IMG/VR virus record: IMGVR_UViG_3300037882_000913
Span: 1-58,970 of that record
Origin: a virus
Reading direction: 5' to 3' (one strand)
Length of the DNA: 58,970 bases
Shown: positions 1-58,970 of the stretch, one piece after another
How positions within the stretch are numbered: the first letter of the stretch is position 1
Layout: every line of letters starts with the position of its first letter
Notes under the pieces: generated by a model
Told to the model about the DNA's origin: nothing
What the model saw: only the letters and a program-made list of their open reading frames with translations
The model's database searches: none
Translations under genes and position numbers: made by a program

Positions 1-100
1 CAGCACGCTGGTGCAGGGCAGCACGCTGGTGCAGGGCAGCACGCTGGTGCAGGGCAGCACGCTGGTGCAGGGCAGCACGCTGGTGCAGGGCAGCACGCTC
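1..100. repeat. 18-bp tandem repeat (minisatellite)
   Basis: Five perfect head-to-tail copies of an 18-bp unit (CAGCACGCTGGTGCAGGG), followed by a half copy that diverges after position 100. The array runs off the left edge, so the true copy number is unknown. The unit is a multiple of three, so every frame stays open: plus frame 2 reads a repeated STLVQG and ends at a TGA at 137-139, plus frame 1 reads QHAGAG, and the minus strand reads PCTSVL. It could be the end of a repetitive coding region or a non-coding minisatellite; the sequence alone does not decide. Confidence 0.9.
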
Positions 101-120
101 CCGGTGTATGCGTTTTGCAT
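1..120 (-). CDS. Possible start of a minus-strand repeat protein (partial)
   Basis: An ATG at 120 on the minus strand opens a frame that leaves the window and is built mostly of the 18-bp repeat, giving a repeated PCTSVL hexapeptide with regular cysteines. A GAGGGA Shine-Dalgarno-like stretch lies a few bases upstream of this ATG, which is the main reason to prefer it. The competing reading is a plus-strand gene that ends at 139 with repeated STLVQG. The function is unknown and the call is weak, because a perfect 18-bp repeat keeps any frame open. Confidence 0.25.
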   Translation of the reverse strand, partial: MQNAYTGSVLPCTSVLPCTSVLPCTSVLPCTSVLPCTSVL

Positions 121-203
121 CGTAAGTCCCTCAAAATGAGCACACGAAAAATAAATTGCGATTTGTTTCGACAATTAGGGGCGGATAGCCCATTCTCCTA
201 ATC

Positions 204-467
204 GTGAACACTAACTCTAATCAAATCGCCGTTTCCACTCTTACTAAAGCTAATTGCGCTTTAGAGGAATCTTACTACACAGCCTTTTTTCGTGAATTTG
301 GTATTGAACCTAATTGCTTGCCAATGGAATACCGTTGGCTTTCCTATCCGCCCGCGCACGCTCTTATTTCCGCTCTAAACGGTTATGATATTGTCGAATT
401 CCCACACTCTCAAAAGTGCGTCATTCGCGGCGTCCTTTCTCAACTTCGCGAAAAGGGGCTTATCTAA
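204..467 (+). CDS. Hypothetical protein, 87 aa
   Basis: A small protein starting at GTG 204; no ATG is available near the N-terminus of this frame. I do not recognise the family. It is soluble-looking, has mixed composition, no membrane segment and two scattered cysteines. It is the first plus-strand gene after the repeat array and is followed by another small plus-strand gene at 500 and a strong terminator at 806, so the two probably form a short accessory transcription unit. No clear Shine-Dalgarno sequence precedes the start. Probably a real gene, because composition is protein-like over the whole length. Confidence 0.55.
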   Translation: MNTNSNQIAVSTLTKANCALEESYYTAFFREFGIEPNCLPMEYRWLSYPPAHALISALNGYDIVEFPHSQKCVIRGVLSQLREKGLI

Positions 468-499
468 CTCTCAAAACTAAGAATCAACCACTCTCATAT

Positions 500-778
500 A
501 TGACATACTACCTTCAAATCACTATCAGCCACCCAGTCACAGAGAACGACGTTCTCGCAAATGTGATAGTCCACTATCAACCTTGCGAGCGTGCAGGGCG
601 GGATTATCCGGGATGCAATGCGACTCTCGAAATTGAGAGTGTCACGGATGCGATTACGGGGAAAGCCATTCTCATTGATGAGAATGTGACTAGCGAGATT
701 GAGAATGCAGTCGAGGAACGTGTCGAAAGTGAGAAAGTGGAGCGGGCAATCGACAGATATGAGAGTATGCGTGACTGA
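500..778 (+). CDS. Hypothetical protein, 92 aa
   Basis: I place the start at ATG 500 rather than at 416: the 28 residues read upstream are Ser/Arg-rich and overlap the previous gene, while the sequence from 500 on is compact. The protein begins MTYYLQITISHP and has a beta-rich N-terminal half, a YPGC motif around residue 43 and a strongly acidic helical C-terminus ending in YESMRD. It resembles small phage proteins of unknown role; no function is assigned. A rho-independent terminator follows 28 bases after the stop. The DNA is unusually rich in CTCA/TGAG words, discussed as a finding. Confidence 0.6.
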   Translation: MTYYLQITISHPVTENDVLANVIVHYQPCERAGRDYPGCNATLEIESVTDAITGKAILIDENVTSEIENAVEERVESEKVERAIDRYESMRD

Positions 779-805
779 CGTTCTCATAAGTGAGACTCAC
801 AGCGC

Positions 806-841
806 GGGCCGCTCTCAGGGATGAGAGCGGCCCTCTTTTTT
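806..841 (+). terminator. Rho-independent terminator
   Basis: A perfect 12-bp GC-rich stem (806-817 pairs with 822-833) with a 4-base GGGA loop, followed by a T-rich tract (834-841). This is one of the two clearest intrinsic terminators in the window and closes the short plus-strand unit with genes at 204 and 500. It also marks the left side of a gene-free stretch. Confidence 0.9.
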
Positions 842-982
842 GTGCGAAAGTATCTCACAAGTGATATAGCAGATATGAGAGAGGGGGCTGGGCACAATAA
901 TCAAAAGTGAGAATTCTCATTTTTGCGAAAAAAGGCGGGGCGGGGGCATAATCATTCAATTCCCAATTTTTAAAGCAAATAG

Positions 983-1248
983 TTTCAGAAATTAACGTAT
1001 TTTATTTCTATTAATCGTGGGTAGCGTTTCTTATCTATACTGGAGGGGAATATCCCTTTCTATAGAGACGCGGGCAAAATATACGACGCCCGTTGAAGCC
1101 AATACGGTTTCAGAAATTAACGCTTATTCTTTGATATTCTACGATGGAATAAACTTCTTATCGGTATGGATAGAAAATACCCTTCAACAGAGACGGAATC
1201 TCTAAATTTATCAGGGGCAATTCAATACTTATAGTTTTAGAAATTAAC
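983..1248. repeat. Gene-free stretch with three copies of a 15-17 bp box
   Basis: The stretch 779-1243 has no convincing gene. After the terminator it carries three copies of the box (A/G)GTTT(C/T)AGAAATTAAC at 981-997, 1106-1122 and 1233-1248, spaced about 125 bp. The two intervals between boxes share a second conserved block: TTCTTATC near 1030 and 1157, followed some 30 bases later by AGAGACG near 1065 and 1190. The region therefore looks like two diverged direct repeats of about 125 bp. The same box flanks minus-strand genes at 1603 and 1912. The repeats may be remnants of small box-flanked gene cassettes or short regulatory RNAs. The frame 1017-1205 inside it is not convincing as a protein. 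Confidence 0.7.
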
Positions 1249-1600
1249 TATTAAGCGCTTCATATCTAGCGTGATTAACATCATCAAGAATGAATGAGAA
1301 GTCTAAGCAACACTCTCCAAAGCCAACCCCAATCGAATATGCAATGCGTCTGTCTCCCTTCTTTTCAGCGACTCCGAGAACCTGAATCGCGAAAGTCTCC
1401 GTAATTTCATCTAGAACGAGTTCGGGAGGCGAGGTTTGGGAGGCCCAAGGAACGGCAATTAGGTCAAAATCACGAGCAAGCGAGCCGTGAGCAGCAAGAG
1501 CATATCCATGACTAATGCAAATGGCGGCCAAATCTGGGTATAATGCCGCCGCATAGATTGGAGAGTAGTTTGGTTTTATTTGGGCGGGCGTTTTAGGCAT
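1244..1600 (-). CDS. Nucleotidyltransferase-like phage protein, 118 aa
   Basis: The central motif HGS (residues 38-40) followed by RDFDLI (D44, D46) and VPW is the pattern of a nucleotidyltransferase-fold core (GS with a D-x-D pair). Short phage proteins with this HGS-RDFDL-PW signature are common, but their substrate is unknown to me. At 118 residues it is a minimal single domain without the extra domain seen in tRNA-modifying or toxin enzymes. It is the last recognisable gene of the minus-strand operon that starts at 2960; its TAA stop lies inside a copy of the intergenic box and another copy sits 2 bases upstream of its ATG. Confidence 0.65.
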   Translation of the reverse strand: MPKTPAQIKPNYSPIYAAALYPDLAAICISHGYALAAHGSLARDFDLIAVPWASQTSPPELVLDEITETFAIQVLGVAEKKGDRRIAYSIGVGFGECCLDFSFILDDVNHARYEALNS

Positions 1601-1602
1601 AA

Positions 1603-1619
1603 AGTTTTAGAAACTAACG
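1603..1619 (-). promoter_or_regulatory. Intergenic box 2 nt upstream of a start codon
   Basis: The copy AGTTTTAGAAACTAACG (plus-strand reading) lies exactly 2 bases upstream of the minus-strand ATG at 1600. The same 2-base spacing is seen at the next gene (1912-1923 and ATG 1909). The constant spacing suggests a role in expression of the minus-strand genes, whether as promoter, translation signal or operator. Confidence 0.5.
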
Positions 1620-1621
1620 CG

Positions 1622-1909
1622 CTACTCCCCATAATACTGCCACAAAACTGCATTACAATAGCAGTGGACCGCGCCGATAGTCAAACCTGTCTCGTGGCTA
1701 TGATGTAGGTGAACTGGCCACTGAAAAAAGTTCTTTGGGAATAACGATTTATTAATAGGAAGGGCGGCCACCTTCTCTTCTGGACCTCCTAATAGCGGGC
1801 TTTCACAATGAGCGCATAGGCCATCTTGAAGTCGCATATATTCATTTCGGGCGGCCCGCCTTTCTTGCCACGTTAATAGATTGTAGTTGGCGGGAAGTTT
1901 CATTGCCAT
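1622..1909 (-). CDS. HNH / endonuclease VII-like nuclease, 95 aa
   Basis: A small zinc-binding HNH (treble-clef) nuclease of the recombination endonuclease VII type. A CxxC pair (C32, C35) is followed by a metal-binding and catalytic block, HLHHSHETG (67-75), and by VHCYCN (81-86), which together give the His-His-Asn pattern and a second Cys pair. Such proteins make nicks or cuts in DNA and in phages act as homing nucleases or in recombination and packaging. It is complete but lacks the long helical C-terminus of T4 gp49. It is the fourth gene of the minus-strand operon; its start ATG lies 2 bases after the intergenic box at 1912. Confidence 0.75.
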   Translation of the reverse strand: MAMKLPANYNLLTWQERRAARNEYMRLQDGLCAHCESPLLGGPEEKVAALPINKSLFPKNFFQWPVHLHHSHETGLTIGAVHCYCNAVLWQYYGE

Positions 1910-1911
1910 AG

Positions 1912-1923
1912 AGTTTTAGAAAT
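1912..1923 (-). promoter_or_regulatory. Intergenic box 2 nt upstream of a start codon
   Basis: A shorter copy, AGTTTTAGAAAT, of the same box found at 981, 1106, 1233, 1603 and 3012. It lies 2 bases upstream of the ATG at 1909 and contains the TAA stop of the preceding gene (1916-1918). Confidence 0.45.
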
Positions 1924-2137
1924 CTCGAATAATACTGTTCTCAGTCGCCCCTCTTAGTTTTCCAACTATAATCGGGTGACAATACAGCGACCCATTCATC
2001 AAGTAGGCAGTGGGCAGTGGGCATTCTTTCCAGTTCTCGCGGCGAGCGGCCCATTTCTTGCGAATGCGGCGCTTTTTGGTGCGTGGAACTCGAAATTGGA
2101 GGCGGGTTACATATAGGGCGGATTCAAAAATATTCAT
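1916..2137 (-). CDS. Small basic phage protein, 73 aa
   Basis: A short, arginine- and lysine-rich protein with the segment KKRRIRKKW followed by WKECP and a HP motif near residue 54. Small phage and prophage proteins with this arrangement (basic stretch, then Y/C-H-P) are common, but their role is unknown. The basic segment suggests nucleic-acid binding. Its ATG overlaps the stop of the 38-residue gene upstream by 4 bases (ATGA), so translation is probably coupled. I see no other start codon that would fit better. Confidence 0.65.
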   Translation of the reverse strand: MNIFESALYVTRLQFRVPRTKKRRIRKKWAARRENWKECPLPTAYLMNGSLYCHPIIVGKLRGATENSIIRDF

Positions 2138-2250
2138 TGGCGGGCGTTATTAAATCGGCAAAGAGTATGATTAGTCCGCGCTCCATAAACTATTGTTTGG
2201 CCGCAATATTCGCAAGTGGGCCTATCCCAAGATTCGTCGTGAATGCTCAT
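2134..2250 (-). CDS. Zinc-finger micro-protein, 38 aa
   Basis: A gene too short for usual cut-offs but well supported: it begins MSIHDESWDRPTCEYCG and has a CxxC pair (C13, C16) and a later H28-x2-C31, a plausible single zinc-binding site. Both ends fit as overlaps: its ATG overlaps the TGA of the YopX-like gene upstream (ATGA) and its own TGA overlaps the ATG of the next gene (ATGA). It fills what would otherwise be the only gap in the minus-strand operon. Its function is unknown; zinc-finger micro-proteins of phages often bind nucleic acid or host proteins. Confidence 0.7.
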   Translation of the reverse strand: MSIHDESWDRPTCEYCGQTIVYGARTNHTLCRFNNARQ

Positions 2251-2960
2251 ACAGCGATTTCCACACAATTAAAATCGTGGCCAGATTGAAGTTCCGGTTT
2301 CCCATCAACTGAAACTCCCAGTAAAACGTGGAAATCAGTGGAATCTACATGGCAAGAGTGGGAATAGCCGCCGACTTTCATATACGCTTTTTTACTTTCA
2401 CCAAAGGTAAAGAATTGAGCCCCCGCTGGCACTATATATCCAAACTTCTGAAAGTTATCTTTTAAGTTTTGAATCTTATCTTTATGCGATACTTGCTTTT
2501 CAAAATGTTCGCGAAGCTCCCGAATCTGAGCGCGGGCCGCTTTTAGTACTGGAAAGTCTCCTTCTCGTTGAGGACTCTCAAAAACATTTCCAATTACCTT
2601 TAAGTTAGTTCCATACATTAAAAGCTGATGCGGGTTTTTGCCACCATCCAAACTATACCAGAACGCGCCGTCTTTGAAAATTACTAGGGCTTTTTCGTGA
2701 TGTCCGTCTTTTAAGGAGTCCCCTAGATATTCATCGCAGGAGATAATGTCGCTCTCATAGATTTCGCGACCTAAACTATCTTTTAACCCCGTATATTCTT
2801 GAAATACGTAATCAGAATAATTAGCGCAATATTGTCCAAAGCCCGCGTAGTATTTGGCCCAGTCGAGATGAGAGAATGCAATTAGGTCGTCTTTCCCGTG
2901 AGTCAGAAAGCAGGAAGTTTTGCGGTTATAAACTCTAAATTTTAGCTCTCTATTTCCCAT
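2247..2960 (-). CDS. YopX-like protein, 237 aa
   Basis: The N-terminal ~125 residues fit the YopX family: RELKFRVYN at residues 4-12, then YTGLKDSLGREIYESDII (a GLKD-x-x-G-x-EIYE-D core), and VIGNVFESP at about residue 122. YopX proteins are small beta-rich phage proteins of unknown function. Here a C-terminal extension of about 110 residues follows, with a helical stretch and then a part containing YSHSCHVDSTDFHVLLG. It is the first gene of the minus-strand operon, with a sigma70-like promoter directly upstream (2970-2997) and a GGGG-rich leader before the ATG. Confidence 0.75.
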   Translation of the reverse strand: MGNRELKFRVYNRKTSCFLTHGKDDLIAFSHLDWAKYYAGFGQYCANYSDYVFQEYTGLKDSLGREIYESDIISCDEYLGDSLKDGHHEKALVIFKDGAFWYSLDGGKNPHQLLMYGTNLKVIGNVFESPQREGDFPVLKAARAQIRELREHFEKQVSHKDKIQNLKDNFQKFGYIVPAGAQFFTFGESKKAYMKVGGYSHSCHVDSTDFHVLLGVSVDGKPELQSGHDFNCVEIAV

Positions 2961-2969
2961 ATCCCCAAG

Positions 2970-2997
2970 ATACTATCGCGTTTTCGCCGCCCGTCAA
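2970..2997 (-). promoter_or_regulatory. Sigma70-like promoter for the minus-strand operon
   Basis: On the minus strand TTGACG (2997-2992) is followed after 16 bases by TAGTAT (2975-2970), close to the -35 and -10 consensus. The ATG of the YopX-like gene lies 9 bases beyond the -10 hexamer. It suggests that these genes are read early by the host RNA polymerase, unlike the late units that carry the GTGTAA box. Confidence 0.6.
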
Positions 2998-3011
2998 CTT
3001 CTTTTAAGAAA

Positions 3012-3026
3012 CTTTTAGAAATTAAC
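3012..3026. promoter_or_regulatory. Sixth copy of the AGAAATTAAC box
   Basis: CTTTTAGAAATTAAC lies between the divergent minus-strand operon (start 2960) and the plus-strand gene at 3051. It marks the outer end of the box-bearing region; no copies were noticed to the right of it. Confidence 0.5.
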
Positions 3027-3030
3027 ACTC

Positions 3031-3041
3031 TTCCGGTGTAA
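3031..3041 (+). promoter_or_regulatory. GTGTAA box (putative phage late promoter)
   Basis: TTCCGGTGTAA with the core at 3036-3041. The ATG at 3051 follows after 9 bases. It is the leftmost plus-strand member of the GTGTAA set. Confidence 0.55.
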
Positions 3042-3050
3042 AAAAGCAAG

Positions 3051-3302
3051 ATGGAAGTTTCAACAAAAGAATGCACTCGCTGTAAGCGCACGCTCGCGAA
3101 TACCGAGTTTCGTAAGCAGTCCAAGAACAAAGATGGATTACAATACGTCTGTCGCTCTTGCTCCTCAATTAAATCAGCTTCCCACTATAGCGAGAACAAA
3201 GAGGCTCGCAAGGAGCAAGTGGCTGCCAATCGTGCTGAGTCCCCAGAGCAATATCGCGAGTATATGCGACGCTATATGAAGGAAAGGAGGTCTGTCGAGT
3301 GA
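3051..3302 (+). CDS. Treble-clef zinc-finger protein, 83 aa
   Basis: Two CxxC pairs (C8, C11 and C34, C37) enclose a short beta-hairpin with FRKQSKNKDGLQYVC; this is the zinc finger often found at the N-terminus of phage HNH nucleases. The nuclease part itself is absent: after residue 40 there is only a basic helical tail. It may therefore bind DNA without cutting. The protein starts 9 bases after a GTGTAA box. It ends with GTGA overlapping the next gene, which carries the same kind of zinc finger. Confidence 0.65.
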   Translation: MEVSTKECTRCKRTLANTEFRKQSKNKDGLQYVCRSCSSIKSASHYSENKEARKEQVAANRAESPEQYREYMRRYMKERRSVE

Positions 3303-3793
3303 GAAGGAAGACCCGCAAGTATAAAAAGAGAAAGGGCGAGCCGCTTCACCCAAACGACCTAGAACTAACTAAGAAGTGCGATGGGTGCCAGAGGGAGTTG
3401 GGCCTTGATAAATTTTATCACGGGAAAACTAATAAGTTCGGCAGACGCCAACACTGTATCTCTTGTTACATCATGGACGTTCTTTATAGATACCAACTAG
3501 CTCCACAGAAAGTCATTTTTCGCAAAAGGGCGTGGCAAAAGAAGTTCAAGAAAAGAAAGAACAAGACGAATCGTGAGTATTACTCGCGAAACAGGGAGGA
3601 GATTAGTAAGAAGGAACTTGCCCGCTATCACAGGAAAAGGGCGGATAAATTAGCTCAAAATATTCATCTGAAAGGTCAATGTATTCAGAATACGGCTCAG
3701 TCTCAAAGTCTGGGAGTTGAAAGCCCGCCTGTTCAAATCTTGGAATTGTCTGCGGTTCTAGAATGTCATTTTCTTCTGTCATGTTTATTATAA
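3299..3793 (+). CDS. Basic zinc-finger protein, 164 aa or shorter
   Basis: It starts at GTG 3299, overlapping the previous stop as GTGA, with a strong AAGGAGG Shine-Dalgarno sequence at 3284-3290. Residues 27-56 form a CxxC...CxxC finger (C27, C30, C53, C56) like that of the neighbour, flanked by very basic segments; no HNH catalytic residues are visible. The part after about residue 120 changes character and lies opposite a well-supported minus-strand gene (3603-3782), so the real protein may end differently or the frame may be extended through non-selected sequence. Likely a nucleic-acid-binding protein. Confidence 0.55.
   Translation: MRRKTRKYKKRKGEPLHPNDLELTKKCDGCQRELGLDKFYHGKTNKFGRRQHCISCYIMDVLYRYQLAPQKVIFRKRAWQKKFKKRKNKTNREYYSRNREEISKKELARYHRKRADKLAQNIHLKGQCIQNTAQSQSLGVESPPVQILELSAVLECHFLLSCLL
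3603..3782 (-). CDS. Acidic small protein, 59 aa
   Basis: A minus-strand gene just below common length cut-offs. It starts MTEENDILEPQTIPRF and is acidic, Tyr- and Pro-rich, with a compact, natural-looking composition throughout. Two promoter-like signals lie upstream in the right orientation: TTGACA at 3832-3827 and a GTGTAA box at 3813-3808, 25 bases before the ATG. It overlaps the C-terminal third of the plus-strand gene 3299-3793, whose residues there look less natural, so the minus-strand reading is favoured for this stretch. Its function is unknown. Confidence 0.5.
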   Translation of the reverse strand: MTEENDILEPQTIPRFEQAGFQLPDFETEPYSEYIDLSDEYFELIYPPFSCDSGQVPSY

Positions 3794-3803
3794 TGTATGG
3801 GTC

Positions 3804-3832
3804 ATATTTACACAGTTTGAAAGATTTGTCAA
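3804..3832 (-). promoter_or_regulatory. Minus-strand promoter with TTGACA and GTGTAA
   Basis: On the minus strand TTGACA (3832-3827), 17 bases, then AAATAT (3809-3804); the GTGTAA box (3813-3808) overlaps the spacer end. A TATAAT also occurs further down, near 3791. The signals could serve early and late transcription of the 59-residue gene. Confidence 0.45.
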
Positions 3833-3875
3833 ATTAAATGTTGTAGCGGCGCGGGTTTTGGGGTAATAATAAGTG

Positions 3876-4649
3876 ATGTCGAAAAAAACAAAGGCAAGCG
3901 GCGGTGGGGCGGTTGATAACAGTCCCAAGGTTCACCAGAAAAAGAAGATTGATGTGGAATTGCATATCAAAGAATTTAAATGGACGGCAAGACAACAAGC
4001 TATTATTGACGCAGCGTTAAGCAGGGATACTAGACTAACGTTTATTGATGGAATCTGGGGCTCTGGTAAAACATTGATTTCGCTTTATATTTGCTTACAT
4101 CTTCTTAAGCAAAAGAAGATTTCAAATATCTTATACATTAGAAATGCTGTTCAATCTGGCTCTGGAACGCTCGGCTGGCTTCCCGGCTCTCTTGAGGAGC
4201 GCTTTGGTCCCTACGCGACCCCGCTGCTCCAGAAACTAGAAGAGCTTCTTCCTAAATCCGAGGCTGAATTCCTAGTTAAAAACGGAATCGTAGAAACAAT
4301 GCCCGCATGTTTGATTCGCGGGACCAGCTATAACGCTTATGGTATGATTATTGATGAAATCGGTTGTATGACCAAGGAGGACATTATGCTTGTTCTTAGT
4401 CGTGCTGGAGAATTTACTCATGTTTTCGGGGTTGGCGACTCGCATCAGGTTGACGTTCGAGATTCTGGGTTCCGACATATTTTTAATATCTTCGATGATG
4501 AAGAGTCCAGAGAAAATGGGGTATTCGCATTTGAACTCCAAGAAGAAATGGATATTATGCGCTCTAAACTCCTAAAATTCGTGATGGGAAAGATTAGGCA
4601 CGCGGACAAGCAAAAGGAACTTGACGGAGTTTGGCAACCAAAAAGATAA
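3876..4649 (+). CDS. phoH: PhoH-like P-loop ATPase
   Basis: A PhoH-family NTPase. The Walker A motif GIWGSGKT is at residues 59-66, the segment RNAVQSGSGTLGWLPGS (89-105) is the family's conserved loop, and MIIDE (157-161) is Walker B. Length (257 residues) suits the single-domain form found in many phages. PhoH proteins couple ATP hydrolysis to RNA-related functions; the phage role is not established, though it is often linked to phosphate stress and RNA metabolism. Start: GTG at 3873 is directly followed by ATG at 3876; I use the ATG. A GGGGTAATAAT stretch (3860-3870), a variant of the late box, precedes it by 5 bases. Confidence 0.88.
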   Translation: MSKKTKASGGGAVDNSPKVHQKKKIDVELHIKEFKWTARQQAIIDAALSRDTRLTFIDGIWGSGKTLISLYICLHLLKQKKISNILYIRNAVQSGSGTLGWLPGSLEERFGPYATPLLQKLEELLPKSEAEFLVKNGIVETMPACLIRGTSYNAYGMIIDEIGCMTKEDIMLVLSRAGEFTHVFGVGDSHQVDVRDSGFRHIFNIFDDEESRENGVFAFELQEEMDIMRSKLLKFVMGKIRHADKQKELDGVWQPKR

Positions 4650-4664
4650 GTATTTCATTGGGAT

Positions 4665-4674
4665 TCTAGTGTAA
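4665..4674 (+). promoter_or_regulatory. GTGTAA box (putative phage late promoter)
   Basis: TCTAGTGTAA with the core at 4669-4674, 20 bases upstream of the ATG at 4695; a GAAGGGAA sequence lies between and may serve as ribosome-binding site. Confidence 0.6.
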
Positions 4675-4694
4675 AGAAGGGAAACTAGCCGCGC

Positions 4695-6206
4695 ATGTCT
4701 TTCGCTTTCCGCAACATAATCCTCAACCAATCCACCCTATCCCAAAGCGGCGGCAGACTATCTATTGGGGGCGTTCCTTTGGCCTTCTTATCAGAGGCGG
4801 CTGGCGGGGTTACGGGGCTCACCGTGGAGTCTGGAGACGCTAGATATGTTGGTTTAACGGGGAATCAAACGGTAAGCGGAAACAAAACTTTCCTGAGCGG
4901 CCTTTCTTGTCAAGTAGACGGAGTCGAAGTCTATAATTCCAGCAACGGCTCTTTCTACGATGCCGGTGGAACTCCGTCTTGCGATGTGTATAATCGCGTT
5001 CTTTCTACTGCGGACGTATGGAAAATTGCAGACGCTTCGGAACAATACATATATACGTCGATTGGTCACGACGGAAGAATTACAAAAGATACGTCCTCTA
5101 TTAGCGTCGGGGATGGTAATGCGTCTATTAACGAAGTCGTAAAGATAGATTGGGGTGATGGCATCCTTTACGGAAACACTGGAGATTACGCTGTAGACTG
5201 GGTAGGTGGATGGCTTTATGCAGCAGGTTCTAAACAATCTTTAAACTGGCAGTCTAGGATACTTTGGGACGAATCCGAGCTTATTTGTCTTGACTGGGGA
5301 GTTAGAACTCTTTACGATGATGACACTCAAACATCTCTAGAGTGGGACTCTCGTAAACTATCTTCGGTGACGGGGGCGTTTAACGAGATAGATGTCACTC
5401 TTGATTGGCAGAATAAGATTCTCTCTGGGCACTGGAATACAAATACCGTCCCATCCTCACCCGGTCACATAATCAACAAAGGATATTTAGACTCCCACAC
5501 CGGCCTAGTAAAAACCACCGGGGCTCAAACAATTAGCGGCGCGAAAACTTTTAAAAGCGTAGCGGCTTTTGATGAGGCGGTAACTTGCATCAAAGGACTT
5601 TACGGATACGATGCAATAGGAGCCTACTCCTTAGACACCGTAAATAGGTATTTACAAGATTCTTCTGACGCTCCTACTGTTGACTGGGAATCAAGAGCCC
5701 TAACTTATATCTGGGACCATAGCGCGACTCCAACTGGAGCTTCTAATATAGCAAATAAAGGCTATGTAGATTCCGTAGTGGGAGCCTCTTCTGGGGTATT
5801 TACTCTTCCCTTCGGGCACTCAGTTCAATCTACCATCTCCGACTCAACTAGTTATTATTTTGGAGGATGCTCCGATATGCCCCTGCAAACTACGGCGGCC
5901 AATTCATCCGTTGTGGTTAATCCTCAGTCTGGAGTTCTCCGTAAGGTTATTGGTAATGCTAATGTAGCAGGAACGCTAGGAAGCTCAGAAACAGTTAGCT
6001 TAATCGTTTATCTAAATGACTCTCCAATAGCTACCGGCTCATATCAAATGACAGGAAAGAACAACACCATAGTTTCTGGACTAAGCGGCATCAACAGAAA
6101 TATTTCCTATTTGGATAGAATTTATTTAGGAACGGTCACTCCCGCGTGGGGGACTAATCCTGCGTCTATTCGACAAAGCGCCGTTGCCTACGTTAGTCTG
6201 GGTTAA
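4695..6206 (+). CDS. Repeat-containing tail fibre-like protein, 503 aa
   Basis: A likely virion fibre. Seven copies of a short motif of the form (V/L)-(D/N/E)-W-x-x-(R/G/K)-x-L-x occur between about residues 150 and 340 (for example IDWGDGILY, LDWGVRTLY, LDWQNKILS, VDWESRALT). Segments such as GNQTVSGNKTFLSG and GAQTISGAKTFKS match the NQTISGxKTF pattern common in phage fibres. The same DW motif occurs in the large fibre at 20502, so the two share modules. The last ~140 residues form a Gly/Ser-rich beta domain, perhaps the receptor- or trimer-forming end. Its position outside the tail block, with its own box at 4669, suggests an accessory or head fibre. Confidence 0.7.
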   Translation: MSFAFRNIILNQSTLSQSGGRLSIGGVPLAFLSEAAGGVTGLTVESGDARYVGLTGNQTVSGNKTFLSGLSCQVDGVEVYNSSNGSFYDAGGTPSCDVYNRVLSTADVWKIADASEQYIYTSIGHDGRITKDTSSISVGDGNASINEVVKIDWGDGILYGNTGDYAVDWVGGWLYAAGSKQSLNWQSRILWDESELICLDWGVRTLYDDDTQTSLEWDSRKLSSVTGAFNEIDVTLDWQNKILSGHWNTNTVPSSPGHIINKGYLDSHTGLVKTTGAQTISGAKTFKSVAAFDEAVTCIKGLYGYDAIGAYSLDTVNRYLQDSSDAPTVDWESRALTYIWDHSATPTGASNIANKGYVDSVVGASSGVFTLPFGHSVQSTISDSTSYYFGGCSDMPLQTTAANSSVVVNPQSGVLRKVIGNANVAGTLGSSETVSLIVYLNDSPIATGSYQMTGKNNTIVSGLSGINRNISYLDRIYLGTVTPAWGTNPASIRQSAVAYVSLG

Positions 6207-6498
6207 TAACACCGCATTGCTTTAGGACTCCAAAAATGTCTCCCGACATTGTTTCTATACAATGCTCATCCAAGTTCCAAGCTTCCGCGTGCGAAACTTC
6301 ATGGATAATAGTCTTAATAATTGCGTTTCTACTAAAGTCCGGGTTGATATAAATTATCCTCTTAGAGTCTTCTAAGTCTGGATTCGCGCATAACCCTCTG
6401 TTATCTTTCATCTTCCTCCAGCGGAATTGATATTTCTTGCCATTTAAGACATAATCTTTCGGTAACACGATGCCTTTAACTTTTTTAATTTTCTCCAT
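6193..6498 (-). CDS. Zinc metallopeptidase-like protein, 101 aa
   Basis: A small protease-like protein with the zincin motif HEVSH at residues 66-70 followed by D77/E78 and E82 in a DEHCIETMSGD segment, a plausible third metal ligand. It resembles small SprT/ImmA-like phage metallopeptidases; the substrate is unknown. It stands alone on the minus strand among late plus-strand genes. Its stop overlaps the end of the fibre gene by 14 bases and its first 29 bases overlap the next plus-strand frame. A GTGTAA box in the correct orientation lies 30 bases upstream, so it appears to be expressed late from its own promoter. Confidence 0.75.
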   Translation of the reverse strand: MEKIKKVKGIVLPKDYVLNGKKYQFRWRKMKDNRGLCANPDLEDSKRIIYINPDFSRNAIIKTIIHEVSHAEAWNLDEHCIETMSGDIFGVLKQCGVINPD

Positions 6499-6826
6499 AT
6501 CAATAGGGTTCCTAGTATTTCTTTTAAATTACACTGACTTTATCGCAGAGTATGGGAAAGTTGCTTGTCGGTTTTTTTCGTTGCGAGAATACGAAAAATG
6601 GAAAGCCGATGGAGGAACGGGCTATCCTACATTTATCAGAGAAAAGTATAACAATTTCTGGGGCCGTATGTTCGGCTGCCCATACTGTTTGGTTACTTTC
6701 TCTAACCTAATCTTACAGAGTTTATTTACGTCGCCGCTGCTATTCCTAGTGGGGGCGTTCGTCTCGACGCTAGTATGGGGAATCTGCACACTGTTATATT
6801 TCGCTGTGAATAAAAATTACAATTAG
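6470..6826 (+). CDS. Small membrane protein with CxxC, 118 aa
   Basis: Two hydrophobic segments are visible, residues 4-20 and about 88-112, separated by a soluble stretch that ends in GCPYC (C70, C73). The CxxC next to the membrane could bind metal or be redox active. I do not assign a family with confidence. The start overlaps the minus-strand metallopeptidase by 29 bases in opposite orientation. No late box lies directly upstream on the plus strand, so it may be read through from the fibre unit. The gene ends 13 bases before the next late box. Confidence 0.55.
   Translation: MPLTFLIFSISIGFLVFLLNYTDFIAEYGKVACRFFSLREYEKWKADGGTGYPTFIREKYNNFWGRMFGCPYCLVTFSNLILQSLFTSPLLFLVGAFVSTLVWGICTLLYFAVNKNYN
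6529..6534 (-). promoter_or_regulatory. GTGTAA box on the minus strand
   Basis: The minus strand reads CAGTGTAATTT (core 6534-6529), 30 bases before the ATG of the metallopeptidase gene at 6498. A box in the correct orientation before a lone minus-strand gene supports the view that it is a promoter and not a plus-strand coding artefact. Confidence 0.6.
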
Positions 6827-6834
6827 TTGAAGTT

Positions 6835-6844
6835 TTTAGTGTAA
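6835..6844 (+). promoter_or_regulatory. GTGTAA box (putative phage late promoter)
   Basis: TTTTAGTGTAA with the core at 6839-6844. A second, weaker GTGTAT follows at 6860-6865. The first ATG of the sigma-factor and terminase unit is at 6876. Confidence 0.6.
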
Positions 6845-6875
6845 TCTGACATAATTAAGTGTATCCACTTTTCTC

Positions 6876-7313
6876 ATGTCAAACAGAATCTATCACGAAT
6901 CCTGCGGTCAACCCACCGAATACAACCTAGTAAAACCTAAATTTTGTGCTTCTTGCGGAGGCGCTTTTGATAGCACCGTCACCAAAGCAACAGCCGTCGC
7001 GTCTCGCCCGCCCGCTAGGAGAGCCCCAGTAGTAGAAAGATACGATGATGACGATGACGACGATTATCGTAATGATGATTTTGTAGCACCGAGGAAACTA
7101 GAGTTAGAAATTGAGCCTGAGCACGGGGACAAACTAAATAGAGTCTCGCTAGCTTCGATTGCGAATCAGAGGGTTGAGCCGGGAAGCGCTTTAGCGGGTG
7201 TGGCTAGGACCGCAGTTAAAATGAACAAGAAGCAAGTAAAGGCCCGATACCAAGAACTTTACTCCAAACTCAATTCCAAAGACCCAATTCGCTATAGTGG
7301 CGAAACCGAATAA
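6876..7313 (+). CDS. Acidic zinc-ribbon protein, 145 aa
   Basis: The N-terminus has a zinc-ribbon-like arrangement: H7/C10 and a CASCG pair C24, C27. A run of seven aspartates (57-63) within a strongly acidic stretch follows a Pro/Arg-rich linker; the C-terminal ~60 residues are basic and helical. The stop overlaps the start of the sigma factor as TAATG, so both are made together. A function linked to transcription is possible (zinc ribbon plus acidic tract next to a sigma factor), but this is only an inference from context. Confidence 0.6.
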   Translation: MSNRIYHESCGQPTEYNLVKPKFCASCGGAFDSTVTKATAVASRPPARRAPVVERYDDDDDDDYRNDDFVAPRKLELEIEPEHGDKLNRVSLASIANQRVEPGSALAGVARTAVKMNKKQVKARYQELYSKLNSKDPIRYSGETE

Positions 7314-7969
7314 TGGCCGACCACAAAACATTTGATGAGCTTTACCCCCGTATCGAGAAAGTCGTAGAGGGGTTTCGCGGCAAGTGGAAGTTTAAAGCCA
7401 GTGTCGAATCTGACTTTGACGATATTAAAAGTGAAATTCTAGTTCACATTTGGAAAAAGTGGCACCTATACAATCAGGAGCTACAAGTAGAGGGTTGGGC
7501 GGCCACTATTACTAAGAATCAATTTAATAATAAGCTGCGGGACATTTACCTCAAAACAAGCTCCCCGTGCGGAAGGTGCGCTTCTAATATCGGTGGCGAG
7601 TTATGTTCTCAATTCGGAATGCAGGGAGTAGAGTGCCCGCTTTACAAAAAGTGGTATAACAAGAAAAGATACTCGCACGAAGCTAAGATGCCGCTCGCTT
7701 TAGAGCTTCATATTAACGAGGTAGAGAATAGTCGCTGTATCTATTTTGATTATGATGGTAACGCGCAGAAGCTACATAAGCTTATGGAAGGCGAGCTAAC
7801 AGAGCGTGACTACAAGATATATGTGGGCCTTTTCGTAATGAATAAAGAGGAGCAAGAAGTTTCGGACGAATGCCACTTCAATCCTGATTCTGGAATCAAG
7901 AGAATCAGGCAGATAAAAGCAATGATTATAGATAAGGCCCGCAAGGTCATTGCCAGAGAGGAACTTTAA
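7313..7969 (+). CDS. Phage-encoded sigma-70-family factor with zinc-finger insertion
   Basis: Residues 34-82 fit sigma region 2: DFDDIKSEILVHIWKKW followed by EGWAATITKNQFNNKLRD, the pattern of a core-binding and -10-reading domain. Residues 160-215 fit region 4: LTERDYKIYVGL, an E-V-S helix and a basic recognition-like helix. Between them sits a four-cysteine insertion (C86, C89, C98, C108), a probable zinc site not found in ordinary ECF sigma factors. It would direct host RNA polymerase to phage promoters, most likely the GTGTAA boxes of the late units. Its start overlaps the zinc-ribbon gene as TAATG and the terminase genes follow directly. Confidence is good for the fold, lower for the promoter link. 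Confidence 0.78.
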   Translation: MADHKTFDELYPRIEKVVEGFRGKWKFKASVESDFDDIKSEILVHIWKKWHLYNQELQVEGWAATITKNQFNNKLRDIYLKTSSPCGRCASNIGGELCSQFGMQGVECPLYKKWYNKKRYSHEAKMPLALELHINEVENSRCIYFDYDGNAQKLHKLMEGELTERDYKIYVGLFVMNKEEQEVSDECHFNPDSGIKRIRQIKAMIIDKARKVIAREEL

Positions 7970-7970
7970 A

Positions 7971-9038
7971 ATGCCAGAAGTCGAAGAATATATTTTAACC
8001 GAGCAGGAGATAGTCGCCGTGGAGAAGGAGTGGACTAGCGGCGAGACTAGCATTAAAACCATCGTTCAGAAGGTTTGCGGCGCTAAGTATGGACTTCGCG
8101 ACCCACAAGGAATCGCTGTTAAAAAGTATTTGTCCCAGAGAAACGGGTTAGTCGCTCCCAGAACTGACGCGGACGCCTTAACTCAAACTCAAAAAGATTT
8201 CATCGAAAAACATATTATGATGAGGCCGCTTGAAATTACGCGGTTGCTTTTTGATGACGATAAGATTCAAATTACGTCCCCCCATTTTAGGAGCGTTAAA
8301 GCTCACTACGATTCTGTAGAGTCTGAGGATAAACCAAGTGAAATTCAGAAGGAGTCTAATGATATAGCGGACACTTCCTATTATTCGCCCAAAAGCTTTG
8401 GCAGCATTTTAAGGCGCGTAAACGAATATACTTCGGCCAACTACCGAGAAGAGCGTATGACGCCCGCCCAAAAAGAGAATATGGGTCGCCTCATGTCCTA
8501 TATGGCGACTAACAGGTTCGTCCATGAAATGAATATCTTAAAAAGAGTTAGCGAGCGTAAGAACTTTGAGGCTACCTTCGTCCGAATGTGCTATGACAAA
8601 CCCGACTTGACGGAAGAAGAAGTTGAGATGTATGTAAACTATTGTTCAGGGTGCGTCTCAATTGATAGGATGAAAAAGGAAGAGGCCGACCTAATAGATT
8701 ACAAAGACGAAATCATGCGCGAAGACAAAACGCCTCCCATGACAATTATCGAAGCTATTAATAATACTAGGACGCAAATTGACAGTAAGCAGAAGTGGTT
8801 AAGCAAGACTCTACAAGAATTGAACGGTAAAAGGTCCGACCGCCTTGGGAAATTGGCTAGCAACAGCGAGAGCGTGTTAAAACTAGTCGAAGCGTTCCGA
8901 GAGGGCAAGAGCAGAAAACAAACCCTACAGTTTTTGGAGTTTAGAAAAGAGGCTAGGTCAAAAGAAATAGACCGTATTACAAATATGGATGATTTCCGCG
9001 CCCAGATTTTCGGCATTTCACCAGAGGAGGCTAATTAA
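7971..9038 (+). CDS. Putative terminase small subunit, 355 aa
   Basis: The start is taken at ATG 7971, one base after the sigma stop, with AGAGAGGAAC as ribosome-binding site. The protein is helical and charged with no transmembrane segment. The first ~60 residues (LTEQEIVAVEKEW, IKTIVQKVCG, DPQGIAVKKYL) could form a helix-turn-helix DNA-binding part. It ends immediately before the large-terminase ATG (TAA then ATG), the usual place of the DNA-recognition subunit. At 355 residues it is longer than most small terminases, and no diagnostic motif is visible, so the call rests mainly on position. Confidence 0.45.
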   Translation: MPEVEEYILTEQEIVAVEKEWTSGETSIKTIVQKVCGAKYGLRDPQGIAVKKYLSQRNGLVAPRTDADALTQTQKDFIEKHIMMRPLEITRLLFDDDKIQITSPHFRSVKAHYDSVESEDKPSEIQKESNDIADTSYYSPKSFGSILRRVNEYTSANYREERMTPAQKENMGRLMSYMATNRFVHEMNILKRVSERKNFEATFVRMCYDKPDLTEEEVEMYVNYCSGCVSIDRMKKEEADLIDYKDEIMREDKTPPMTIIEAINNTRTQIDSKQKWLSKTLQELNGKRSDRLGKLASNSESVLKLVEAFREGKSRKQTLQFLEFRKEARSKEIDRITNMDDFRAQIFGISPEEAN

Positions 9039-10964
9039 ATGGGGTGGGAAACAGGAGTCGAACGAAGAGATAGACCCACGGACCTATTGGATAGGTTAAA
9101 AGAAATTAAAGGCGACATATCTGAGGTAAAAGCAAGAGAACTCCTTGGAGAAGTCTTGGAATATGACCTTGGGTTCACTTGGAGTCTTTTAACTGGCGGC
9201 GAATATCAAATATGGCCGTTCCAAGAAATTCTTCTAAAAGGTTGGTTTAAGAAAGACTACTCTCTTGTGGTTGCTGGTCGTGGTGTCGGCAAAAGCTACC
9301 TATTGGCGATTTTTATTCTCCTATATTTGATATTCAGCCCCGGCGCTAAAGTAGTTTTAGTCTCCTCGAATTTTCGTCGGTCGAAAGATATTTTCGGCCA
9401 GATGGAGAAGTTTCTAAGTCATCCTAAGTCAGTATTACTTCGGCAGTGTTTTGAAACTGATAATAAGGCGGGCACTAAAGTTAAAATAGGTAAGGACCAA
9501 TCTGGATGGACTCTCAAGTGTTTGAACGAGGCTATTGTAAAAGGTTTGCCTCTGGGTGGCGGCGAGAACCTTCGCGGAGAGCGTGCCAACGTGCTTTTAA
9601 TTGATGAGGGATTATTGGTGTCGGAGCACATTCAAAAGACCATCCTTAAGCCATTCTTGACCGCAAAACTCAACGCTAAGGAGCAGTTTCAGACTAAAGA
9701 GCGAGAAGATAAGATGATTGCGGCGGGCGCGATGAAGGAAGAAGATAGAACAATCTTCGCGAATAATAAGATGATTGTTACCAGTTCGGCCTCGTATCAA
9801 TTTGAGTATTTATACGAGGGTCTTTTCGTTCCCTACCTAGACGCAATTAGAGGTAAGAAAAATAAGAAGAATGAGGAGGAAGAAAAAGAACTTTCAACAA
9901 CTCCTACTCATTTTGTAGCCCGACTAGCCTATAATGCGCCGCCTCCCGGTTCTATTATGGACGAGTCTGCTATTAATGAAGACGTTAAAGGCAAGGAGCA
10001 TAATCCAATTGTCCGAAGGGAGTATGGGGCCGAGTTTGTGGATGCTAGCGACAGCTATTTTGACATCAAGAAACTTCACGACTGCACAGTGCCGTCTGGT
10101 CAGTATCCTACAGTTCAGCTTTACGGAAGCAAGCGGGCGGAATATATCCTCGCGTTGGACCCATCTTACGGAACCGCCAAGACCAGTGACTATTTTGCAA
10201 TGGGCGTATATATGATAGTTCCCGAGGACCACAGAATCTATCAAGTTCATTCGTATGGCAAGGCGGGTTCTGATATTTCTGAGCATTATGAATATCTAAC
10301 ATACGTCCTGACTCATTTCAACATTGTTTGGTTTGTAATTGACGGTTCGGGCACTGAGTTTATTAACGGATATAATAATTCCGTGATTGCCGAGAAGCAT
10401 AACATTAAGCTCGGGTATATAGGCGCAGATTTGGCCGCTGATGACCATTCTGATTATAATAAGGCGATTCGTGCAGCTAAAAACGAATGGAACTTAACTA
10501 CTAAGCGAATTGTTTATGCTCAGCCATTCTCCGCTCCTACGCTACGTACGATGAACGAATATCTTCAAGATGGAGTTTCGTCGGCTAAGGTGTGGTTCGG
10601 TTCGGGCATTCAACATAACGAGTCTTTATACGAAAGCGTTATAAATAACTTTAAGTTACCATATCCGTTTAAGGACGACAAGGATAAGACATATGATTTG
10701 GTTGATTTTATTGATGACCAAGAAGATTGGGTAGCCCAAACCAAGCGCCAGATGGCGCTGATTGAAGTTAAGAGTATCGGTAATGGTAATACTCTTCAAT
10801 ACAACATCCCCTCGCACTTGAGAAAAGCGACTAGCGAGAAAAGGGCTCGTCGTGATAACTATACATGCTTGCTCATGGCGTATTACTCTAGTAAACACTA
10901 CTTCAACATAATGAAAGCAGAAGAGCGCCCGCCAATGCCTACTTTTCTGCCCGTTTCTTTCTAA
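9039..10964 (+). CDS. terL: Terminase large subunit (packaging ATPase-nuclease)
   Basis: The DNA-packaging motor. Walker A AGRGVGKS is at residues 79-86 and Walker B VLLIDE at 185-190, ending in the catalytic glutamate. The C-terminal RNase H-like nuclease shows its acidic residues in ALDPSYG (D374), VIDGSG (D435) and the late VDFIDDQEDW segment. At 641 residues it has the full two-domain length. It docks on the portal vertex, translocates DNA into the prohead and cuts it. It is preceded directly by the putative small subunit and followed, with TAATG overlap, by an ERCC4-type nuclease and then the portal. Confidence 0.93.
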   Translation: MGWETGVERRDRPTDLLDRLKEIKGDISEVKARELLGEVLEYDLGFTWSLLTGGEYQIWPFQEILLKGWFKKDYSLVVAGRGVGKSYLLAIFILLYLIFSPGAKVVLVSSNFRRSKDIFGQMEKFLSHPKSVLLRQCFETDNKAGTKVKIGKDQSGWTLKCLNEAIVKGLPLGGGENLRGERANVLLIDEGLLVSEHIQKTILKPFLTAKLNAKEQFQTKEREDKMIAAGAMKEEDRTIFANNKMIVTSSASYQFEYLYEGLFVPYLDAIRGKKNKKNEEEEKELSTTPTHFVARLAYNAPPPGSIMDESAINEDVKGKEHNPIVRREYGAEFVDASDSYFDIKKLHDCTVPSGQYPTVQLYGSKRAEYILALDPSYGTAKTSDYFAMGVYMIVPEDHRIYQVHSYGKAGSDISEHYEYLTYVLTHFNIVWFVIDGSGTEFINGYNNSVIAEKHNIKLGYIGADLAADDHSDYNKAIRAAKNEWNLTTKRIVYAQPFSAPTLRTMNEYLQDGVSSAKVWFGSGIQHNESLYESVINNFKLPYPFKDDKDKTYDLVDFIDDQEDWVAQTKRQMALIEVKSIGNGNTLQYNIPSHLRKATSEKRARRDNYTCLLMAYYSSKHYFNIMKAEERPPMPTFLPVSF

Positions 10965-11863
10965 TGCTATCTTTAATTGATAATATAGAACGCCCAGACC
11001 GTAAAGATTTCATCAAGCACTTGCGCGAAAATGGTTTGTCCTTAAAAGAGTATTGCCTTAAATACTACGCTCGGAAGGACTTACTGACTGGAGATGATAT
11101 TGAGTATAAAGATGATATTCACTATATCAACTCTACTTTTAACTCTAGGGAGAATATGGTCAAACACTTTCTGGCGGGCGATTGTCGGGAAGATATAGAA
11201 AAAACTATTAGGGGTCGTGCCGCTATTAAGTCTTTCATGTTCGCCCCCTCGACGGTAGAAACTAGGACGAGTATTTTGCCGAGCCCCGCTCTTCTTTTTA
11301 AGCTAGGAATAGATTATAATTCTTTCAACGAATCTTTAGGGCTCAAACCTAGATACAATTATCACCCAACAATAGAAAAGGTGGCCGACCCTCTACATAT
11401 TCTAGTTGATACTAGGGAACAGAATCCATTGCAGTTATCGTGCAAAACCTCAGTGGCGAAACTTGACGTGGGAGATTATTCGTGCCAGAACCACTTCAAC
11501 AACTGTTTCATAGAAAGAAAGAGTTTGGAAGATTTCTGCGGCACTATGTCTCAAGGATTTGATAGGTTTAAGCTAGAAGTAGAGCGGGCGGATTCTTTGG
11601 GATTTCACCTTGCTGTTCTCGTGGAGGAAAAGCTAGAAACATTAATGCAGATAAATGTGGCAAATAACCATAAATTTATTAAGGGGCCGCCAGAGTTTTA
11701 TCTAGCTAGGATGCGAACGCTATGCGAACAGTATGGTAATGTCCAATTCTTATTCGTAGGTGGTCGCTATGAATCCTCTAAGATATTACAGGAGCTTTTT
11801 AGGATAAAAGGCGGGTTTTCTAGGTTAGACCTCCAATTTTTATATGATAACCATCGCATTTGA
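10964..11863 (+). CDS. ERCC4-type nuclease
   Basis: Residues ~143-260 form an ERCC4/XPF-type nuclease domain: ILVDTRE (146-152), KLDVGDYS (GDY 170-172) and IERKS (ERK 184-186), the metal-binding D...GDY...ERK pattern. The N-terminal ~140 residues are unassigned and may bind DNA. These nucleases cut branched or single/double-strand junction DNA. The gene starts by TAATG overlap with the large terminase and ends right before the portal promoter, a position that suggests it trims branched replicative DNA for packaging, as endonuclease VII does in T4. No helicase part is fused. Confidence 0.82.
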   Translation: MLSLIDNIERPDRKDFIKHLRENGLSLKEYCLKYYARKDLLTGDDIEYKDDIHYINSTFNSRENMVKHFLAGDCREDIEKTIRGRAAIKSFMFAPSTVETRTSILPSPALLFKLGIDYNSFNESLGLKPRYNYHPTIEKVADPLHILVDTREQNPLQLSCKTSVAKLDVGDYSCQNHFNNCFIERKSLEDFCGTMSQGFDRFKLEVERADSLGFHLAVLVEEKLETLMQINVANNHKFIKGPPEFYLARMRTLCEQYGNVQFLFVGGRYESSKILQELFRIKGGFSRLDLQFLYDNHRI

Positions 11864-11869
11864 GTGTAT
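11860..11869 (+). promoter_or_regulatory. GTGTAT box (putative phage late promoter)
   Basis: TTGAGTGTATAAT with the core at 11864-11869, starting in the stop codon of the nuclease gene; the portal ATG at 11878 follows after 8 bases. Confidence 0.5.
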
Positions 11870-11877
11870 AATTGATT

Positions 11878-13860
11878 ATGCCACGACCAAAGAAAATTAA
11901 AGAAGCCGCACAAGCGACCAACGCTCTTGGCGCGTGGATTATGCCATCTTTCGCAGATGAATCAAACGATAAGGACAAAGATTTTGCTTTCGCCGCGTCC
12001 CGTTCGCGCTCCGAAACCCTCAACTCTCCATCCCAAAGTTACCCCAACTTAGATAAGTTTCTAACTCCTTTTAAGACCGGCTCTAGCTCATCCTACATGG
12101 ATTCTAGGCAAGCAATTCGTCTATGCGTAAAAGCTTATTGGGCGTTCCCACTTCTTCGCAACGTCGTCGAGGTAATGGGAGAACTCTCTAACAGTAATAT
12201 CTACCTAGAGGGCGGCAATAAAAATACTAGGGACTTTGTAACAGCTTGGTTTGAGAGAGTTAATCTCTGGCACCTAAAGGAACAGTTTTTCAGGGAGTGG
12301 TTCCGTTCTGGTAACTCTTTTATTTATAGGTTTGACGCGAAAATCCCAGAGTCGGAAGCTAAGAAAATGACTCAAGTATATGGGTCTTCTGGTAAATATA
12401 CGATTCCCATTAAATACGTTTTAATGAACCCGGAAAGTATTCTGGCGGGCGGGGACTTGATGTTTGGAACCCCGGCCTATTATAAATCACTTTCCTCTTT
12501 TGAGATTGCGAAACTCAAAGCTAAGGACACAGATGAATCCAAAGACTTTTTTAATTCTCTGGACCCCAAAACCAAAAAAGCCATCAATGAGTCTGCGGCG
12601 GCTATTGAAATCCCACTTGACCCAAAGCGCCTCTCGCCACTTCTTTATAAGGCCCAATCTTACGAGGCGATGGGCGTTCCTATGGCGTTTGGTGTTATTA
12701 ATGACATAGAGACTAAGCTAGAGTTCAAGCGTATTGACCTATCCATCGCTAGGACAACTGAGCGTGCGATGTTACTGGTGAATATCGGAGAGCCCGAGAA
12801 CGAGTATAACCAAGGACGTAATTTTAATCCAGCGGTTGCTGATGTAATTCGGAACCTATTCCAAAACGAAAGCGTTGCTAGAACCTTAATCACTGACCAT
12901 ACGGTTAAGGCGGAATGGTTAATCCCTGATATTGGTAAGATTCTAGGTGCGGAAAAATACGAGCAGCTTGACAAGGACATTAACACCGGGCTTAACGCTA
13001 TTCTTTTTGATTCTGGTGAGAAGTTCGCGAATACGTCTATTAAGGTTCAGGTATTCCTAGAGCGGCTTAAAGAAGCCCGCCAAGCGTTTCTCCATAACTT
13101 CTTGCAACCCGAAATCAAGCGCGTTTGCAAAGCAATCGGAGCTAGAGTTTATCCAACGGCGGTATTTGAAGACCTTTCTCTTAAGGACGAACTTCAATAT
13201 TCTAAGCTCGCGGTTTCAATGGCTCAGTTAGGATTCTTAGCGCCCGACGAGCTTTTTGAAGCTATGAAAAGCGGCAAAATGCCAACTCCAGAGACTTCAC
13301 TAGAAAGCCAAGAGCGTTTCAAAGAACAGCGTCAGAACGATTTATACTTACCTTTGGTTGGCGGCGCTTCCGAATTGACACGCAGACAGGTAGAAACCGC
13401 TGATAAAGTAGCTAAAATCACGGCCAAACAAGCCCTTCAAATGCCAGCCGCCAAAGCTCCCGGTGTGGCGGGGCGGCCAACTGGAACTAAATCGCCCAAG
13501 GCGGCCACTAAACCATCTCCTATTGGTTCTTCTAAAGCTTCTTTTAGCGTCAAAGCTTTGACAAATCTTAGCAATCAGGTTTCGCTACTTCATTCAAAAG
13601 TGGACGCGGCGGTTAAGACTAAGTTCAAAATTACTGAAACTAACGCTACTCAAGCGGCAGTAGTAAAAGAAATAGTGGCGGGCATTATTTCAAACGAAGA
13701 GGCGGCCAACTGGGATAAGTGTGTTGCTTCGTATGTCAAGAAGCCAAAAGACTCAAGCGAAGAAGTAAAGAAAGAAATTGAGGACATTCAGATTGAACAT
13801 GATGTTGACTATTACTCAGCGGCAATCCTAAGATTATCATCAAATGAACTTTTCGATTAA
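11878..13860 (+). CDS. Portal protein
   Basis: A 660-residue protein between the terminase/nuclease genes and the prohead protease, the classic portal position. It would form the dodecameric ring through which DNA enters and to which the tail attaches. The central part (about residues 60-470) has the mixed alpha/beta character of portals with a long helical segment, and the last ~180 residues are Ala/Pro/Lys-rich and extended. A TTG codon lies at 11872 in the same frame, but ATG 11878 is preferred. A GTGTAT box 8 bases upstream suggests a very short leader. Confidence 0.75.
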   Translation: MPRPKKIKEAAQATNALGAWIMPSFADESNDKDKDFAFAASRSRSETLNSPSQSYPNLDKFLTPFKTGSSSSYMDSRQAIRLCVKAYWAFPLLRNVVEVMGELSNSNIYLEGGNKNTRDFVTAWFERVNLWHLKEQFFREWFRSGNSFIYRFDAKIPESEAKKMTQVYGSSGKYTIPIKYVLMNPESILAGGDLMFGTPAYYKSLSSFEIAKLKAKDTDESKDFFNSLDPKTKKAINESAAAIEIPLDPKRLSPLLYKAQSYEAMGVPMAFGVINDIETKLEFKRIDLSIARTTERAMLLVNIGEPENEYNQGRNFNPAVADVIRNLFQNESVARTLITDHTVKAEWLIPDIGKILGAEKYEQLDKDINTGLNAILFDSGEKFANTSIKVQVFLERLKEARQAFLHNFLQPEIKRVCKAIGARVYPTAVFEDLSLKDELQYSKLAVSMAQLGFLAPDELFEAMKSGKMPTPETSLESQERFKEQRQNDLYLPLVGGASELTRRQVETADKVAKITAKQALQMPAAKAPGVAGRPTGTKSPKAATKPSPIGSSKASFSVKALTNLSNQVSLLHSKVDAAVKTKFKITETNATQAAVVKEIVAGIISNEEAANWDKCVASYVKKPKDSSEEVKKEIEDIQIEHDVDYYSAAILRLSSNELFD

Positions 13861-14167
13861 GCTAAAGCAAATTGACCTCCCAGAGCTTTCTGGATACATT
13901 GAAAGCGTGTCTTCTGGAGTGGCACCGTCCGTAACCCTAAGTGGAATAACGGGATACTTTCAGAACGTGCCATCTGGAGTTAGCGGAGTGGACATTTCTT
14001 GGAGTTCGCGTCCACTTTACCTGAATATGACGGTTCAAAGCTCGGGAAGTAACGACCCACTCCTAGTGGGGAATCTTCGCGGCTTTAACGCTACTGGATG
14101 CTCGTTCCTACTTTCGGATTCAACTCCTAGCGCGAATTATTATTTGCATCTCAGCTATCCAATTTAA
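13844..14167 (+). CDS. Small beta-sandwich virion protein, 107 aa
   Basis: Starts 17 bases inside the end of the portal gene. It is rich in Ser, Gly and Thr, beta-strand-like, and contains SSGSNDPLLVGN near residue 66. The protein at 20161 has the same SSGSNDP motif close to its C-terminus, so both probably share an Ig-like or adhesin-like fold. Likely a minor head or decoration protein; no function is shown by the sequence. Confidence 0.55.
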   Translation: MNFSIKLKQIDLPELSGYIESVSSGVAPSVTLSGITGYFQNVPSGVSGVDISWSSRPLYLNMTVQSSGSNDPLLVGNLRGFNATGCSFLLSDSTPSANYYLHLSYPI

Positions 14168-14170
14168 GTT

Positions 14171-14180
14171 TTCCGTGTAA
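14171..14180 (+). promoter_or_regulatory. GTGTAA box before the lysis cassette
   Basis: TTTTCCGTGTAA with the core at 14175-14180; only 8 bases separate it from the GTG start at 14189. Confidence 0.6.
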
Positions 14181-14188
14181 AGATTAGC

Positions 14189-14788
14189 GTGAAGGCGATT
14201 CTTCCATTACTAGCTTGCGGTCTGTTTCTCTCTGGATGTCAATCCACAGCGAAGAAGCATCGCGAACTCGTAAACCAAGGGATTGCTCAAATAGACGAGA
14301 GTTTGAAACATGGTCGCGTTGATTTAGCTAGAAAATATGCGACCACACTACGCACCGCCAATCCAAGCAAAACGGTAATTCACGTCAAAGACTTCAACAA
14401 CGGAACAAAGAAATATGTTGTCCTTCCAGTTGACTATGACGGAAAGCCCCTGCTAACCCTAGACTCTCCAGAGTACAAGGAGATAGTTAATGAAAACAAA
14501 GAGTTAAAAGAGCAGGTTGCACAAGAAGTGGAGCAGTTCCAGAAATACGAAAGGAAGACCCAAGATATTGTTCGTAAAGCTAACGACGAACTTGAAACTC
14601 AAAAACGCTCTGGTTTTTGGGGATGGTTCCTAGCTTTAGGAAGTTTCGGTTCAATAGCGGCGGCTATTGCCGTTTGTGTGTTTTTCCCAGCGGCCCAGCC
14701 TCTTATCGCCAACATACTCCAAAGTTTAATCGGAGGCGTAAATTCTACTATCAAAATGATTACTAACCTCTTTAAAAAAAATGATTAA
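14189..14788 (+). CDS. Putative unimolecular spanin (lipoprotein with C-terminal membrane segment)
   Basis: Starts at GTG 14189. The N-terminus is a lipoprotein signal with the lipobox LSGC (C17), predicted to anchor in the outer membrane. A long charged, helical middle part (to residue ~140) spans the periplasm, and a hydrophobic stretch (about 144-168, with a second weak one at 169-185) would insert in the inner membrane. A lipid anchor plus C-terminal membrane segment is the layout of u-spanins such as T1 gp11, which fuse inner and outer membranes at lysis. The 8-base overlap with a holin-like gene and the endolysin after it support this. It also points to a Gram-negative host. Confidence 0.65.
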   Translation: MKAILPLLACGLFLSGCQSTAKKHRELVNQGIAQIDESLKHGRVDLARKYATTLRTANPSKTVIHVKDFNNGTKKYVVLPVDYDGKPLLTLDSPEYKEIVNENKELKEQVAQEVEQFQKYERKTQDIVRKANDELETQKRSGFWGWFLALGSFGSIAAAIAVCVFFPAAQPLIANILQSLIGGVNSTIKMITNLFKKND

Positions 14789-15176
14789 GCACCGCTTAGG
14801 AAGCCGCAAACTTTGGATGACTCTTGTCGCAATGGCTATCAATGCCGGGGCATATTATCTAGAAGTCCAACACCTTTACTCTTTTATCACTCCAGAACAG
14901 ATTGCAGCCTTTTCGTCTCTAAGCAAGGATTTTCACTATGTTACTGCGGTTATCCTAACTGGATATTTAGGTTTGCAGAGCGTTCTTGACTGGAAGAACA
15001 CCACGTCCTCAACAGTGTCTCAAGTTACATCGTTTGTTTCTGAGAAAATTGATAAGAAGGAAAAGATAGATATTGATGAGACAATCAAGGCTCTAGACGT
15101 TCACGTTGAAGTATTAGAAGAGGGCATGAACGCGCCATCACTTAAACCATTTGGAAACTATGCAAACGAAGACTAA
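14781..15176 (+). CDS. Putative holin, 131 aa
   Basis: A short protein with a basic N-terminus (KHRLGSRK), a first hydrophobic segment at about 11-28 and a second at about 52-68, followed by a charged, soluble C-terminal half. This two-segment layout and the place between spanin and endolysin make it the likely holin, which perforates the inner membrane to time lysis. Its ATG overlaps the spanin stop (ATGATTAA), and the endolysin gene starts 26 bases before its end. The family cannot be named from the sequence alone. Confidence 0.6.
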   Translation: MIKHRLGSRKLWMTLVAMAINAGAYYLEVQHLYSFITPEQIAAFSSLSKDFHYVTAVILTGYLGLQSVLDWKNTTSSTVSQVTSFVSEKIDKKEKIDIDETIKALDVHVEVLEEGMNAPSLKPFGNYANED

Positions 15177-15831
15177 AGAAGTTGTCCGTAAAATCATTAA
15201 CTGCTTTGAAAACGGCAAAGCGGAATCAGATTACTCATCTGTTTACATCTATAAAGACGGGCCAAACCAAGTAAGGCAGATTACTCTAGGGTTTGGCATC
15301 ACTCAATATGGGAATATGCGCCGCCTATTGGAGATTTATAAAAATGATGGAGGTAAATTCTCTGATAAGCTATCTCCGTATATTACAAAGATGGGCGATT
15401 CTTCTACGGTAAATGATAAGCAATTTATTGCTGACTTGCAAAAGGCGACTCGCGAAGACCCTATTATGAAGGCAGCGGAAGATAAGGTTTACGAGGACGT
15501 TTATCTTAAAGGTGCGATTAAATTTTGCGAAGATAATGGGTTTGTGACTCCTATGGGATTAGCGGTTGTGCTTGATGGGGTAGTCCACAGCGGAAAAATT
15601 CTAGACAGTCTTAGAGCTAAGTTCAATGAAACAACGCCAAGACAAGGAGGCGATGAAAAAGTTTGGTTACGAGATTATTGTAAGGCCCGCAGGAGTTGGC
15701 TAGCAAATCATAGCAGAACAATTCTTCACGGAACCGTGTATCGCATGGACTTCTTCTTAAAACAAATGGCGGCTAATAATTGGGATTTGGTGGGAGAAAT
15801 GCGTCCAAATGGAGTTAAGATTTCCAATTAA
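15151..15831 (+). CDS. Endolysin, GH46 chitosanase-like
   Basis: The N-terminal region matches the GH46 chitosanase core: CFENG (catalytic-type E20), then YKDG (D36) and RQITLGFGITQYGN (42-55), followed by LLEIY. GH46 enzymes cleave glucosamine-rich polysaccharides by inversion; in a phage lysis cassette the substrate is most likely peptidoglycan glycan strands. No signal peptide is present, so export would depend on the holin. At 226 residues it has a single catalytic domain. Start: ATG 15151, with a second ATG at 15160 in frame. The gene overlaps the holin by 26 bases. Confidence 0.75.
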   Translation: METMQTKTKEVVRKIINCFENGKAESDYSSVYIYKDGPNQVRQITLGFGITQYGNMRRLLEIYKNDGGKFSDKLSPYITKMGDSSTVNDKQFIADLQKATREDPIMKAAEDKVYEDVYLKGAIKFCEDNGFVTPMGLAVVLDGVVHSGKILDSLRAKFNETTPRQGGDEKVWLRDYCKARRSWLANHSRTILHGTVYRMDFFLKQMAANNWDLVGEMRPNGVKISN

Positions 15832-15837
15832 CAGATT

Positions 15838-15847
15838 TTTAGTGTAG
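15838..15847 (+). promoter_or_regulatory. GTGTAG box (putative phage late promoter)
   Basis: TTTTTAGTGTAG with the core at 15842-15847, 13 bases before the ATG at 15861. It would drive the protease-scaffold, decoration and capsid genes up to the terminator at 19589. Confidence 0.55.
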
Positions 15848-15860
15848 CACAAAGACAGAC

Positions 15861-16259
15861 ATGAAAGAAAAACAAAACAAATTCTTCGATTTCCTAGAAA
15901 AAGTAAAAACCAAAACTTCCAAGAAAGTTAAAAAGGCAGATAAGGCGGCCAAAGCTTCTATGGGCGATTGCATTGAAGTTGAGCTTAAGGTTGAGGCGGA
16001 GGTTGATGAACCCGAAGTAACTCAGGAAGACCTTGATTGGATTCGTTCGCAGATTGAGTGGGTTCGGATTGATATTAACGATTTGTATAATATGCACTTT
16101 CGCCACATGGAAGGACATATTCCAGCTATCGTAGGCGCGGATAAAATGAATACTGCGTTAGAGGCGTTGGGCCTAGCTAACGATTACAAGGTAGAAAAGA
16201 AGACTATCTATGCTAGTGACGGTTCAATTGCCAACGTAGAGTGGACCTTAAAGAAATAA
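15861..16259 (+). CDS. Hypothetical protein of the capsid operon, 132 aa
   Basis: A very basic N-terminus (about residues 1-35, Lys-rich) is followed by an acidic helical part and a C-terminal beta-hairpin-like end. The composition, basic start then acidic helix, resembles small internal head or scaffold-associated proteins, but I do not recognise a family. The stop overlaps the start of the protease-scaffold gene as TAATG, so the two are translated together. First gene after a late box. Confidence 0.5.
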   Translation: MKEKQNKFFDFLEKVKTKTSKKVKKADKAAKASMGDCIEVELKVEAEVDEPEVTQEDLDWIRSQIEWVRIDINDLYNMHFRHMEGHIPAIVGADKMNTALEALGLANDYKVEKKTIYASDGSIANVEWTLKK

Positions 16260-17824
16260 TGAACAAATTTTCAGGGAAGCGCGAACTCAAAGAAAAGGCC
16301 AAATTCACGGCTCTCGCCCGCTGCCCGCTTGGGCGGCTACCTGACTCTTTTCTCGCGAAGGCGAGCTTGACTAGCTTGAAGTCTTTACTTCCAGAGGGTC
16401 AAGAGAAGTTTCCAGACTTGCTTGCTATCGCGGGCAATGCGTTTGTCGCTAATCTTATTAATGGGAATGGGGATTCCATCTCTACGGAAGATGCTCTTCT
16501 ATTATATCCCACCTTTGTTAATAAGCCCATTAACCTAGAGCACGATGCGGAAAAGATTGTTGGGACAATTACAAAGAGCTTCTTAACGGCTTTTGATTCT
16601 AACTATAAGTTGGGCGCGGGTTCCGAACCAATCGAAGAGAGCGCGATTAAGGATTCTCAAAACCCATTTAACGTTGCAATCGGCGGTTATGTATATGCTG
16701 ATATTTTCCCGCACATTGCTGAGAAAGTCCAAGCATCAAATGACCCAGAATCATCTGACTACCTAACTGTTTCGTTCTCTTGGGAAGTTGCGTTTGACAA
16801 ATGGAACCTACTAGTTGGCTCACGCGAGTATTCGACAGCGACAGTAATTAGCGATGAAGCGGAAATAGAAAAGTGGACTCCTTACCTAAAAAGCAAAGGC
16901 GGCTCGGGAAACCTTCCAGACGGAAGGGTTGTTTCGCGCCAGATTGTTTGGGCTAAAGATGAAGATGGAAAAGTTGACCCAGATAGTTTATATGGTGTTG
17001 GGATGGCGTTAACAATGGCTCCAGCGGGCCAAGTGCGAGGCGTGGTGACGGAAGACTTTGCTAGCAATGAGGTTACGAAAGCTAATGCTAATTCAACAGC
17101 GAGCGAAAATAATCAAAATAATATTTCCATTTCCGAAAAAATCGGTGTAACAGAAAATACAAATATACAAATGAAGTCACTTAAGACCATTGATGATGTG
17201 AAAGCCCTTAACGATGAAAACGCGAAAGAATTTTCTTTTGCCAACATCGCTAACGTGCTGGACGCGGGAGTTAATAAACTCCTAACGGACACTATTTCTG
17301 AAAAAGCCAAAGCTCACGAAGCTGAACTTGAAGCTAAGAAAAACGAACTAGCCGATACTAAGAAGTTGGCGGAAGACGCTCAGGCGAGTGTCGCTGAACT
17401 TTCTAAGAAAAACTCGGAGCTAGAAACCAAGCTTAATGAACTCGTGCAGGCGCAGCAAATTGCTGCCGCTTCGCAGACCTTCAACGAGCGCATGACCGCT
17501 TTTGATACCAAGTATGAGTTGACTGATGCAGACCGTAAGGCAATTGCTAGTCGCATTAAGGGTCTTAGCCAAGAAGATTTTGATAAAGTCGCCACGGAAG
17601 AGCTTGAAGTTCTTTTGGCCCCCAAAGACAAGGCAGTTGCGAAAGAAAAAGCAAAGGCAAGTGTTGAAGAGCCAACCGCCGCACAAATTGCACAAGACGC
17701 GCTTGATAAAGCGGTCGCTTCGCAAGGCCAGCAAGTGCCGAACTCCGCTTCGGACGCACCAGATATCGCAGAGAAGTATAAAAATGCTTTCTCCTTAGAG
17801 AACATTACGAAATCAACTAAATAA
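16259..17824 (+). CDS. Prohead protease fused to scaffold
   Basis: Start at ATG 16259, overlapping the previous stop as TAATG. The N-terminal ~260 residues look like a capsid maturation protease: NKPINLEHDAEKIVGTITKSF holds the usual His near the start, with YLTVSFSWE further on. From about residue 325 to 430 there is a long alanine/glutamate/lysine coiled coil (KAHEAELEAKKNELADTKK and onward), typical of a scaffold, and an extended C-terminus ends in YKNAFSLENI. Such fusions assemble the procapsid and then digest themselves. The position between portal and decoration/capsid genes agrees. The protease family is inferred, with the catalytic residues not proven. Confidence 0.65.
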   Translation: MNKFSGKRELKEKAKFTALARCPLGRLPDSFLAKASLTSLKSLLPEGQEKFPDLLAIAGNAFVANLINGNGDSISTEDALLLYPTFVNKPINLEHDAEKIVGTITKSFLTAFDSNYKLGAGSEPIEESAIKDSQNPFNVAIGGYVYADIFPHIAEKVQASNDPESSDYLTVSFSWEVAFDKWNLLVGSREYSTATVISDEAEIEKWTPYLKSKGGSGNLPDGRVVSRQIVWAKDEDGKVDPDSLYGVGMALTMAPAGQVRGVVTEDFASNEVTKANANSTASENNQNNISISEKIGVTENTNIQMKSLKTIDDVKALNDENAKEFSFANIANVLDAGVNKLLTDTISEKAKAHEAELEAKKNELADTKKLAEDAQASVAELSKKNSELETKLNELVQAQQIAAASQTFNERMTAFDTKYELTDADRKAIASRIKGLSQEDFDKVATEELEVLLAPKDKAVAKEKAKASVEEPTAAQIAQDALDKAVASQGQQVPNSASDAPDIAEKYKNAFSLENITKSTK

Positions 17825-17830
17825 TACTAT

Positions 17831-18394
17831 ATGCCACTAAAACCATACAGAGACTACAGCGAGCACGACGTTCTTAACGGAATGTTCAAGTTCGTCAGCG
17901 CAGCCGGAACGGGAGACGCGGGTATCCCCGTTGTTATCTCTAACTCTGGCTTTAACGGAGTTAATGCAACTCCATCGGTCGCAAGCAACCTCGCTAGCGC
18001 CCTTAACCACGGAAACACCTATTCGCCACGTTGGACTATTTATCCTGCGGTTACGGGAGCGACCAGCGGGCAAATCCCACTTGGTATCACGCTTTACAAG
18101 ACCCTTGAAGTTAGCCAGTTTGGAGAGAGTTTCCTTTACGACCAGCAACGCAAGGAAGAGAAGGAAGCAGTTGTTAGCGGCGAAGCAGTGCCAATTTTGA
18201 CAAAGGGAGTAGTTTCCATTTACGTCGGAACTGGAGCAAGTCCAGCACCAGCCCCCGGTCGCTACGTTGTAGTGAACGGAGCCGGAACAGTTGGAGCTTC
18301 TACAAGCACCACAGGAGCTTTCGGTAAGTGGCTCGGTGGAGTTGACGAACAAGGATACGCAGTCATGAGTTTTGATTGTATCTCCGCTCGCTAA
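17831..18394 (+). CDS. Putative capsid decoration protein, 187 aa
   Basis: A Gly/Ala/Thr/Ser-rich, beta-type protein located between the protease-scaffold and the major capsid gene, the usual place of lambda gpD-like head-stabilising proteins. It has a proline- and glycine-rich hinge (SPAPAPGRY) near residue 140 and no membrane segment or enzyme motif. Codon choice resembles that of the capsid gene (many GAC, ACC, CGC codons), as expected of an abundant virion protein. The call rests on position and composition. Confidence 0.6.
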   Translation: MPLKPYRDYSEHDVLNGMFKFVSAAGTGDAGIPVVISNSGFNGVNATPSVASNLASALNHGNTYSPRWTIYPAVTGATSGQIPLGITLYKTLEVSQFGESFLYDQQRKEEKEAVVSGEAVPILTKGVVSIYVGTGASPAPAPGRYVVVNGAGTVGASTSTTGAFGKWLGGVDEQGYAVMSFDCISAR

Positions 18395-18415
18395 TTAAGA
18401 AAGACATAAATTACA

Positions 18416-19567
18416 ATGAAAATTCAATTTAAAGAAACACCAGAGCAACTTGAACTCATCGCAGCGATGGGCTCAAAAGACAAAGCAAAAGCATCAGCGG
18501 CCCAGTTCGCCTTCGCTAAGCTTATCCAGCCAACGCTAGGCACCATCTATCAGCAAGCGGACACCACGGGATTCCTATACCGTGACATGCCTTACCGCGT
18601 AGATGATGACCCTTCGTTCCCAATCGAGCTTTTCGCGGACGTTCCAGAAGGACACTTCTCCATCTGGTCTGCTCCTAAGCCCGGTGGTCTGCCTAGCAAC
18701 CACATCTCGCAAAGCATTGATGAGGTTAAGTTCACGACCTATCGCCTTGATTCCGCTTGGAGCATTAATAGCAAATACGCTCGCAAGATGCGTCTTCCTA
18801 TTATCGCAAAAGCGCTTCAACGCTTGGTTCAGGAAGTTCTCCTTAAGACCAACTACTCCGCTTGGAGCGTTGTTCTCGCAGCTTTGGCGCAAGCCACTCA
18901 CACAATTGGCGGAACTAGCCTTGGACATGTCTTCGCTTCTAAAGCGGTCGGACTGTTTGACATGGACGACTTCAACCAGTTGCAGACTTATTTCCGCCGC
19001 CTGAACTCCTCGTGGGTAGGTGGGACTCCGATTGGCGGAGCAGGAAAGCCAACCGACATGATTGTGTCGCCTGAAATGCTGGAGAAATTCCGCGCAATGG
19101 CGTATAACCCAATCAATACCAAGGCTAACGCGGCTGGAACGGCTCTTGGAGCATCTTCGGCAGCAGTTACCCTTCCAGAAGCGCAACGTGCGGCTCTCTA
19201 CAATTCGGCTGGTGTCCCTGAGTTCTACGGAATCAACCTAATCGAACTCCTAGAGTTTGGTAAGGGTCAGGACTATCAAACCCTGTTTGCTGAGTTCATC
19301 GGTTCGACGGACCTCCCACGCCTTGCTACGAAAGCAGCGAGCGGCGAAACCTTCTCGGCCACGGCTGATGAGTTGGTGGTTATCGTTGATGCTAGTAAGG
19401 ATATGGCATACCGCGCAATCGCTACGGACAGCGACACTTCGAGCGTCTTCTCGCTTGAAGCTGACGACCAGTATCAGAAACGCGCTGACAAGCTCGGCTG
19501 GTATGGTGGTATTGAAGAGGGCCGCGTCGTCACCGACACCCGCTTCATCGCCGCAATGGTGGTCTAA
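18416..19567 (+). CDS. Major capsid protein
   Basis: A 383-residue soluble alpha/beta protein. Context identifies it: after portal, protease-scaffold and decoration genes, followed by a strong terminator. A long helical part around residues 120-165 (KYARKMRLPIIAKALQRL and following) fits the spine helix of the HK97 fold, and the ~170 C-terminal residues are beta-rich. Codon choice shifts clearly to a more GC-rich set than in neighbouring genes, a sign of high expression. It would form the icosahedral shell. The upstream leader is short and A-rich without a clear Shine-Dalgarno sequence. Confidence 0.82.
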   Translation: MKIQFKETPEQLELIAAMGSKDKAKASAAQFAFAKLIQPTLGTIYQQADTTGFLYRDMPYRVDDDPSFPIELFADVPEGHFSIWSAPKPGGLPSNHISQSIDEVKFTTYRLDSAWSINSKYARKMRLPIIAKALQRLVQEVLLKTNYSAWSVVLAALAQATHTIGGTSLGHVFASKAVGLFDMDDFNQLQTYFRRLNSSWVGGTPIGGAGKPTDMIVSPEMLEKFRAMAYNPINTKANAAGTALGASSAAVTLPEAQRAALYNSAGVPEFYGINLIELLEFGKGQDYQTLFAEFIGSTDLPRLATKAASGETFSATADELVVIVDASKDMAYRAIATDSDTSSVFSLEADDQYQKRADKLGWYGGIEEGRVVTDTRFIAAMVV

Positions 19568-19588
19568 GCCTAGATAATAGTTTACAAG

Positions 19589-19617
19589 AACCCGAGTTTC
19601 GCGACTCGGGTTTTTTG
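19589..19617 (+). terminator. Rho-independent terminator after the capsid gene
   Basis: A 9-bp perfect stem AACCCGAGT / ACTCGGGTT (19589-19597 with 19604-19612), a 6-base loop and a T tract. It closes the capsid operon and probably stops the most abundant late transcript. Confidence 0.92.
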
Positions 19618-19656
19618 TTGCGCTTGTATAAAAATAGTTTAGGTAATTCAACTGAA

Positions 19657-19666
19657 ATTGGTGTAG
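19657..19666 (+). promoter_or_regulatory. GTGTAG box (putative phage late promoter)
   Basis: ATTGGTGTAG with the core at 19661-19666, 11 bases before the ATG at 19678. A TATAAA occurs 40 bases upstream. Confidence 0.5.
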
Positions 19667-19677
19667 TGCTTGGTGAT

Positions 19678-19797
19678 ATGAAACCCAAAGAACGGGCCAA
19701 TGGCAAACTTAAACCCTCAACAGTTGAGGACTGGAACAAGGAAACTAAAGAACAAAACGAAAATGAAAAAGGTAAAAGCAAACAAGTCAAAAAGTAA
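19678..19797 (+). CDS. Possible small charged protein, 39 aa
   Basis: An ATG directly after the late box opens a 39-codon frame (starting MKPKERANGKLKP) that is entirely hydrophilic, rich in Lys, Glu and Asn. It overlaps the beginning of the longer frame 19700-20137. Its start is the first after the putative promoter, which argues that it is translated, possibly as a leader whose reading affects the downstream gene. The function is unknown and the evidence is only positional. Confidence 0.35.
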   Translation: MKPKERANGKLKPSTVEDWNKETKEQNENEKGKSKQVKK

Positions 19798-20137
19798 AGA
19801 GGTCGCGAATGGCGTCGATGCTGAAAAGCAAGCGTCCACATACACTTCTAAAACAACATTCGACCAAGTATGGAATAAGAACTGGTCGAAATTTAAGCCG
19901 TCTGACCCAGCGGCGTATTCAGAGCGGCTCGCTAAGCTAACTAAATTCGACCTACAGCAAGAGTGTATCGTAATAGGCTTAATCCCCCACGACGAAAGAA
20001 GCATTATGATTCAGCGACTCCAGAAAGAGTGCGTCAAGAACCATAACTCCAATCTCGCCAGTTCTGTTAAGCCCAAACAGATAGTCATTAAGTCAGAGGC
20101 AGCCCAAAATATTCTGAATAAAGCCGCCGCTTTCTAA
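19700..20137 (+). CDS. Hypothetical basic protein, 145 aa (or 124 aa)
   Basis: The longest frame starts at ATG 19700; an alternative in-frame ATG at 19763 would give 124 residues and reduce the overlap with the 39-codon frame. The N-terminal ~45 residues are extremely basic and disordered-looking; from about 50 on there is a helical domain (FDQVWNKNWSKF, AYSERLAKLTKFDLQQECI, HDERSIMIQRLQKE). Located between the capsid gene and the fibre genes, it could be a minor head protein. No family is recognised. Confidence 0.55.
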   Translation: MANLNPQQLRTGTRKLKNKTKMKKVKANKSKSKEVANGVDAEKQASTYTSKTTFDQVWNKNWSKFKPSDPAAYSERLAKLTKFDLQQECIVIGLIPHDERSIMIQRLQKECVKNHNSNLASSVKPKQIVIKSEAAQNILNKAAAF

Positions 20138-20142
20138 CTACG

Positions 20143-20152
20143 AACAGTGTAA
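20143..20152 (+). promoter_or_regulatory. GTGTAA box (putative phage late promoter)
   Basis: AACAGTGTAA with the core at 20147-20152, 8 bases before the ATG at 20161. Confidence 0.6.
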
Positions 20153-20160
20153 GTCAATAG

Positions 20161-20502
20161 ATGACAACTGGGGTTCGTTACGACATAAATTTAACACGCG
20201 GGTCTAGTTATTCGGCGTCTCTCACTCTAACCAATTCAGCCGGGACTAGAGTGAACCTGTCTGGATATTCAGGGTATGCGCCCGTTAAGACGCGCTATGG
20301 CGCGACTGGAAGCGGGCTAGGTGAATTTGTCGTGTCAATTACGTCTGCTGTAAGTGGAATCTTCTCCCTATCTATGACGGACGAGAATAGCGCGTTGTTG
20401 CCTTGCACGCAAGCCGCATACGAAGTCAACCTATATTCTTCTGGAAGCAACGACCCATTTAAATATATTAATGGTTATGTGAACGTATATCCAAGCATCT
20501 AA
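20161..20502 (+). CDS. Small beta-sandwich fibre-associated protein, 113 aa
   Basis: An Ig-like or BppU-like beta protein: an N-terminal segment YDINLTRGSSYSASLTL, a middle with two strands, and YEVNLYSSGSNDPFKYINGY near the C-terminus. The pattern (RG-x-S, then a Y-x-V strand near the end) resembles small N-terminal domains of phage baseplate or fibre proteins that plug into a partner. It shares the SSGSNDP motif with the protein at 13844. Its stop overlaps the start of the large fibre (TAATG), so it may be that fibre's adaptor. Confidence 0.6.
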   Translation: MTTGVRYDINLTRGSSYSASLTLTNSAGTRVNLSGYSGYAPVKTRYGATGSGLGEFVVSITSAVSGIFSLSMTDENSALLPCTQAAYEVNLYSSGSNDPFKYINGYVNVYPSI

Positions 20503-23303
20503 TGGCGGACGATATCACGATTCAAATACAGGAAAATCCGTCTGTAACCGTCTCGGTTAATACAGACACCGACCTGCTGCTGTCTGCGTCTGAATCTTGT
20601 CCTTTGACTGATTGGGGAACTATTCAAGGTAAGCCCGACTTTGATAGTCTATACTATTCTACGTCTAATCCGAGCGGCTATGCTTCTAGTGGCAACTTCG
20701 TTACTCAGGCAACTCTAAACCAGAGCGGCCAATATCTACTTAGCATCAATGCGTCGTCATCCGGCGCTCTAAGAAGTTCTATTTCCATATTAGAATCTAA
20801 AACGGGAAGTTATTATAGCTCGACAAATCCAAGCGGATTCATTACGGGCGCGGTCGTAAGGCCCGACACCTATTTACTAACTGATAGTAGCTCGTTAGAC
20901 TCTATAAATTGGCAAACGCGGCAACTTTCTTTTGAGGGTTTACAAAGCCTTTCTTGGGCCGATAGAGTTGCTTATGACGCAAGCGAAGACCCATCTATAG
21001 ATTGGGCAAATCGCGAGCTAGTTGGAGATTGGGAGTCGCAGTCTGAACCAACGGGAGGTTATAGCTTAGTCAACTTAGGTTTTCTTCAATCCTACGCCTA
21101 TCCAGCGTCGAATCCTAGCGGTTTTGCGACAGGCATCGACTCATCTAATTTCGTATTAAAAAGTCAAACTGGTCAATTTTACGCATCTAGTAATCCAAGT
21201 GGATATATTACTGGAGTAAACACGGGTTCTTTGTCTTCGGTGTTTTATCCGCTCGCTTTTAACCCAAGTGGATACGTAACCGGCATCGTCATTAGACCAT
21301 CTGACACTGGAGCGTTTTACCCAACGTCCAATCCAAGTGGGTTCGTTACTGGCGTTGACACTTCCATAGTAGTTCTAAAGTCGGAGACGGGAGCTTATAC
21401 TGGTTTATTTTACCCTCTTTTATCTAACCCAAGTGGCTACCTTACGTCATCCGCCCTATCTTCATATGCGACTCAATCCTATGTAAATTCGGTTTCTGGC
21501 GTTATTCGCACGGATATAAGCGCGATTCAGTCTTTGACTGGTGGATTTGTCACGGGCTCTGTCGTGCGCCCGTCTGAAACAGGGGAGTTCGTTACGTCTG
21601 GGCAAACTGGGCAGTTCTATTCATCTTCAAATCCATCGGGGTATATTACTGGCGTAAATACCGGGGAGCTATTGTCGGCATTCTACCCACTAAATAGTAA
21701 CCCTAGTAATTATGTAACTGGGCCAGTAGTTCGACCAACCGAAACGGGCGGCTTTCTAACTTCTGGGTCTTTATCTAGCTACGCGACAACAGGATATGTA
21801 AATGCGACAAGCGGAGCTATTCGCTCTGACATTTCCCTATTACAAACGGCCACCGGACTGCTATATCCACGGACTAATCCAAGTGGATATATTACTGGGG
21901 TAGATACTTCTTCTTTTGTCACCACTGGACAAACTGGCGATTACGTTAATACATTTTATCCCAAAGCGTCGAACCCCAGTGGTTATGTAACTGGTAATGT
22001 AGTCAGACCTAGTGAAACTGGAGCTTTCCTAACATCTTCTCAAATAACTGGTGCGGGCACTGTTTCTTCCTATACTTCTGGAGCTTTCGTTGTCATGTCT
22101 GGGGCTGCGGGTGGTGGAGGCATCACTCAGAGCGAGGCAGACGCCCGCTATTACCCATTAGAGACTAATCCCAGCGGTTATGTCACGGGCTCTGTAATTC
22201 GCCCTGCGGACACAGGCTTGTTTGTCACGATAAGTCAAACCGGAGCGTTCTACGCAGCGAACAATCCTTCTGGATATATAACTGGGTTCAATAGCGGCGA
22301 CTATGTATTAGCGTCACAGACGGGAGCTTACGCTTCGCTGTTCTATCCGCTATCGTCCAACCCGAGCGGATATGTTACTGGGTCGGTCGTTCGTCCTATT
22401 GACACAGGCTCTTTCATAAACACGTCTCAAACTGGGGCGTTTTACGCTAGCTCAAATCCAAGTGGGTATATCACAAGTTCCGCTCTATCCTCCTATGCGA
22501 CTCAATCCTATGTTAATTCTGCGTCTGGAGTTATTCGTGTTGATATTTCGGCGCTGCAATCGGCCACTGGAAATTATTATCTCAATTCTAATCCTAGCGG
22601 TTTCGTTACGGGTAGTGTGGTTCGCCCAACGGATACGGGAGCGTTCCTAACGACCTCTCAAATAACTGGGGCGGGTACCGTATCTAGCTATCTTTCTGGG
22701 TCGGTAGTTGTTCTTTCTGGCGCGGCTGGCGGTGGAGGGCTAACGCAAGGGCAGGCAGATGCCTTATACTATCCTCTAGTGGGCAATCCAAGCGGATTTA
22801 CTACTGGCAGCGTAGTTAGACCAACGGAAACCGGAGCATTTTTAACTAGCGGCTCGATTACTGGCGCTGGGTCAGTTACCGTCTCAGCTTCTGGGAATAG
22901 TCTAGTAATTTCAGGAAGCGCTTCTGCCTCTGCTCAAACTCAAGCCCCTAGAATATTAGGATGCGTTTTTGATGGTGGTGGTTCGGCTTTAGAAACCGGC
23001 TCCAAAGCCTACATTAGAGTTTCACAAAGCGGCACCCTATATAAATATACAGCCCTAGCAGATATAACCGGGAGCGCAATTATTGACATATATAAAAATA
23101 CATACGCTAACTACCCGCCGACCTCATCTTCTTCTATTACTTCTGGGTCGAAGCCAACCATTTCAACGGGAATTAAAACGGAAAGCAGCACTTTAACTGG
23201 ATTTTCTTCTGTGACGTTCTCTTCTGGAGACATATTTGGAATAAATCTAGACTCGTGCTCGGGAATCACTCGCTTAACTTTCGAGCTAGAATATCAACCT
23301 TAA
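20502..23303 (+). CDS. Large repetitive tail fibre, 933 aa
   Basis: Dominated by about 17 copies of NPSG(Y/F)(I/V)TG, each following a Y-P or Y-x-S segment and often followed by xVVRPxxTGxF, at a spacing of 20 to 45 residues through residues ~45-790. Inserts with SSYATQSYVNSxSG are coiled-coil-like units known from fibres. Two DW motifs (SINWQTRQL, SIDWANREL) link it to the fibre at 4695. The last ~130 residues form a non-repetitive beta domain, likely the tip. Starts by TAATG overlap with its small neighbour. It should form a long trimeric shaft. Confidence 0.8.
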   Translation: MADDITIQIQENPSVTVSVNTDTDLLLSASESCPLTDWGTIQGKPDFDSLYYSTSNPSGYASSGNFVTQATLNQSGQYLLSINASSSGALRSSISILESKTGSYYSSTNPSGFITGAVVRPDTYLLTDSSSLDSINWQTRQLSFEGLQSLSWADRVAYDASEDPSIDWANRELVGDWESQSEPTGGYSLVNLGFLQSYAYPASNPSGFATGIDSSNFVLKSQTGQFYASSNPSGYITGVNTGSLSSVFYPLAFNPSGYVTGIVIRPSDTGAFYPTSNPSGFVTGVDTSIVVLKSETGAYTGLFYPLLSNPSGYLTSSALSSYATQSYVNSVSGVIRTDISAIQSLTGGFVTGSVVRPSETGEFVTSGQTGQFYSSSNPSGYITGVNTGELLSAFYPLNSNPSNYVTGPVVRPTETGGFLTSGSLSSYATTGYVNATSGAIRSDISLLQTATGLLYPRTNPSGYITGVDTSSFVTTGQTGDYVNTFYPKASNPSGYVTGNVVRPSETGAFLTSSQITGAGTVSSYTSGAFVVMSGAAGGGGITQSEADARYYPLETNPSGYVTGSVIRPADTGLFVTISQTGAFYAANNPSGYITGFNSGDYVLASQTGAYASLFYPLSSNPSGYVTGSVVRPIDTGSFINTSQTGAFYASSNPSGYITSSALSSYATQSYVNSASGVIRVDISALQSATGNYYLNSNPSGFVTGSVVRPTDTGAFLTTSQITGAGTVSSYLSGSVVVLSGAAGGGGLTQGQADALYYPLVGNPSGFTTGSVVRPTETGAFLTSGSITGAGSVTVSASGNSLVISGSASASAQTQAPRILGCVFDGGGSALETGSKAYIRVSQSGTLYKYTALADITGSAIIDIYKNTYANYPPTSSSSITSGSKPTISTGIKTESSTLTGFSSVTFSSGDIFGINLDSCSGITRLTFELEYQP
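20640..22860 (+). repeat. NPSG(Y/F) fibre repeats at DNA level
   Basis: The coding DNA repeats AATCC(A/T)AGTGG-like words, followed by a TAT/TTC-initiated stretch and ACTGG, many times, with silent differences between copies. The repeats are diverged enough at third positions to indicate old duplications, but stretches such as those at 21450-21500 and 22480-22520 are almost identical, so recombination between them could change shaft length. Confidence 0.75.
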
Positions 23304-23306
23304 CCT

Positions 23307-24905
23307 ATGCCTATTTCAGCAAACGCAGTTTGGAACATCATGTCCTCCGCCACCGGCACAGCCGGGAAGAATGGCGGATTCTTCGTCACGGGGGCGAGTG
23401 GCACGGACTACTCACTCCAAGACGGGGCACAGTATGCTTTGACCGGCGTGACTTCGGTGGGCGCTGGAAATACAATTCTTAGCTCCTCTGCCTCTTCTGA
23501 TATGGTTGGGAATGGGTTATTTGTGGTTAGTGGAACCAACTTCACGTCGAATGCGTGGTTTGAAATTACCAGCGTTGTAGTTGGCGTCTCAATTACGGTT
23601 AGCACAAACGCTGCTGGAACGGCAATATGCACTGGTGTAGGGGCGTCTGGGGTTGTTAATATCGGTGGGGCAAACCACCTCAACTCTACTTTAGCAGACG
23701 ATATGTTTGAAGCCGGGGCCGCTGGCAACACATACTACATAATGTCAGGAACCTATACGCTGGGAGAGTCTCTGAACTTTACTAGAGATGGAACAACAAC
23801 GCTCCCCATGAAGATAAAAGGCTATATATCTTCTCAAGGGGATTCTTGCGAAGGTTCGTCCCGGCCCACCTTAAATTTTGGCACGTTTTCTTGTATTCTA
23901 GGTTCGTATTGGTGGATGTCTAACATATTTGTGACCGGAACTCCGGCAACCTTGTTGACAATGGGAATATCAACTAAGATGTTCAACTGTAAAGTAATAA
24001 ACAAGTCTTCTACGGCGTCAAGGGTCGCATTGGCGACCAACACTAATTTCTTGATTCATTCGTGCGAGCTTTCAAGTTACTTGGGAACGGCTTTAAGTTC
24101 TTCTTCTGATGCTGGTTCCGTAGTAGGGTGTTATATCCACAGCAGTTCCATTGGGGTGCTTTCGGGAACCACTAGCGCCCACGTATCTTTGATAAATAAC
24201 CTGCTTATAGACTTGACGTATGGAATATATATTTCATCTGCTACCTCGGCGGCAATTGTTATTAGCGGAAACACTTTTTGTTCTCCCGTTCGTTCGTCTC
24301 ATGCTGTTCTGTCCTACTACGGAGTCTATATTGCCGCAGGACTCGCAACGGGGGTTATTATTGTAAATAATATTTTTACCGATATGGATTATGGGGTTTA
24401 TTCGGCCAGCGGCGCTGGAATGTCCTATGACCTCTATAATAACTACTACAATAATTCAACAGATGTGACCGTATGGGTGAAAGGCCCGTCATCCACAAGC
24501 GCAATCCCCACGTTCGCGGGCGTGGGTTCGGTGAGCGGTTCAACGGCGACAACGACATCCGGCAACCATTTAGTCCAGTCTGGAGCGACTTTTATAACGT
24601 CTGGAGTCGTCGCGGGCCGTGACTATGTATATGTGGCTTCGGGCACGGGAGTCACTCCAATGTTTTACGGAATCCTATCCGTGGACAGCGAGACTCAAAT
24701 TACTACTGATGTTACACTTGCGGCAAACGCGACCGCCGACAAGGTATTCGGCATAACATTTGGTAGGAATTTCGCGGTGGGAACCCCGATGAAGGCTTTG
24801 GGCGGCCCTCGTCCAACTGCCCTAGCCTCTACGTATAGTTATTTTGAGCAGGGGGCATCACAAAGACGGGACAAAGGGACAACGGTTTCAGCTTTTATCG
24901 GATAA
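23307..24905 (+). CDS. Parallel beta-helix virion protein (possible depolymerase or adhesin), 532 aa
   Basis: Residues ~200-400 read as a right-handed parallel beta-helix: successive short strands with V-I-x-N-N-x-F, G-I-Y-I and G-V-Y-x segments (for instance INNLLIDLTYGIYIS, YYGVYIAAG, IIVNNIFTDMDYGVYSA). The fold is typical of polysaccharide-degrading or -binding tail spikes. No catalytic residues can be assigned by eye. The N-terminal part is Gly/Ser/Thr-rich with repeated GTxxTSNAW-like strands. It follows the large fibre gene by 3 bases and ends just before the connector unit, so it likely belongs to the same fibre complex. Confidence 0.65.
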   Translation: MPISANAVWNIMSSATGTAGKNGGFFVTGASGTDYSLQDGAQYALTGVTSVGAGNTILSSSASSDMVGNGLFVVSGTNFTSNAWFEITSVVVGVSITVSTNAAGTAICTGVGASGVVNIGGANHLNSTLADDMFEAGAAGNTYYIMSGTYTLGESLNFTRDGTTTLPMKIKGYISSQGDSCEGSSRPTLNFGTFSCILGSYWWMSNIFVTGTPATLLTMGISTKMFNCKVINKSSTASRVALATNTNFLIHSCELSSYLGTALSSSSDAGSVVGCYIHSSSIGVLSGTTSAHVSLINNLLIDLTYGIYISSATSAAIVISGNTFCSPVRSSHAVLSYYGVYIAAGLATGVIIVNNIFTDMDYGVYSASGAGMSYDLYNNYYNNSTDVTVWVKGPSSTSAIPTFAGVGSVSGSTATTTSGNHLVQSGATFITSGVVAGRDYVYVASGTGVTPMFYGILSVDSETQITTDVTLAANATADKVFGITFGRNFAVGTPMKALGGPRPTALASTYSYFEQGASQRRDKGTTVSAFIG

Positions 24906-24914
24906 ACAGTGTAA
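24905..24914 (+). promoter_or_regulatory. GTGTAA box (putative phage late promoter)
   Basis: AACAGTGTAA with the core at 24909-24914; the ATG at 24924 follows after 9 bases. It starts inside the stop codon region of the beta-helix gene and opens the connector unit. Confidence 0.6.
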
Positions 24915-24923
24915 TAAGATAGG

Positions 24924-25415
24924 ATGACCACAACCAGCGTAGCCGACGAGATTTTCAGGGAATTAGACGAGCCTTCCGATTGCTCTATTCCTAAGATTGC
25001 GTTCTGGCTACAGACTAATGTCGGCACGCTGAACCTTAAATTGGGTTCTGTAATTACTGTTGAGAATGGGGTGTTATCAGAGGATTTGTCCCTAGCTGCC
25101 GAAGCGGTCTTCAAAAGTTTATTCAAAATAGACTATTTAAAGCGCCAAATCAATAAGAATCTAGGGGCGGCGGCGTATTCTTCTATATCCGAAGTTAAAG
25201 AGGGCAACCGCACGGTTAAAAGGACGAACAAGAATGATATTGCCAAAAGCTATCTGGCGGCCAAAGAGTCCGAGGAACGAAACCTTAATGGCTTAATCGC
25301 AGCCTATAAGCAAAACTCTTTTGGCGGCGGAGAGTCTAGTTATGTCCCTAATCCCGTCTTAGCTGAATTAGGGTCAAGTCAAGAGACTTTAGACTTCACT
25401 CGTCGAATGGAGTAA
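24924..25415 (+). CDS. Putative head-tail adaptor, 163 aa
   Basis: A helical protein: FRELDEPSDCSIPKIAFWLQTNVGTLNLKL at the start and LSLAAEAVFKSLFKIDYLKRQI in the middle resemble connector proteins that stack under the portal. It is the first gene of a unit running connector - neck - tail completion - tail tube, in the order known from siphoviruses. No enzyme motif is visible. The assignment is by order and predicted helicity, not by a diagnostic motif. Confidence 0.55.
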   Translation: MTTTSVADEIFRELDEPSDCSIPKIAFWLQTNVGTLNLKLGSVITVENGVLSEDLSLAAEAVFKSLFKIDYLKRQINKNLGAAAYSSISEVKEGNRTVKRTNKNDIAKSYLAAKESEERNLNGLIAAYKQNSFGGGESSYVPNPVLAELGSSQETLDFTRRME

Positions 25416-25416
25416 T

Positions 25417-25863
25417 ATGCTAACAGCCGCCGAAAAACTAGAGTCTGACCTAATGTTAAACGACGCTCCCGCTTCTTTTGGCGAATGGATTCCTATATTC
25501 AAGAGTCCAGTAGAGACAAACAATAGCGAAACTAATTTTAACTTTGCTTTCCCCGGCCAACAGGGAGAAACTGCCTATACGGTTCAGTCGGGACTTTTCT
25601 TCGGAACTGTAGAATACACAGACCAACAGGACAATCAATATATCAAGTACAACCCAGCAAGTTCCCTAGTAGCCCAACCCAAAGGGTTTGTTCGCGTGTC
25701 TTTGTCTGGGTCGGAAGCTCGTGCGTTTCTTATGGATGCACAAGTAATCAAATTAGATGGAATGAACTTTAAGCCCGCCAGCGATTTAGTTTTTAGGGGT
25801 CTTTTTGATAGGGACGTTTGGACTGATTGTTGGCTTAACAAAATTGACAATGGCAAAGTTTAA
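25417..25863 (+). CDS. Putative head closure / neck protein, 148 aa
   Basis: A mainly beta-strand protein one base after the adaptor gene. Its size and place (second in the connector unit) suit a stopper or head-closure protein that seals the DNA-filled head before tail joining. It contains GEWIPIFKSP and a later FVRVSLSGSEARAFL. I see no specific motif, so the role is inferred from order only. Confidence 0.5.
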   Translation: MLTAAEKLESDLMLNDAPASFGEWIPIFKSPVETNNSETNFNFAFPGQQGETAYTVQSGLFFGTVEYTDQQDNQYIKYNPASSLVAQPKGFVRVSLSGSEARAFLMDAQVIKLDGMNFKPASDLVFRGLFDRDVWTDCWLNKIDNGKV

Positions 25864-26446
25864 CTATCTTGAAATTCATAAGGCTATCGCTAAGAGTAAG
25901 ATAGGAGAGAAGCGCGTTAGGGCCAAATGGGACAGCATCGTAGAGACTAACAAGAGCGTTCTTCTTCAAGAATTCGACGCCCATCCAGTCACCCAAGAAA
26001 TTAAAGCTGGCCCCGCTCCTACTACCAAAAACATATCTGGGACACTCGGAGGCGAGGGCAACCTATTTTCATTTTTAGGATTCAATCTAGGGGATGACCC
26101 AACGGGCAGAGTTCGAGATGTCTTGGAAACGCAAGTTCGCACGGCGACCGGGGTTAGACGAGAACCAAAGTCAGATAAAGTCCGTTTTCGATTCTCCTTG
26201 AGAATCCCAACTCAGGAAATTAATGCCGCCGCTCCTATGACTTGGGAAAGCGGAAAATCTTGGATAAATGCTATTGAAAAAGGTGTAAGTGGTTTTAGTC
26301 ACTATCTTTGGAAGAAATTCATTGGCCCCGCTTCTCGGTCCTTCTACGGAATCCAAACTGAGAACAATGTTCGTTCGGGAGACTTCCAGAAACGAGACTA
26401 CCTCAAAGAAATATTTAGAAACTTCGTCTCTCGCCTAACCAAGTAA
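25850..26446 (+). CDS. Putative neck / tail-completion protein, 198 aa
   Basis: Start chosen at ATG 25850 (14 bases inside the previous gene); an upstream non-ATG extension exists but would overlap the neighbour by 59 bases. The protein begins MAKFNYLEIHKAIAK and has a basic, helical N-terminal part and a C-terminal part with WESGKSWINAIEKGVSGFSHYLW. Its size and location match HK97 gp10-like tail-completion proteins. The assignment is by position. Confidence 0.5.
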   Translation: MAKFNYLEIHKAIAKSKIGEKRVRAKWDSIVETNKSVLLQEFDAHPVTQEIKAGPAPTTKNISGTLGGEGNLFSFLGFNLGDDPTGRVRDVLETQVRTATGVRREPKSDKVRFRFSLRIPTQEINAAAPMTWESGKSWINAIEKGVSGFSHYLWKKFIGPASRSFYGIQTENNVRSGDFQKRDYLKEIFRNFVSRLTK

Positions 26447-26447
26447 C

Positions 26448-27251
26448 ATGAAAGAAACCCTAAATCATAGCATTGCTTCTTCCGTATATCTATGGTTGGA
26501 TAACAAATTCATGGAGAAGGGCGAGGGGTATATCAATAAAAGCGGAGCGCTGAATAAATATGGCAACTCCTATATTTATCCTTATCGGCAGCTAGTTTAC
26601 GATAATACTATTAGCGGCGCGACTTTTGCGAGTGGAGTCTATGTAAATGGAACGTTCTCTGGAGTTCCAATTAACTATATGAATGGGTTCGCGGCATACT
26701 CTGGAAATGATACTATCTCTGGAAGATTCGCCGCCAAGGAAATTAATCTCTATATGTCGGTTCAATCAGAGCAGAAGGTTCTTTTTGAAAGCCGCTTTCA
26801 GCAAAACCCTAAAGCTAACGTTCCATTTACCGGATACAGCGCGACAGATTATGTTTATCCTTGCGCTATTCTTAAAGTAGGGGCGGGCAGCAATTCTTCA
26901 ATTTCCTTCGACGGCGCGTGCGCTACCACAATTCCAGTGAGAATCATGCTGATTTGCGAATCGGATTATCAATATCAGGCCGCATCCAGTCTTCTTAGGG
27001 ATTCCTATGAGACGCACATTCCACTATTTTCCACCTCTCAGATTCCATTCACAAGTAGTGGCACCTTAAAACGCTCTTTTGACTACTCGGCTTCGGGTTC
27101 ATTAATTTCTCAAAACTCAAACAACCTAGCCTACATAAAAGGCGTAGAAATCTCTGATTTTGACCCTAGAGTAAATAACGAGATTGCTCCTAACGTAGTT
27201 GCGGGCTTTATAGATTTAGAGATGGAGTGCTTAAGATTTCCCAAAGTTTAA
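26448..27251 (+). CDS. Putative tail terminator or minor tail protein, 267 aa
   Basis: A beta-rich protein one base after the previous gene and just before the tail tube unit, the place of the tail terminator in siphoviruses. It is longer than common terminators (about 130-160 residues) and contains Ser/Gly/Tyr-rich segments such as YVNGTFSGVPINYMNGF. It could be a terminator with an added domain or another tail protein. No family motif is visible. Confidence 0.45.
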   Translation: MKETLNHSIASSVYLWLDNKFMEKGEGYINKSGALNKYGNSYIYPYRQLVYDNTISGATFASGVYVNGTFSGVPINYMNGFAAYSGNDTISGRFAAKEINLYMSVQSEQKVLFESRFQQNPKANVPFTGYSATDYVYPCAILKVGAGSNSSISFDGACATTIPVRIMLICESDYQYQAASSLLRDSYETHIPLFSTSQIPFTSSGTLKRSFDYSASGSLISQNSNNLAYIKGVEISDFDPRVNNEIAPNVVAGFIDLEMECLRFPKV

Positions 27252-27275
27252 AAAAAGATTTTCCAATTCCATGTT

Positions 27276-27285
27276 TTTCGTGTAA
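27276..27285 (+). promoter_or_regulatory. GTGTAA box before the tail tube gene
   Basis: TTTTTCGTGTAA with the core at 27280-27285, 24 bases upstream of the ATG at 27310; the interval is A-rich without a Shine-Dalgarno sequence. Confidence 0.6.
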
Positions 27286-27309
27286 CTTCAAATACTAATA
27301 CCATAAATT

Positions 27310-28365
27310 ATGCCAGACAATCGCGTCCTTTACGCCGCTCAAGCGGTATTCGCCAGTTCTTCTCCCGCTACAGGTCAAAAAACCAGCGGAGACGGAGTTC
27401 AACTTCACCGCGTCCAATCAACTTCCTATGACTGGCAACGCCAGTTGCAGGACGTTAATCAATTTGGCATCTTCGCACCTATTGACCGTGTCGAAACAAC
27501 GCTTCCTCAAATTTCGCTAAACGTAACTTATCTAGCTACCAATGTCGCAAACGAATCTGGCATCGGTCTTTACGTTGGCGGAGATTCTACGGCACTCAAG
27601 AATATTCTTGATGGAACTCAGCGCGACAAAAATTACTACATTAAAGTAGCTCCTGACGGTAACGCTGCAAGCTACACCGGAACATCTTCTGTTATTGCGT
27701 TCGGCAACGGTGTTGTTTCTAGCTACAGCGCACAAGGACAGGTTGGCAATTTCCCAACCGCTCAATTCACGATTAGCGCCCTTGACTGGGTTTCCGATGA
27801 CACTTCGGTCAATTTCGACCATCCTGCGGTAAACCCACAGAACGGGCAGGCTATTACGGGGTATATTTCTCTTCCTGCTGCTACGACCGGAGCAGTTGGA
27901 CAATCTACCGCGCTTCGTCATGGCGACGTAACTGTTGACTTGAATGGTGCTGGACTAGGCTTGACCAACCTTTTCATTCAGAGCTACAATTTCAGCTTTG
28001 ACTTCAACCTAGAAGATACGCAAGCATTTGGATATAAGTTCTCGGCGGCCCGTGAGCCCCAGTTCCCAATTAACTGCCAGTTGAGTATTGATGCTAACGT
28101 TCGTGACATTGGAACTGGACGTTTGTCTAACCTTTCTTGCAACGACCAGAAGTATAACCTATCAGTTACGGTGCGCGAACCACGTTGCGACGGAACCACT
28201 GGAGCGGTCAAGGCTGTTTATAGCTTGAGGGCGGCAACTTTGGAGTCGCAGAATTTCAGCGACTCTATCGGACCTTCTAAAACGGTTACTCTGAATTTCT
28301 CGGTGCCTATTGGTGGGCCGCAGGAAACAGACCGTGGGTTCTTCCTAAGCGGGGCGCTTAACTAA
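27310..28365 (+). CDS. Major tail tube protein, 351 aa
   Basis: A beta-rich, Gly/Asn/Ser-rich soluble protein located before two chaperone-like genes and the tape measure, the standard place of the tail tube subunit. GC-richer, biased codon use like that of the capsid gene indicates high expression. It has its own late box and no membrane segment. At 351 residues it is longer than a minimal tube protein, so an extra surface domain is likely (the C-terminal ~100 residues with cysteines in CQLSIDANVRD and LSCNDQ). No tail sheath gene is next to it, which favours a non-contractile tail. Confidence 0.7.
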   Translation: MPDNRVLYAAQAVFASSSPATGQKTSGDGVQLHRVQSTSYDWQRQLQDVNQFGIFAPIDRVETTLPQISLNVTYLATNVANESGIGLYVGGDSTALKNILDGTQRDKNYYIKVAPDGNAASYTGTSSVIAFGNGVVSSYSAQGQVGNFPTAQFTISALDWVSDDTSVNFDHPAVNPQNGQAITGYISLPAATTGAVGQSTALRHGDVTVDLNGAGLGLTNLFIQSYNFSFDFNLEDTQAFGYKFSAAREPQFPINCQLSIDANVRDIGTGRLSNLSCNDQKYNLSVTVREPRCDGTTGAVKAVYSLRAATLESQNFSDSIGPSKTVTLNFSVPIGGPQETDRGFFLSGALN

Positions 28366-28412
28366 GCGCGTCGCGGGAGGGTTCCGCTAAAAATATTTGG
28401 TAAAAGGTTTAT

Positions 28413-28706
28413 ATGATAATTCAAAGTGATGCAACGCCCTTATTGGGCTTTCAAATAGAGAAGGAAATTGTGCGCTTATTCAAGCGTCAGCTAGAAGAGC
28501 TTGAGAACATTCGTGCTGAGCACCTAATTAGTGTCGAGCGAATTAAGCAGGTTATCCCGAAAGAGTATCATAAAATACTTGAGGCGGGCGACTTCCTAGA
28601 CAATAATACCTACGAGTTAAAGCGTAAGCGTATTTTGGACGGCGGCAACGAAGCTAAGCGACACGTAGCTTCTTATTTACCAAAGTTTAGCATCGTATTG
28701 AAGTAA
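28413..28706 (+). CDS. Small helical tail-assembly protein, 97 aa
   Basis: A charged helical protein between tail tube and chaperone-like genes. It includes EKEIVRLFKRQLEELENIRAE and VIPKEYHKILEAGDF. Its short length and place suggest an assembly factor. It is preceded by an AAAAGG stretch and has no late box. Function not assigned. Confidence 0.5.
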   Translation: MIIQSDATPLLGFQIEKEIVRLFKRQLEELENIRAEHLISVERIKQVIPKEYHKILEAGDFLDNNTYELKRKRILDGGNEAKRHVASYLPKFSIVLK

Positions 28707-28736
28707 ACAAACATAACAAAGGAAAAAGGAAATTAA

Positions 28737-29489
28737 ATGAAACTACTATTCACGTTCTCCGTCGATAAGGAGCAAGAGGTTGAGAAGAAAACAGAAACAG
28801 TAAATGAGGCGGGTAATACCGTGACCGTTACTGAAAAGGTCAAAGAGCAGGCTCCAGTGGAGTTCTGTTTGCGTAAACCTAGTCGCGTTATGTCTGATGA
28901 CGCGGACCTATATTATCACTGCCAAGTCAGCAAGGGCTTAAGCGCGGGGCTATTATCAATGGCTTTGATTAGCAAGCGTTTAGCTAATGACGGAGGAATC
29001 TTTACAGAAGAGGAAAAGAGAGAGTTCGACCGCAAACACGCAGAGCTTTTCACGAAGAAACTGGCGTTTCAAAAGCTCGTATCCACCCCAGACAGCGAGA
29101 AACTAGAAGGTCACAGCGCGAAAACAGAAGCTTTGCAAGTTGAGATTCGCGAGCTTGTCAGAGAAATTCAGAAGTTTGAGCTAGAGAACCAAAGCATGTT
29201 TACTAGTTCGGCAGAAGTCCGCGCTCGTAATAAGGTTGTAGTTTGGTGGTTGGCGGCCCTCTTGTATAAGAAACAGGGGGAAGGTTGGGAGCCGTTTTTC
29301 GAGGGTTCTGACGTTGAAGCGCGTATTGAAGCTTGGAATAAGATGGATGATGAGGATTACGACGAAGAAGAAATGACTTTTCATAATAAGGTCTTCAAAC
29401 AGGCTTTAAGCGCCGTTTCGATTTGGTATCACGGGGCAGCTTCTAATCAGGAGGAGTTTAAGAAAGTCTTCGCTGAACTTGAAGTTTAA
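28737..29489 (+). CDS. Putative tail assembly chaperone, part 1, 250 aa
   Basis: A helical, acidic protein (for instance MDDEDYDEEEMTFHNKVF near the C-terminus) that begins after AAAGGAAAAAGGAAATTAA. It lies two genes before the tape measure, as do the gpG/gpT chaperones of lambda-like phages. Its end overlaps the following frame by 11 bases and the downstream frame has no ATG or GTG near its beginning, so the two may be joined by a +1 frameshift. It contains LRKPSRVMSDDADLYYHCQVSKGLS, which may be the tail-tube-binding part. The assignment is by location. Confidence 0.5.
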   Translation: MKLLFTFSVDKEQEVEKKTETVNEAGNTVTVTEKVKEQAPVEFCLRKPSRVMSDDADLYYHCQVSKGLSAGLLSMALISKRLANDGGIFTEEEKREFDRKHAELFTKKLAFQKLVSTPDSEKLEGHSAKTEALQVEIRELVREIQKFELENQSMFTSSAEVRARNKVVVWWLAALLYKKQGEGWEPFFEGSDVEARIEAWNKMDDEDYDEEEMTFHNKVFKQALSAVSIWYHGAASNQEEFKKVFAELEV

Positions 29490-29491
29490 TA
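29478..29491 (+). other. Candidate +1 frameshift or restart site
   Basis: Upstream frame reads CTT GAA GTT TAA; the downstream frame reads TTG AAG TTT AAT. If the ribosome holding GTT slips one base forward to TTT at the UAA stop, it would continue in the second chaperone-like frame. The alternative is restart at TTG 29479. An AGGAGG sequence (29449-29454) lies about 30 bases upstream. Confidence 0.35.
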
Positions 29492-30447
29492 GCGAGAAGA
29501 TATTTTCGGAAGTAATTGCGGGGCGGACTCCAGTTGATTTGGTGGGCCGCCCTGTTTTTTTTCGTCACCTAACTCCTCAGAATCGTGGGGATAGCTCTTA
29601 TTATTATGAAAAGGTAATAGCGCAGTGTGAGGGAATGGGCATCGCTACTAGGGAGAAGAGGCTAGAAGAAGTTAAGGTGGTGGGCACTTGGACAGAGGAA
29701 CATGAAGGAGCTTACTTAAACGCTCAAAGCTACCTAGACAACTTAAACAACACGGTCAAGACGCTTGCTTTGCCATCTCAAGTTGCCGAGATGAAGGGTC
29801 AAATTGAGCAAGCTAAAGAAAAGTTCAGAGAAGTTTCTAGTAACCGGGCCGCCGCTATTGGAATTACGGCAGAACAGTTCGCAGACAAGAAAGCTAACGA
29901 GAAATTTATATTTGATAACTTGTTTGCGGATTCGTGTTGCTCCGCTTCCTTGTTTTCGCCCGATGAATATGACGAACTAGAAGAATCTGATATTGGTAAA
30001 GTAGTAACTGAAATAAATGTTATTGTGGCCGCCTACTCAGATTCATATCTTAAAAAGGCCGCCTTATCTAGATTAGTTCAAGATTTAATACAGATTTCAG
30101 ATGGAGACGCGATGCGATTCTATGGAGTGCCCGCTATTAAACTTACCTATTATCAGATTGAGTTGTTGAATTACGGTAAATGGTTCCAAAGCATACTAGC
30201 AGACCCCAAAAAGAAGCCACCCGCTCATATGATGGACAATCCAGACGCTTTAATTGAGTGGAGCACTGGGCAGAAAAATGCAGCGAGTATCCTGAATGCG
30301 CCGGGGCAAAATGTGGCGATTGTAGGGGCGACTCCAGAAGACCTAAAGGCTATTGCGGGAGAAGACGCTGTAAGTATGGATTCCCTTATTAAAAAGAGCG
30401 GCAAGCAGCGCGGCGCTAATTTGGCAAAAATGTTGGGACACAACTAA
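29479..30447 (+). CDS. Putative tail assembly chaperone, part 2, 322 aa
   Basis: The frame opens at 29410 but has no ATG or GTG before residue 53; the first usable start is TTG at 29479, inside the end of the previous gene. The protein is helical with a long coiled-coil segment about residues 90-130 and ends just before the tape measure unit. It is either translated by restart at the overlap or as a frameshift extension of the previous protein, which is how many siphoviruses make their two tail chaperones. The function is inferred from place and from this overlap. Confidence 0.5.
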   Translation: MKFNSEKIFSEVIAGRTPVDLVGRPVFFRHLTPQNRGDSSYYYEKVIAQCEGMGIATREKRLEEVKVVGTWTEEHEGAYLNAQSYLDNLNNTVKTLALPSQVAEMKGQIEQAKEKFREVSSNRAAAIGITAEQFADKKANEKFIFDNLFADSCCSASLFSPDEYDELEESDIGKVVTEINVIVAAYSDSYLKKAALSRLVQDLIQISDGDAMRFYGVPAIKLTYYQIELLNYGKWFQSILADPKKKPPAHMMDNPDALIEWSTGQKNAASILNAPGQNVAIVGATPEDLKAIAGEDAVSMDSLIKKSGKQRGANLAKMLGHN

Positions 30448-30451
30448 TAGT

Positions 30452-30461
30452 TTCGGTGTAA
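30452..30461 (+). promoter_or_regulatory. GTGTAA box before the tape measure gene
   Basis: TTTCGGTGTAA with the core at 30456-30461, 27 bases before the ATG at 30489. A GGAAAAAGGAAAG ribosome-binding region follows it. Confidence 0.6.
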
Positions 30462-30488
30462 TCTATTGGACACCCGGAAAAAGGAAAG

Positions 30489-33400
30489 ATGCCAGACCAA
30501 TCTATAGAACTGATTGCAGACTTAAAACTGCAAAAACCAACGACCGCCGAAAGGCAGATTCGCGAGATTGAACGTAATTTGTTCAAGGGCTCTGGGCGGG
30601 CGGGAGAGCCGCTGGGTCGTCTTACTGGTAAAGTTTCTGAGTTTGACAAATCGTTAGAGGCTGCTAATGCCCGCGTTATCGCGTTCGGAGCATCCGCTGC
30701 GATTATCACAACTGTAACTACCGCTCTGACCCAGATGGTAGTTCAAAGCATTCGCGTTGAGAAAGTCTTGTTGGACATTAACGTATTGTTAGGTCAAAGC
30801 TCCTCCAGTCTTTCTAAATTTAGCGATTCGCTTTTTGAAGTAGCTAAGAATACTGGGCAAAGCTTCTTTGATGTAGCAGAGGCGGCTAAGGAGTTCTCTC
30901 GTCAAGGTTTAGGAGTTCAGGAAACTCTATCGCGCACTGCGGACGCGATGATTCTAACTCGTTTGACTGGACTTGACCTAGTTAAGAGCGTAGAACAATT
31001 AACAGCGAGCGTAAACCAATTCTCTAAAGAGGGAATTACGACGGCAGATGTTATCAACAGGCTTGCTAACGTTGATGCGAAGTTCGCCGTATCTGCTAAA
31101 GATTTGTCGGAAGGTTTGAGTCGTGCGGGTTCCGTAGCGCAAGACGCGGGAGCGTCATTCAACGAACTTATCGCGCTAGTAACCGCCGTTCAGCAAAGAA
31201 CCGCTCGCGGTGGTGCTGTCATTGGTAACGCGCTCAAAACCATTTTCACTCGTGTCTCCCGCTCTGACACTCTTGATTCTCTTGAAAAACTAGGAATTGG
31301 AGTCCGCGACCTAGAGGGAAATACTCTACCCGCAATCCGAATCCTAAGCGAGCTTTCCCAGAAATATGATGAAATGTCTTCTTCGCAGAGGGCGTTTACT
31401 TCTGAGCTAGTTGGCGGCGGCTATCAGATTAACATTGTAAAGAGCTTATTCGATGATTTAGGCCGCACTGTTCCAGAGTATGCTAAGGCGTTGGATGTGG
31501 CGGGTCGCTCTACGGACGAAGCTTACCAACGTAACGAATTGCTCAATAAGAGCTTTGCGTCGCTTGCGAATGAAGCTGGACAGAACTTAACTAAGCTAGC
31601 GGCCTCTTTTGGTAGCTTGACTTTCGGCCCAGCGCTCAAGAATATCTTTAGCGTCATTAACGGGGCGGGCGACTCTATTGATGGAAACGCTTTCTTGGAA
31701 GCGGGCGCGAAGGTTGGAAAGGGCTTAATAACGGGCATTGGCGACTTCATCGGCGGCCCCGGCCTAATCTACTTAATTTCCCTTATCGGCAAGTTAGGTA
31801 AAAAGTTTGGAACTTTCGCCAAAGATTCTCTTACGGATGTTCTATCTATTGGGGCTCCTAACGCGAAGATTCTTGATACGCAAAAGGGCATTGTAGATTT
31901 AGTTAATAACGAAGCTCGCGCCCATGACATTGTTAATAATGCACTATTAACTCAGGTTCAAAAAGAGCAACAGTTAATCCTTCTCATTAAAGAGAAAGTG
32001 GCCGCTCAAGCCGCTTATAAAAATGAAACACTCGCGTTATCAACCTCGTTGGTTGGTCGGGGAGTTGCATTCAAACCATCTACAGGTCAATTTAAGACAA
32101 AAGCGGGCGGCCATATGCCCCTTCCTATCTCGTCGGTCCCACAAGAAGCCATCCAAAGGGAAATTGTGGGGGCGAAGCAGGCGGGCTACAATATCCGCGC
32201 TTCTGACGTGCGCGTGATGCGGGCCAGCATCGACGGAAAAAGCACAACAGTTGTTTATAATAACAAAGAGAAGGTTATCCATGATTATATGGGGAGCGGG
32301 GAGCCTGCGATTATTCCGCCTACTGGTAGAATCAATAATTATTTTGACGGAACGACAACGAGGGCTTTTAAAAACTCATTAGGGGGCATTGGACTAAAAA
32401 TAAAAAATACGGGCTCCTATCTTGATTATTCTGCTGATAGAGCTAGCAAACAGTATCTTATCGAAGGAGTTGAGTCTCAGCAAAAAGGAGATGCCAGAAC
32501 CCTGTTTGAGACGTTAGCTAAAAAAGCTCAGAAAAAGGGCTTTTCTATAGAGTCCGGTTCTTTTATCCCACAGTTAGATAGAATAGACCCATTAACTTTC
32601 GATACTAACTCAAAAGTTGATAATCTTTATAAGCTTTTCCCACAGCTTCGTTACAGAAAAGGACTTGGCAATACTAGCGGCGACGTATTTTTGCCTACTG
32701 GCTCTACGAGCATTAAAACTCCATTTGGTTCTCTCGATGAATTAGAGTCTCTTGTCCAAAAACAATCTAATACCAAGCAAATAAGATTTGGAGGCGTCTC
32801 GACTCGGTTCGCCGCTGGAAGGATTGGTAACTATGCTGGTGGCATCGCAAGACCGGGACCATCCCTAACCGGAACTTTTGGCTCACTATCAGCCGACGCG
32901 GGTGCTAGACAAGCTTTCAGCGAGTCTGTATATATCCTAAGTAAAAAACTTGGCATCCCAGCTAATAAAATAGCATCAACAATAATTAGCGACAAGAATT
33001 TCAGGGGATTTGACGCGGCGTATTTTCAAAATGAAAATTTGATTAAAGTTGGCGCTCCGTCAATTAAAAACAGAGACACTATTAATAGACTTAAAGTGCC
33101 ATCAGTTGGGGCTTTAGGCAGGGGCGAGAGTTTGGGGCAAACGGCTGGGGGTATTATTGCCCACGAATATTTCCACAACGCGTATAGAACGAAACAGGAG
33201 GCCGCCCTTGGGTTTGCGAAAGAGAATGGCCTATTCATTCCTCGTGACGCGAGGCACGCCCTAGATTATCTTCAAGACGTAAAAGGCTACTCGAAACATT
33301 CATCAAGGGAATATAAAAGCTATGCGATAGAAGAGGCTCTTGCTACGCAGTTTGGCAAAGTAATTGGGTTTACTCAACACGCGGGCGGCCACATGCCCGA

Positions 33401-36400
33401 CTATAAAAATTTCGCAGCCTCCCCAAAAATCCCAAAACAACTTGATTACATAAAAAATAATCAAAAGTTGGGCGGCGTTGAATTTAAGAAGAAGGGCGGC
33501 GCACTTATCTTGGATATGGTTACTAGTGGCCGCGATGCCGAAGGCAATCGCTTAAAGGGCACTGGTATTCTTGATTTTGCCTTTAAACAACTATTTTCCA
33601 TTGCCCAGAAATCGGGAATCAAAGAGGTTGGTATGACTCCTATTAATGGGCGCGTCATCAATAAGGCGCAGCGCCTATTTGGGACTCGCGACTCAAGGGG
33701 CAAGCCAATTGATTTCGGAAATGATATTCGGTTGAATGTGGCGAAGTATGCGGGTAAGGTGATGAATGCTGCGGGCGGCTCTTTCAATCCAGCACGAGTT
33801 ATAAAACAAGGAGGCTTCGTAAAAGGAGCGAACAAACCAACGTTAAGCGGAATGGGAGAAATCCTATCTAGTATTGGTATTAAAGGAGACTTTAAAAGCG
33901 CGTCTGGTATAGAAGCTGCACTTAGGGATAAAAGCTCTAAGAAGAAACTCTTTGATTATTTAAAGAGTCGCCCGATAAGTGTAAGCTCGTTCCCTGATAA
34001 ATATTTTGAGATAGGGGATGGAAACCACAGAAAAGCTTTAGCTGATTTGGCGGGTATTAAAAATATACCTTCGTATCTTAATGCGGCGGGAGGACTGTCG
34101 GCCCAAAGAAATCTAATTAGACTTCCAAAAGGTTTTGAAGCGAAAAAGAGCGGCCCTAAAACTCTAAAAGAGAAACTTGCAGACGCTTACGCGAGCGCTA
34201 ATGTGGCGGCTCAAAAATTCGCTATTAAAGCTAATCCTTATGCGGCTTACGCTGACGACGCCATTGGATTTGTTCGTGGAATGTTTGGGTTTTCTGGGGG
34301 ATATATGAATGCCGCCCTTGGCTTCTCATCCGCCGAACTCCAAGGAATGTCCAAAAAAGACCTGTTGACGACCGCTCAACAACTTGGTATCCCAATTACG
34401 CCTGAGATAAAAAAATCTAATGCGGCGAGTTTGGCGAAATTAATTAGCGGCTCTAAGCAGCATAAGCAACTAGTTAGCCAAGAAAGAAGAGTAAAGGCCC
34501 GCGAGGGTGCGGCTCTGTCTAGTAACCTAGCGACAACTAGAGGGTTTCAAGCCCAATTAAAATTGACCGACACGGACGCTGTAGGACGACCTATCAATAT
34601 TAATCGTGTTACGCCGCCGCCGACAGAAGCTCAGAAGCTCGCAGAACTAGAGCGAGTCGTAAATCCCGGCGCTTTCTCCCCTTATTCAAAGGCTCAATTG
34701 GCACTTGGTCAAGCAGAATCAGCGAACCCAAGTTTGCCACAACGAACTCCAGAAGAACTAATACAAAGAAAAATTCAGGGAGCTAAAATCCGTGCGGAAA
34801 GAGCGGAGTCCGTAAGACAGAGGGCGATAGCGAACGCGAGAGCTAGGCTCGCGTCAAGAGACATTATTTCTGGCGCGGCGGCGGCTGGAATGACTGCAAA
34901 TCGCGCCCCCTCTCGTTTGAGTGGGCTAGGACTTCCAATCCAAAGCGGACCAAATCCCGTCCTAACCCCACGGGCTATAGAACTTGCCAAAGAAAGGCAA
35001 ATGGTTTCCAATCGCGTGCGGAATGAGCGGGGCTCACGCTTGACTTCTTCTCAATTAGAGCAGCTTCGAGCCGAATCTGGTTCAGGGCTCAAAACTAGAC
35101 AAGCGCAAGAAGCCGCTCGCCAGAAAGCTTATGCAGGTAGTGTAGAGGGGGTTGCCGCAAGACTAACAACCGCAGGAATAGCAAATCCTATTTCTAGCAC
35201 CTATCAGCAAGCTCCGCTTATTCCATTTTTAGGGCGTCCCGGTGCTCCGGGGGCGGCTCCCGGCACTGCCGCTGCCCAAGGGGGTCGCGGTGGAAGTTCT
35301 GGTGGTGGACCTCCGATAATTCCTCCAGTAGTGCCGCCATCGGGAGATTCCCCTCAAAAACGTTCGCTTTTATCGCGAGCTACTTCATTTGAAAAACCAG
35401 AACGCAACGCTAGGTTTTCCAGCGGAGCGTTTGCGCTTTCGTTCGCGGCCCCTTTAATTGGTGGAGTCGCAGCGGAAACTTTCGGTTCAAAAGACCCATC
35501 CGACCAACGCTCTAATCGCAAAATTCAAGGTATTGCATCGGGTATTGGAACTGGAGCGGCGCTAGGAGCTATTGTGGGCGGGCCTTTGGGCGCTGGTATC
35601 GGCCTTGCCGTCGCTGGATTTACTTCCCTCAAAGCGATTCTTGACAATACCGTTTTATCTTTTGACGACTTAAACGAAAAATCAAAAATACAATCAGAAG
35701 CGTCTCAAAGAATTATTTCCGGCATCGCTGGCTATGCTAACGCGCTAGAGACTCTTCAAAATGAATCACTGGACCCAAATCAGCGCAGAAGCGTCGAACG
35801 CCAAGGCCAGAAATCTTTGTCGTTACTTTCACAAGCGGATAAAGAAGAGTTGATAGCGGCGGGAACAGATTTCAAAAAAATTCAAGAGATTAACTCTAGG
35901 CAGTCTGAGCGGGCGAGTCGGGCCGACGCTGGGCTAGAATTGCCGAAATTAGTTAATTCGCTTAGGTCTAAAAAGGGAGACGGATTAGGAAACAGCATTC
36001 TTCTCAGCACTATTTTGGAGGCCGGGAAGCCTAATGAGGAGATTGACGAGAAAGAGTTGGATAGAAATCTAGCGGAACTCAAAAAACTGCCGAATCAAAG
36101 AGACGCCGTTAAAGGGATAAGTTCTCAGAGCGACGCTTACCGCAGACTTCAAGAACTAAAATCTCAAAAAACTGAAAAAAGAGAAGCTGTTCTAACGACT
36201 CTGGGACTAAAACCGTCTGATATAGCGGAATTTACCAGTCAAATTAATCAGGCGTCAGAAGCGCAGCGAGACGAATTTGATAAGTTGCTTCTGTCTGTAA
36301 AAAAGGGGTTAAATACCAGAGACGCTTTCAAAGCTTTCTCCGCTAATCTAGTAGAGGCTCAAAAAGACACCAGTAAAAGTCTATCTTCAATTCGTCGCAG

Positions 36401-38087
36401 TATTAATACAGAATCTTTAGCTGGACAACGTGCATCCGAGCTAGATTCAATTAAAAAGGACGGGTCGCGGAGCCGCGCTTCGTCGGTGTCTGACTTGACT
36501 TTTTCCACGTTGCGCTCGCGCTTGTCCGACGCCGAACCTTATCTTTCCGCGCCTACGTCTATTCGACTACAGAGCGAAGCGGACATTGCCCAAAAAACAG
36601 AAGGAACAAATAGGGAAATCACGAAACTCAACGAAGATAGAGCAAAAGCTATTCAAGGAAGCCTATCAGAAACGAAAAGAATCCTTACTGAAATTCCTGA
36701 TGGGGTTATCAATAAAATAAATGACCGCAAGGGCGCGTTGGGACTTGTCGAAAAAGTGGGCGGCGCTAAAACTTCTACGGCGGCATTAGAGTCTATTAGC
36801 AAGTTCGGTGCCTTGATAAAAGATTCAGAAGACCCTGAAACAAAAGCTTTCTATGAGAAATTGCTCGAACTATCAAAGCAGCAAAAAAGCGCGCTAGAGG
36901 GAATTGAGGAAAAATCAATAGAAACAGTTAATCAACTGCGATTGCAACTTGCTTTGGATAAAGCTGGCATAAAATCTGAAACCAACAGACAACTTAACAG
37001 AAAAGCTTTTCAAACTTCTTTGACCCAATTTAACCCTATAGACGTTCTCAAAAACGGACAACAATTTGGGGATATTGCGGCAGCCGCTAAAAAAAGAGTT
37101 TTCGATGGACTGGTTGACCCATCTGAATCCACTAACCAAAGATTTGCGCTCAGATACGGAACAGCGGAAGAAAAACGAAAAATACAAGATGAAGTCAGAG
37201 CAAAAGCTTTAGAGTCATCGGGAGTCAGGGCTCGTGGAATTATACAGGAGTTCTCAAGTGGTTCATTATCAAGCCCAGAGGAAATAGCAGACCAAAGAGA
37301 AAGCCTTTCTAAGAGTTTATATTTAATAGATAGTCCGGTCGGACCAGACGACAAGACCCGCATAAATAACTCTCGCAAGTCTGGAGGCGTTTATCTTGAG
37401 CCTACCTACGGAATTCCCGGCCTTGCCGCGATTCCTAATTTTTCTAAAGAGTTTTTAGCGCAAGGGGCTACCCTTTCGGACGTAGAAAAAACCAGAGAGT
37501 CTAAGAGAAAGCAATTAAAGAATGACTTAATTATCCAAGGGTTCTCAGCGGTGACATCTCAGGCCGACGCAGAAACTTCGCCATTTCTGGATGCTTTGTC
37601 TGGCGGCAAGTATGGATACGGAAGCGGCCTGTCAAAGTCAATATCATCGCAGATAAATTCAGGCAAGTTCCGAGATGCGGAGCAACAACTTACAGCCCTA
37701 TACCCAAGACTCAACAATGCTGGCAAACAAGAATTAGGTGGACAGGGTGGCATTATATCTAAGCTGCGAATCGCCCAACAGAACCTCGAAGCTACCGCAA
37801 GAAAAGCGGATACAGAATCTAAAAAGGCCGCTGGAGGCGATGACAAACCAATAACGATTAAGTTTGATAAGAGTGCGGAGGATACTATAAATAAGCTCGT
37901 TCCAAAAGAAAGCAAAACCCCTCCGTCTATATCTATCCCCACAACTGTATCAGTCACAACTACAGGAGGCGTATCAGAAAAAGATGGGCAGCAAGCCGGG
38001 GAAGCAATCAAAAATCAACTGGCGTCCGTAACTGAGTTCCTTTCCCAAAAGTTTGGATACGCAGAAGTTCCTAAAGCTACCGCATAA
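30489..38087 (+). CDS. Tape measure protein with embedded enzyme-like modules, 2532 aa
   Basis: Residues ~60-340 match the phage minor-tail/TP901-type tape measure core (ITTVTTALTQMVVQSIR, FFDVAEAAKEFSRQGLG, GGAVIGNALKTIFTRVSRSD). The rest is unusual. Residues ~783-965 contain a zincin motif HEYFH (892-896) with E948/E949 further on. Residues ~966-1094 show a GNAT-like acetyl-CoA loop R-x-x-G-T-G (1021-1026) and a later INGRVINKAQRLFG. Residues ~1095-1198 show a ParB-like DGNHRKALADLAG (1177-1189). These are separated by AGG motifs (539, 783, 965, 1095, 1199). A Gly/Pro linker is near 1585-1620, hydrophobic segments near 1645-1665 and 1682-1716, and long helices follow to the end. It sets tail length and is ejected ahead of the DNA. 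Confidence 0.85.
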   Translation: MPDQSIELIADLKLQKPTTAERQIREIERNLFKGSGRAGEPLGRLTGKVSEFDKSLEAANARVIAFGASAAIITTVTTALTQMVVQSIRVEKVLLDINVLLGQSSSSLSKFSDSLFEVAKNTGQSFFDVAEAAKEFSRQGLGVQETLSRTADAMILTRLTGLDLVKSVEQLTASVNQFSKEGITTADVINRLANVDAKFAVSAKDLSEGLSRAGSVAQDAGASFNELIALVTAVQQRTARGGAVIGNALKTIFTRVSRSDTLDSLEKLGIGVRDLEGNTLPAIRILSELSQKYDEMSSSQRAFTSELVGGGYQINIVKSLFDDLGRTVPEYAKALDVAGRSTDEAYQRNELLNKSFASLANEAGQNLTKLAASFGSLTFGPALKNIFSVINGAGDSIDGNAFLEAGAKVGKGLITGIGDFIGGPGLIYLISLIGKLGKKFGTFAKDSLTDVLSIGAPNAKILDTQKGIVDLVNNEARAHDIVNNALLTQVQKEQQLILLIKEKVAAQAAYKNETLALSTSLVGRGVAFKPSTGQFKTKAGGHMPLPISSVPQEAIQREIVGAKQAGYNIRASDVRVMRASIDGKSTTVVYNNKEKVIHDYMGSGEPAIIPPTGRINNYFDGTTTRAFKNSLGGIGLKIKNTGSYLDYSADRASKQYLIEGVESQQKGDARTLFETLAKKAQKKGFSIESGSFIPQLDRIDPLTFDTNSKVDNLYKLFPQLRYRKGLGNTSGDVFLPTGSTSIKTPFGSLDELESLVQKQSNTKQIRFGGVSTRFAAGRIGNYAGGIARPGPSLTGTFGSLSADAGARQAFSESVYILSKKLGIPANKIASTIISDKNFRGFDAAYFQNENLIKVGAPSIKNRDTINRLKVPSVGALGRGESLGQTAGGIIAHEYFHNAYRTKQEAALGFAKENGLFIPRDARHALDYLQDVKGYSKHSSREYKSYAIEEALATQFGKVIGFTQHAGGHMPDYKNFAASPKIPKQLDYIKNNQKLGGVEFKKKGGALILDMVTSGRDAEGNRLKGTGILDFAFKQLFSIAQKSGIKEVGMTPINGRVINKAQRLFGTRDSRGKPIDFGNDIRLNVAKYAGKVMNAAGGSFNPARVIKQGGFVKGANKPTLSGMGEILSSIGIKGDFKSASGIEAALRDKSSKKKLFDYLKSRPISVSSFPDKYFEIGDGNHRKALADLAGIKNIPSYLNAAGGLSAQRNLIRLPKGFEAKKSGPKTLKEKLADAYASANVAAQKFAIKANPYAAYADDAIGFVRGMFGFSGGYMNAALGFSSAELQGMSKKDLLTTAQQLGIPITPEIKKSNAASLAKLISGSKQHKQLVSQERRVKAREGAALSSNLATTRGFQAQLKLTDTDAVGRPININRVTPPPTEAQKLAELERVVNPGAFSPYSKAQLALGQAESANPSLPQRTPEELIQRKIQGAKIRAERAESVRQRAIANARARLASRDIISGAAAAGMTANRAPSRLSGLGLPIQSGPNPVLTPRAIELAKERQMVSNRVRNERGSRLTSSQLEQLRAESGSGLKTRQAQEAARQKAYAGSVEGVAARLTTAGIANPISSTYQQAPLIPFLGRPGAPGAAPGTAAAQGGRGGSSGGGPPIIPPVVPPSGDSPQKRSLLSRATSFEKPERNARFSSGAFALSFAAPLIGGVAAETFGSKDPSDQRSNRKIQGIASGIGTGAALGAIVGGPLGAGIGLAVAGFTSLKAILDNTVLSFDDLNEKSKIQSEASQRIISGIAGYANALETLQNESLDPNQRRSVERQGQKSLSLLSQADKEELIAAGTDFKKIQEINSRQSERASRADAGLELPKLVNSLRSKKGDGLGNSILLSTILEAGKPNEEIDEKELDRNLAELKKLPNQRDAVKGISSQSDAYRRLQELKSQKTEKREAVLTTLGLKPSDIAEFTSQINQASEAQRDEFDKLLLSVKKGLNTRDAFKAFSANLVEAQKDTSKSLSSIRRSINTESLAGQRASELDSIKKDGSRSRASSVSDLTFSTLRSRLSDAEPYLSAPTSIRLQSEADIAQKTEGTNREITKLNEDRAKAIQGSLSETKRILTEIPDGVINKINDRKGALGLVEKVGGAKTSTAALESISKFGALIKDSEDPETKAFYEKLLELSKQQKSALEGIEEKSIETVNQLRLQLALDKAGIKSETNRQLNRKAFQTSLTQFNPIDVLKNGQQFGDIAAAAKKRVFDGLVDPSESTNQRFALRYGTAEEKRKIQDEVRAKALESSGVRARGIIQEFSSGSLSSPEEIADQRESLSKSLYLIDSPVGPDDKTRINNSRKSGGVYLEPTYGIPGLAAIPNFSKEFLAQGATLSDVEKTRESKRKQLKNDLIIQGFSAVTSQADAETSPFLDALSGGKYGYGSGLSKSISSQINSGKFRDAEQQLTALYPRLNNAGKQELGGQGGIISKLRIAQQNLEATARKADTESKKAAGGDDKPITIKFDKSAEDTINKLVPKESKTPPSISIPTTVSVTTTGGVSEKDGQQAGEAIKNQLASVTEFLSQKFGYAEVPKATA

Positions 38088-39682
38088 TGGCCCTGTATTT
38101 CACAAACGTTAAACTCCTAGAATACACTCATACACCAGTGTCTCTAAGCGCGGGCTTGCGTTATCGTATTGAGAAGCAATTCAAAATTACTGGCAGGCTA
38201 CTAGACGAGACTTATAGCGGCCCACTCGCGCTATTCCAGCAGCAGGATTTACTATTAGGAGGAGCGGTGGACTATCAGGATATTAACCTAAACGGCGTGT
38301 CTTTTGGGGCGGGCAAAGTCCAATCAATTTCCTTTAGCGGCGGAACTATGGTTCGCACCGAAGATTACGAATACTCCATCGTTTGTTATGACGAAGGTAT
38401 ACTGACAAATGGTTCTGGGGGCGTTTACTCTGGTATAAGCTGGACGGATACAGACGAAATCGAAGAACTTTCCGAAAGTTTCGATTATTCGGAAAATGAA
38501 GAGGGTGATAAAGAATATACGCACTCTTTTGGGGTTAAATATGCAATTAGAACCACAGAAGCGGCGGTAATCGCCAGCGGCAAAGCGTTGGCCGCCTCTT
38601 TCCTTTCCGCTGCGTCGGGCCTAACTCAGTTTCTAAACTCCTACGCGGGCCTTTCTGGGGCGCGTCGGCTGTATTCGGAAGAATATAACACAGTTGAAGG
38701 CTCGGTTAGTATAACAGAAGTTCTGTCTTTACCAAAGACCGCCGCTAGTGGCTATTCATATTCCTATGAGTATAAAATGGATTTGGGCGAAGACGGCTTT
38801 GTAAACGCTTCGGAATCTCTAAGCATTGAAGGCTTGACTAATCCTCCTTACGCGGGGGCGCGGGCGGGTCAACTCGCGCTAGAGTCTGGGGCGGCTACTC
38901 GCATAGCGAGCGTATTCAGCGCGTATAATTGGAGCGACGCGCCGCTATTCACATCTCCAATCTCTAAGGCCACTTCGATAGACCAGTTTGCGGGCACAGT
39001 TCAAATTACCCAGAACTTTTCCAATAACCCTAAATATCAGACAAATGTAGCTTGGGAAAGGACTATTGAGCTATCTCGCGATGGTGATAACTTTTATAAT
39101 ATCTCTGAGGTGGGCTCGATTCAAGGACTCGGCAAAGAGAGTGAGCGGCTCCCTCGCGCTGTTGCGTTTTTCACGAATCCGGTGCTATCTGGTATCGCGG
39201 CACGAATTGCGACTGCCTACGCGACCACGGGGCGCAGCGAAACACCATTCCAAATCAAGCAATCAAAGTCAAAAAACTCCTTTGCGGGCCGCATTGAATA
39301 CTCTTTTGTTTATACTGATGATAACCGCCTAGCGAACAACGAGATTCGTAAGGAAGAAATTGAAGTAACAGATTCGCTGCCCGTCCACCTAGTTCAGAAA
39401 TACAACATATTCAACGTTAAGGAACTCGTTCAAACGCAGCAGCAAACCACGCTAGGCGGGCTTTCTGTTTCGGTTAAGCTTCGCGGTAAAAGAAACTTAC
39501 CGCTCGCGACCTATCTTGCTCGCGGAGTGGCGATTCTCACTGACACTAAACCGGTAACAGCAGACTCCTATCTTGATTCTTGCGACTATTCAATTTCGCC
39601 CGAATCCAACGAATTTAACCTGAGCGCGTCTTTTGTGTATATAGGCGCACACAAAACTCGCGAAGATATTAGACTGACTTAA
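38087..39682 (+). CDS. Tail protein with internal ~100-residue repeats, 531 aa
   Basis: Starts by TAATG overlap with the tape measure, so it is probably a distal tail or baseplate protein. From residue ~200 a unit recurs about three times: a strand block of the form GSVSITEVL or GTVQITQNF, then YEYKMDLGEDGFVNASESLSIEGL or AWERTIELSRDGDNFYNISEVGSIQGL, then a helix with A-x-x-A-x-R-I-A-x-x-Y. The same unit occurs in the next gene, so the two are paralogs. The N-terminal ~180 residues are different in each. No enzymatic motif is visible. Confidence 0.6.
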   Translation: MALYFTNVKLLEYTHTPVSLSAGLRYRIEKQFKITGRLLDETYSGPLALFQQQDLLLGGAVDYQDINLNGVSFGAGKVQSISFSGGTMVRTEDYEYSIVCYDEGILTNGSGGVYSGISWTDTDEIEELSESFDYSENEEGDKEYTHSFGVKYAIRTTEAAVIASGKALAASFLSAASGLTQFLNSYAGLSGARRLYSEEYNTVEGSVSITEVLSLPKTAASGYSYSYEYKMDLGEDGFVNASESLSIEGLTNPPYAGARAGQLALESGAATRIASVFSAYNWSDAPLFTSPISKATSIDQFAGTVQITQNFSNNPKYQTNVAWERTIELSRDGDNFYNISEVGSIQGLGKESERLPRAVAFFTNPVLSGIAARIATAYATTGRSETPFQIKQSKSKNSFAGRIEYSFVYTDDNRLANNEIRKEEIEVTDSLPVHLVQKYNIFNVKELVQTQQQTTLGGLSVSVKLRGKRNLPLATYLARGVAILTDTKPVTADSYLDSCDYSISPESNEFNLSASFVYIGAHKTREDIRLT

Positions 39683-41292
39683 TGAGCGACATCTTTTATA
39701 ATTCCGCGAATCCTTTCGATGGGTTGCCCGCCCCGCTAGTCTCTAAGAGCGTCCAGATGGTTGAGTTTAACCAGCGTTGGGCACAAGCTGATACTTTTAC
39801 GCTTCGCGGGCAGATAACCGGCCACTGTTCGGGCTTTAGCTTCTTTAACGCAAAGCGTAATCAAATTACGTCGGGCTTCCGAGAGGATTTCAAGACTCTG
39901 GAGTTTAAAACAAGCGGAACCACCTTCACGAGCTACTCAAGCGTTAAGCTAGACTCAATCTCGTTCGACGCTCACAACTACGGCGCGGGCATATTGGATT
40001 ATCAGGTAAATCTCTCCTGTTATCCAAGTGGCTACTTCTCTGGAACCTATGGAGTTCTAGACCCAAACGAAACATTCTCATTTCAAGATGGAGAGGACGG
40101 TTCGCTTTCAGTTTCACATAATATATCTGCGCGGGGATTTTACACGTCGGGAGGAACGTCAAACGCTCTTAATAATGCTAAATCATGGGTTCAAGCGCGG
40201 ACTGGATGGAGTTCGCAAGTCCTGCCTGCCTACGCAAGTGGCATAGTCGGCGGATTATGCCTGCAATCTCTTCGCGAAAACTACGACCGTCTAAACGGAA
40301 CTTATTCAGTTTCAGAGAATTACATTGGCGACCGCTATTTTGGTGTCGCTAATGGCTTCTTAAGATACTCGACAACTGTTAATTCGGATGAAGATGGACA
40401 ATCCAGCGTCTCCCTAGAAGGTTCCATTAAAAATTGTAAATATGGAACTATATCAGGTTTACGCGATAAATACACCGCGTTTGACGCTTTCTCTGCCGCC
40501 GCTCAACAATATAGAGATGTAACTAATCTTACTGACCTTAATCCGCTGCCAGAAGCTAAGTCGGTTTCGGAGGGACGAAATGGCTCAGTATTATCCTTTT
40601 CCTACGTTTGGACCAACGACACTCGCGGCCCTATTGTCGTTGAATATCAAACTAATTTTGATTACGACTTTGAAGCGGACTTAATTTCCGCTGACGTTTC
40701 TGCTACTGTGTATTCTAGAAATCCCCACTCAACTACTAAGTGGCCCGCCGTTTTAGCTTTCGCGAATGGAATAAACCTATATTCAATAGCGGCGGCGGAA
40801 TATGCTAGTTTTGTCGCGCAAGTTGCCCCTCATATGGCAGGCACGCCTTTGTCGAGTCAGAAGTTGAGCGAATCGAGAAGTGAAGACGAGCATAATTGCA
40901 GGATTCAGTTAAGAGAAAGTTATAGCAACGCGGCCCGCCCGCCATTCGGATTTCAATCATTTGGTTCTAGCGTTCGTGTGTCGCCCGCCATTCATAAATA
41001 CTCAGCCGCCCCAATCTTAGACGGCGCGGGCTCTTATTATTTGTTTGACTTAGGCTACAAGACCAGAGCGAGCATTGATATTCAAGTTCAGGGTATTGGG
41101 GAATATACTAGTTCTCCTGCTGCTACGGTAGCTGCGCTAAAATACAACACAGAGAAACTTCGCTCTGACTATTTTCAGGGAACGGAAATGTTGCTGGAAA
41201 GTCAGTCCGTGTCCACTGGAAACAACTCCTTCTCGAAACAAGCGAGCGTTGCTGCTAAATTTTCTGCGGACCAAGCGGAATTTGTTGTTTAA
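39682..41292 (+). CDS. Paralogous tail protein with the same repeats, 536 aa
   Basis: TAATG-coupled to the previous gene. The repeat unit is seen in GTYSVSENY, then FLRYSTTVNSDEDGQSSVSLEGSIKNC, then an FDAFSAAAQQY helix, closely matching the arrangement in the preceding protein. The N-terminal part (SFFNAKRNQITSGFREDF, VKLDSISFDAHNYGAGILDYQVNLSCYPSG) also aligns in outline with the neighbour (FQQQDLLLGG, DINLNGVSFGAGKVQSISFSGG). Two copies of one tail-component fold stacked in tandem suggests that they form a heteromeric ring at the tail end. Function inferred from place. Confidence 0.6.
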   Translation: MSDIFYNSANPFDGLPAPLVSKSVQMVEFNQRWAQADTFTLRGQITGHCSGFSFFNAKRNQITSGFREDFKTLEFKTSGTTFTSYSSVKLDSISFDAHNYGAGILDYQVNLSCYPSGYFSGTYGVLDPNETFSFQDGEDGSLSVSHNISARGFYTSGGTSNALNNAKSWVQARTGWSSQVLPAYASGIVGGLCLQSLRENYDRLNGTYSVSENYIGDRYFGVANGFLRYSTTVNSDEDGQSSVSLEGSIKNCKYGTISGLRDKYTAFDAFSAAAQQYRDVTNLTDLNPLPEAKSVSEGRNGSVLSFSYVWTNDTRGPIVVEYQTNFDYDFEADLISADVSATVYSRNPHSTTKWPAVLAFANGINLYSIAAAEYASFVAQVAPHMAGTPLSSQKLSESRSEDEHNCRIQLRESYSNAARPPFGFQSFGSSVRVSPAIHKYSAAPILDGAGSYYLFDLGYKTRASIDIQVQGIGEYTSSPAATVAALKYNTEKLRSDYFQGTEMLLESQSVSTGNNSFSKQASVAAKFSADQAEFVV

Positions 41293-41308
41293 TGCCAGTG
41301 TCTTTTGT

Positions 41309-41314
41309 TATAAT
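41309..41314 (+). promoter_or_regulatory. TATAAT -10-like hexamer
   Basis: TTTTGTTATAATAGC in the 30-base gap before the ATG at 41323; TATAAT at 41309-41314. The upstream sequence has AGTGTC instead of the usual GTGTAA. No good -35 element was seen. Confidence 0.35.
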
Positions 41315-41322
41315 AGCTAAAT

Positions 41323-41535
41323 ATGGAATACAACGAGTCTAAAGACCTAAAAGATAACATCAAAGTATTAATTGGGAAAACAATTGCTGATGCGAGCGCC
41401 ACGGAAACCGACATCTATTTGTATTTTTCGGATGGCACTGGGGCTCAAATTGGGACTCCTCAGAACGATGAGTGGCTTTCTATGGGATATGGAGAATTAG
41501 AAGAAAATCATGAAAATAACGAAATACGAAGGTAA
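41323..41535 (+). CDS. Hypothetical small acidic protein, 70 aa
   Basis: A short protein with an N-terminal helix (KDLKDNIKVLIGK) and a beta part with IYLYFSDGTGAQIG; the C-terminus is acidic and Asn/Glu-rich. The DGTGAQIG turn resembles small DUF-type beta-hairpin proteins of phages but no family is named. It is followed, with overlap of 26 bases, by a 54-residue cysteine-bearing gene. A TATAAT lies just upstream. Confidence 0.55.
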   Translation: MEYNESKDLKDNIKVLIGKTIADASATETDIYLYFSDGTGAQIGTPQNDEWLSMGYGELEENHENNEIRR

Positions 41536-41674
41536 AAACGGGTGCGCTGACAACGTAGAAATCACAGATAGCGACGGTAACTCCGTCCGAATTGATGCGT
41601 GCTGTATGACGTGCGGAACCAAGGACGTAAAAATGGTAGCCCTAGAGTTCAAGGAAGAAGAGGCCGAGCGATAA
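41510..41674 (+). CDS. Cysteine-bearing small protein, 54 aa
   Basis: A gene too short for common cut-offs, starting at ATG 41510 inside the end of the previous gene. It begins MKITKYEGKNG and contains VEITDSDGNSVRIDACCMTCG, with four cysteines (C12, C31, C32, C35) and a Lys/Glu-rich end. The composition is natural over the full length. It may bind a metal or form disulphides. Only 25 bases separate its stop from the next late box (41704). Confidence 0.6.
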   Translation: MKITKYEGKNGCADNVEITDSDGNSVRIDACCMTCGTKDVKMVALEFKEEEAER

Positions 41675-41699
41675 AAATAATTATAGGCTAACCGTTGGT

Positions 41700-41709
41700 T
41701 CTAGTGTAA
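41700..41709 (+). promoter_or_regulatory. GTGTAA box before the distal tail unit
   Basis: TTCTAGTGTAA with the core at 41704-41709, 26 bases before the ATG at 41736; AAAAGGG lies in between as a possible ribosome-binding site. It would serve the large block up to 55355. Confidence 0.6.
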
Positions 41710-41735
41710 TCTCTTGTCAAGGCAAAAGGGATTAA

Positions 41736-43421
41736 ATGTCAACGCACTCTGGACTAGCATATTATTACGACCTACTCGGGCTCGACCCCGATAGCTTTCG
41801 CCTGCACTATCGCTTCGATGAGCAAAATGCCACGACAATCCCCAATAGCGCCCCACTTTATCCCCAAGTTTCCGGCTCTTCAAATACTTCCACTAGTGGA
41901 AATTTCACTAATACGAGAGTAAACATTAGCGGCGCGACAGGCATCGCTTTGGACGAATGGACCCACCTATTTATGCTAGACCGTAAATCTAGCTCGCGGG
42001 CGGTTATTTATGACTCGCTACAGAGCGGTTCTCGTTGGAGCGGTTATAGAATTGGACTCAACGACAATAATCAACCATTCTTAGAGTGTTGGGGCGCAAG
42101 CGGCCCGCTTTGTGTTGTGGCGAACCTACCATCAGCAAGTAAGAACATCTATGGAGTAGTTAAATCTAATAATCTTGTTACATTTTATAACTACGACTTT
42201 TATAATCAGAAGTCTAACAGTAGTTCTCATGCGCTAGACGGCTCGCTTTTCCCATATTCTAGTTTTGCTACTATCGGGAGCGGGCGCAATCTCGGCGGTT
42301 ATTTTGTTACTGGAAATCTTTCTGGCATTGTTGAAGATTATGTGATTCTCGCTGACTCGCTTTCCCCACAAGCATTTAAACTATTGTGCTCTGGTTTGGT
42401 TTCAGACTATTCAACTATGTCGGGCTCAGTTTCTTCTTTTTCTGGGATAGAGATTACTGGAAATACGACGGGGACAACTGGAACAACGGGAATCATCAGA
42501 TATGAAACGGTAGTTACTGGGAGCGGCCTCAATCCGTTCGGCACAGGCGACTACGTTTATCAATATGGACCAACTGGCATTACTGGATACTTAAGCTCTG
42601 GACTATCTATAACGCCCGCTACTGGATATGTTGTTAGATATATTACTGGGGCGCAAACTAGCGGAATAGCTACGAATACATCTCTAGTAGATACATTTCG
42701 CCACAACGAACTTTCCATTTTGACCCAATATGACTCTAACGATTACCTAGTAAGTAATTATAACTGGAATGCCGTTAGTCGCAATTTAGAAGGAGAGTTT
42801 GACGATGTTAATTCCGCGTTCTCGTTGCCAGAAGAGGAAGATGAGCGATTTCTTCCCGTTTATATTAATGGAATATTGCAACTAGCTACTGGATACACAA
42901 TAACTGGCGATGCTTATGCGTCGGGAGTTGTATTGTCTGGTGACTTCCGCTTAGATGGTCGCTTAGTAGATTCCACTGGGTTTTACTCGTTATCTGATGT
43001 TCTATTTTACGACAGAGCCACTAAAACAGCGCTCTCGCTCACCGCTTCTTCAATGGAATCTGGAACTTCCCTTGCCATTCCCGCTAGTGGCGAGCTTTAC
43101 TTCAACGGAGTATTATTGAATAGCGGCTATGATTATACAGGAGGTTCATCTACAACTATCATAACTAGCAGACTAAATGGTGCCACTGGAAAACTGGTCT
43201 ATTGGCCTCTGGAAAGCGGAGACGCTATTAAAACGGGAGCGTCCACCACTTCTGGCTCTTTTTGGCGCGGCGCACAAAAAGTGTGGATGAATGGAGTAAG
43301 ATTATCAGATAATAAAGACTATATGGAAAATTGCAACTTAGATTTAATCGCCGCTTCTGGGACTATTACGAGTCCTGAGTTTGAACTATTCTCCAATTCA
43401 GAATTATATTTTAATGTTTAA
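41736..43421 (+). CDS. Tail fibre-like protein with LamG-type domain, 561 aa
   Basis: Residues ~20-225 resemble a concanavalin A/laminin G-like carbohydrate-binding jelly-roll: LHYRFDEQN, the DEWTHLFMLDR strand, RIGLNDNNQPFLECWG, FATIGSGRNLGGYFVTGNLSGIVEDYVILADSLSPQAFKLL. The C-terminal half holds phage-appendage pieces (VYINGILQLATGYTITGD, LYFNGVLLNSGYDYTGG, QKVWMNGVRLSDNKDY), a repeated xxNGxxLxxGxDY pattern common in fibres. It could bind cell-surface sugars. The gene ends 8 bases inside the hub gene. Confidence 0.7.
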   Translation: MSTHSGLAYYYDLLGLDPDSFRLHYRFDEQNATTIPNSAPLYPQVSGSSNTSTSGNFTNTRVNISGATGIALDEWTHLFMLDRKSSSRAVIYDSLQSGSRWSGYRIGLNDNNQPFLECWGASGPLCVVANLPSASKNIYGVVKSNNLVTFYNYDFYNQKSNSSSHALDGSLFPYSSFATIGSGRNLGGYFVTGNLSGIVEDYVILADSLSPQAFKLLCSGLVSDYSTMSGSVSSFSGIEITGNTTGTTGTTGIIRYETVVTGSGLNPFGTGDYVYQYGPTGITGYLSSGLSITPATGYVVRYITGAQTSGIATNTSLVDTFRHNELSILTQYDSNDYLVSNYNWNAVSRNLEGEFDDVNSAFSLPEEEDERFLPVYINGILQLATGYTITGDAYASGVVLSGDFRLDGRLVDSTGFYSLSDVLFYDRATKTALSLTASSMESGTSLAIPASGELYFNGVLLNSGYDYTGGSSTTIITSRLNGATGKLVYWPLESGDAIKTGASTTSGSFWRGAQKVWMNGVRLSDNKDYMENCNLDLIAASGTITSPEFELFSNSELYFNV

Positions 43422-46209
43422 AATTGACGGAGTAAAAATTAATGGCCGCAATCAAGCTTTCGGCGGCTTTATATATGCTGTTGACTATCAAGTTGGCCTA
43501 TTAGAGTCTCCTACTACGATTTCTGTTCAATTTGTAAACAGCACTGGAGACTATCAAGAACCACAACTTTCAGTTTTGGCCGCTTACAAAATTTCAATAG
43601 GAAATATCATTTCTGGAAATTTTTATGCAGTTTCTTATGAAAATAGCAAAACATCTTCGGGACGGATTCTCACTGTTAATTTTATAGATGGCAGCCACAT
43701 ACTCGACCGAATATGGGTGGGATTATATAAAAGGATGGGGGACCACAAAACGAGCGTTCCCGGTCTTCTGATTGTTGGCCGCGAGATGCACCCATGCGAC
43801 GCGAATCAAGACGGAATCTTTGACCAAACGGACGCAGATTTAATTAAATGGGGGGAGACTGACCCGTGCGAGTTGCGATGCCCGAACGAAGAAGACAAAA
43901 CGGAACCCGTTGTGGACAACTGTATTAAGCGTGAGATTTCTGAAATTTTTGAGGTTCGATATAATTTTGAAGATTTGATGAACGCTTTGGAAGGAAAATT
44001 AACGCAATTTAGTGATTCTCGTAAAATTCAGACTATAATTCCAAACGACTTAGCCTCCGGCACCTACAATGTTGATTTGACGATGCCTCCGACTCGGAGA
44101 AATATGAATGCGTCGTCTTTCAATAGGGTAAAAATTAAAACGAGGCCCAAAAACACCAACCCTTTCTTTTTCCGAGATTACAGTGGTCCATTACGAGAGG
44201 TTTTGAGAAATTGGTGCTCTGATTTTGGTTGGAGTTTTTTCTGGGAGAATGACGCTCTTAATTTTATAGACACCAAAAGTCGCCCGGAAGTGAATCTTAA
44301 AGCATTTGCTAATCTTGAATCTCGGTCAAAGAGCGCGACTCTTGAGGGAACCGTAGGTCGCGGTTATGTTAGTTATTACGCACATCCCGGTATTGAGGCG
44401 GAAACAGAATGTTCAAAAACTCAAGCCCTTCTTCTGAGGTGCTTGTCTTTAAGAGATTTGTTTGGAGAATTATACAAACCGTCATGGTCCGCAGTTGCGT
44501 ATAATCAGACCGATTATAGTTCTATCGGGGCAACATCTTCTTTATCTCCCCCGACTCCAGACCCCGCGAATTCCGACCCAAACGACCAAATTACATACCG
44601 CGACGACGTATTCTCAAGTGGAATCGCCATTGAACTTTTTGAGAAAAGTGTAGTTTTATCTCATTATAGTCAAACAGTAAGGAACCTTTGGAACCTATGG
44701 AACCTATATGGAGTGAAAGCGGACACCGACGCGGAGAATCTTAAGGGTAAGTGGTTGGACCGTTTGGGTCAAATCAAAATCGTCTCAGTGATGTCTAATA
44801 AAATTTTAAACGAAAAATTTAAAAGGTTATTGGGCGACGACGCCGCTGGGAAGGGGTCTAGACTAATAGGGGCTCCTACTGTTCAAAATATATTAGCTCG
44901 TGGGGGTTATTTAGTGTCTGTTTTGAAAAATCGGCCAACGGAATACCCCCAAGGAATGCTGTCTAAACAGTTCGAGATTGAACAAAGGCTCGCCAATGAT
45001 TTTTTTGGACATCATTGGTATCGAGCATTTACGTCCCCCCCTTATCAGAACCCCCAGTTCTATCCGAGCGCAGAGTATATTGGGGCGCTCTCAACCAATA
45101 TTGAAGACTTGCCGTTCGCTAATTTTAACCACACTCACAATAGCAACATTTCAAAAATGGTTAGCTCGTTCGTTCAGCGTCAAAAGGCCGACTATCGCAG
45201 ATTCGATATTATGAAATTTGGTCAGAACTTTGCGACGAACATCTCCAAAAAAAATGTCCGTTCGATGGTTTATTTCAATCGAAGTGCCGATTCCTATTGG
45301 ACGCCAGACGCAAAGGGGCAGACCCAAATATCCCCACTGCTCAGTGAGTATGAAAAAATAGCAGTCCAAGAAATAGACATATCCGATTTAGACGACGACA
45401 CTAAGCGTTTTCTTATTACAGAAGATTCAAAAGCTCTCGTAGAGCCTGCTCTGCTTAAGAATGTAGGTCTTTTCATCTTCTACCCACCTCTTAACGACAA
45501 GGGGATTTCGATGGAGGGAGTTATCACGGACCACGAAATTAAAGAAAAAAAACAGCACCTAGAGGGCATTGAGTCGTTTTCATTCGCTACCGGGGGGCTC
45601 TTAAACAATAAATGCGTAAAATATACGGTTGACGGCCTTCCGCTATATACTCCGCAGGGAGGCTCTGTTTTATTTTCCGACTCTGGTGATAAATTTAAAT
45701 GGCAAAGAAAGACCCCCGAGGACGTAGAATTTGACAAACCTGTATACAAAGTAATCGCAGTGACTTCTCAGAAAAATAGAGGGGTGATTCCAAAAACTCA
45801 ATCAACTTTAATTTATCCCGCCGAAACAAACTCTCTAAGAGTTGACTACGGGTTTTCTAATATTGACCGGGACTCGTCCCTTTTGCTAAATAAACTAACT
45901 TCCAGTTGCGTCATCCCAGAGTCGGAATTGGAAAAAATTCACGGAGCGGTTTCAAAAAATTTAAATTTCAGCGTCTCCACTCCATTTGTATCCTACCAAT
46001 ATACTTTATATGGATTGCAAATTCCAGAAGCTCTTTCGATAAAAGACGGTCTTGAGTCTATTCAAGTTAGAGTCTCTAACGATTCCGCGATAACAACAAA
46101 TATCACAATGAGTAATAAACTTTTCACTCCACCTTCTCAGGATTTGGTGATGCGCTCTCTCGAACTAGGAAAAACGGACAGAGCAAACTCTAAGCCCCGT
46201 TCTATATAA
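43414..46209 (+). CDS. Putative tail hub protein with dockerin-like calcium loop, 931 aa
   Basis: Start at ATG 43414 (overlap ATGTTTAA with the previous stop). The N-terminal part (FKIDGVKINGRNQAFGG, YQVGLLESPTTISVQFVNSTG) and the later GPLREVLRNWCSDFGWSFFW, followed by LNFIDTKSRP, resemble tail hub proteins of the late-control-D/gp27 type. Residues 129-137 read DANQDGIFD, then QTDAD: a dockerin/EF-hand-like calcium loop (D129, N131, D133, G134) next to a cysteine pair (about CELRC), inserted in the N-terminal half. Cysteines nearby might form disulphides in the mature virion. It is TAATG-coupled to the next gene. Confidence 0.65.
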   Translation: MFKIDGVKINGRNQAFGGFIYAVDYQVGLLESPTTISVQFVNSTGDYQEPQLSVLAAYKISIGNIISGNFYAVSYENSKTSSGRILTVNFIDGSHILDRIWVGLYKRMGDHKTSVPGLLIVGREMHPCDANQDGIFDQTDADLIKWGETDPCELRCPNEEDKTEPVVDNCIKREISEIFEVRYNFEDLMNALEGKLTQFSDSRKIQTIIPNDLASGTYNVDLTMPPTRRNMNASSFNRVKIKTRPKNTNPFFFRDYSGPLREVLRNWCSDFGWSFFWENDALNFIDTKSRPEVNLKAFANLESRSKSATLEGTVGRGYVSYYAHPGIEAETECSKTQALLLRCLSLRDLFGELYKPSWSAVAYNQTDYSSIGATSSLSPPTPDPANSDPNDQITYRDDVFSSGIAIELFEKSVVLSHYSQTVRNLWNLWNLYGVKADTDAENLKGKWLDRLGQIKIVSVMSNKILNEKFKRLLGDDAAGKGSRLIGAPTVQNILARGGYLVSVLKNRPTEYPQGMLSKQFEIEQRLANDFFGHHWYRAFTSPPYQNPQFYPSAEYIGALSTNIEDLPFANFNHTHNSNISKMVSSFVQRQKADYRRFDIMKFGQNFATNISKKNVRSMVYFNRSADSYWTPDAKGQTQISPLLSEYEKIAVQEIDISDLDDDTKRFLITEDSKALVEPALLKNVGLFIFYPPLNDKGISMEGVITDHEIKEKKQHLEGIESFSFATGGLLNNKCVKYTVDGLPLYTPQGGSVLFSDSGDKFKWQRKTPEDVEFDKPVYKVIAVTSQKNRGVIPKTQSTLIYPAETNSLRVDYGFSNIDRDSSLLLNKLTSSCVIPESELEKIHGAVSKNLNFSVSTPFVSYQYTLYGLQIPEALSIKDGLESIQVRVSNDSAITTNITMSNKLFTPPSQDLVMRSLELGKTDRANSKPRSI

Positions 46210-49200
46210 TGATAATTTCTGGAATAGCGACTCGCTCTATATTATATCAAACTGGAGCGGTCTTTTTTGATTTTTCGTTCAACGCTCCGTCCACGTCTGG
46301 ACAGCATAAATTCGGGGTATCAGGTTCCGAATTCTTTGGATTCACGGCAACCAACGGGAAAATATTCGACCCCGCTGGGAAGTTCGTTTATAACTACGCT
46401 CCAAACGAAAATGTTAATATCTCTGGAGTGGTATCTCCTTCGTCCTATAATTATTCAGTAAATTCAAATTTATTGTGCTGGGGTCAACCCACTAGTTCCA
46501 GTCTATATGGGTCGGCAATTAAAAATCTATACGCATCTTCATCTTCTGAATTTCAATTATCTTCATTCATAAGGGGCGAGGCTGCCGATTATTCATTAGA
46601 CGGAGCGGGAGCGTATATTGGGGTCAACTCTTTAGTTTCTGGGAGGCTCATAAATAATGCAACTGGCCGCCCGTTCCGTATTTTTGACGTAGTTCTGAAT
46701 GGCCAATCTTCGTATTCGCTTTATTCGTTCACGACTGGAAATATTAGTTCAACTGGATATATAGTGTTTAGCGGCGACGGATTTGGAATGCAAGATGAAA
46801 TCGTGCAGGTTTCGATGCAGACTAATTTCGGACAAGTTGATTACGACTTTACAATATCTGGTGATTACGGAGTGGTTCCTGACGTATATTTGAATCTAAG
46901 TCCAGATTCTAATGTCGTCATTAGTAATCGGCCAATGTATATAAATGCGGTCGCGGCGAATTACCCCAGCGGCTCAAGAATAGGAGTGAGTTTAGAATAT
47001 GTGTCGGGGACCACTGGGAATATTTACTTTTTCTCCGGGCAGGCAGGTTTCGGCGCTCAGTCAATGTCTGGGTATCTTACTGGGTGTGGATTTTTGTCAT
47101 ATCAATGCGCGGGGTTAGTAAGCGGACTTGACCCGAAAACGTTAATTTGGGAAACTGGTATTGGCACTGGTCAATTTTCCACTGATTTTCATTGCGCAAC
47201 TGGAAATATTTCAGGAAACTACTCGCTGCCTCTCTATGGGCTCGGGGCGGGAGCGATTACATTAGATTACTTGGCTTCTGGGGAATCTTCTGGATATTTT
47301 CACGGAAGAATTCCAATTGTCGGGGCGTGGCTCAACGCTATCTCTACAAATTTTTCTGGTGCTGGGTCTTCTCCCGTTTCGGCGAGCGGTTTAATCCCAG
47401 TTGGCACTGGGAAGGTGTTTGTATATCCCACTGGCGAAGTGCGGATAGAAGACCCAATTAGCTCGGGAGACTATTACGAAGCCAACCTGTCGGTTTCTAA
47501 GGTTTATAGCGGCCCAATTGTTTACGACTACTCTACTGTCGCTGTGGGATTCGCAACCGGTAGAACTTTTTCTGGAATAGTTACGAAATCTTTCGCGCCA
47601 GAATTTGAGCAAGGCTCCTATTCTTTTACGAAATACTTTAGTGGGGCGGTTTCTTCTAGTGCAATTATCAGCACGGGAAATTTTCAAATTACCGGGTGCC
47701 CATCTTCGGCCTTGGTTTCGGGTCTGATAACTGGGGTGTTTTCTGCTAGTTATCCGCTGCTATGCTCTAACACGTCAAACTTTCCGACAATTCCTATTCA
47801 CGGATTTCCTTCGTCGGTTTACAATCGAGATGGAACTTTAGCCGACCCCAATACGGCGTTCACTTTTTACCCTAGCGGTGGGTTTTCGACCTATGATGAC
47901 TCGCTTGAAAACTATCTATTGGGGGGAGGTGTGAAGACCAGAATTTCCAGAATGGGGGACACTCCTTCTGGTTGGGGTGATTTTTCAAATCCGGTAGCAG
48001 ATTGTGCGGAGTTCCCCCGAGAATATCCATCGTCTAACGACGTAACATCTCATATCTGGAAAGAACGAATTTCAGGGACCGAATCAGTTTCGTCGTTCGA
48101 CTCATTGGACAATGGAATCGGAATCGTCAACACGAATCTTTTTATGACTGGCACTGGGGACTTCTACGCAGACCCGAGTGGAGCCGTGGATTCAGGAGTG
48201 ATGGAGTTTTTTATCAGCGGTAGCGGACTAAAGGCAATCGCCTTAAAAGGTCTGAATAACGGGCAGACTGACAGAATCCTCAATTTAACGCTATATAAAA
48301 ATGGAGTTCTTTCGGACTCTTGGGAGAGTCTATATATAGAGTCTAGCCTATACGATAAATACGGAGAAGCCTCTTATAACACTAACGCCTACGATACTCT
48401 GACTATTTCTGAGCTAGGTTCTGGCAAATATTCTTTGGTGGTCACTGCTAAAACCGCTCCTGAACCAGTGGTTTCATTCACTCAGTCTATTTATACTGGG
48501 TGTGAAAGTTCTAGGGCGGTGTCGGTTACGGTTCAGGCAGTTGGATATTTTCGGAAACCGTGCTGTGTAAATATAACTAACTATTCCGAGTCAACCGCTC
48601 ACTCAGGAGTTCATTACGACCCGATATATTTAGACTACACCGACCCCGTGCTAATATCAGGGGGCTGTCAGTCTGTAGGCGCTCATGCGCCAAGAGGCAT
48701 GAGATGTCCCGGTGTTTGTTTTCCTCCCACCTCTCCAGATTACAACGGAAGATGGAAAGAAGAAACCCAATATGTGAACTTCACCATTCCTATCTATGAC
48801 AATTCTGTATATGGAGAATACGCATCTTTCTACATGTATTTAGATGTCGCGTCTGCCTCTGGGTGCTCTGTCGTAGATGCCACCACGGAAGTCCGCATTG
48901 TTGATAATGATAACGAACAATTTGAAATTGGGGGGACGGGGATAATGCCCGATATTAGTTCTTTGGACTGTTCTTTGGTTCCCGACGTTGAGCCTCCAGA
49001 GCCCCCATGTATAAAAGACCCAAGCCTCTGCGACCCGTGCATTCTCCAGCCGAGGCTTTGTAACCCGTGTTATGACCGACCAGAACTTTGCGACCCCTGC
49101 TTTTTAGACCCGACTCAATGCACTGGAGACGAACCCCCATGCAGGTGTATCGAAACTATTGAAATTCCTTGTGAGGGGTGCAGCGGCAGTCTTATGACTA

Positions 49201-49739
49201 TTGTTGGGGACTGTGGAGGGGTTGCTGTCTCTGGTCAGGTCGGAATCCCCGGCGCGACATGCGGTTCGGCCACAGTAGCGGGGTGCGGGCCTACTGCTGG
49301 GTATATTTTTGTAGGAACCATCCCTAAAGCCAAGGGAACTTATTTTACATCATCTTTTTCTGGAAATTGTTTGTCTTCGTCGGTTTTGGCGTATCCATCT
49401 GACTGTGGGATGTATAACGTATGTATTGGAACTGACACCGAAGCTGAATGTCCAACGAGTATTGAATGGTCGGGATGTTCTGTAATTAATGACGCAGTTT
49501 CTTGTTCTGGTGCTGCGGGCGACGGCTCAATGATTCACGTAGGAAGGACTATTTGCTCAAATCTCGCGGCGGGAGAAGGTGCGGCTGAGCAGCGATGCTC
49601 TTTGGATATTTTCCTTGAAGTGTCTTCGACTCCGACATGCGACTTGCACTCTCACGGATGTCACTCTTGGGCGTTTACGGGGCAAACCGTGTTTCCTAAA
49701 GGCGACCCGCTATTAATACTTTGCGATGCTTTATTCTAA
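46209..49739 (+). CDS. Large distal tail protein with Calx-beta-like domain and Cys repeats, 1176 aa
   Basis: The first ~750 residues are Gly/Ser/Thr/Tyr-rich beta-sandwich material with many SG and TG turns, typical of fibre or adhesin proteins. Residues ~761-902 fit a Calx-beta domain: YVNFTIPIYDNSVYGEYASF and TEVRIVDNDNEQF (the IVDND end motif). Then, about residues 937-975, a ten-residue repeat xDPxLCxPC(x3) occurs four times, followed by a cysteine-rich C-terminal domain of about 200 residues with more than fifteen cysteines. Such disulphide- or metal-dependent modules are rare in phage tails. It ends 14 bases inside the glycosyltransferase gene. Confidence 0.65.
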   Translation: MIISGIATRSILYQTGAVFFDFSFNAPSTSGQHKFGVSGSEFFGFTATNGKIFDPAGKFVYNYAPNENVNISGVVSPSSYNYSVNSNLLCWGQPTSSSLYGSAIKNLYASSSSEFQLSSFIRGEAADYSLDGAGAYIGVNSLVSGRLINNATGRPFRIFDVVLNGQSSYSLYSFTTGNISSTGYIVFSGDGFGMQDEIVQVSMQTNFGQVDYDFTISGDYGVVPDVYLNLSPDSNVVISNRPMYINAVAANYPSGSRIGVSLEYVSGTTGNIYFFSGQAGFGAQSMSGYLTGCGFLSYQCAGLVSGLDPKTLIWETGIGTGQFSTDFHCATGNISGNYSLPLYGLGAGAITLDYLASGESSGYFHGRIPIVGAWLNAISTNFSGAGSSPVSASGLIPVGTGKVFVYPTGEVRIEDPISSGDYYEANLSVSKVYSGPIVYDYSTVAVGFATGRTFSGIVTKSFAPEFEQGSYSFTKYFSGAVSSSAIISTGNFQITGCPSSALVSGLITGVFSASYPLLCSNTSNFPTIPIHGFPSSVYNRDGTLADPNTAFTFYPSGGFSTYDDSLENYLLGGGVKTRISRMGDTPSGWGDFSNPVADCAEFPREYPSSNDVTSHIWKERISGTESVSSFDSLDNGIGIVNTNLFMTGTGDFYADPSGAVDSGVMEFFISGSGLKAIALKGLNNGQTDRILNLTLYKNGVLSDSWESLYIESSLYDKYGEASYNTNAYDTLTISELGSGKYSLVVTAKTAPEPVVSFTQSIYTGCESSRAVSVTVQAVGYFRKPCCVNITNYSESTAHSGVHYDPIYLDYTDPVLISGGCQSVGAHAPRGMRCPGVCFPPTSPDYNGRWKEETQYVNFTIPIYDNSVYGEYASFYMYLDVASASGCSVVDATTEVRIVDNDNEQFEIGGTGIMPDISSLDCSLVPDVEPPEPPCIKDPSLCDPCILQPRLCNPCYDRPELCDPCFLDPTQCTGDEPPCRCIETIEIPCEGCSGSLMTIVGDCGGVAVSGQVGIPGATCGSATVAGCGPTAGYIFVGTIPKAKGTYFTSSFSGNCLSSSVLAYPSDCGMYNVCIGTDTEAECPTSIEWSGCSVINDAVSCSGAAGDGSMIHVGRTICSNLAAGEGAAEQRCSLDIFLEVSSTPTCDLHSHGCHSWAFTGQTVFPKGDPLLILCDALF

Positions 49740-50511
49740 TGGTTACAGCATTCTTTCTGAGAAAGAAATTCTTCCAGAAGAAAAATTTGAGCAAACTCTA
49801 AGCGTATGCTCAAACGTCTATCTCGCGCCTTGGAGAAGTCTGTTAAAATGTGGCAAACTTCACCTTATCAAAATCCCCCCAAACTGCTCCGCGACCATTC
49901 TAAAATGGGAGTGGGAAATTGACAGTATAAGTTCTTTGATACAGAAATCCTCTATTTCTCAAATTTTCTGTACTAGCACCGGAAGGAGATGTCCGCTCAG
50001 AACATTCCTATACCCCGATTATGTGGCTCCAGATATAGTGGATGAGTCGCCGAAATCTGGGGTTGTTTTCATGGGGTGGAGAAATAATGAGCTGCGCTCT
50101 CGTATATTCCAAGATTATTCGTCCGTGTTCAGTGTAACTTTAAGAGACTCTTACGCTTCCAATGAATCTAATGCAAATCATAGACTTGAATATACTAACT
50201 CGTTGGCTCGGGCTAGCGTGTGTCTGTGCCCCAAGGGGGCGGGTTCTGGAACTCGCAGATTTTGGGAAAGTATGGCGGCAGGAGCCGTTCCGCTGTTGGT
50301 TTCTGACCAGATGCTCCTTCCGAAAATATGGGACTGGGACTCCACAATCATTCGTGTCAGTGAGGCGCGAGCCATGTATTCCAAAGATTCTCTATTTAAC
50401 GCCACCATCACATCAAGTTTGGAAAAAAAACGGGATATGTGTCGAAAGTCCCACCAGTTTTTCTCCAACCCAACAAACGTTTCTAGTTATATAAACAATG
50501 TCATTAGTTAG
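49726..50511 (+). CDS. Exostosin-family (GT47-like) glycosyltransferase, 261 aa
   Basis: The C-terminal half carries the exostosin signature: ASVCLCPKGAGSGTRRFWESMAAGAVPLLVSD (the C-L-C-P-x-G...R-F-W-E-x-x-A-x-G-x-V-P-V pattern, C166 to about D194) and later WDWDSTIIRV. The N-terminal part is short, so it is a reduced enzyme compared with eukaryotic exostosins. It would transfer a sugar to a protein or glycan acceptor. It overlaps both neighbours, large virion proteins, by 14 bases, so it is co-translated with tail proteins and may glycosylate them. The acceptor is unknown. Confidence 0.78.
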   Translation: MLYSNGYSILSEKEILPEEKFEQTLSVCSNVYLAPWRSLLKCGKLHLIKIPPNCSATILKWEWEIDSISSLIQKSSISQIFCTSTGRRCPLRTFLYPDYVAPDIVDESPKSGVVFMGWRNNELRSRIFQDYSSVFSVTLRDSYASNESNANHRLEYTNSLARASVCLCPKGAGSGTRRFWESMAAGAVPLLVSDQMLLPKIWDWDSTIIRVSEARAMYSKDSLFNATITSSLEKKRDMCRKSHQFFSNPTNVSSYINNVIS

Positions 50512-53500
50512 TTCGTTTAAGATAGAGATACAGGATTTGGGAGATACCTCTGGCGAAGCCCACTTAATGTGGGTCCGAACACAGGGAGGGACTGACGGCA
50601 AAATTATCTCGTCTGTGGCTCCTAAACACAAAACTCAGGCAAACAAAGCTCCTGTTCCTATTATCGGACGAGGCATTGGACCCTCCATTGGTCTAAGTAT
50701 GTTTGACCCGACACTAACGGCACAAGGTCGCGGGCCTAGCGGATATTTTTACGATAAAATTAACAATTCTTGGGGGTCAGATTCAGACGCATCTTTAATA
50801 TCTAGTGAAGGATATGCTCCGTCCGATGCTTCGGAAGCGGCGTTCGCTCAAAATATTTACGAGGGAGTTCATTTGTTCACCGCAAGCCTGCAAGGGGCCA
50901 GTTTCCCAGCAGGAAGTCGCCGAGGAAGACTGGACGTTATAAGACCAACTGGCACCGGGTTTTGGACCAGAAGTATCGTAGCTAGTGGCTCGTCAGGAGC
51001 TTGGCTCAGCTACGATATGTCGGGGGAAGCCGAAAAGAACATTTTCGCTTATTCTTTTGAAATTATCGCGGAATTAAGCGGAACCGGGGCTCAAAGCCCT
51101 TTAACGGGGCAAGATTATAAAGTATCAGAACTCCTATATCTGAATCCGACTTCTTATGAAGGTGCTTGCAGCGACGTGTCATTAATTCTTTCCGTAACTG
51201 GAGAGACGTGTTCGTATTCACCAAGATTTTTAGAAGAAATAGCGAAAACAAAATTTATATGTGTTCCTAACTCTCTCCAAACCGACGCTCAGATTTCCGG
51301 CTTTATTGAGAGCGGACTTGCTGCCGTGGCGTCTAGCTTGTCTGGGGCTGGAAATAAAGCTAAACAGCCCAACTCTTCCGCAATCGTCTCAAACTCCGAA
51401 TCTTTTTCGTATTCTCTATATGAGGGTCTGCTAGCGTTTAACAGTCCTTATAGTGGCGACTCTATCAGTTTCTATCCGTATGCTTACGACTATACGGGAC
51501 TTTACCAACAAGAGTTCGGGATAGACCCTCCGTTCCCCGCTCATACTACTACGTTTGTTTATCCTAACGATTATTCTGACGTAGACGGCTTAGTTTCTGC
51601 AATAAACACCCACCTGTCGGGTAGTGGTCAATTTTTGTGGGACAAAGACGCTCTAAGCTCACTTCCATGTTCCTCGAACCAAATGACCGGGGGGCTGTTC
51701 GAGAGTGGGAACCTTCTAAAAGCGACCAAAAGCGGGAACTCTCATATTTTAATCCAGTCAACGCGGGCGGGAGACATCGGACGCTACCAGATTTCGTTTC
51801 TAGAGGCTCCTCGACCATCTGGAGCAAGCAAGAGTAATAAAAAGAAGTTAATGCTTCCAAATTCTGTATATCTGGAAGGCTCTGTGGACAACCTATCTTG
51901 GTCCGAAATGGGAAGGTTGAATCCTAACTGGTCGCAAGCTCGCTCCATGTTTGTCGATTTAACGGATTACACCTTAAATGTCATCACTGGCTCTAGAGAA
52001 GTTTTAAGAGTTAATCCTCCAGACCCTTCTGGCGCTCAAAATTCGGGATTATCACCGAAGCTTCCTATTTATTCAGGGACCGTCGAATCTCCAACAAAAT
52101 GCAATGAAATATTAAGCAGAGACGTTGAGTTCTATCGAGTAGAGCGACCGTTTCTATGCTCCCCTCCCGAGGAAGAAGAATCTAGCAATTCGGCGGACCA
52201 AGGATATTTTATCGTCTCAGGTCTGGGCGGAAGTGGGATTACGACCGCCACTCCCGCGAACGCACTGGTTTATAAAACAGGGGCAAAATACTCAACAACC
52301 GGAAACTATAACTATTACAGAATTCGTTTTGATAATTTGGTGGCAAATCAGCAGGGCGAACTCTCCGATGTGTCTGACATCATGTACGTTTCTCGGGTGT
52401 CATTTTTCGGAGTTAGGAGCGGTGCTCACGAATTAACTGGTAGCACTTGTATTTTGGGAGCGGATTACTCTGGGCAAGTAATGGGTTATACTACGGGCAT
52501 AATCACAGGAAGTATTACTGGCGAAGCGAATCTTTCTGGACAGCTTAATTTGGATAGGTATGTCGTCACTGGAACTCCTAGTGGAACTGTGACTTTTCAG
52601 TATTCGCAAGGCGTGCCTGTCGGAACCTTTACAGGACTCGTTTCTGCGGCCAAAGCTGGCACAGGATTCTATTCGGACGAGGTTCAGGGATACTACTACA
52701 ACAGTGGAAATGACAGCGTATATTTTCAAGCTCCGGTTTCTGGGGTTATTTCTGGTTCGGGGAATATGACCGGGGGAGCCTATTTAGTAATCAATGACTC
52801 TTTTATAGAATCTGCGACCCCAAACTATCAAGAGATTTCAGGCACTCTATCAGGTTCGTTTACAGGAGTAATTCCCGATTTCTCGTATAGTTCCTCCGAC
52901 ATTCCTAGTTTTATTACATACGAGGGGTTCGTTACTGGGGTTGTGGGGAGTGGCGATTTGGGATATTTTGACGCATCCGTCAACATTTCCATTATTCCTA
53001 CCGGGACCGTTTATTCCATCTCGCTCAGCGGAACGCGAGAAGCGTCCGCTTCAATTCTTTTTGGGGTTCCCGCTTCTGGAGACACTGTGTTCGTGAACGA
53101 AATACCATTCACTTTCTCAAGCGAACTGGGAGACTCCTATTTTGACTCGAAGAGTTCGCTAGCGGCAAAAGTTAGTTCTAACGAGTCAACCGACTCAACA
53201 GGTATTGAGTCTGGCAGTTACGTGTTTCTTCGCTCTACCCGATTAGGCTCCCTCGGAAACAGTATTCCGCTATCTTACTCGGGTGGAGGAGGGATGACCG
53301 GACCTTCGTATTTTACAGGAGGTGAGGACGTTCGCTACCCACTGTCCGCCAGCCAACCTTTCACGGGACGGCTCGACTCTGGAATATACGCAGTTGAATA
53401 TATAACCACGGGTGGAAGCGGTTTCCTAACTGGAGAAATTAAGCAGTTAGATTTCGTTCGTCATTTTTCTGGGGTGTGGGATATTATATCTGGGGCGACT

Positions 53501-53716
53501 AGTTTTAGAGATTCGGCGAAATACTCGTTTGGACGCTACATTAACTCTGGATTTGAGACTTTATCTTTTTATTCTGGACGCCCTGACCACATCCCTCTAA
53601 CGATTACGTATAGTAATTCTCCGTATGTGCCTACAATAGATTTAGTGAAACTCACGGTCACGGGCTATGATTCGCTTACCGGATTATCTGTTGTTATTTC
53701 TGGAAAAGTTTTATGA
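50498..53716 (+). CDS. Large distal tail protein, 1072 aa
   Basis: Starts 14 bases inside the glycosyltransferase gene. The N-terminal ~130 residues contain VAPKHKTQANKAPVPIIGRGIGPSIGLSMFDP; the rest is Ser/Gly/Tyr-rich beta material with SGIASG-, TGSITGEANLSGQL- and SGTFTG-type repeats near residues 640-830, resembling beta-solenoid or adhesin segments. The composition matches the neighbouring 1176-residue protein and suggests part of the same distal assembly, perhaps the receptor-facing fibre. No domain was firmly recognised. It ends with ATGA overlap to the next gene. Confidence 0.55.
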   Translation: MSLVSSFKIEIQDLGDTSGEAHLMWVRTQGGTDGKIISSVAPKHKTQANKAPVPIIGRGIGPSIGLSMFDPTLTAQGRGPSGYFYDKINNSWGSDSDASLISSEGYAPSDASEAAFAQNIYEGVHLFTASLQGASFPAGSRRGRLDVIRPTGTGFWTRSIVASGSSGAWLSYDMSGEAEKNIFAYSFEIIAELSGTGAQSPLTGQDYKVSELLYLNPTSYEGACSDVSLILSVTGETCSYSPRFLEEIAKTKFICVPNSLQTDAQISGFIESGLAAVASSLSGAGNKAKQPNSSAIVSNSESFSYSLYEGLLAFNSPYSGDSISFYPYAYDYTGLYQQEFGIDPPFPAHTTTFVYPNDYSDVDGLVSAINTHLSGSGQFLWDKDALSSLPCSSNQMTGGLFESGNLLKATKSGNSHILIQSTRAGDIGRYQISFLEAPRPSGASKSNKKKLMLPNSVYLEGSVDNLSWSEMGRLNPNWSQARSMFVDLTDYTLNVITGSREVLRVNPPDPSGAQNSGLSPKLPIYSGTVESPTKCNEILSRDVEFYRVERPFLCSPPEEEESSNSADQGYFIVSGLGGSGITTATPANALVYKTGAKYSTTGNYNYYRIRFDNLVANQQGELSDVSDIMYVSRVSFFGVRSGAHELTGSTCILGADYSGQVMGYTTGIITGSITGEANLSGQLNLDRYVVTGTPSGTVTFQYSQGVPVGTFTGLVSAAKAGTGFYSDEVQGYYYNSGNDSVYFQAPVSGVISGSGNMTGGAYLVINDSFIESATPNYQEISGTLSGSFTGVIPDFSYSSSDIPSFITYEGFVTGVVGSGDLGYFDASVNISIIPTGTVYSISLSGTREASASILFGVPASGDTVFVNEIPFTFSSELGDSYFDSKSSLAAKVSSNESTDSTGIESGSYVFLRSTRLGSLGNSIPLSYSGGGGMTGPSYFTGGEDVRYPLSASQPFTGRLDSGIYAVEYITTGGSGFLTGEIKQLDFVRHFSGVWDIISGATSFRDSAKYSFGRYINSGFETLSFYSGRPDHIPLTITYSNSPYVPTIDLVKLTVTGYDSLTGLSVVISGKVL

Positions 53717-54609
53717 TAAAATCTCGGCCAATTCCCCAAAATCCATCTACTGAACTAATTCTGTCCAAAGAAAAAAGTCAGATTTCTCATTCGTTTAAGA
53801 TTTCCATCACATCTTTAGATAACGCTTCCAAAGAATGCTCAGTTTCAGTAGAATCGAACTCTTTCATCGTGAAATCCCAGAGTATTCTTGACCGCGTGGA
53901 TGTTTTGGGTAAGAATTTAGAATTAAAACTCCCATATAAACATAAAATTTGGTTAGAAGTTCTTTTCGATGCTAACCGGATTCCTGTTTTGGGGCTTATC
54001 AAAACCGGCATTAAATGGGACGCTACAGTTAAGTCTTCATCTGGAGATTCTCAAAAAATCTATCCGAATTGTGAGGAATTCATTTCTCGTTCCGATATTA
54101 CTGATAAAACAGTAGAAGTGGACCGCCTTATTTCGTATATAGACACCCTTAAGGAGTCGAGCGATAAAGAGCTAGATTTTCAGGTAGAGAGCGGATTGAT
54201 AACAAAACAGCAATACGACGATGCTGTAAAATTATCAAATCCTACTTTTGAAAAATACAAGACGATTTTAAAAGAATACAAAGCGTCAATGTCTAAGTTT
54301 TTTGTGTCGTCTCCGTCTCAATCTTGGAAGAAACTATTTAGATTATACTATTTAATTGGATACACCACGAAAGATTTAAAAGGAGCGTTCGGGTCTAGAG
54401 CGTATTTTTCCAATGAGGGTTCGTCTTCCTCCCCGCAAGTCGCGCAAACATCAAAAACAAATGATTACAAAATCGTTCAGTGCGCGAATTCTGATTTAAT
54501 ATTGCAAGACTCTTGGTATAACAGCACTTATCCAAGTAAGATTTTAGTTCCATATTCTCGCGCCGTCCATCCGTTTTTCGACGGGCAAAATATGGAGGAA
54601 CCGAAGTAA
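53713..54609 (+). CDS. Hypothetical distal tail-operon protein, 298 aa
   Basis: Coupled at both ends: ATGA overlap with the previous gene and TAATG with the next. It has a beta-rich N-terminal half with many short strands, a helical region about residues 140-200 (VEVDRLISYIDTLKESSDKE, YKTILKEYKASMSKFF) and a basic middle. Likely a minor tail or assembly protein. I recognise no family. Confidence 0.5.
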   Translation: MIKSRPIPQNPSTELILSKEKSQISHSFKISITSLDNASKECSVSVESNSFIVKSQSILDRVDVLGKNLELKLPYKHKIWLEVLFDANRIPVLGLIKTGIKWDATVKSSSGDSQKIYPNCEEFISRSDITDKTVEVDRLISYIDTLKESSDKELDFQVESGLITKQQYDDAVKLSNPTFEKYKTILKEYKASMSKFFVSSPSQSWKKLFRLYYLIGYTTKDLKGAFGSRAYFSNEGSSSSPQVAQTSKTNDYKIVQCANSDLILQDSWYNSTYPSKILVPYSRAVHPFFDGQNMEEPK

Positions 54610-55355
54610 TGTTCGCGAATCACCCTGTTGTCAAAATCGCTGCGCCAAGCGCGGATTATCCCATTGGACTCTCTTTGGAAAAGTTCCTTTACTTTTTTTC
54701 TCGCGTTGAGTCTTTCGACGTGTCTTTATCGTCATTTGTAGAGCCTTTGTCCACCACGTCCCCGTCAAATATTATTGAAATTATTAATACTATAAGTTCT
54801 AATACCGGGGCTTCCTATTTATCCGGGTCAGGCTTTACAACGAGAGTATCTTTTGACGGCTCTGCCAATGTCATCTCAGAATATCCCAGATTTTCTTTTT
54901 CATTTGGTGGATGCTCTATTGTTATTGACTTCGGGCTATCTATTACTTATTTTGGTTTATTTTATCCTTGGGTGAAAATTGAATTTTCAAACGGTGTGTC
55001 AAGCGTTCCTGCTGGACGCACAGTGGGGGCTGTTTCTATTATGGGCGGGTCCGTCCCTCTATATTCCTCCGACGCAATAAGTCAAATCTCCGCTTTCGGA
55101 GAGGTGAAAGACGGAGCATCTTTTGATTTAATAAAACTAAAAAGTTCCAGCAAGGCTTCTGCGATTTTTTCTGGAGGGTCTGGTTTTAGTCGTTACATAA
55201 AAGCTTCTCTAGGAGGATTAAAATGCGAACCGTCTTTTCGTGGAGATTCGCTTGTAGTAAGTCTTCATCCAGATAGCAAAAGCGGCTATATACGCTTTGA
55301 ATCAGATTCTCCTCATAGCAGTTTTATGTCGCTAGACAGGATTATTCTTTCTTAG
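54609..55355 (+). CDS. Hypothetical protein at the end of the tail operon, 248 aa
   Basis: Last gene of the plus-strand tail block. It is Ser/Phe-rich and beta-type (for instance ISEYPRFSFSFGGCSIVIDFGLSITYFG), a possible minor virion protein. Its TAA stop at 55353-55355 lies 14 bases inside the end of the convergent minus-strand gene. No intrinsic terminator was seen between the two convergent units. Function unknown. Confidence 0.5.
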   Translation: MFANHPVVKIAAPSADYPIGLSLEKFLYFFSRVESFDVSLSSFVEPLSTTSPSNIIEIINTISSNTGASYLSGSGFTTRVSFDGSANVISEYPRFSFSFGGCSIVIDFGLSITYFGLFYPWVKIEFSNGVSSVPAGRTVGAVSIMGGSVPLYSSDAISQISAFGEVKDGASFDLIKLKSSSKASAIFSGGSGFSRYIKASLGGLKCEPSFRGDSLVVSLHPDSKSGYIRFESDSPHSSFMSLDRIILS

Positions 55356-56127
55356 CCGCTTTTTTCTTTTCGATTCCCTCTTTGATATGGGCGATAATCT
55401 TAAAGATGTTCTCGCTGTTTACGTCTGCGAGAGTTTTCCACTCGGACGCTCCAACTGCAAATAGTTCACCCTTCGTTTCCAATACGGCCATCCGGTTCTG
55501 AAACTTATCAAAGCTAACGTCGTTCTTTTCTAGGGTGGAAGAAAGCATGTCGCGAATACCCGAATCGGCGTCTGGAGTCGATGTCGCAGACTCCGAGGTA
55601 ACTCCCGTGTCCCGTCCAATTTCATCTTGCCCGCAAATATTAATGCCAAGTGAATTTCTTACCGCACGAACAAATCCTCGATTCTCAGCAGTCGCAGAGA
55701 GATAGACTCTAGCAAATGAGCTTGTATTGTGATGGGTGGCGTCGGCTAGAGCCTCAAATGTAACTGACCTCCCATCGGTTTCATAATTAGGAATCCACCC
55801 GATTGTAGTTTTGACTCCAACGGCATTCTCGCTATGGAATGTGACTTCGTGATAGACCGAATCATACCCGCGCAGTGCTGCGATGTATTTAATACCACCC
55901 AATAGAATTAGCAGGTCTTTATCTTCCAATCCTTCAATTGAGGTTGGTAAGGCGCGATTCTTGAAGTTCTGTTTGTTTACTACAAGAAACTCTTTGGGGA
56001 CCATAGCCCGCCAATCGACACGTCCATCTGGAGTTAGTTTGTGCTCGATGCTCTCGATGAGTCCGCTAGCGCTTCGCTTCCACGATTGTTGGGGTTTTGC
56101 TTCTTGTGTTTCAGTTTGTTCAGGCAT
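55342..56127 (-). CDS. Putative single-strand DNA annealing-type protein, 261 aa
   Basis: Start taken at ATG 56127, which overlaps the stop of the glycosyltransferase upstream by 8 bases (ATGCCTGA); this coupling supports it over the further upstream start. The central part has GIKYIAALRGYDSVYHEV, a long strand region, and ATAENRGFVRAVRNSLGIN, a pattern I associate with phage recombinase/annealing proteins of the Erf/Rad52-like kind (A-x-x-E-x-R-x-x-x-R-x-V-R). The C-terminus is a Lys-rich tail after an acidic linker. The family is uncertain; an unrelated DNA-binding role is possible. Confidence 0.35.
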   Translation of the reverse strand: MPEQTETQEAKPQQSWKRSASGLIESIEHKLTPDGRVDWRAMVPKEFLVVNKQNFKNRALPTSIEGLEDKDLLILLGGIKYIAALRGYDSVYHEVTFHSENAVGVKTTIGWIPNYETDGRSVTFEALADATHHNTSSFARVYLSATAENRGFVRAVRNSLGINICGQDEIGRDTGVTSESATSTPDADSGIRDMLSSTLEKNDVSFDKFQNRMAVLETKGELFAVGASEWKTLADVNSENIFKIIAHIKEGIEKKKAAKKE

Positions 56128-57265
56128 AAATGTAATATAGTTCTTTATCGCGCCAAAATTCGGGCGAATCAATTACGATACTCTCCGTTTTATCAAATCC
56201 GTCAACTGGTTTATCTTCCAAAACGTGCGCGTGCGAGAGATAGATTTTGCTATTGGAGAGTATTTTTCTGTTGGTCCTAAACTTTGTGCCAATAGGACAC
56301 TCCACTCGCTCTGGTGTCGGGTATGGAGCAATCACAGCAATATCAAAGTAATCAAGCTTAATGGGATTCAGCCGCTCGTTTGGCAAGTTTGAGAATAGTC
56401 GGAAAGGAACTTGCTCCCGCATCATGTCCTGTGCAAATTTCGGACTATGATTTTCGTCAATTTCGTATGCAATAAAATCAATATTGGAGCGGAGAGACTT
56501 TAGGATATTTACATCCAGCGGCGCTTTTGTTGATACTGAACATTTGCGAAGGGCCAACTGGTCGTAAACCGCCCGCTCTACGCCACCCTTATCAAATCGA
56601 ATATTCAAAACTTGACCGGGAATTGACTCTGGGCGTAAAATGACATTTGGGATGATTTCCAAAACGTGTAATGGATAGCCGACGCCCGCATGGAGTGTTT
56701 TGAATGCAACTTGACGCATCTTCAATAGTTCAAACGCCGCTTGAACTACTTCCTCTGGTTTAATCTTATTAATGGCGGCTGGGCTCTCATTTGGATTATA
56801 GCTAGGAGTATAATCTTTTGGGGTAAGATATTTTTGCAAGTAAGGATTCCCGAAGTATGCTTTGGAAACTTCTGGGGGACTGATACTGTATAGTGCGACA
56901 AAAGGCACGTTAAAGTGGCCCGCTACGTGAACGGCGCTCGTATCCCCACAAACAACGAGCGCGGCATTTTTAATTACGTCAAAGTATTGTAGCGTAGTTG
57001 TTTTGCCGCAAATGTCGTGGTTTGCTCCGATTCGTTCGTCCTTCTCGCCGCCCGCTTGAACGAGAACGTATCCCGCTGCATTTAAGGCGGGTTTCAACCA
57101 GTCACAAACAATTCGCCAGAACTGATAGTTCTTAGCGGGCGCTCCGGTGCTAGTAATAATTACAACGTATTTTTGAGTGAATGGCATTGGAAACGAGTGA
57201 GTTTCAATTTCCATTGGGGCGATTCGGAGGCGCGTTGCGGCGCTATAGGCTTCTACAAGGTGCAT
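56120..57265 (-). CDS. C-terminal half of a GT9 glycosyltransferase plus extension, 381 aa
   Basis: The protein begins MHLVEAYSAATRLRI, the place where GT9 heptosyltransferase-type enzymes pass from the first to the second Rossmann domain, and continues with YVVIITSTGAPAKNYQFW and VLVQAGGEKDERIG, DICGKTTTLQYFDVI and ALVVCGDTSAVHVAGHF, all second-domain landmarks (donor-binding loop G-D-T-S-A-x-H-x-A-G). The first domain is absent here but is found at the end of the protein encoded at 57450-58970, two ORFs upstream on the same strand. Residues ~180-381 form an extra domain of unknown role. It starts 13 bases inside the 65-codon ORF. Confidence 0.7.
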   Translation of the reverse strand: MHLVEAYSAATRLRIAPMEIETHSFPMPFTQKYVVIITSTGAPAKNYQFWRIVCDWLKPALNAAGYVLVQAGGEKDERIGANHDICGKTTTLQYFDVIKNAALVVCGDTSAVHVAGHFNVPFVALYSISPPEVSKAYFGNPYLQKYLTPKDYTPSYNPNESPAAINKIKPEEVVQAAFELLKMRQVAFKTLHAGVGYPLHVLEIIPNVILRPESIPGQVLNIRFDKGGVERAVYDQLALRKCSVSTKAPLDVNILKSLRSNIDFIAYEIDENHSPKFAQDMMREQVPFRLFSNLPNERLNPIKLDYFDIAVIAPYPTPERVECPIGTKFRTNRKILSNSKIYLSHAHVLEDKPVDGFDKTESIVIDSPEFWRDKELYYIYA

Positions 57266-57450
57266 TCTTTATTATTTTTAACGTCGTCTAGCTCTCTCTG
57301 CAATCTAAAGGCTTCCTCGCACCATTTTCTAATGTGTTCGCGGTTGTATCCGATAGCTCCCACGATTTCAGCGTAGGAAGCATACTGAGCCAACTCCATT
57401 CCTGCGTTGGCTATCTTTTCTAGTAGTTCAATCTCTTGTTCGGTTCGCAT
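57253..57450 (-). CDS. Small helical protein inserted between GT9 halves, 65 aa
   Basis: Starts as TAATG overlap with the upstream glycosyltransferase gene and ends 13 bases into the next one. It begins MRTEQEIELLEKIANAGMEL and is almost entirely helical with many charged residues and a helix-turn-helix-like middle (IVGAIGYNREHIRKWCEEAF). It occupies exactly the seam between the two GT9 half-domains. It could bridge or regulate the split enzyme, or be an inserted unrelated gene. It is too short to be a homing nuclease. Confidence 0.55.
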   Translation of the reverse strand: MRTEQEIELLEKIANAGMELAQYASYAEIVGAIGYNREHIRKWCEEAFRLQRELDDVKNNKECTL

Positions 57451-58970
57451 TAGTATAAATAGTCAATTTTGCTTCTGTCGTTTCCATTATGCGCGTAATT
57501 CAACAAACGCTGAGTCATCCCATGAGCGAGCAAAACAATATCAAAGTATTTCTTAGCGCCCGCTGACCCTTCTAGCGCGTATGCAGAATCTAGTTCTGGA
57601 GCGTAGGGAATCACATAGTCAATTAGCCGTCCAATTAGGGGAGTGAAAACATCCATGAATTGAGGTTTTGTAGCAACGTAAATTCGCTTATCTGGGTATA
57701 GTTCGCGGGCATCCTTTAGTAAGCATGTTACATACAAGCAGTCACCCAAGCTCTCTGGAATAGTAATTAGCAGCCGCTCGTTGGGACTTTCGGGACCAAG
57801 TAGTGAGTCTAGCGTAATACTTTTCGTCATTTCGTCAGACGCAACCTTGCGGAAATAGTCTTCTACGTTTTGTCTTGGTGCATTATTCCCTAGTTGAGCC
57901 AACCAATACTTAACTCCCTCGTCGTCGTCCGCAGTATCGCGGCCCAATATTTCTTTATAGAGACTTAGAATCCATTCTTTATTATCAGAAACGCTCTCTA
58001 CTTTTGCTCTTGGATTGCTCTGCCTCGCTGTAGCCTTGGGCTTGTATTCGTAGCTCGAAACTGGCAAAGAATCCAATAAAGCTTCCATTTTCGCCCCAAT
58101 AACTTTAATAGAGTAGTTATCTAAGGCCCATTGGCGGGCCGCTGTTCCCCATTCTCGCCGCTTTTCCTGTGTCCATGAGTGGAACTCTTCAAGTCGTGCT
58201 ACGATTGATTGGGGGCTCGTAGTTGCTTTGATAAATTGAGTTCCATCCTCGCGATAGGTAGCAAACTCCAAAGGAAGGGAATGAGCTTCTGGAACACAGC
58301 AGTCTTCACCACATGAATAATTTGTAACTAGGGTTACTAGTTCCGCGAGCTTCGCCTCTTGAATGCCTCTCTCCTGACCTCCACTCGTGAACGCATGAAT
58401 ATAGCAGTCAAGAACATTATACCAGTCGTTTACTTGTCCCTCGGTTAATCCGTTGGAGACGTTAGCTGTAATAAGAGACTTTTGAGCGCCGTTGCGGGGG
58501 TTATTCGCGTCCTGCCCAATATAAGGCATGATAAGATAGTCGCCAGTGGCGCGACACTTGTAGGTGCATAGCACTTCGGATTCATTGACACCAAACTCTT
58601 TGCAGCGAGCGGGGATGTCCCAACCTTCTCCGTAGTGTGTGTAGAAAAGCAAGCGCGTAACTTGCTCTGGATGTTTCTTCTTATAGAGCGCGTAAGCTTC
58701 AATGATATTAGGGAAGCTTTTACGAAGTTGATTGCGAGATAGCATTCCAAAGCAATAGGCGTCTTCTGGAATGTTGTTCTGGCGTCGAATTTCTTTGCGG
58801 CGCTCATCGCTTAGGCGTCTAAAAACTGTTGAGTTTACGCAACCATGTAACGTCTTAACGTGCGCGGCCCCTTGCGCGTTCATTGCCTTGGTAGCGAAGT
58901 CTGCCCACGAGTAGAAATAAGGAGTCTTAGCGGCGACCTCAAAAGCGACTGGTAAGATTGGCATTGAGTC
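57450..58970 (-). CDS. Glycosyltransferase GT4-DUF4214-GT9(N) fusion, partial
   Basis: The frame is open to the window edge, so the N-terminus is missing; the ATG at 58964 is likely internal. Residues ~1-300 match the second half of a GT4-type (group 1) glycosyltransferase (FGMLSRNQLRKSFPNIIEAY, FTSGGQERGIQEAKLAELV, WALDNYS). About residues 325-375 are a DUF4214 module (LYKEILGRDTADDDEGVKYWLAQL). Residues ~385-504 are the first Rossmann half of a GT9 enzyme (LLITIPESLGDCLYVTCLL, IYVATKPQF), ending at DRSKIDYLY. The missing half is in the gene at 56120. It probably builds glycans on virion, DNA or host surface; substrate unknown. Confidence 0.72.
   Translation of the reverse strand, partial: DSMPILPVAFEVAAKTPYFYSWADFATKAMNAQGAAHVKTLHGCVNSTVFRRLSDERRKEIRRQNNIPEDAYCFGMLSRNQLRKSFPNIIEAYALYKKKHPEQVTRLLFYTHYGEGWDIPARCKEFGVNESEVLCTYKCRATGDYLIMPYIGQDANNPRNGAQKSLITANVSNGLTEGQVNDWYNVLDCYIHAFTSGGQERGIQEAKLAELVTLVTNYSCGEDCCVPEAHSLPLEFATYREDGTQFIKATTSPQSIVARLEEFHSWTQEKRREWGTAARQWALDNYSIKVIGAKMEALLDSLPVSSYEYKPKATARQSNPRAKVESVSDNKEWILSLYKEILGRDTADDDEGVKYWLAQLGNNAPRQNVEDYFRKVASDEMTKSITLDSLLGPESPNERLLITIPESLGDCLYVTCLLKDARELYPDKRIYVATKPQFMDVFTPLIGRLIDYVIPYAPELDSAYALEGSAGAKKYFDIVLLAHGMTQRLLNYAHNGNDRSKIDYLY

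Follow-up and report, generated by a model that had tools for sequence, protein, structure and literature searches.

A tape measure gene with an internal module array

The window, by which we mean the whole analysed stretch of 58,970 bases, is one IMG/VR virus record. Its tail gene block contains a very long ORF of 2532 amino acids that a sequence-only reading had named as a tape measure protein (TMP), and homology puts this identity on solid ground, with matches to Pfam PhageMin_Tail (1.7e-27) and PHROG 4211 (2.7e-49). Residues 538-1275 of the protein form an array of modules with AGG-type spacers between them, as detailed below; handles such as L002 denote relatives.

30489..38087, + strand: TMP with the internal module array
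30840..31394, + strand: PhageMin_Tail domain, residues 118-302 (Pfam)
32103..32120, + strand: spacer AGGHMP, residues 539-544, which opens the array
32109..32333, + strand: conserved first array unit, residues 541-615 (iterated profile, 51 TMP ORFs)
32409..32834, + strand: weak GNAT-like module a, residues 641-782 (TMPs L030 and L043 have related modules)
32835..32858, + strand: spacer AGGIARPG, residues 783-790 (from the sequence)
32859..33377, + strand: HExxH..EE zincin-like module, residues 791-963 (L002, 30% identical here, retains the motif)
33162..33176, + strand: HEYFH, residues 892-896 (from the sequence)
33330..33335, + strand: EE, residues 948-949, candidate third metal ligand (conserved in L002)
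33381..33398, + strand: spacer AGGHMP, residues 965-970 (17/18 nt the same as in the first spacer, GCGGGCGGCCAyATGCCC)
33441..33758, + strand: GNAT-like module b, residues 985-1090 (fold search; identity to an L014 module)
33768..33779, + strand: spacer AAGG, residues 1094-1097 (where GFIPNFA precedes the ParB-like module in L129)
33780..34082, + strand: ParB-like module, residues 1098-1198, with DGNHR at 1177-1181 (relatives L002, L035/L128, L012/L131 and L129/L130)
34083..34094, + strand: spacer AAGG, residues 1199-1202 (from the sequence)
34293..34310, + strand: last recognisable spacer, SGGYMN, residues 1269-1274 (from the sequence; present in L002 too)

GFIPNFA is present in degenerate form in the window spacers and more clearly, as (S)GGFIPNFA, in the more distant relatives L003, L005 and L006. 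In relatives, the GFIPNFA spacers begin at about residue 530-650, which is where the first window spacer lies. Just before the ParB-like module the window has AAGG, L002 has AGGYMN and L129 has GFIPNFA; the module starts directly after each of them, which shows the two spacer forms to be equivalent.

Candidate enzyme modules of the window protein

The sequence-only reading had placed metallopeptidase, GNAT and ParB-like modules inside the TMP, and the motifs it relied on, namely HEYFH (892-896), EE (948-949), the loop at R1021 and DGNHRKALADLAG (residues 1177-1189, nt 34017-34055), were all found where it had put them. It was confined to these segments, while the spacers, the GNAT-like module at 641-782 and the wider family were no part of it. 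Since relatives conserve the motifs, and shuffled versions of the window TMP seldom contain them (HExxH in 0.2%, DGxHR in 0.3%), they exceed chance. Searches of the separate window segments against Pfam gave nothing useful and no match above cut-off, and a PDB sequence search with zincin, GNAT-a and ParB profiles gave nothing credible. Structure prediction did not show plain helical tape for the GNAT-b segment, but did not yield confident folds either.

In the zincin-like module, HExxH is followed downstream by a candidate third ligand, and the residues H109, E110, H113, E165 and E166 (segment numbering) are invariant. The AlphaFold model had a mean pLDDT of 56.6, with a better core around the motif helix (74-86), and a fold search with this model returned no match. 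Modules of similar kind, with HELFH and HEASH, are present in TMPs L066 and L008. Because profile alignment of the window module to these covered just 15 columns around HExxH (probability 47), common descent of the three is left unclaimed; MAFFT did not bring the window module into register with L066/L008 either. Scans with the zincin-like and GNAT-b modules gave no relatives other than those in L002. Among the 193 cargo segments from the matches listed, HExxH occurred in five, compared to a shuffle mean of 0.1. We call the window module a putative zincin from motif conservation only.

GNAT-like module b contains the loop R1021-LKGTG1026 and the stretch N1053-G1065 ('N..A..LFG'). The sequence-only reading had both elements right, but ended the second at residue 1060 and spaced N and A by five residues, whereas the gap is six. 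The module is 28% identical to a GNAT-motif module with RxxGxG in TMP L014, and the top 11 PDB matches of a fold search were all GNATs, with a best E of 0.12 and none individually significant. In the joint AlphaFold model of GNAT-b and the ParB-like module (mean pLDDT 56.0), the strands, loop and helix of the GNAT half followed one another as expected; against a viral fold library this low-confidence model gave nothing significant and scattered GNAT matches. A Pfam search with module b had no match and no close relative was found. For module a, the top match outside its own family was likewise a GNAT module (probability 17). The GNAT calls in the window are therefore supported by this evidence, not proven.

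The same grade, supported and not proven, applies to the ParB-like module. Four further sequences, three of them about 40% identical, retain DGNHR unchanged, and ParB_N is the sole Pfam family matched by the relatives of the module, with E values of 0.0061 (L129) and 0.043 that are below cut-off. The window sequence itself did not match ParB_N.

A family of spacer-bounded tape measure proteins in viral metagenomes

L002, the TMP nearest to that of the window, shares 77% of the residues in its N-terminal part, with 82, 70 and 78% identity to the window up to residue 615. Beyond this point the two proteins form a mosaic: L002 is without a counterpart of GNAT-like module a, its HExxH module is 22-36% identical to that of the window with HExxH and EE retained, the position of GNAT-b is taken by an unrelated segment in which a YRG motif is the sole ART-like feature, and the ParB-like modules are 74% identical.

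A scan of viral contigs for DNA encoding GFIPNFA gave at least 120 stretches. Among the matches listed, at least two spacers were present in one ORF in 105 of 120 viral stretches and at least three in 92, so that the combination, considered uncommon in the sequence-only reading, is not so in viral metagenomes. The spacer motif occurred 434 times in the 203,802 residues of TMP ORFs (among the matches listed) as opposed to once after shuffling. Since the viral stretches were selected for containing the motif, and so have one copy or more each, a scan of genome contigs with the same motif was used as independent control; here a multi-spacer ORF was present in 2 of 119 stretches, both short and metagenome-assembled. 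PhageMin_Tail was above cut-off in the same ORF as the spacers in 11 of 12 tested records. Isolate phages matched the generic TMP domain only (about 25-32% identity), a 1211-aa module block had no match in the phage collection, and five TMPs from that collection (four isolates) contained no spacer. The window array belongs to a large and apparently undescribed family of viral TMPs, and we found no description of the spacer or of such phage TMP arrays in the open-access literature.

TMPs of this family range from 1776 to 3621 aa among the matches listed and carry one to six exchangeable modules in slots between (S)GGFIPNFA spacers. The conserved first unit is the first between-spacer segment in 27 of the 28 members of its cluster. 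The cargo from the matches listed comprised 193 segments that fell into 74 clusters. Matches above Pfam cut-off included a staphylococcal nuclease (SNase) module in L105 (1.9e-9; PDB thermonuclease 1.2e-6) and GNAT modules in L066 (7.3e-8), L051 (7.4e-5) and L069 (4.6e-4), while an Hsp90-type ATPase (3.7e-5), a P-loop (0.0057) and ParB_N (0.0061) stayed below it. Further segments were labelled kinase-like, HAD-like (phosphatase), PD-(D/E)xK-like (nuclease) or ART-like (ADP-ribosyltransferase) by motif; a PDB profile search gave no confirmation for the kinase-like, HAD-like or PD-(D/E)xK-like modules, and these three labels rest on motifs. The PD-(D/E)xK-like class is the commonest cargo, with at least 37 loci. 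Close in kind to the window set is TMP L066, in which GNAT, HExxH and HAD-like modules stand in succession.

Exchange of modules at spacers and selection

Modularity and module swapping bounded by the spacers are well supported by comparison of near-identical phages. L021 and L090 share an N-terminal segment at 97%; their DNA alignment stops at residue 504, inside the spacer at 499-505, and homology sets in again exactly where the following spacer begins (residue 677/813), with unrelated modules in between, one of the SNase type. Comparable breaks, mostly within 1-2 codons of a spacer, were observed in L010/L088, L090/L104, L104/L013, L116/L121 and L034/L096. Pairwise dN/dS values of 0.07-0.56 indicate that the modules are under purifying selection, with dS saturated in the pair of window and L002.

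Proposed delivery of the modules and alternative explanations

We consider it probable that the modules are polyvalent-type early effectors, swapped in the form of cassettes, which the tape measure delivers. The N-terminal and long C-terminal parts of the TMP would do the usual job of chaperoned assembly, tail length and ejection, and between them lies a block of cassettes, small globular modules joined by a short flexible Gly-Gly spacer, which in the window comprises the first unit, a GNAT-like, an HExxH metallopeptidase-like, a second GNAT-like and a ParB-like module. At ejection, tape measures pass out of the tail into the cell envelope, a point discussed in PMC13277306. As the tape measure precedes the DNA, the modules would be the first to arrive in the envelope or cytoplasm of the host, where they would fold and act prior to phage gene expression by modifying host proteins or tRNA, by processing proteins (perhaps to release modules) or by acting on nucleic acids or nucleotides. 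We infer ejection of the block, enzyme activity, the early-effector role and possible cleavage at spacers. A difficulty for delivery is that a folded module would have to pass, or be unfolded in, the narrow tail tube. At the spacers, modules are swapped between phages by recombination, and the spacers would keep the modules independent; cargo could therefore track host defences while the structural parts stay unchanged. The broader picture, which we favour by a slight degree, is of a widespread lineage of uncultured phages whose TMP is a rack of interchangeable effectors, with the spacer (GGFIPNFA or AGG[HY]M[PN]) as hinge and recombination joint and a payload that is ejected before the DNA and rebuilt by cassette. 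Against the early-effector reading count the window modules below Pfam cut-offs, the two AlphaFold models with a mean pLDDT of 56-57, and the degenerate window spacers, which would escape recognition if taken alone.

Tape measures are processed in several phages, and with an HExxH module in the same chain the modules might instead act in the particle or its assembly, for example by trimming the tape measure, and not as host effectors. Conserved units stand at both ends of the array, namely the first unit and two kinds of last unit, as might be expected of a structural scaffold. The cargo, however, is not conserved and differs between near-identical phages, most TMPs are without the HExxH module (5/193 cargo segments among the matches listed), and we know of no assembly role for nuclease, acetyltransferase, kinase-like or HAD-like modules, all of which makes a particle role unlikely. 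That the block is filler from worn-out domains that lengthens the tail would be in keeping with the variable length of the TMPs (1776-3621 aa among the matches listed) and with window modules below Pfam cut-offs, but is very unlikely in view of purifying selection, catalytic motifs that are invariant at 30-42% identity, and the intact modules of SNase and GNAT type that relatives carry.

Homing endonuclease genes in introns often interrupt tape measure genes (PMC10448857) and PD-(D/E)xK-like modules are the most frequent cargo, so the modules could be regarded as selfish insertions tolerated in a long gene. We judge this highly improbable, as the array is one open frame with no intron or intein motif seen, one spacer bounds every module type, and the cargo extends to acetyltransferases and kinase-like, HAD-like and ParB-like modules; homing elements and inteins were rejected because of the single open frame and the varied non-nuclease cargo. 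Hardly credible is an ordinary tape measure with chance motif matches. AlphaFold folds that are not confident and the missing zincin fold match would agree with it, while conservation in relatives, a shuffle probability of 0.002-0.003, the mosaic pattern of L002 and the homology breaks at spacers disfavour it. The original proposal is supported in part: several enzyme-like modules that are not needed for length are present in a TMP and resemble polyvalent proteins, while their delivery as early effectors by the tape measure remains a proposal.

Relation to known systems

Several conflict-type domains, among them HExxH metallopeptidase, GNAT, ART, kinase and ParB-like domains, are likewise combined in one phage polypeptide in the polyvalent proteins, which are known from phages and conjugative elements (Iyer et al. 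2017, PMC5512222) and were proposed to enter as head proteins with the DNA and to act before gene expression. At least two conflict-type domains per polypeptide define this class, to which the family belongs through the SNase and GNAT modules of relatives, the window domains being below cut-off. Pfam polyvalent-domain families were not detected in the window segments at E<=5 or in 78 modules at 0.01. In contrast to the published polyvalent proteins, the carrier here is a tail tape measure and a repeated short spacer separates the modules; the word 'tape' is absent from PMC5512222. In our judgement, the proposed polyvalent-type delivery carried by a tail protein is a new variant.

Similarly, the effectors Sle1 (PMC13277306) and Tme (PMC11126660, as cited in PMC13277306) are tape-measure-like chains with an exchangeable functional domain that are ejected from a tail tube. 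They are parts of actinobacterial contractile injection systems rather than virions and have one C-terminal functional domain after a coiled coil, in contrast to the internal multi-module array of a phage TMP. Enzymatic domains inside tape measures are also represented by the peptidoglycan hydrolase motifs of the mycobacteriophage TM4 TMP (Piuri and Hatfull 2006, cited in PMC13277306) and by SPbeta yomI, a TMP annotated with a lytic transglycosylase. These are single cell-wall enzymes for entry, whereas the array described here consists of unrelated intracellular-type enzymes bounded by spacers. MuF-type and polymorphic toxins (class PMC3482391) share the constant carrier with effector or toxin domains exchanged by recombination, but their variable domain is usually one and C-terminal, as opposed to several internal cassettes with conserved first and last units.

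If the proposed delivery is true, tail-delivered payloads would stand beside head-delivered ones as a major route to disarming hosts, and the spacer would be an easy search motif by which hundreds of candidate counter-defence enzymes could be gathered from uncultured phages. It would also become testable whether a tail tube carries folded or refolding enzymes and whether carried length counts toward tail length, questions for which module pairs one cassette apart, such as the L116 and L121 types, are natural experiments. At the DNA level, codon identity between spacer copies was 0.64 compared to 0.55 expected from TMP codon usage, a modest excess that hints at, but does not prove, a role for the spacer as DNA.

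Arrays in related viral tape measure proteins

The module arrays of viral tape measure proteins (TMPs) were bracketed by conserved units of 65-80 aa, with one type of first unit and two types of last unit among the clusters of between-spacer segments:

Viral TMP loci: conserved bracketing units of the arrays, cluster 2 (first unit), clusters 0 and 3 (last units)

The commonest class of cargo, the exchangeable modules between spacers, carried G..FE, D and (D/E)xK motifs (L006:11750-12478 and at least 36 more loci) and by these motifs resembles PD-(D/E)xK nucleases; searches of PDB and Pfam gave no support for this class. GNAT (above the Pfam cut-off), HExxH and HAD-like modules follow one another within a single TMP at L066:428-1939 (-), a set close to the combination in the window TMP. 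At L029:5042-6748 (-), a single TMP module of 569 aa combined a putative Hsp90/histidine-kinase-type ATPase domain with a HEAAH motif.

Among the genome-contig loci from the spacer-motif scan (119 stretches), only L147 and L200 contained ORFs with at least two spacers. Both are 4 kb long, come from metagenome-assembled genomes (Proteobacteria and Woesebacteria) and are perhaps misbinned phage DNA.

Regions flanking the array in the window

Two overlapping ORFs in a +1/-2 frame relation (28737-30447) lie immediately upstream of the window TMP and occupy the tail assembly chaperone position. A -2 frameshift is annotated at the matching position in Rhodococcus phage Mbo2, and no slippery heptamer was found. 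Past the last spacer, the TMP contains a short helical, SAP/HeH-like stretch (34316-34460; KKDLLTTAQQLGIPI), the sole backing for which was a weak match to IF2_N (0.15).
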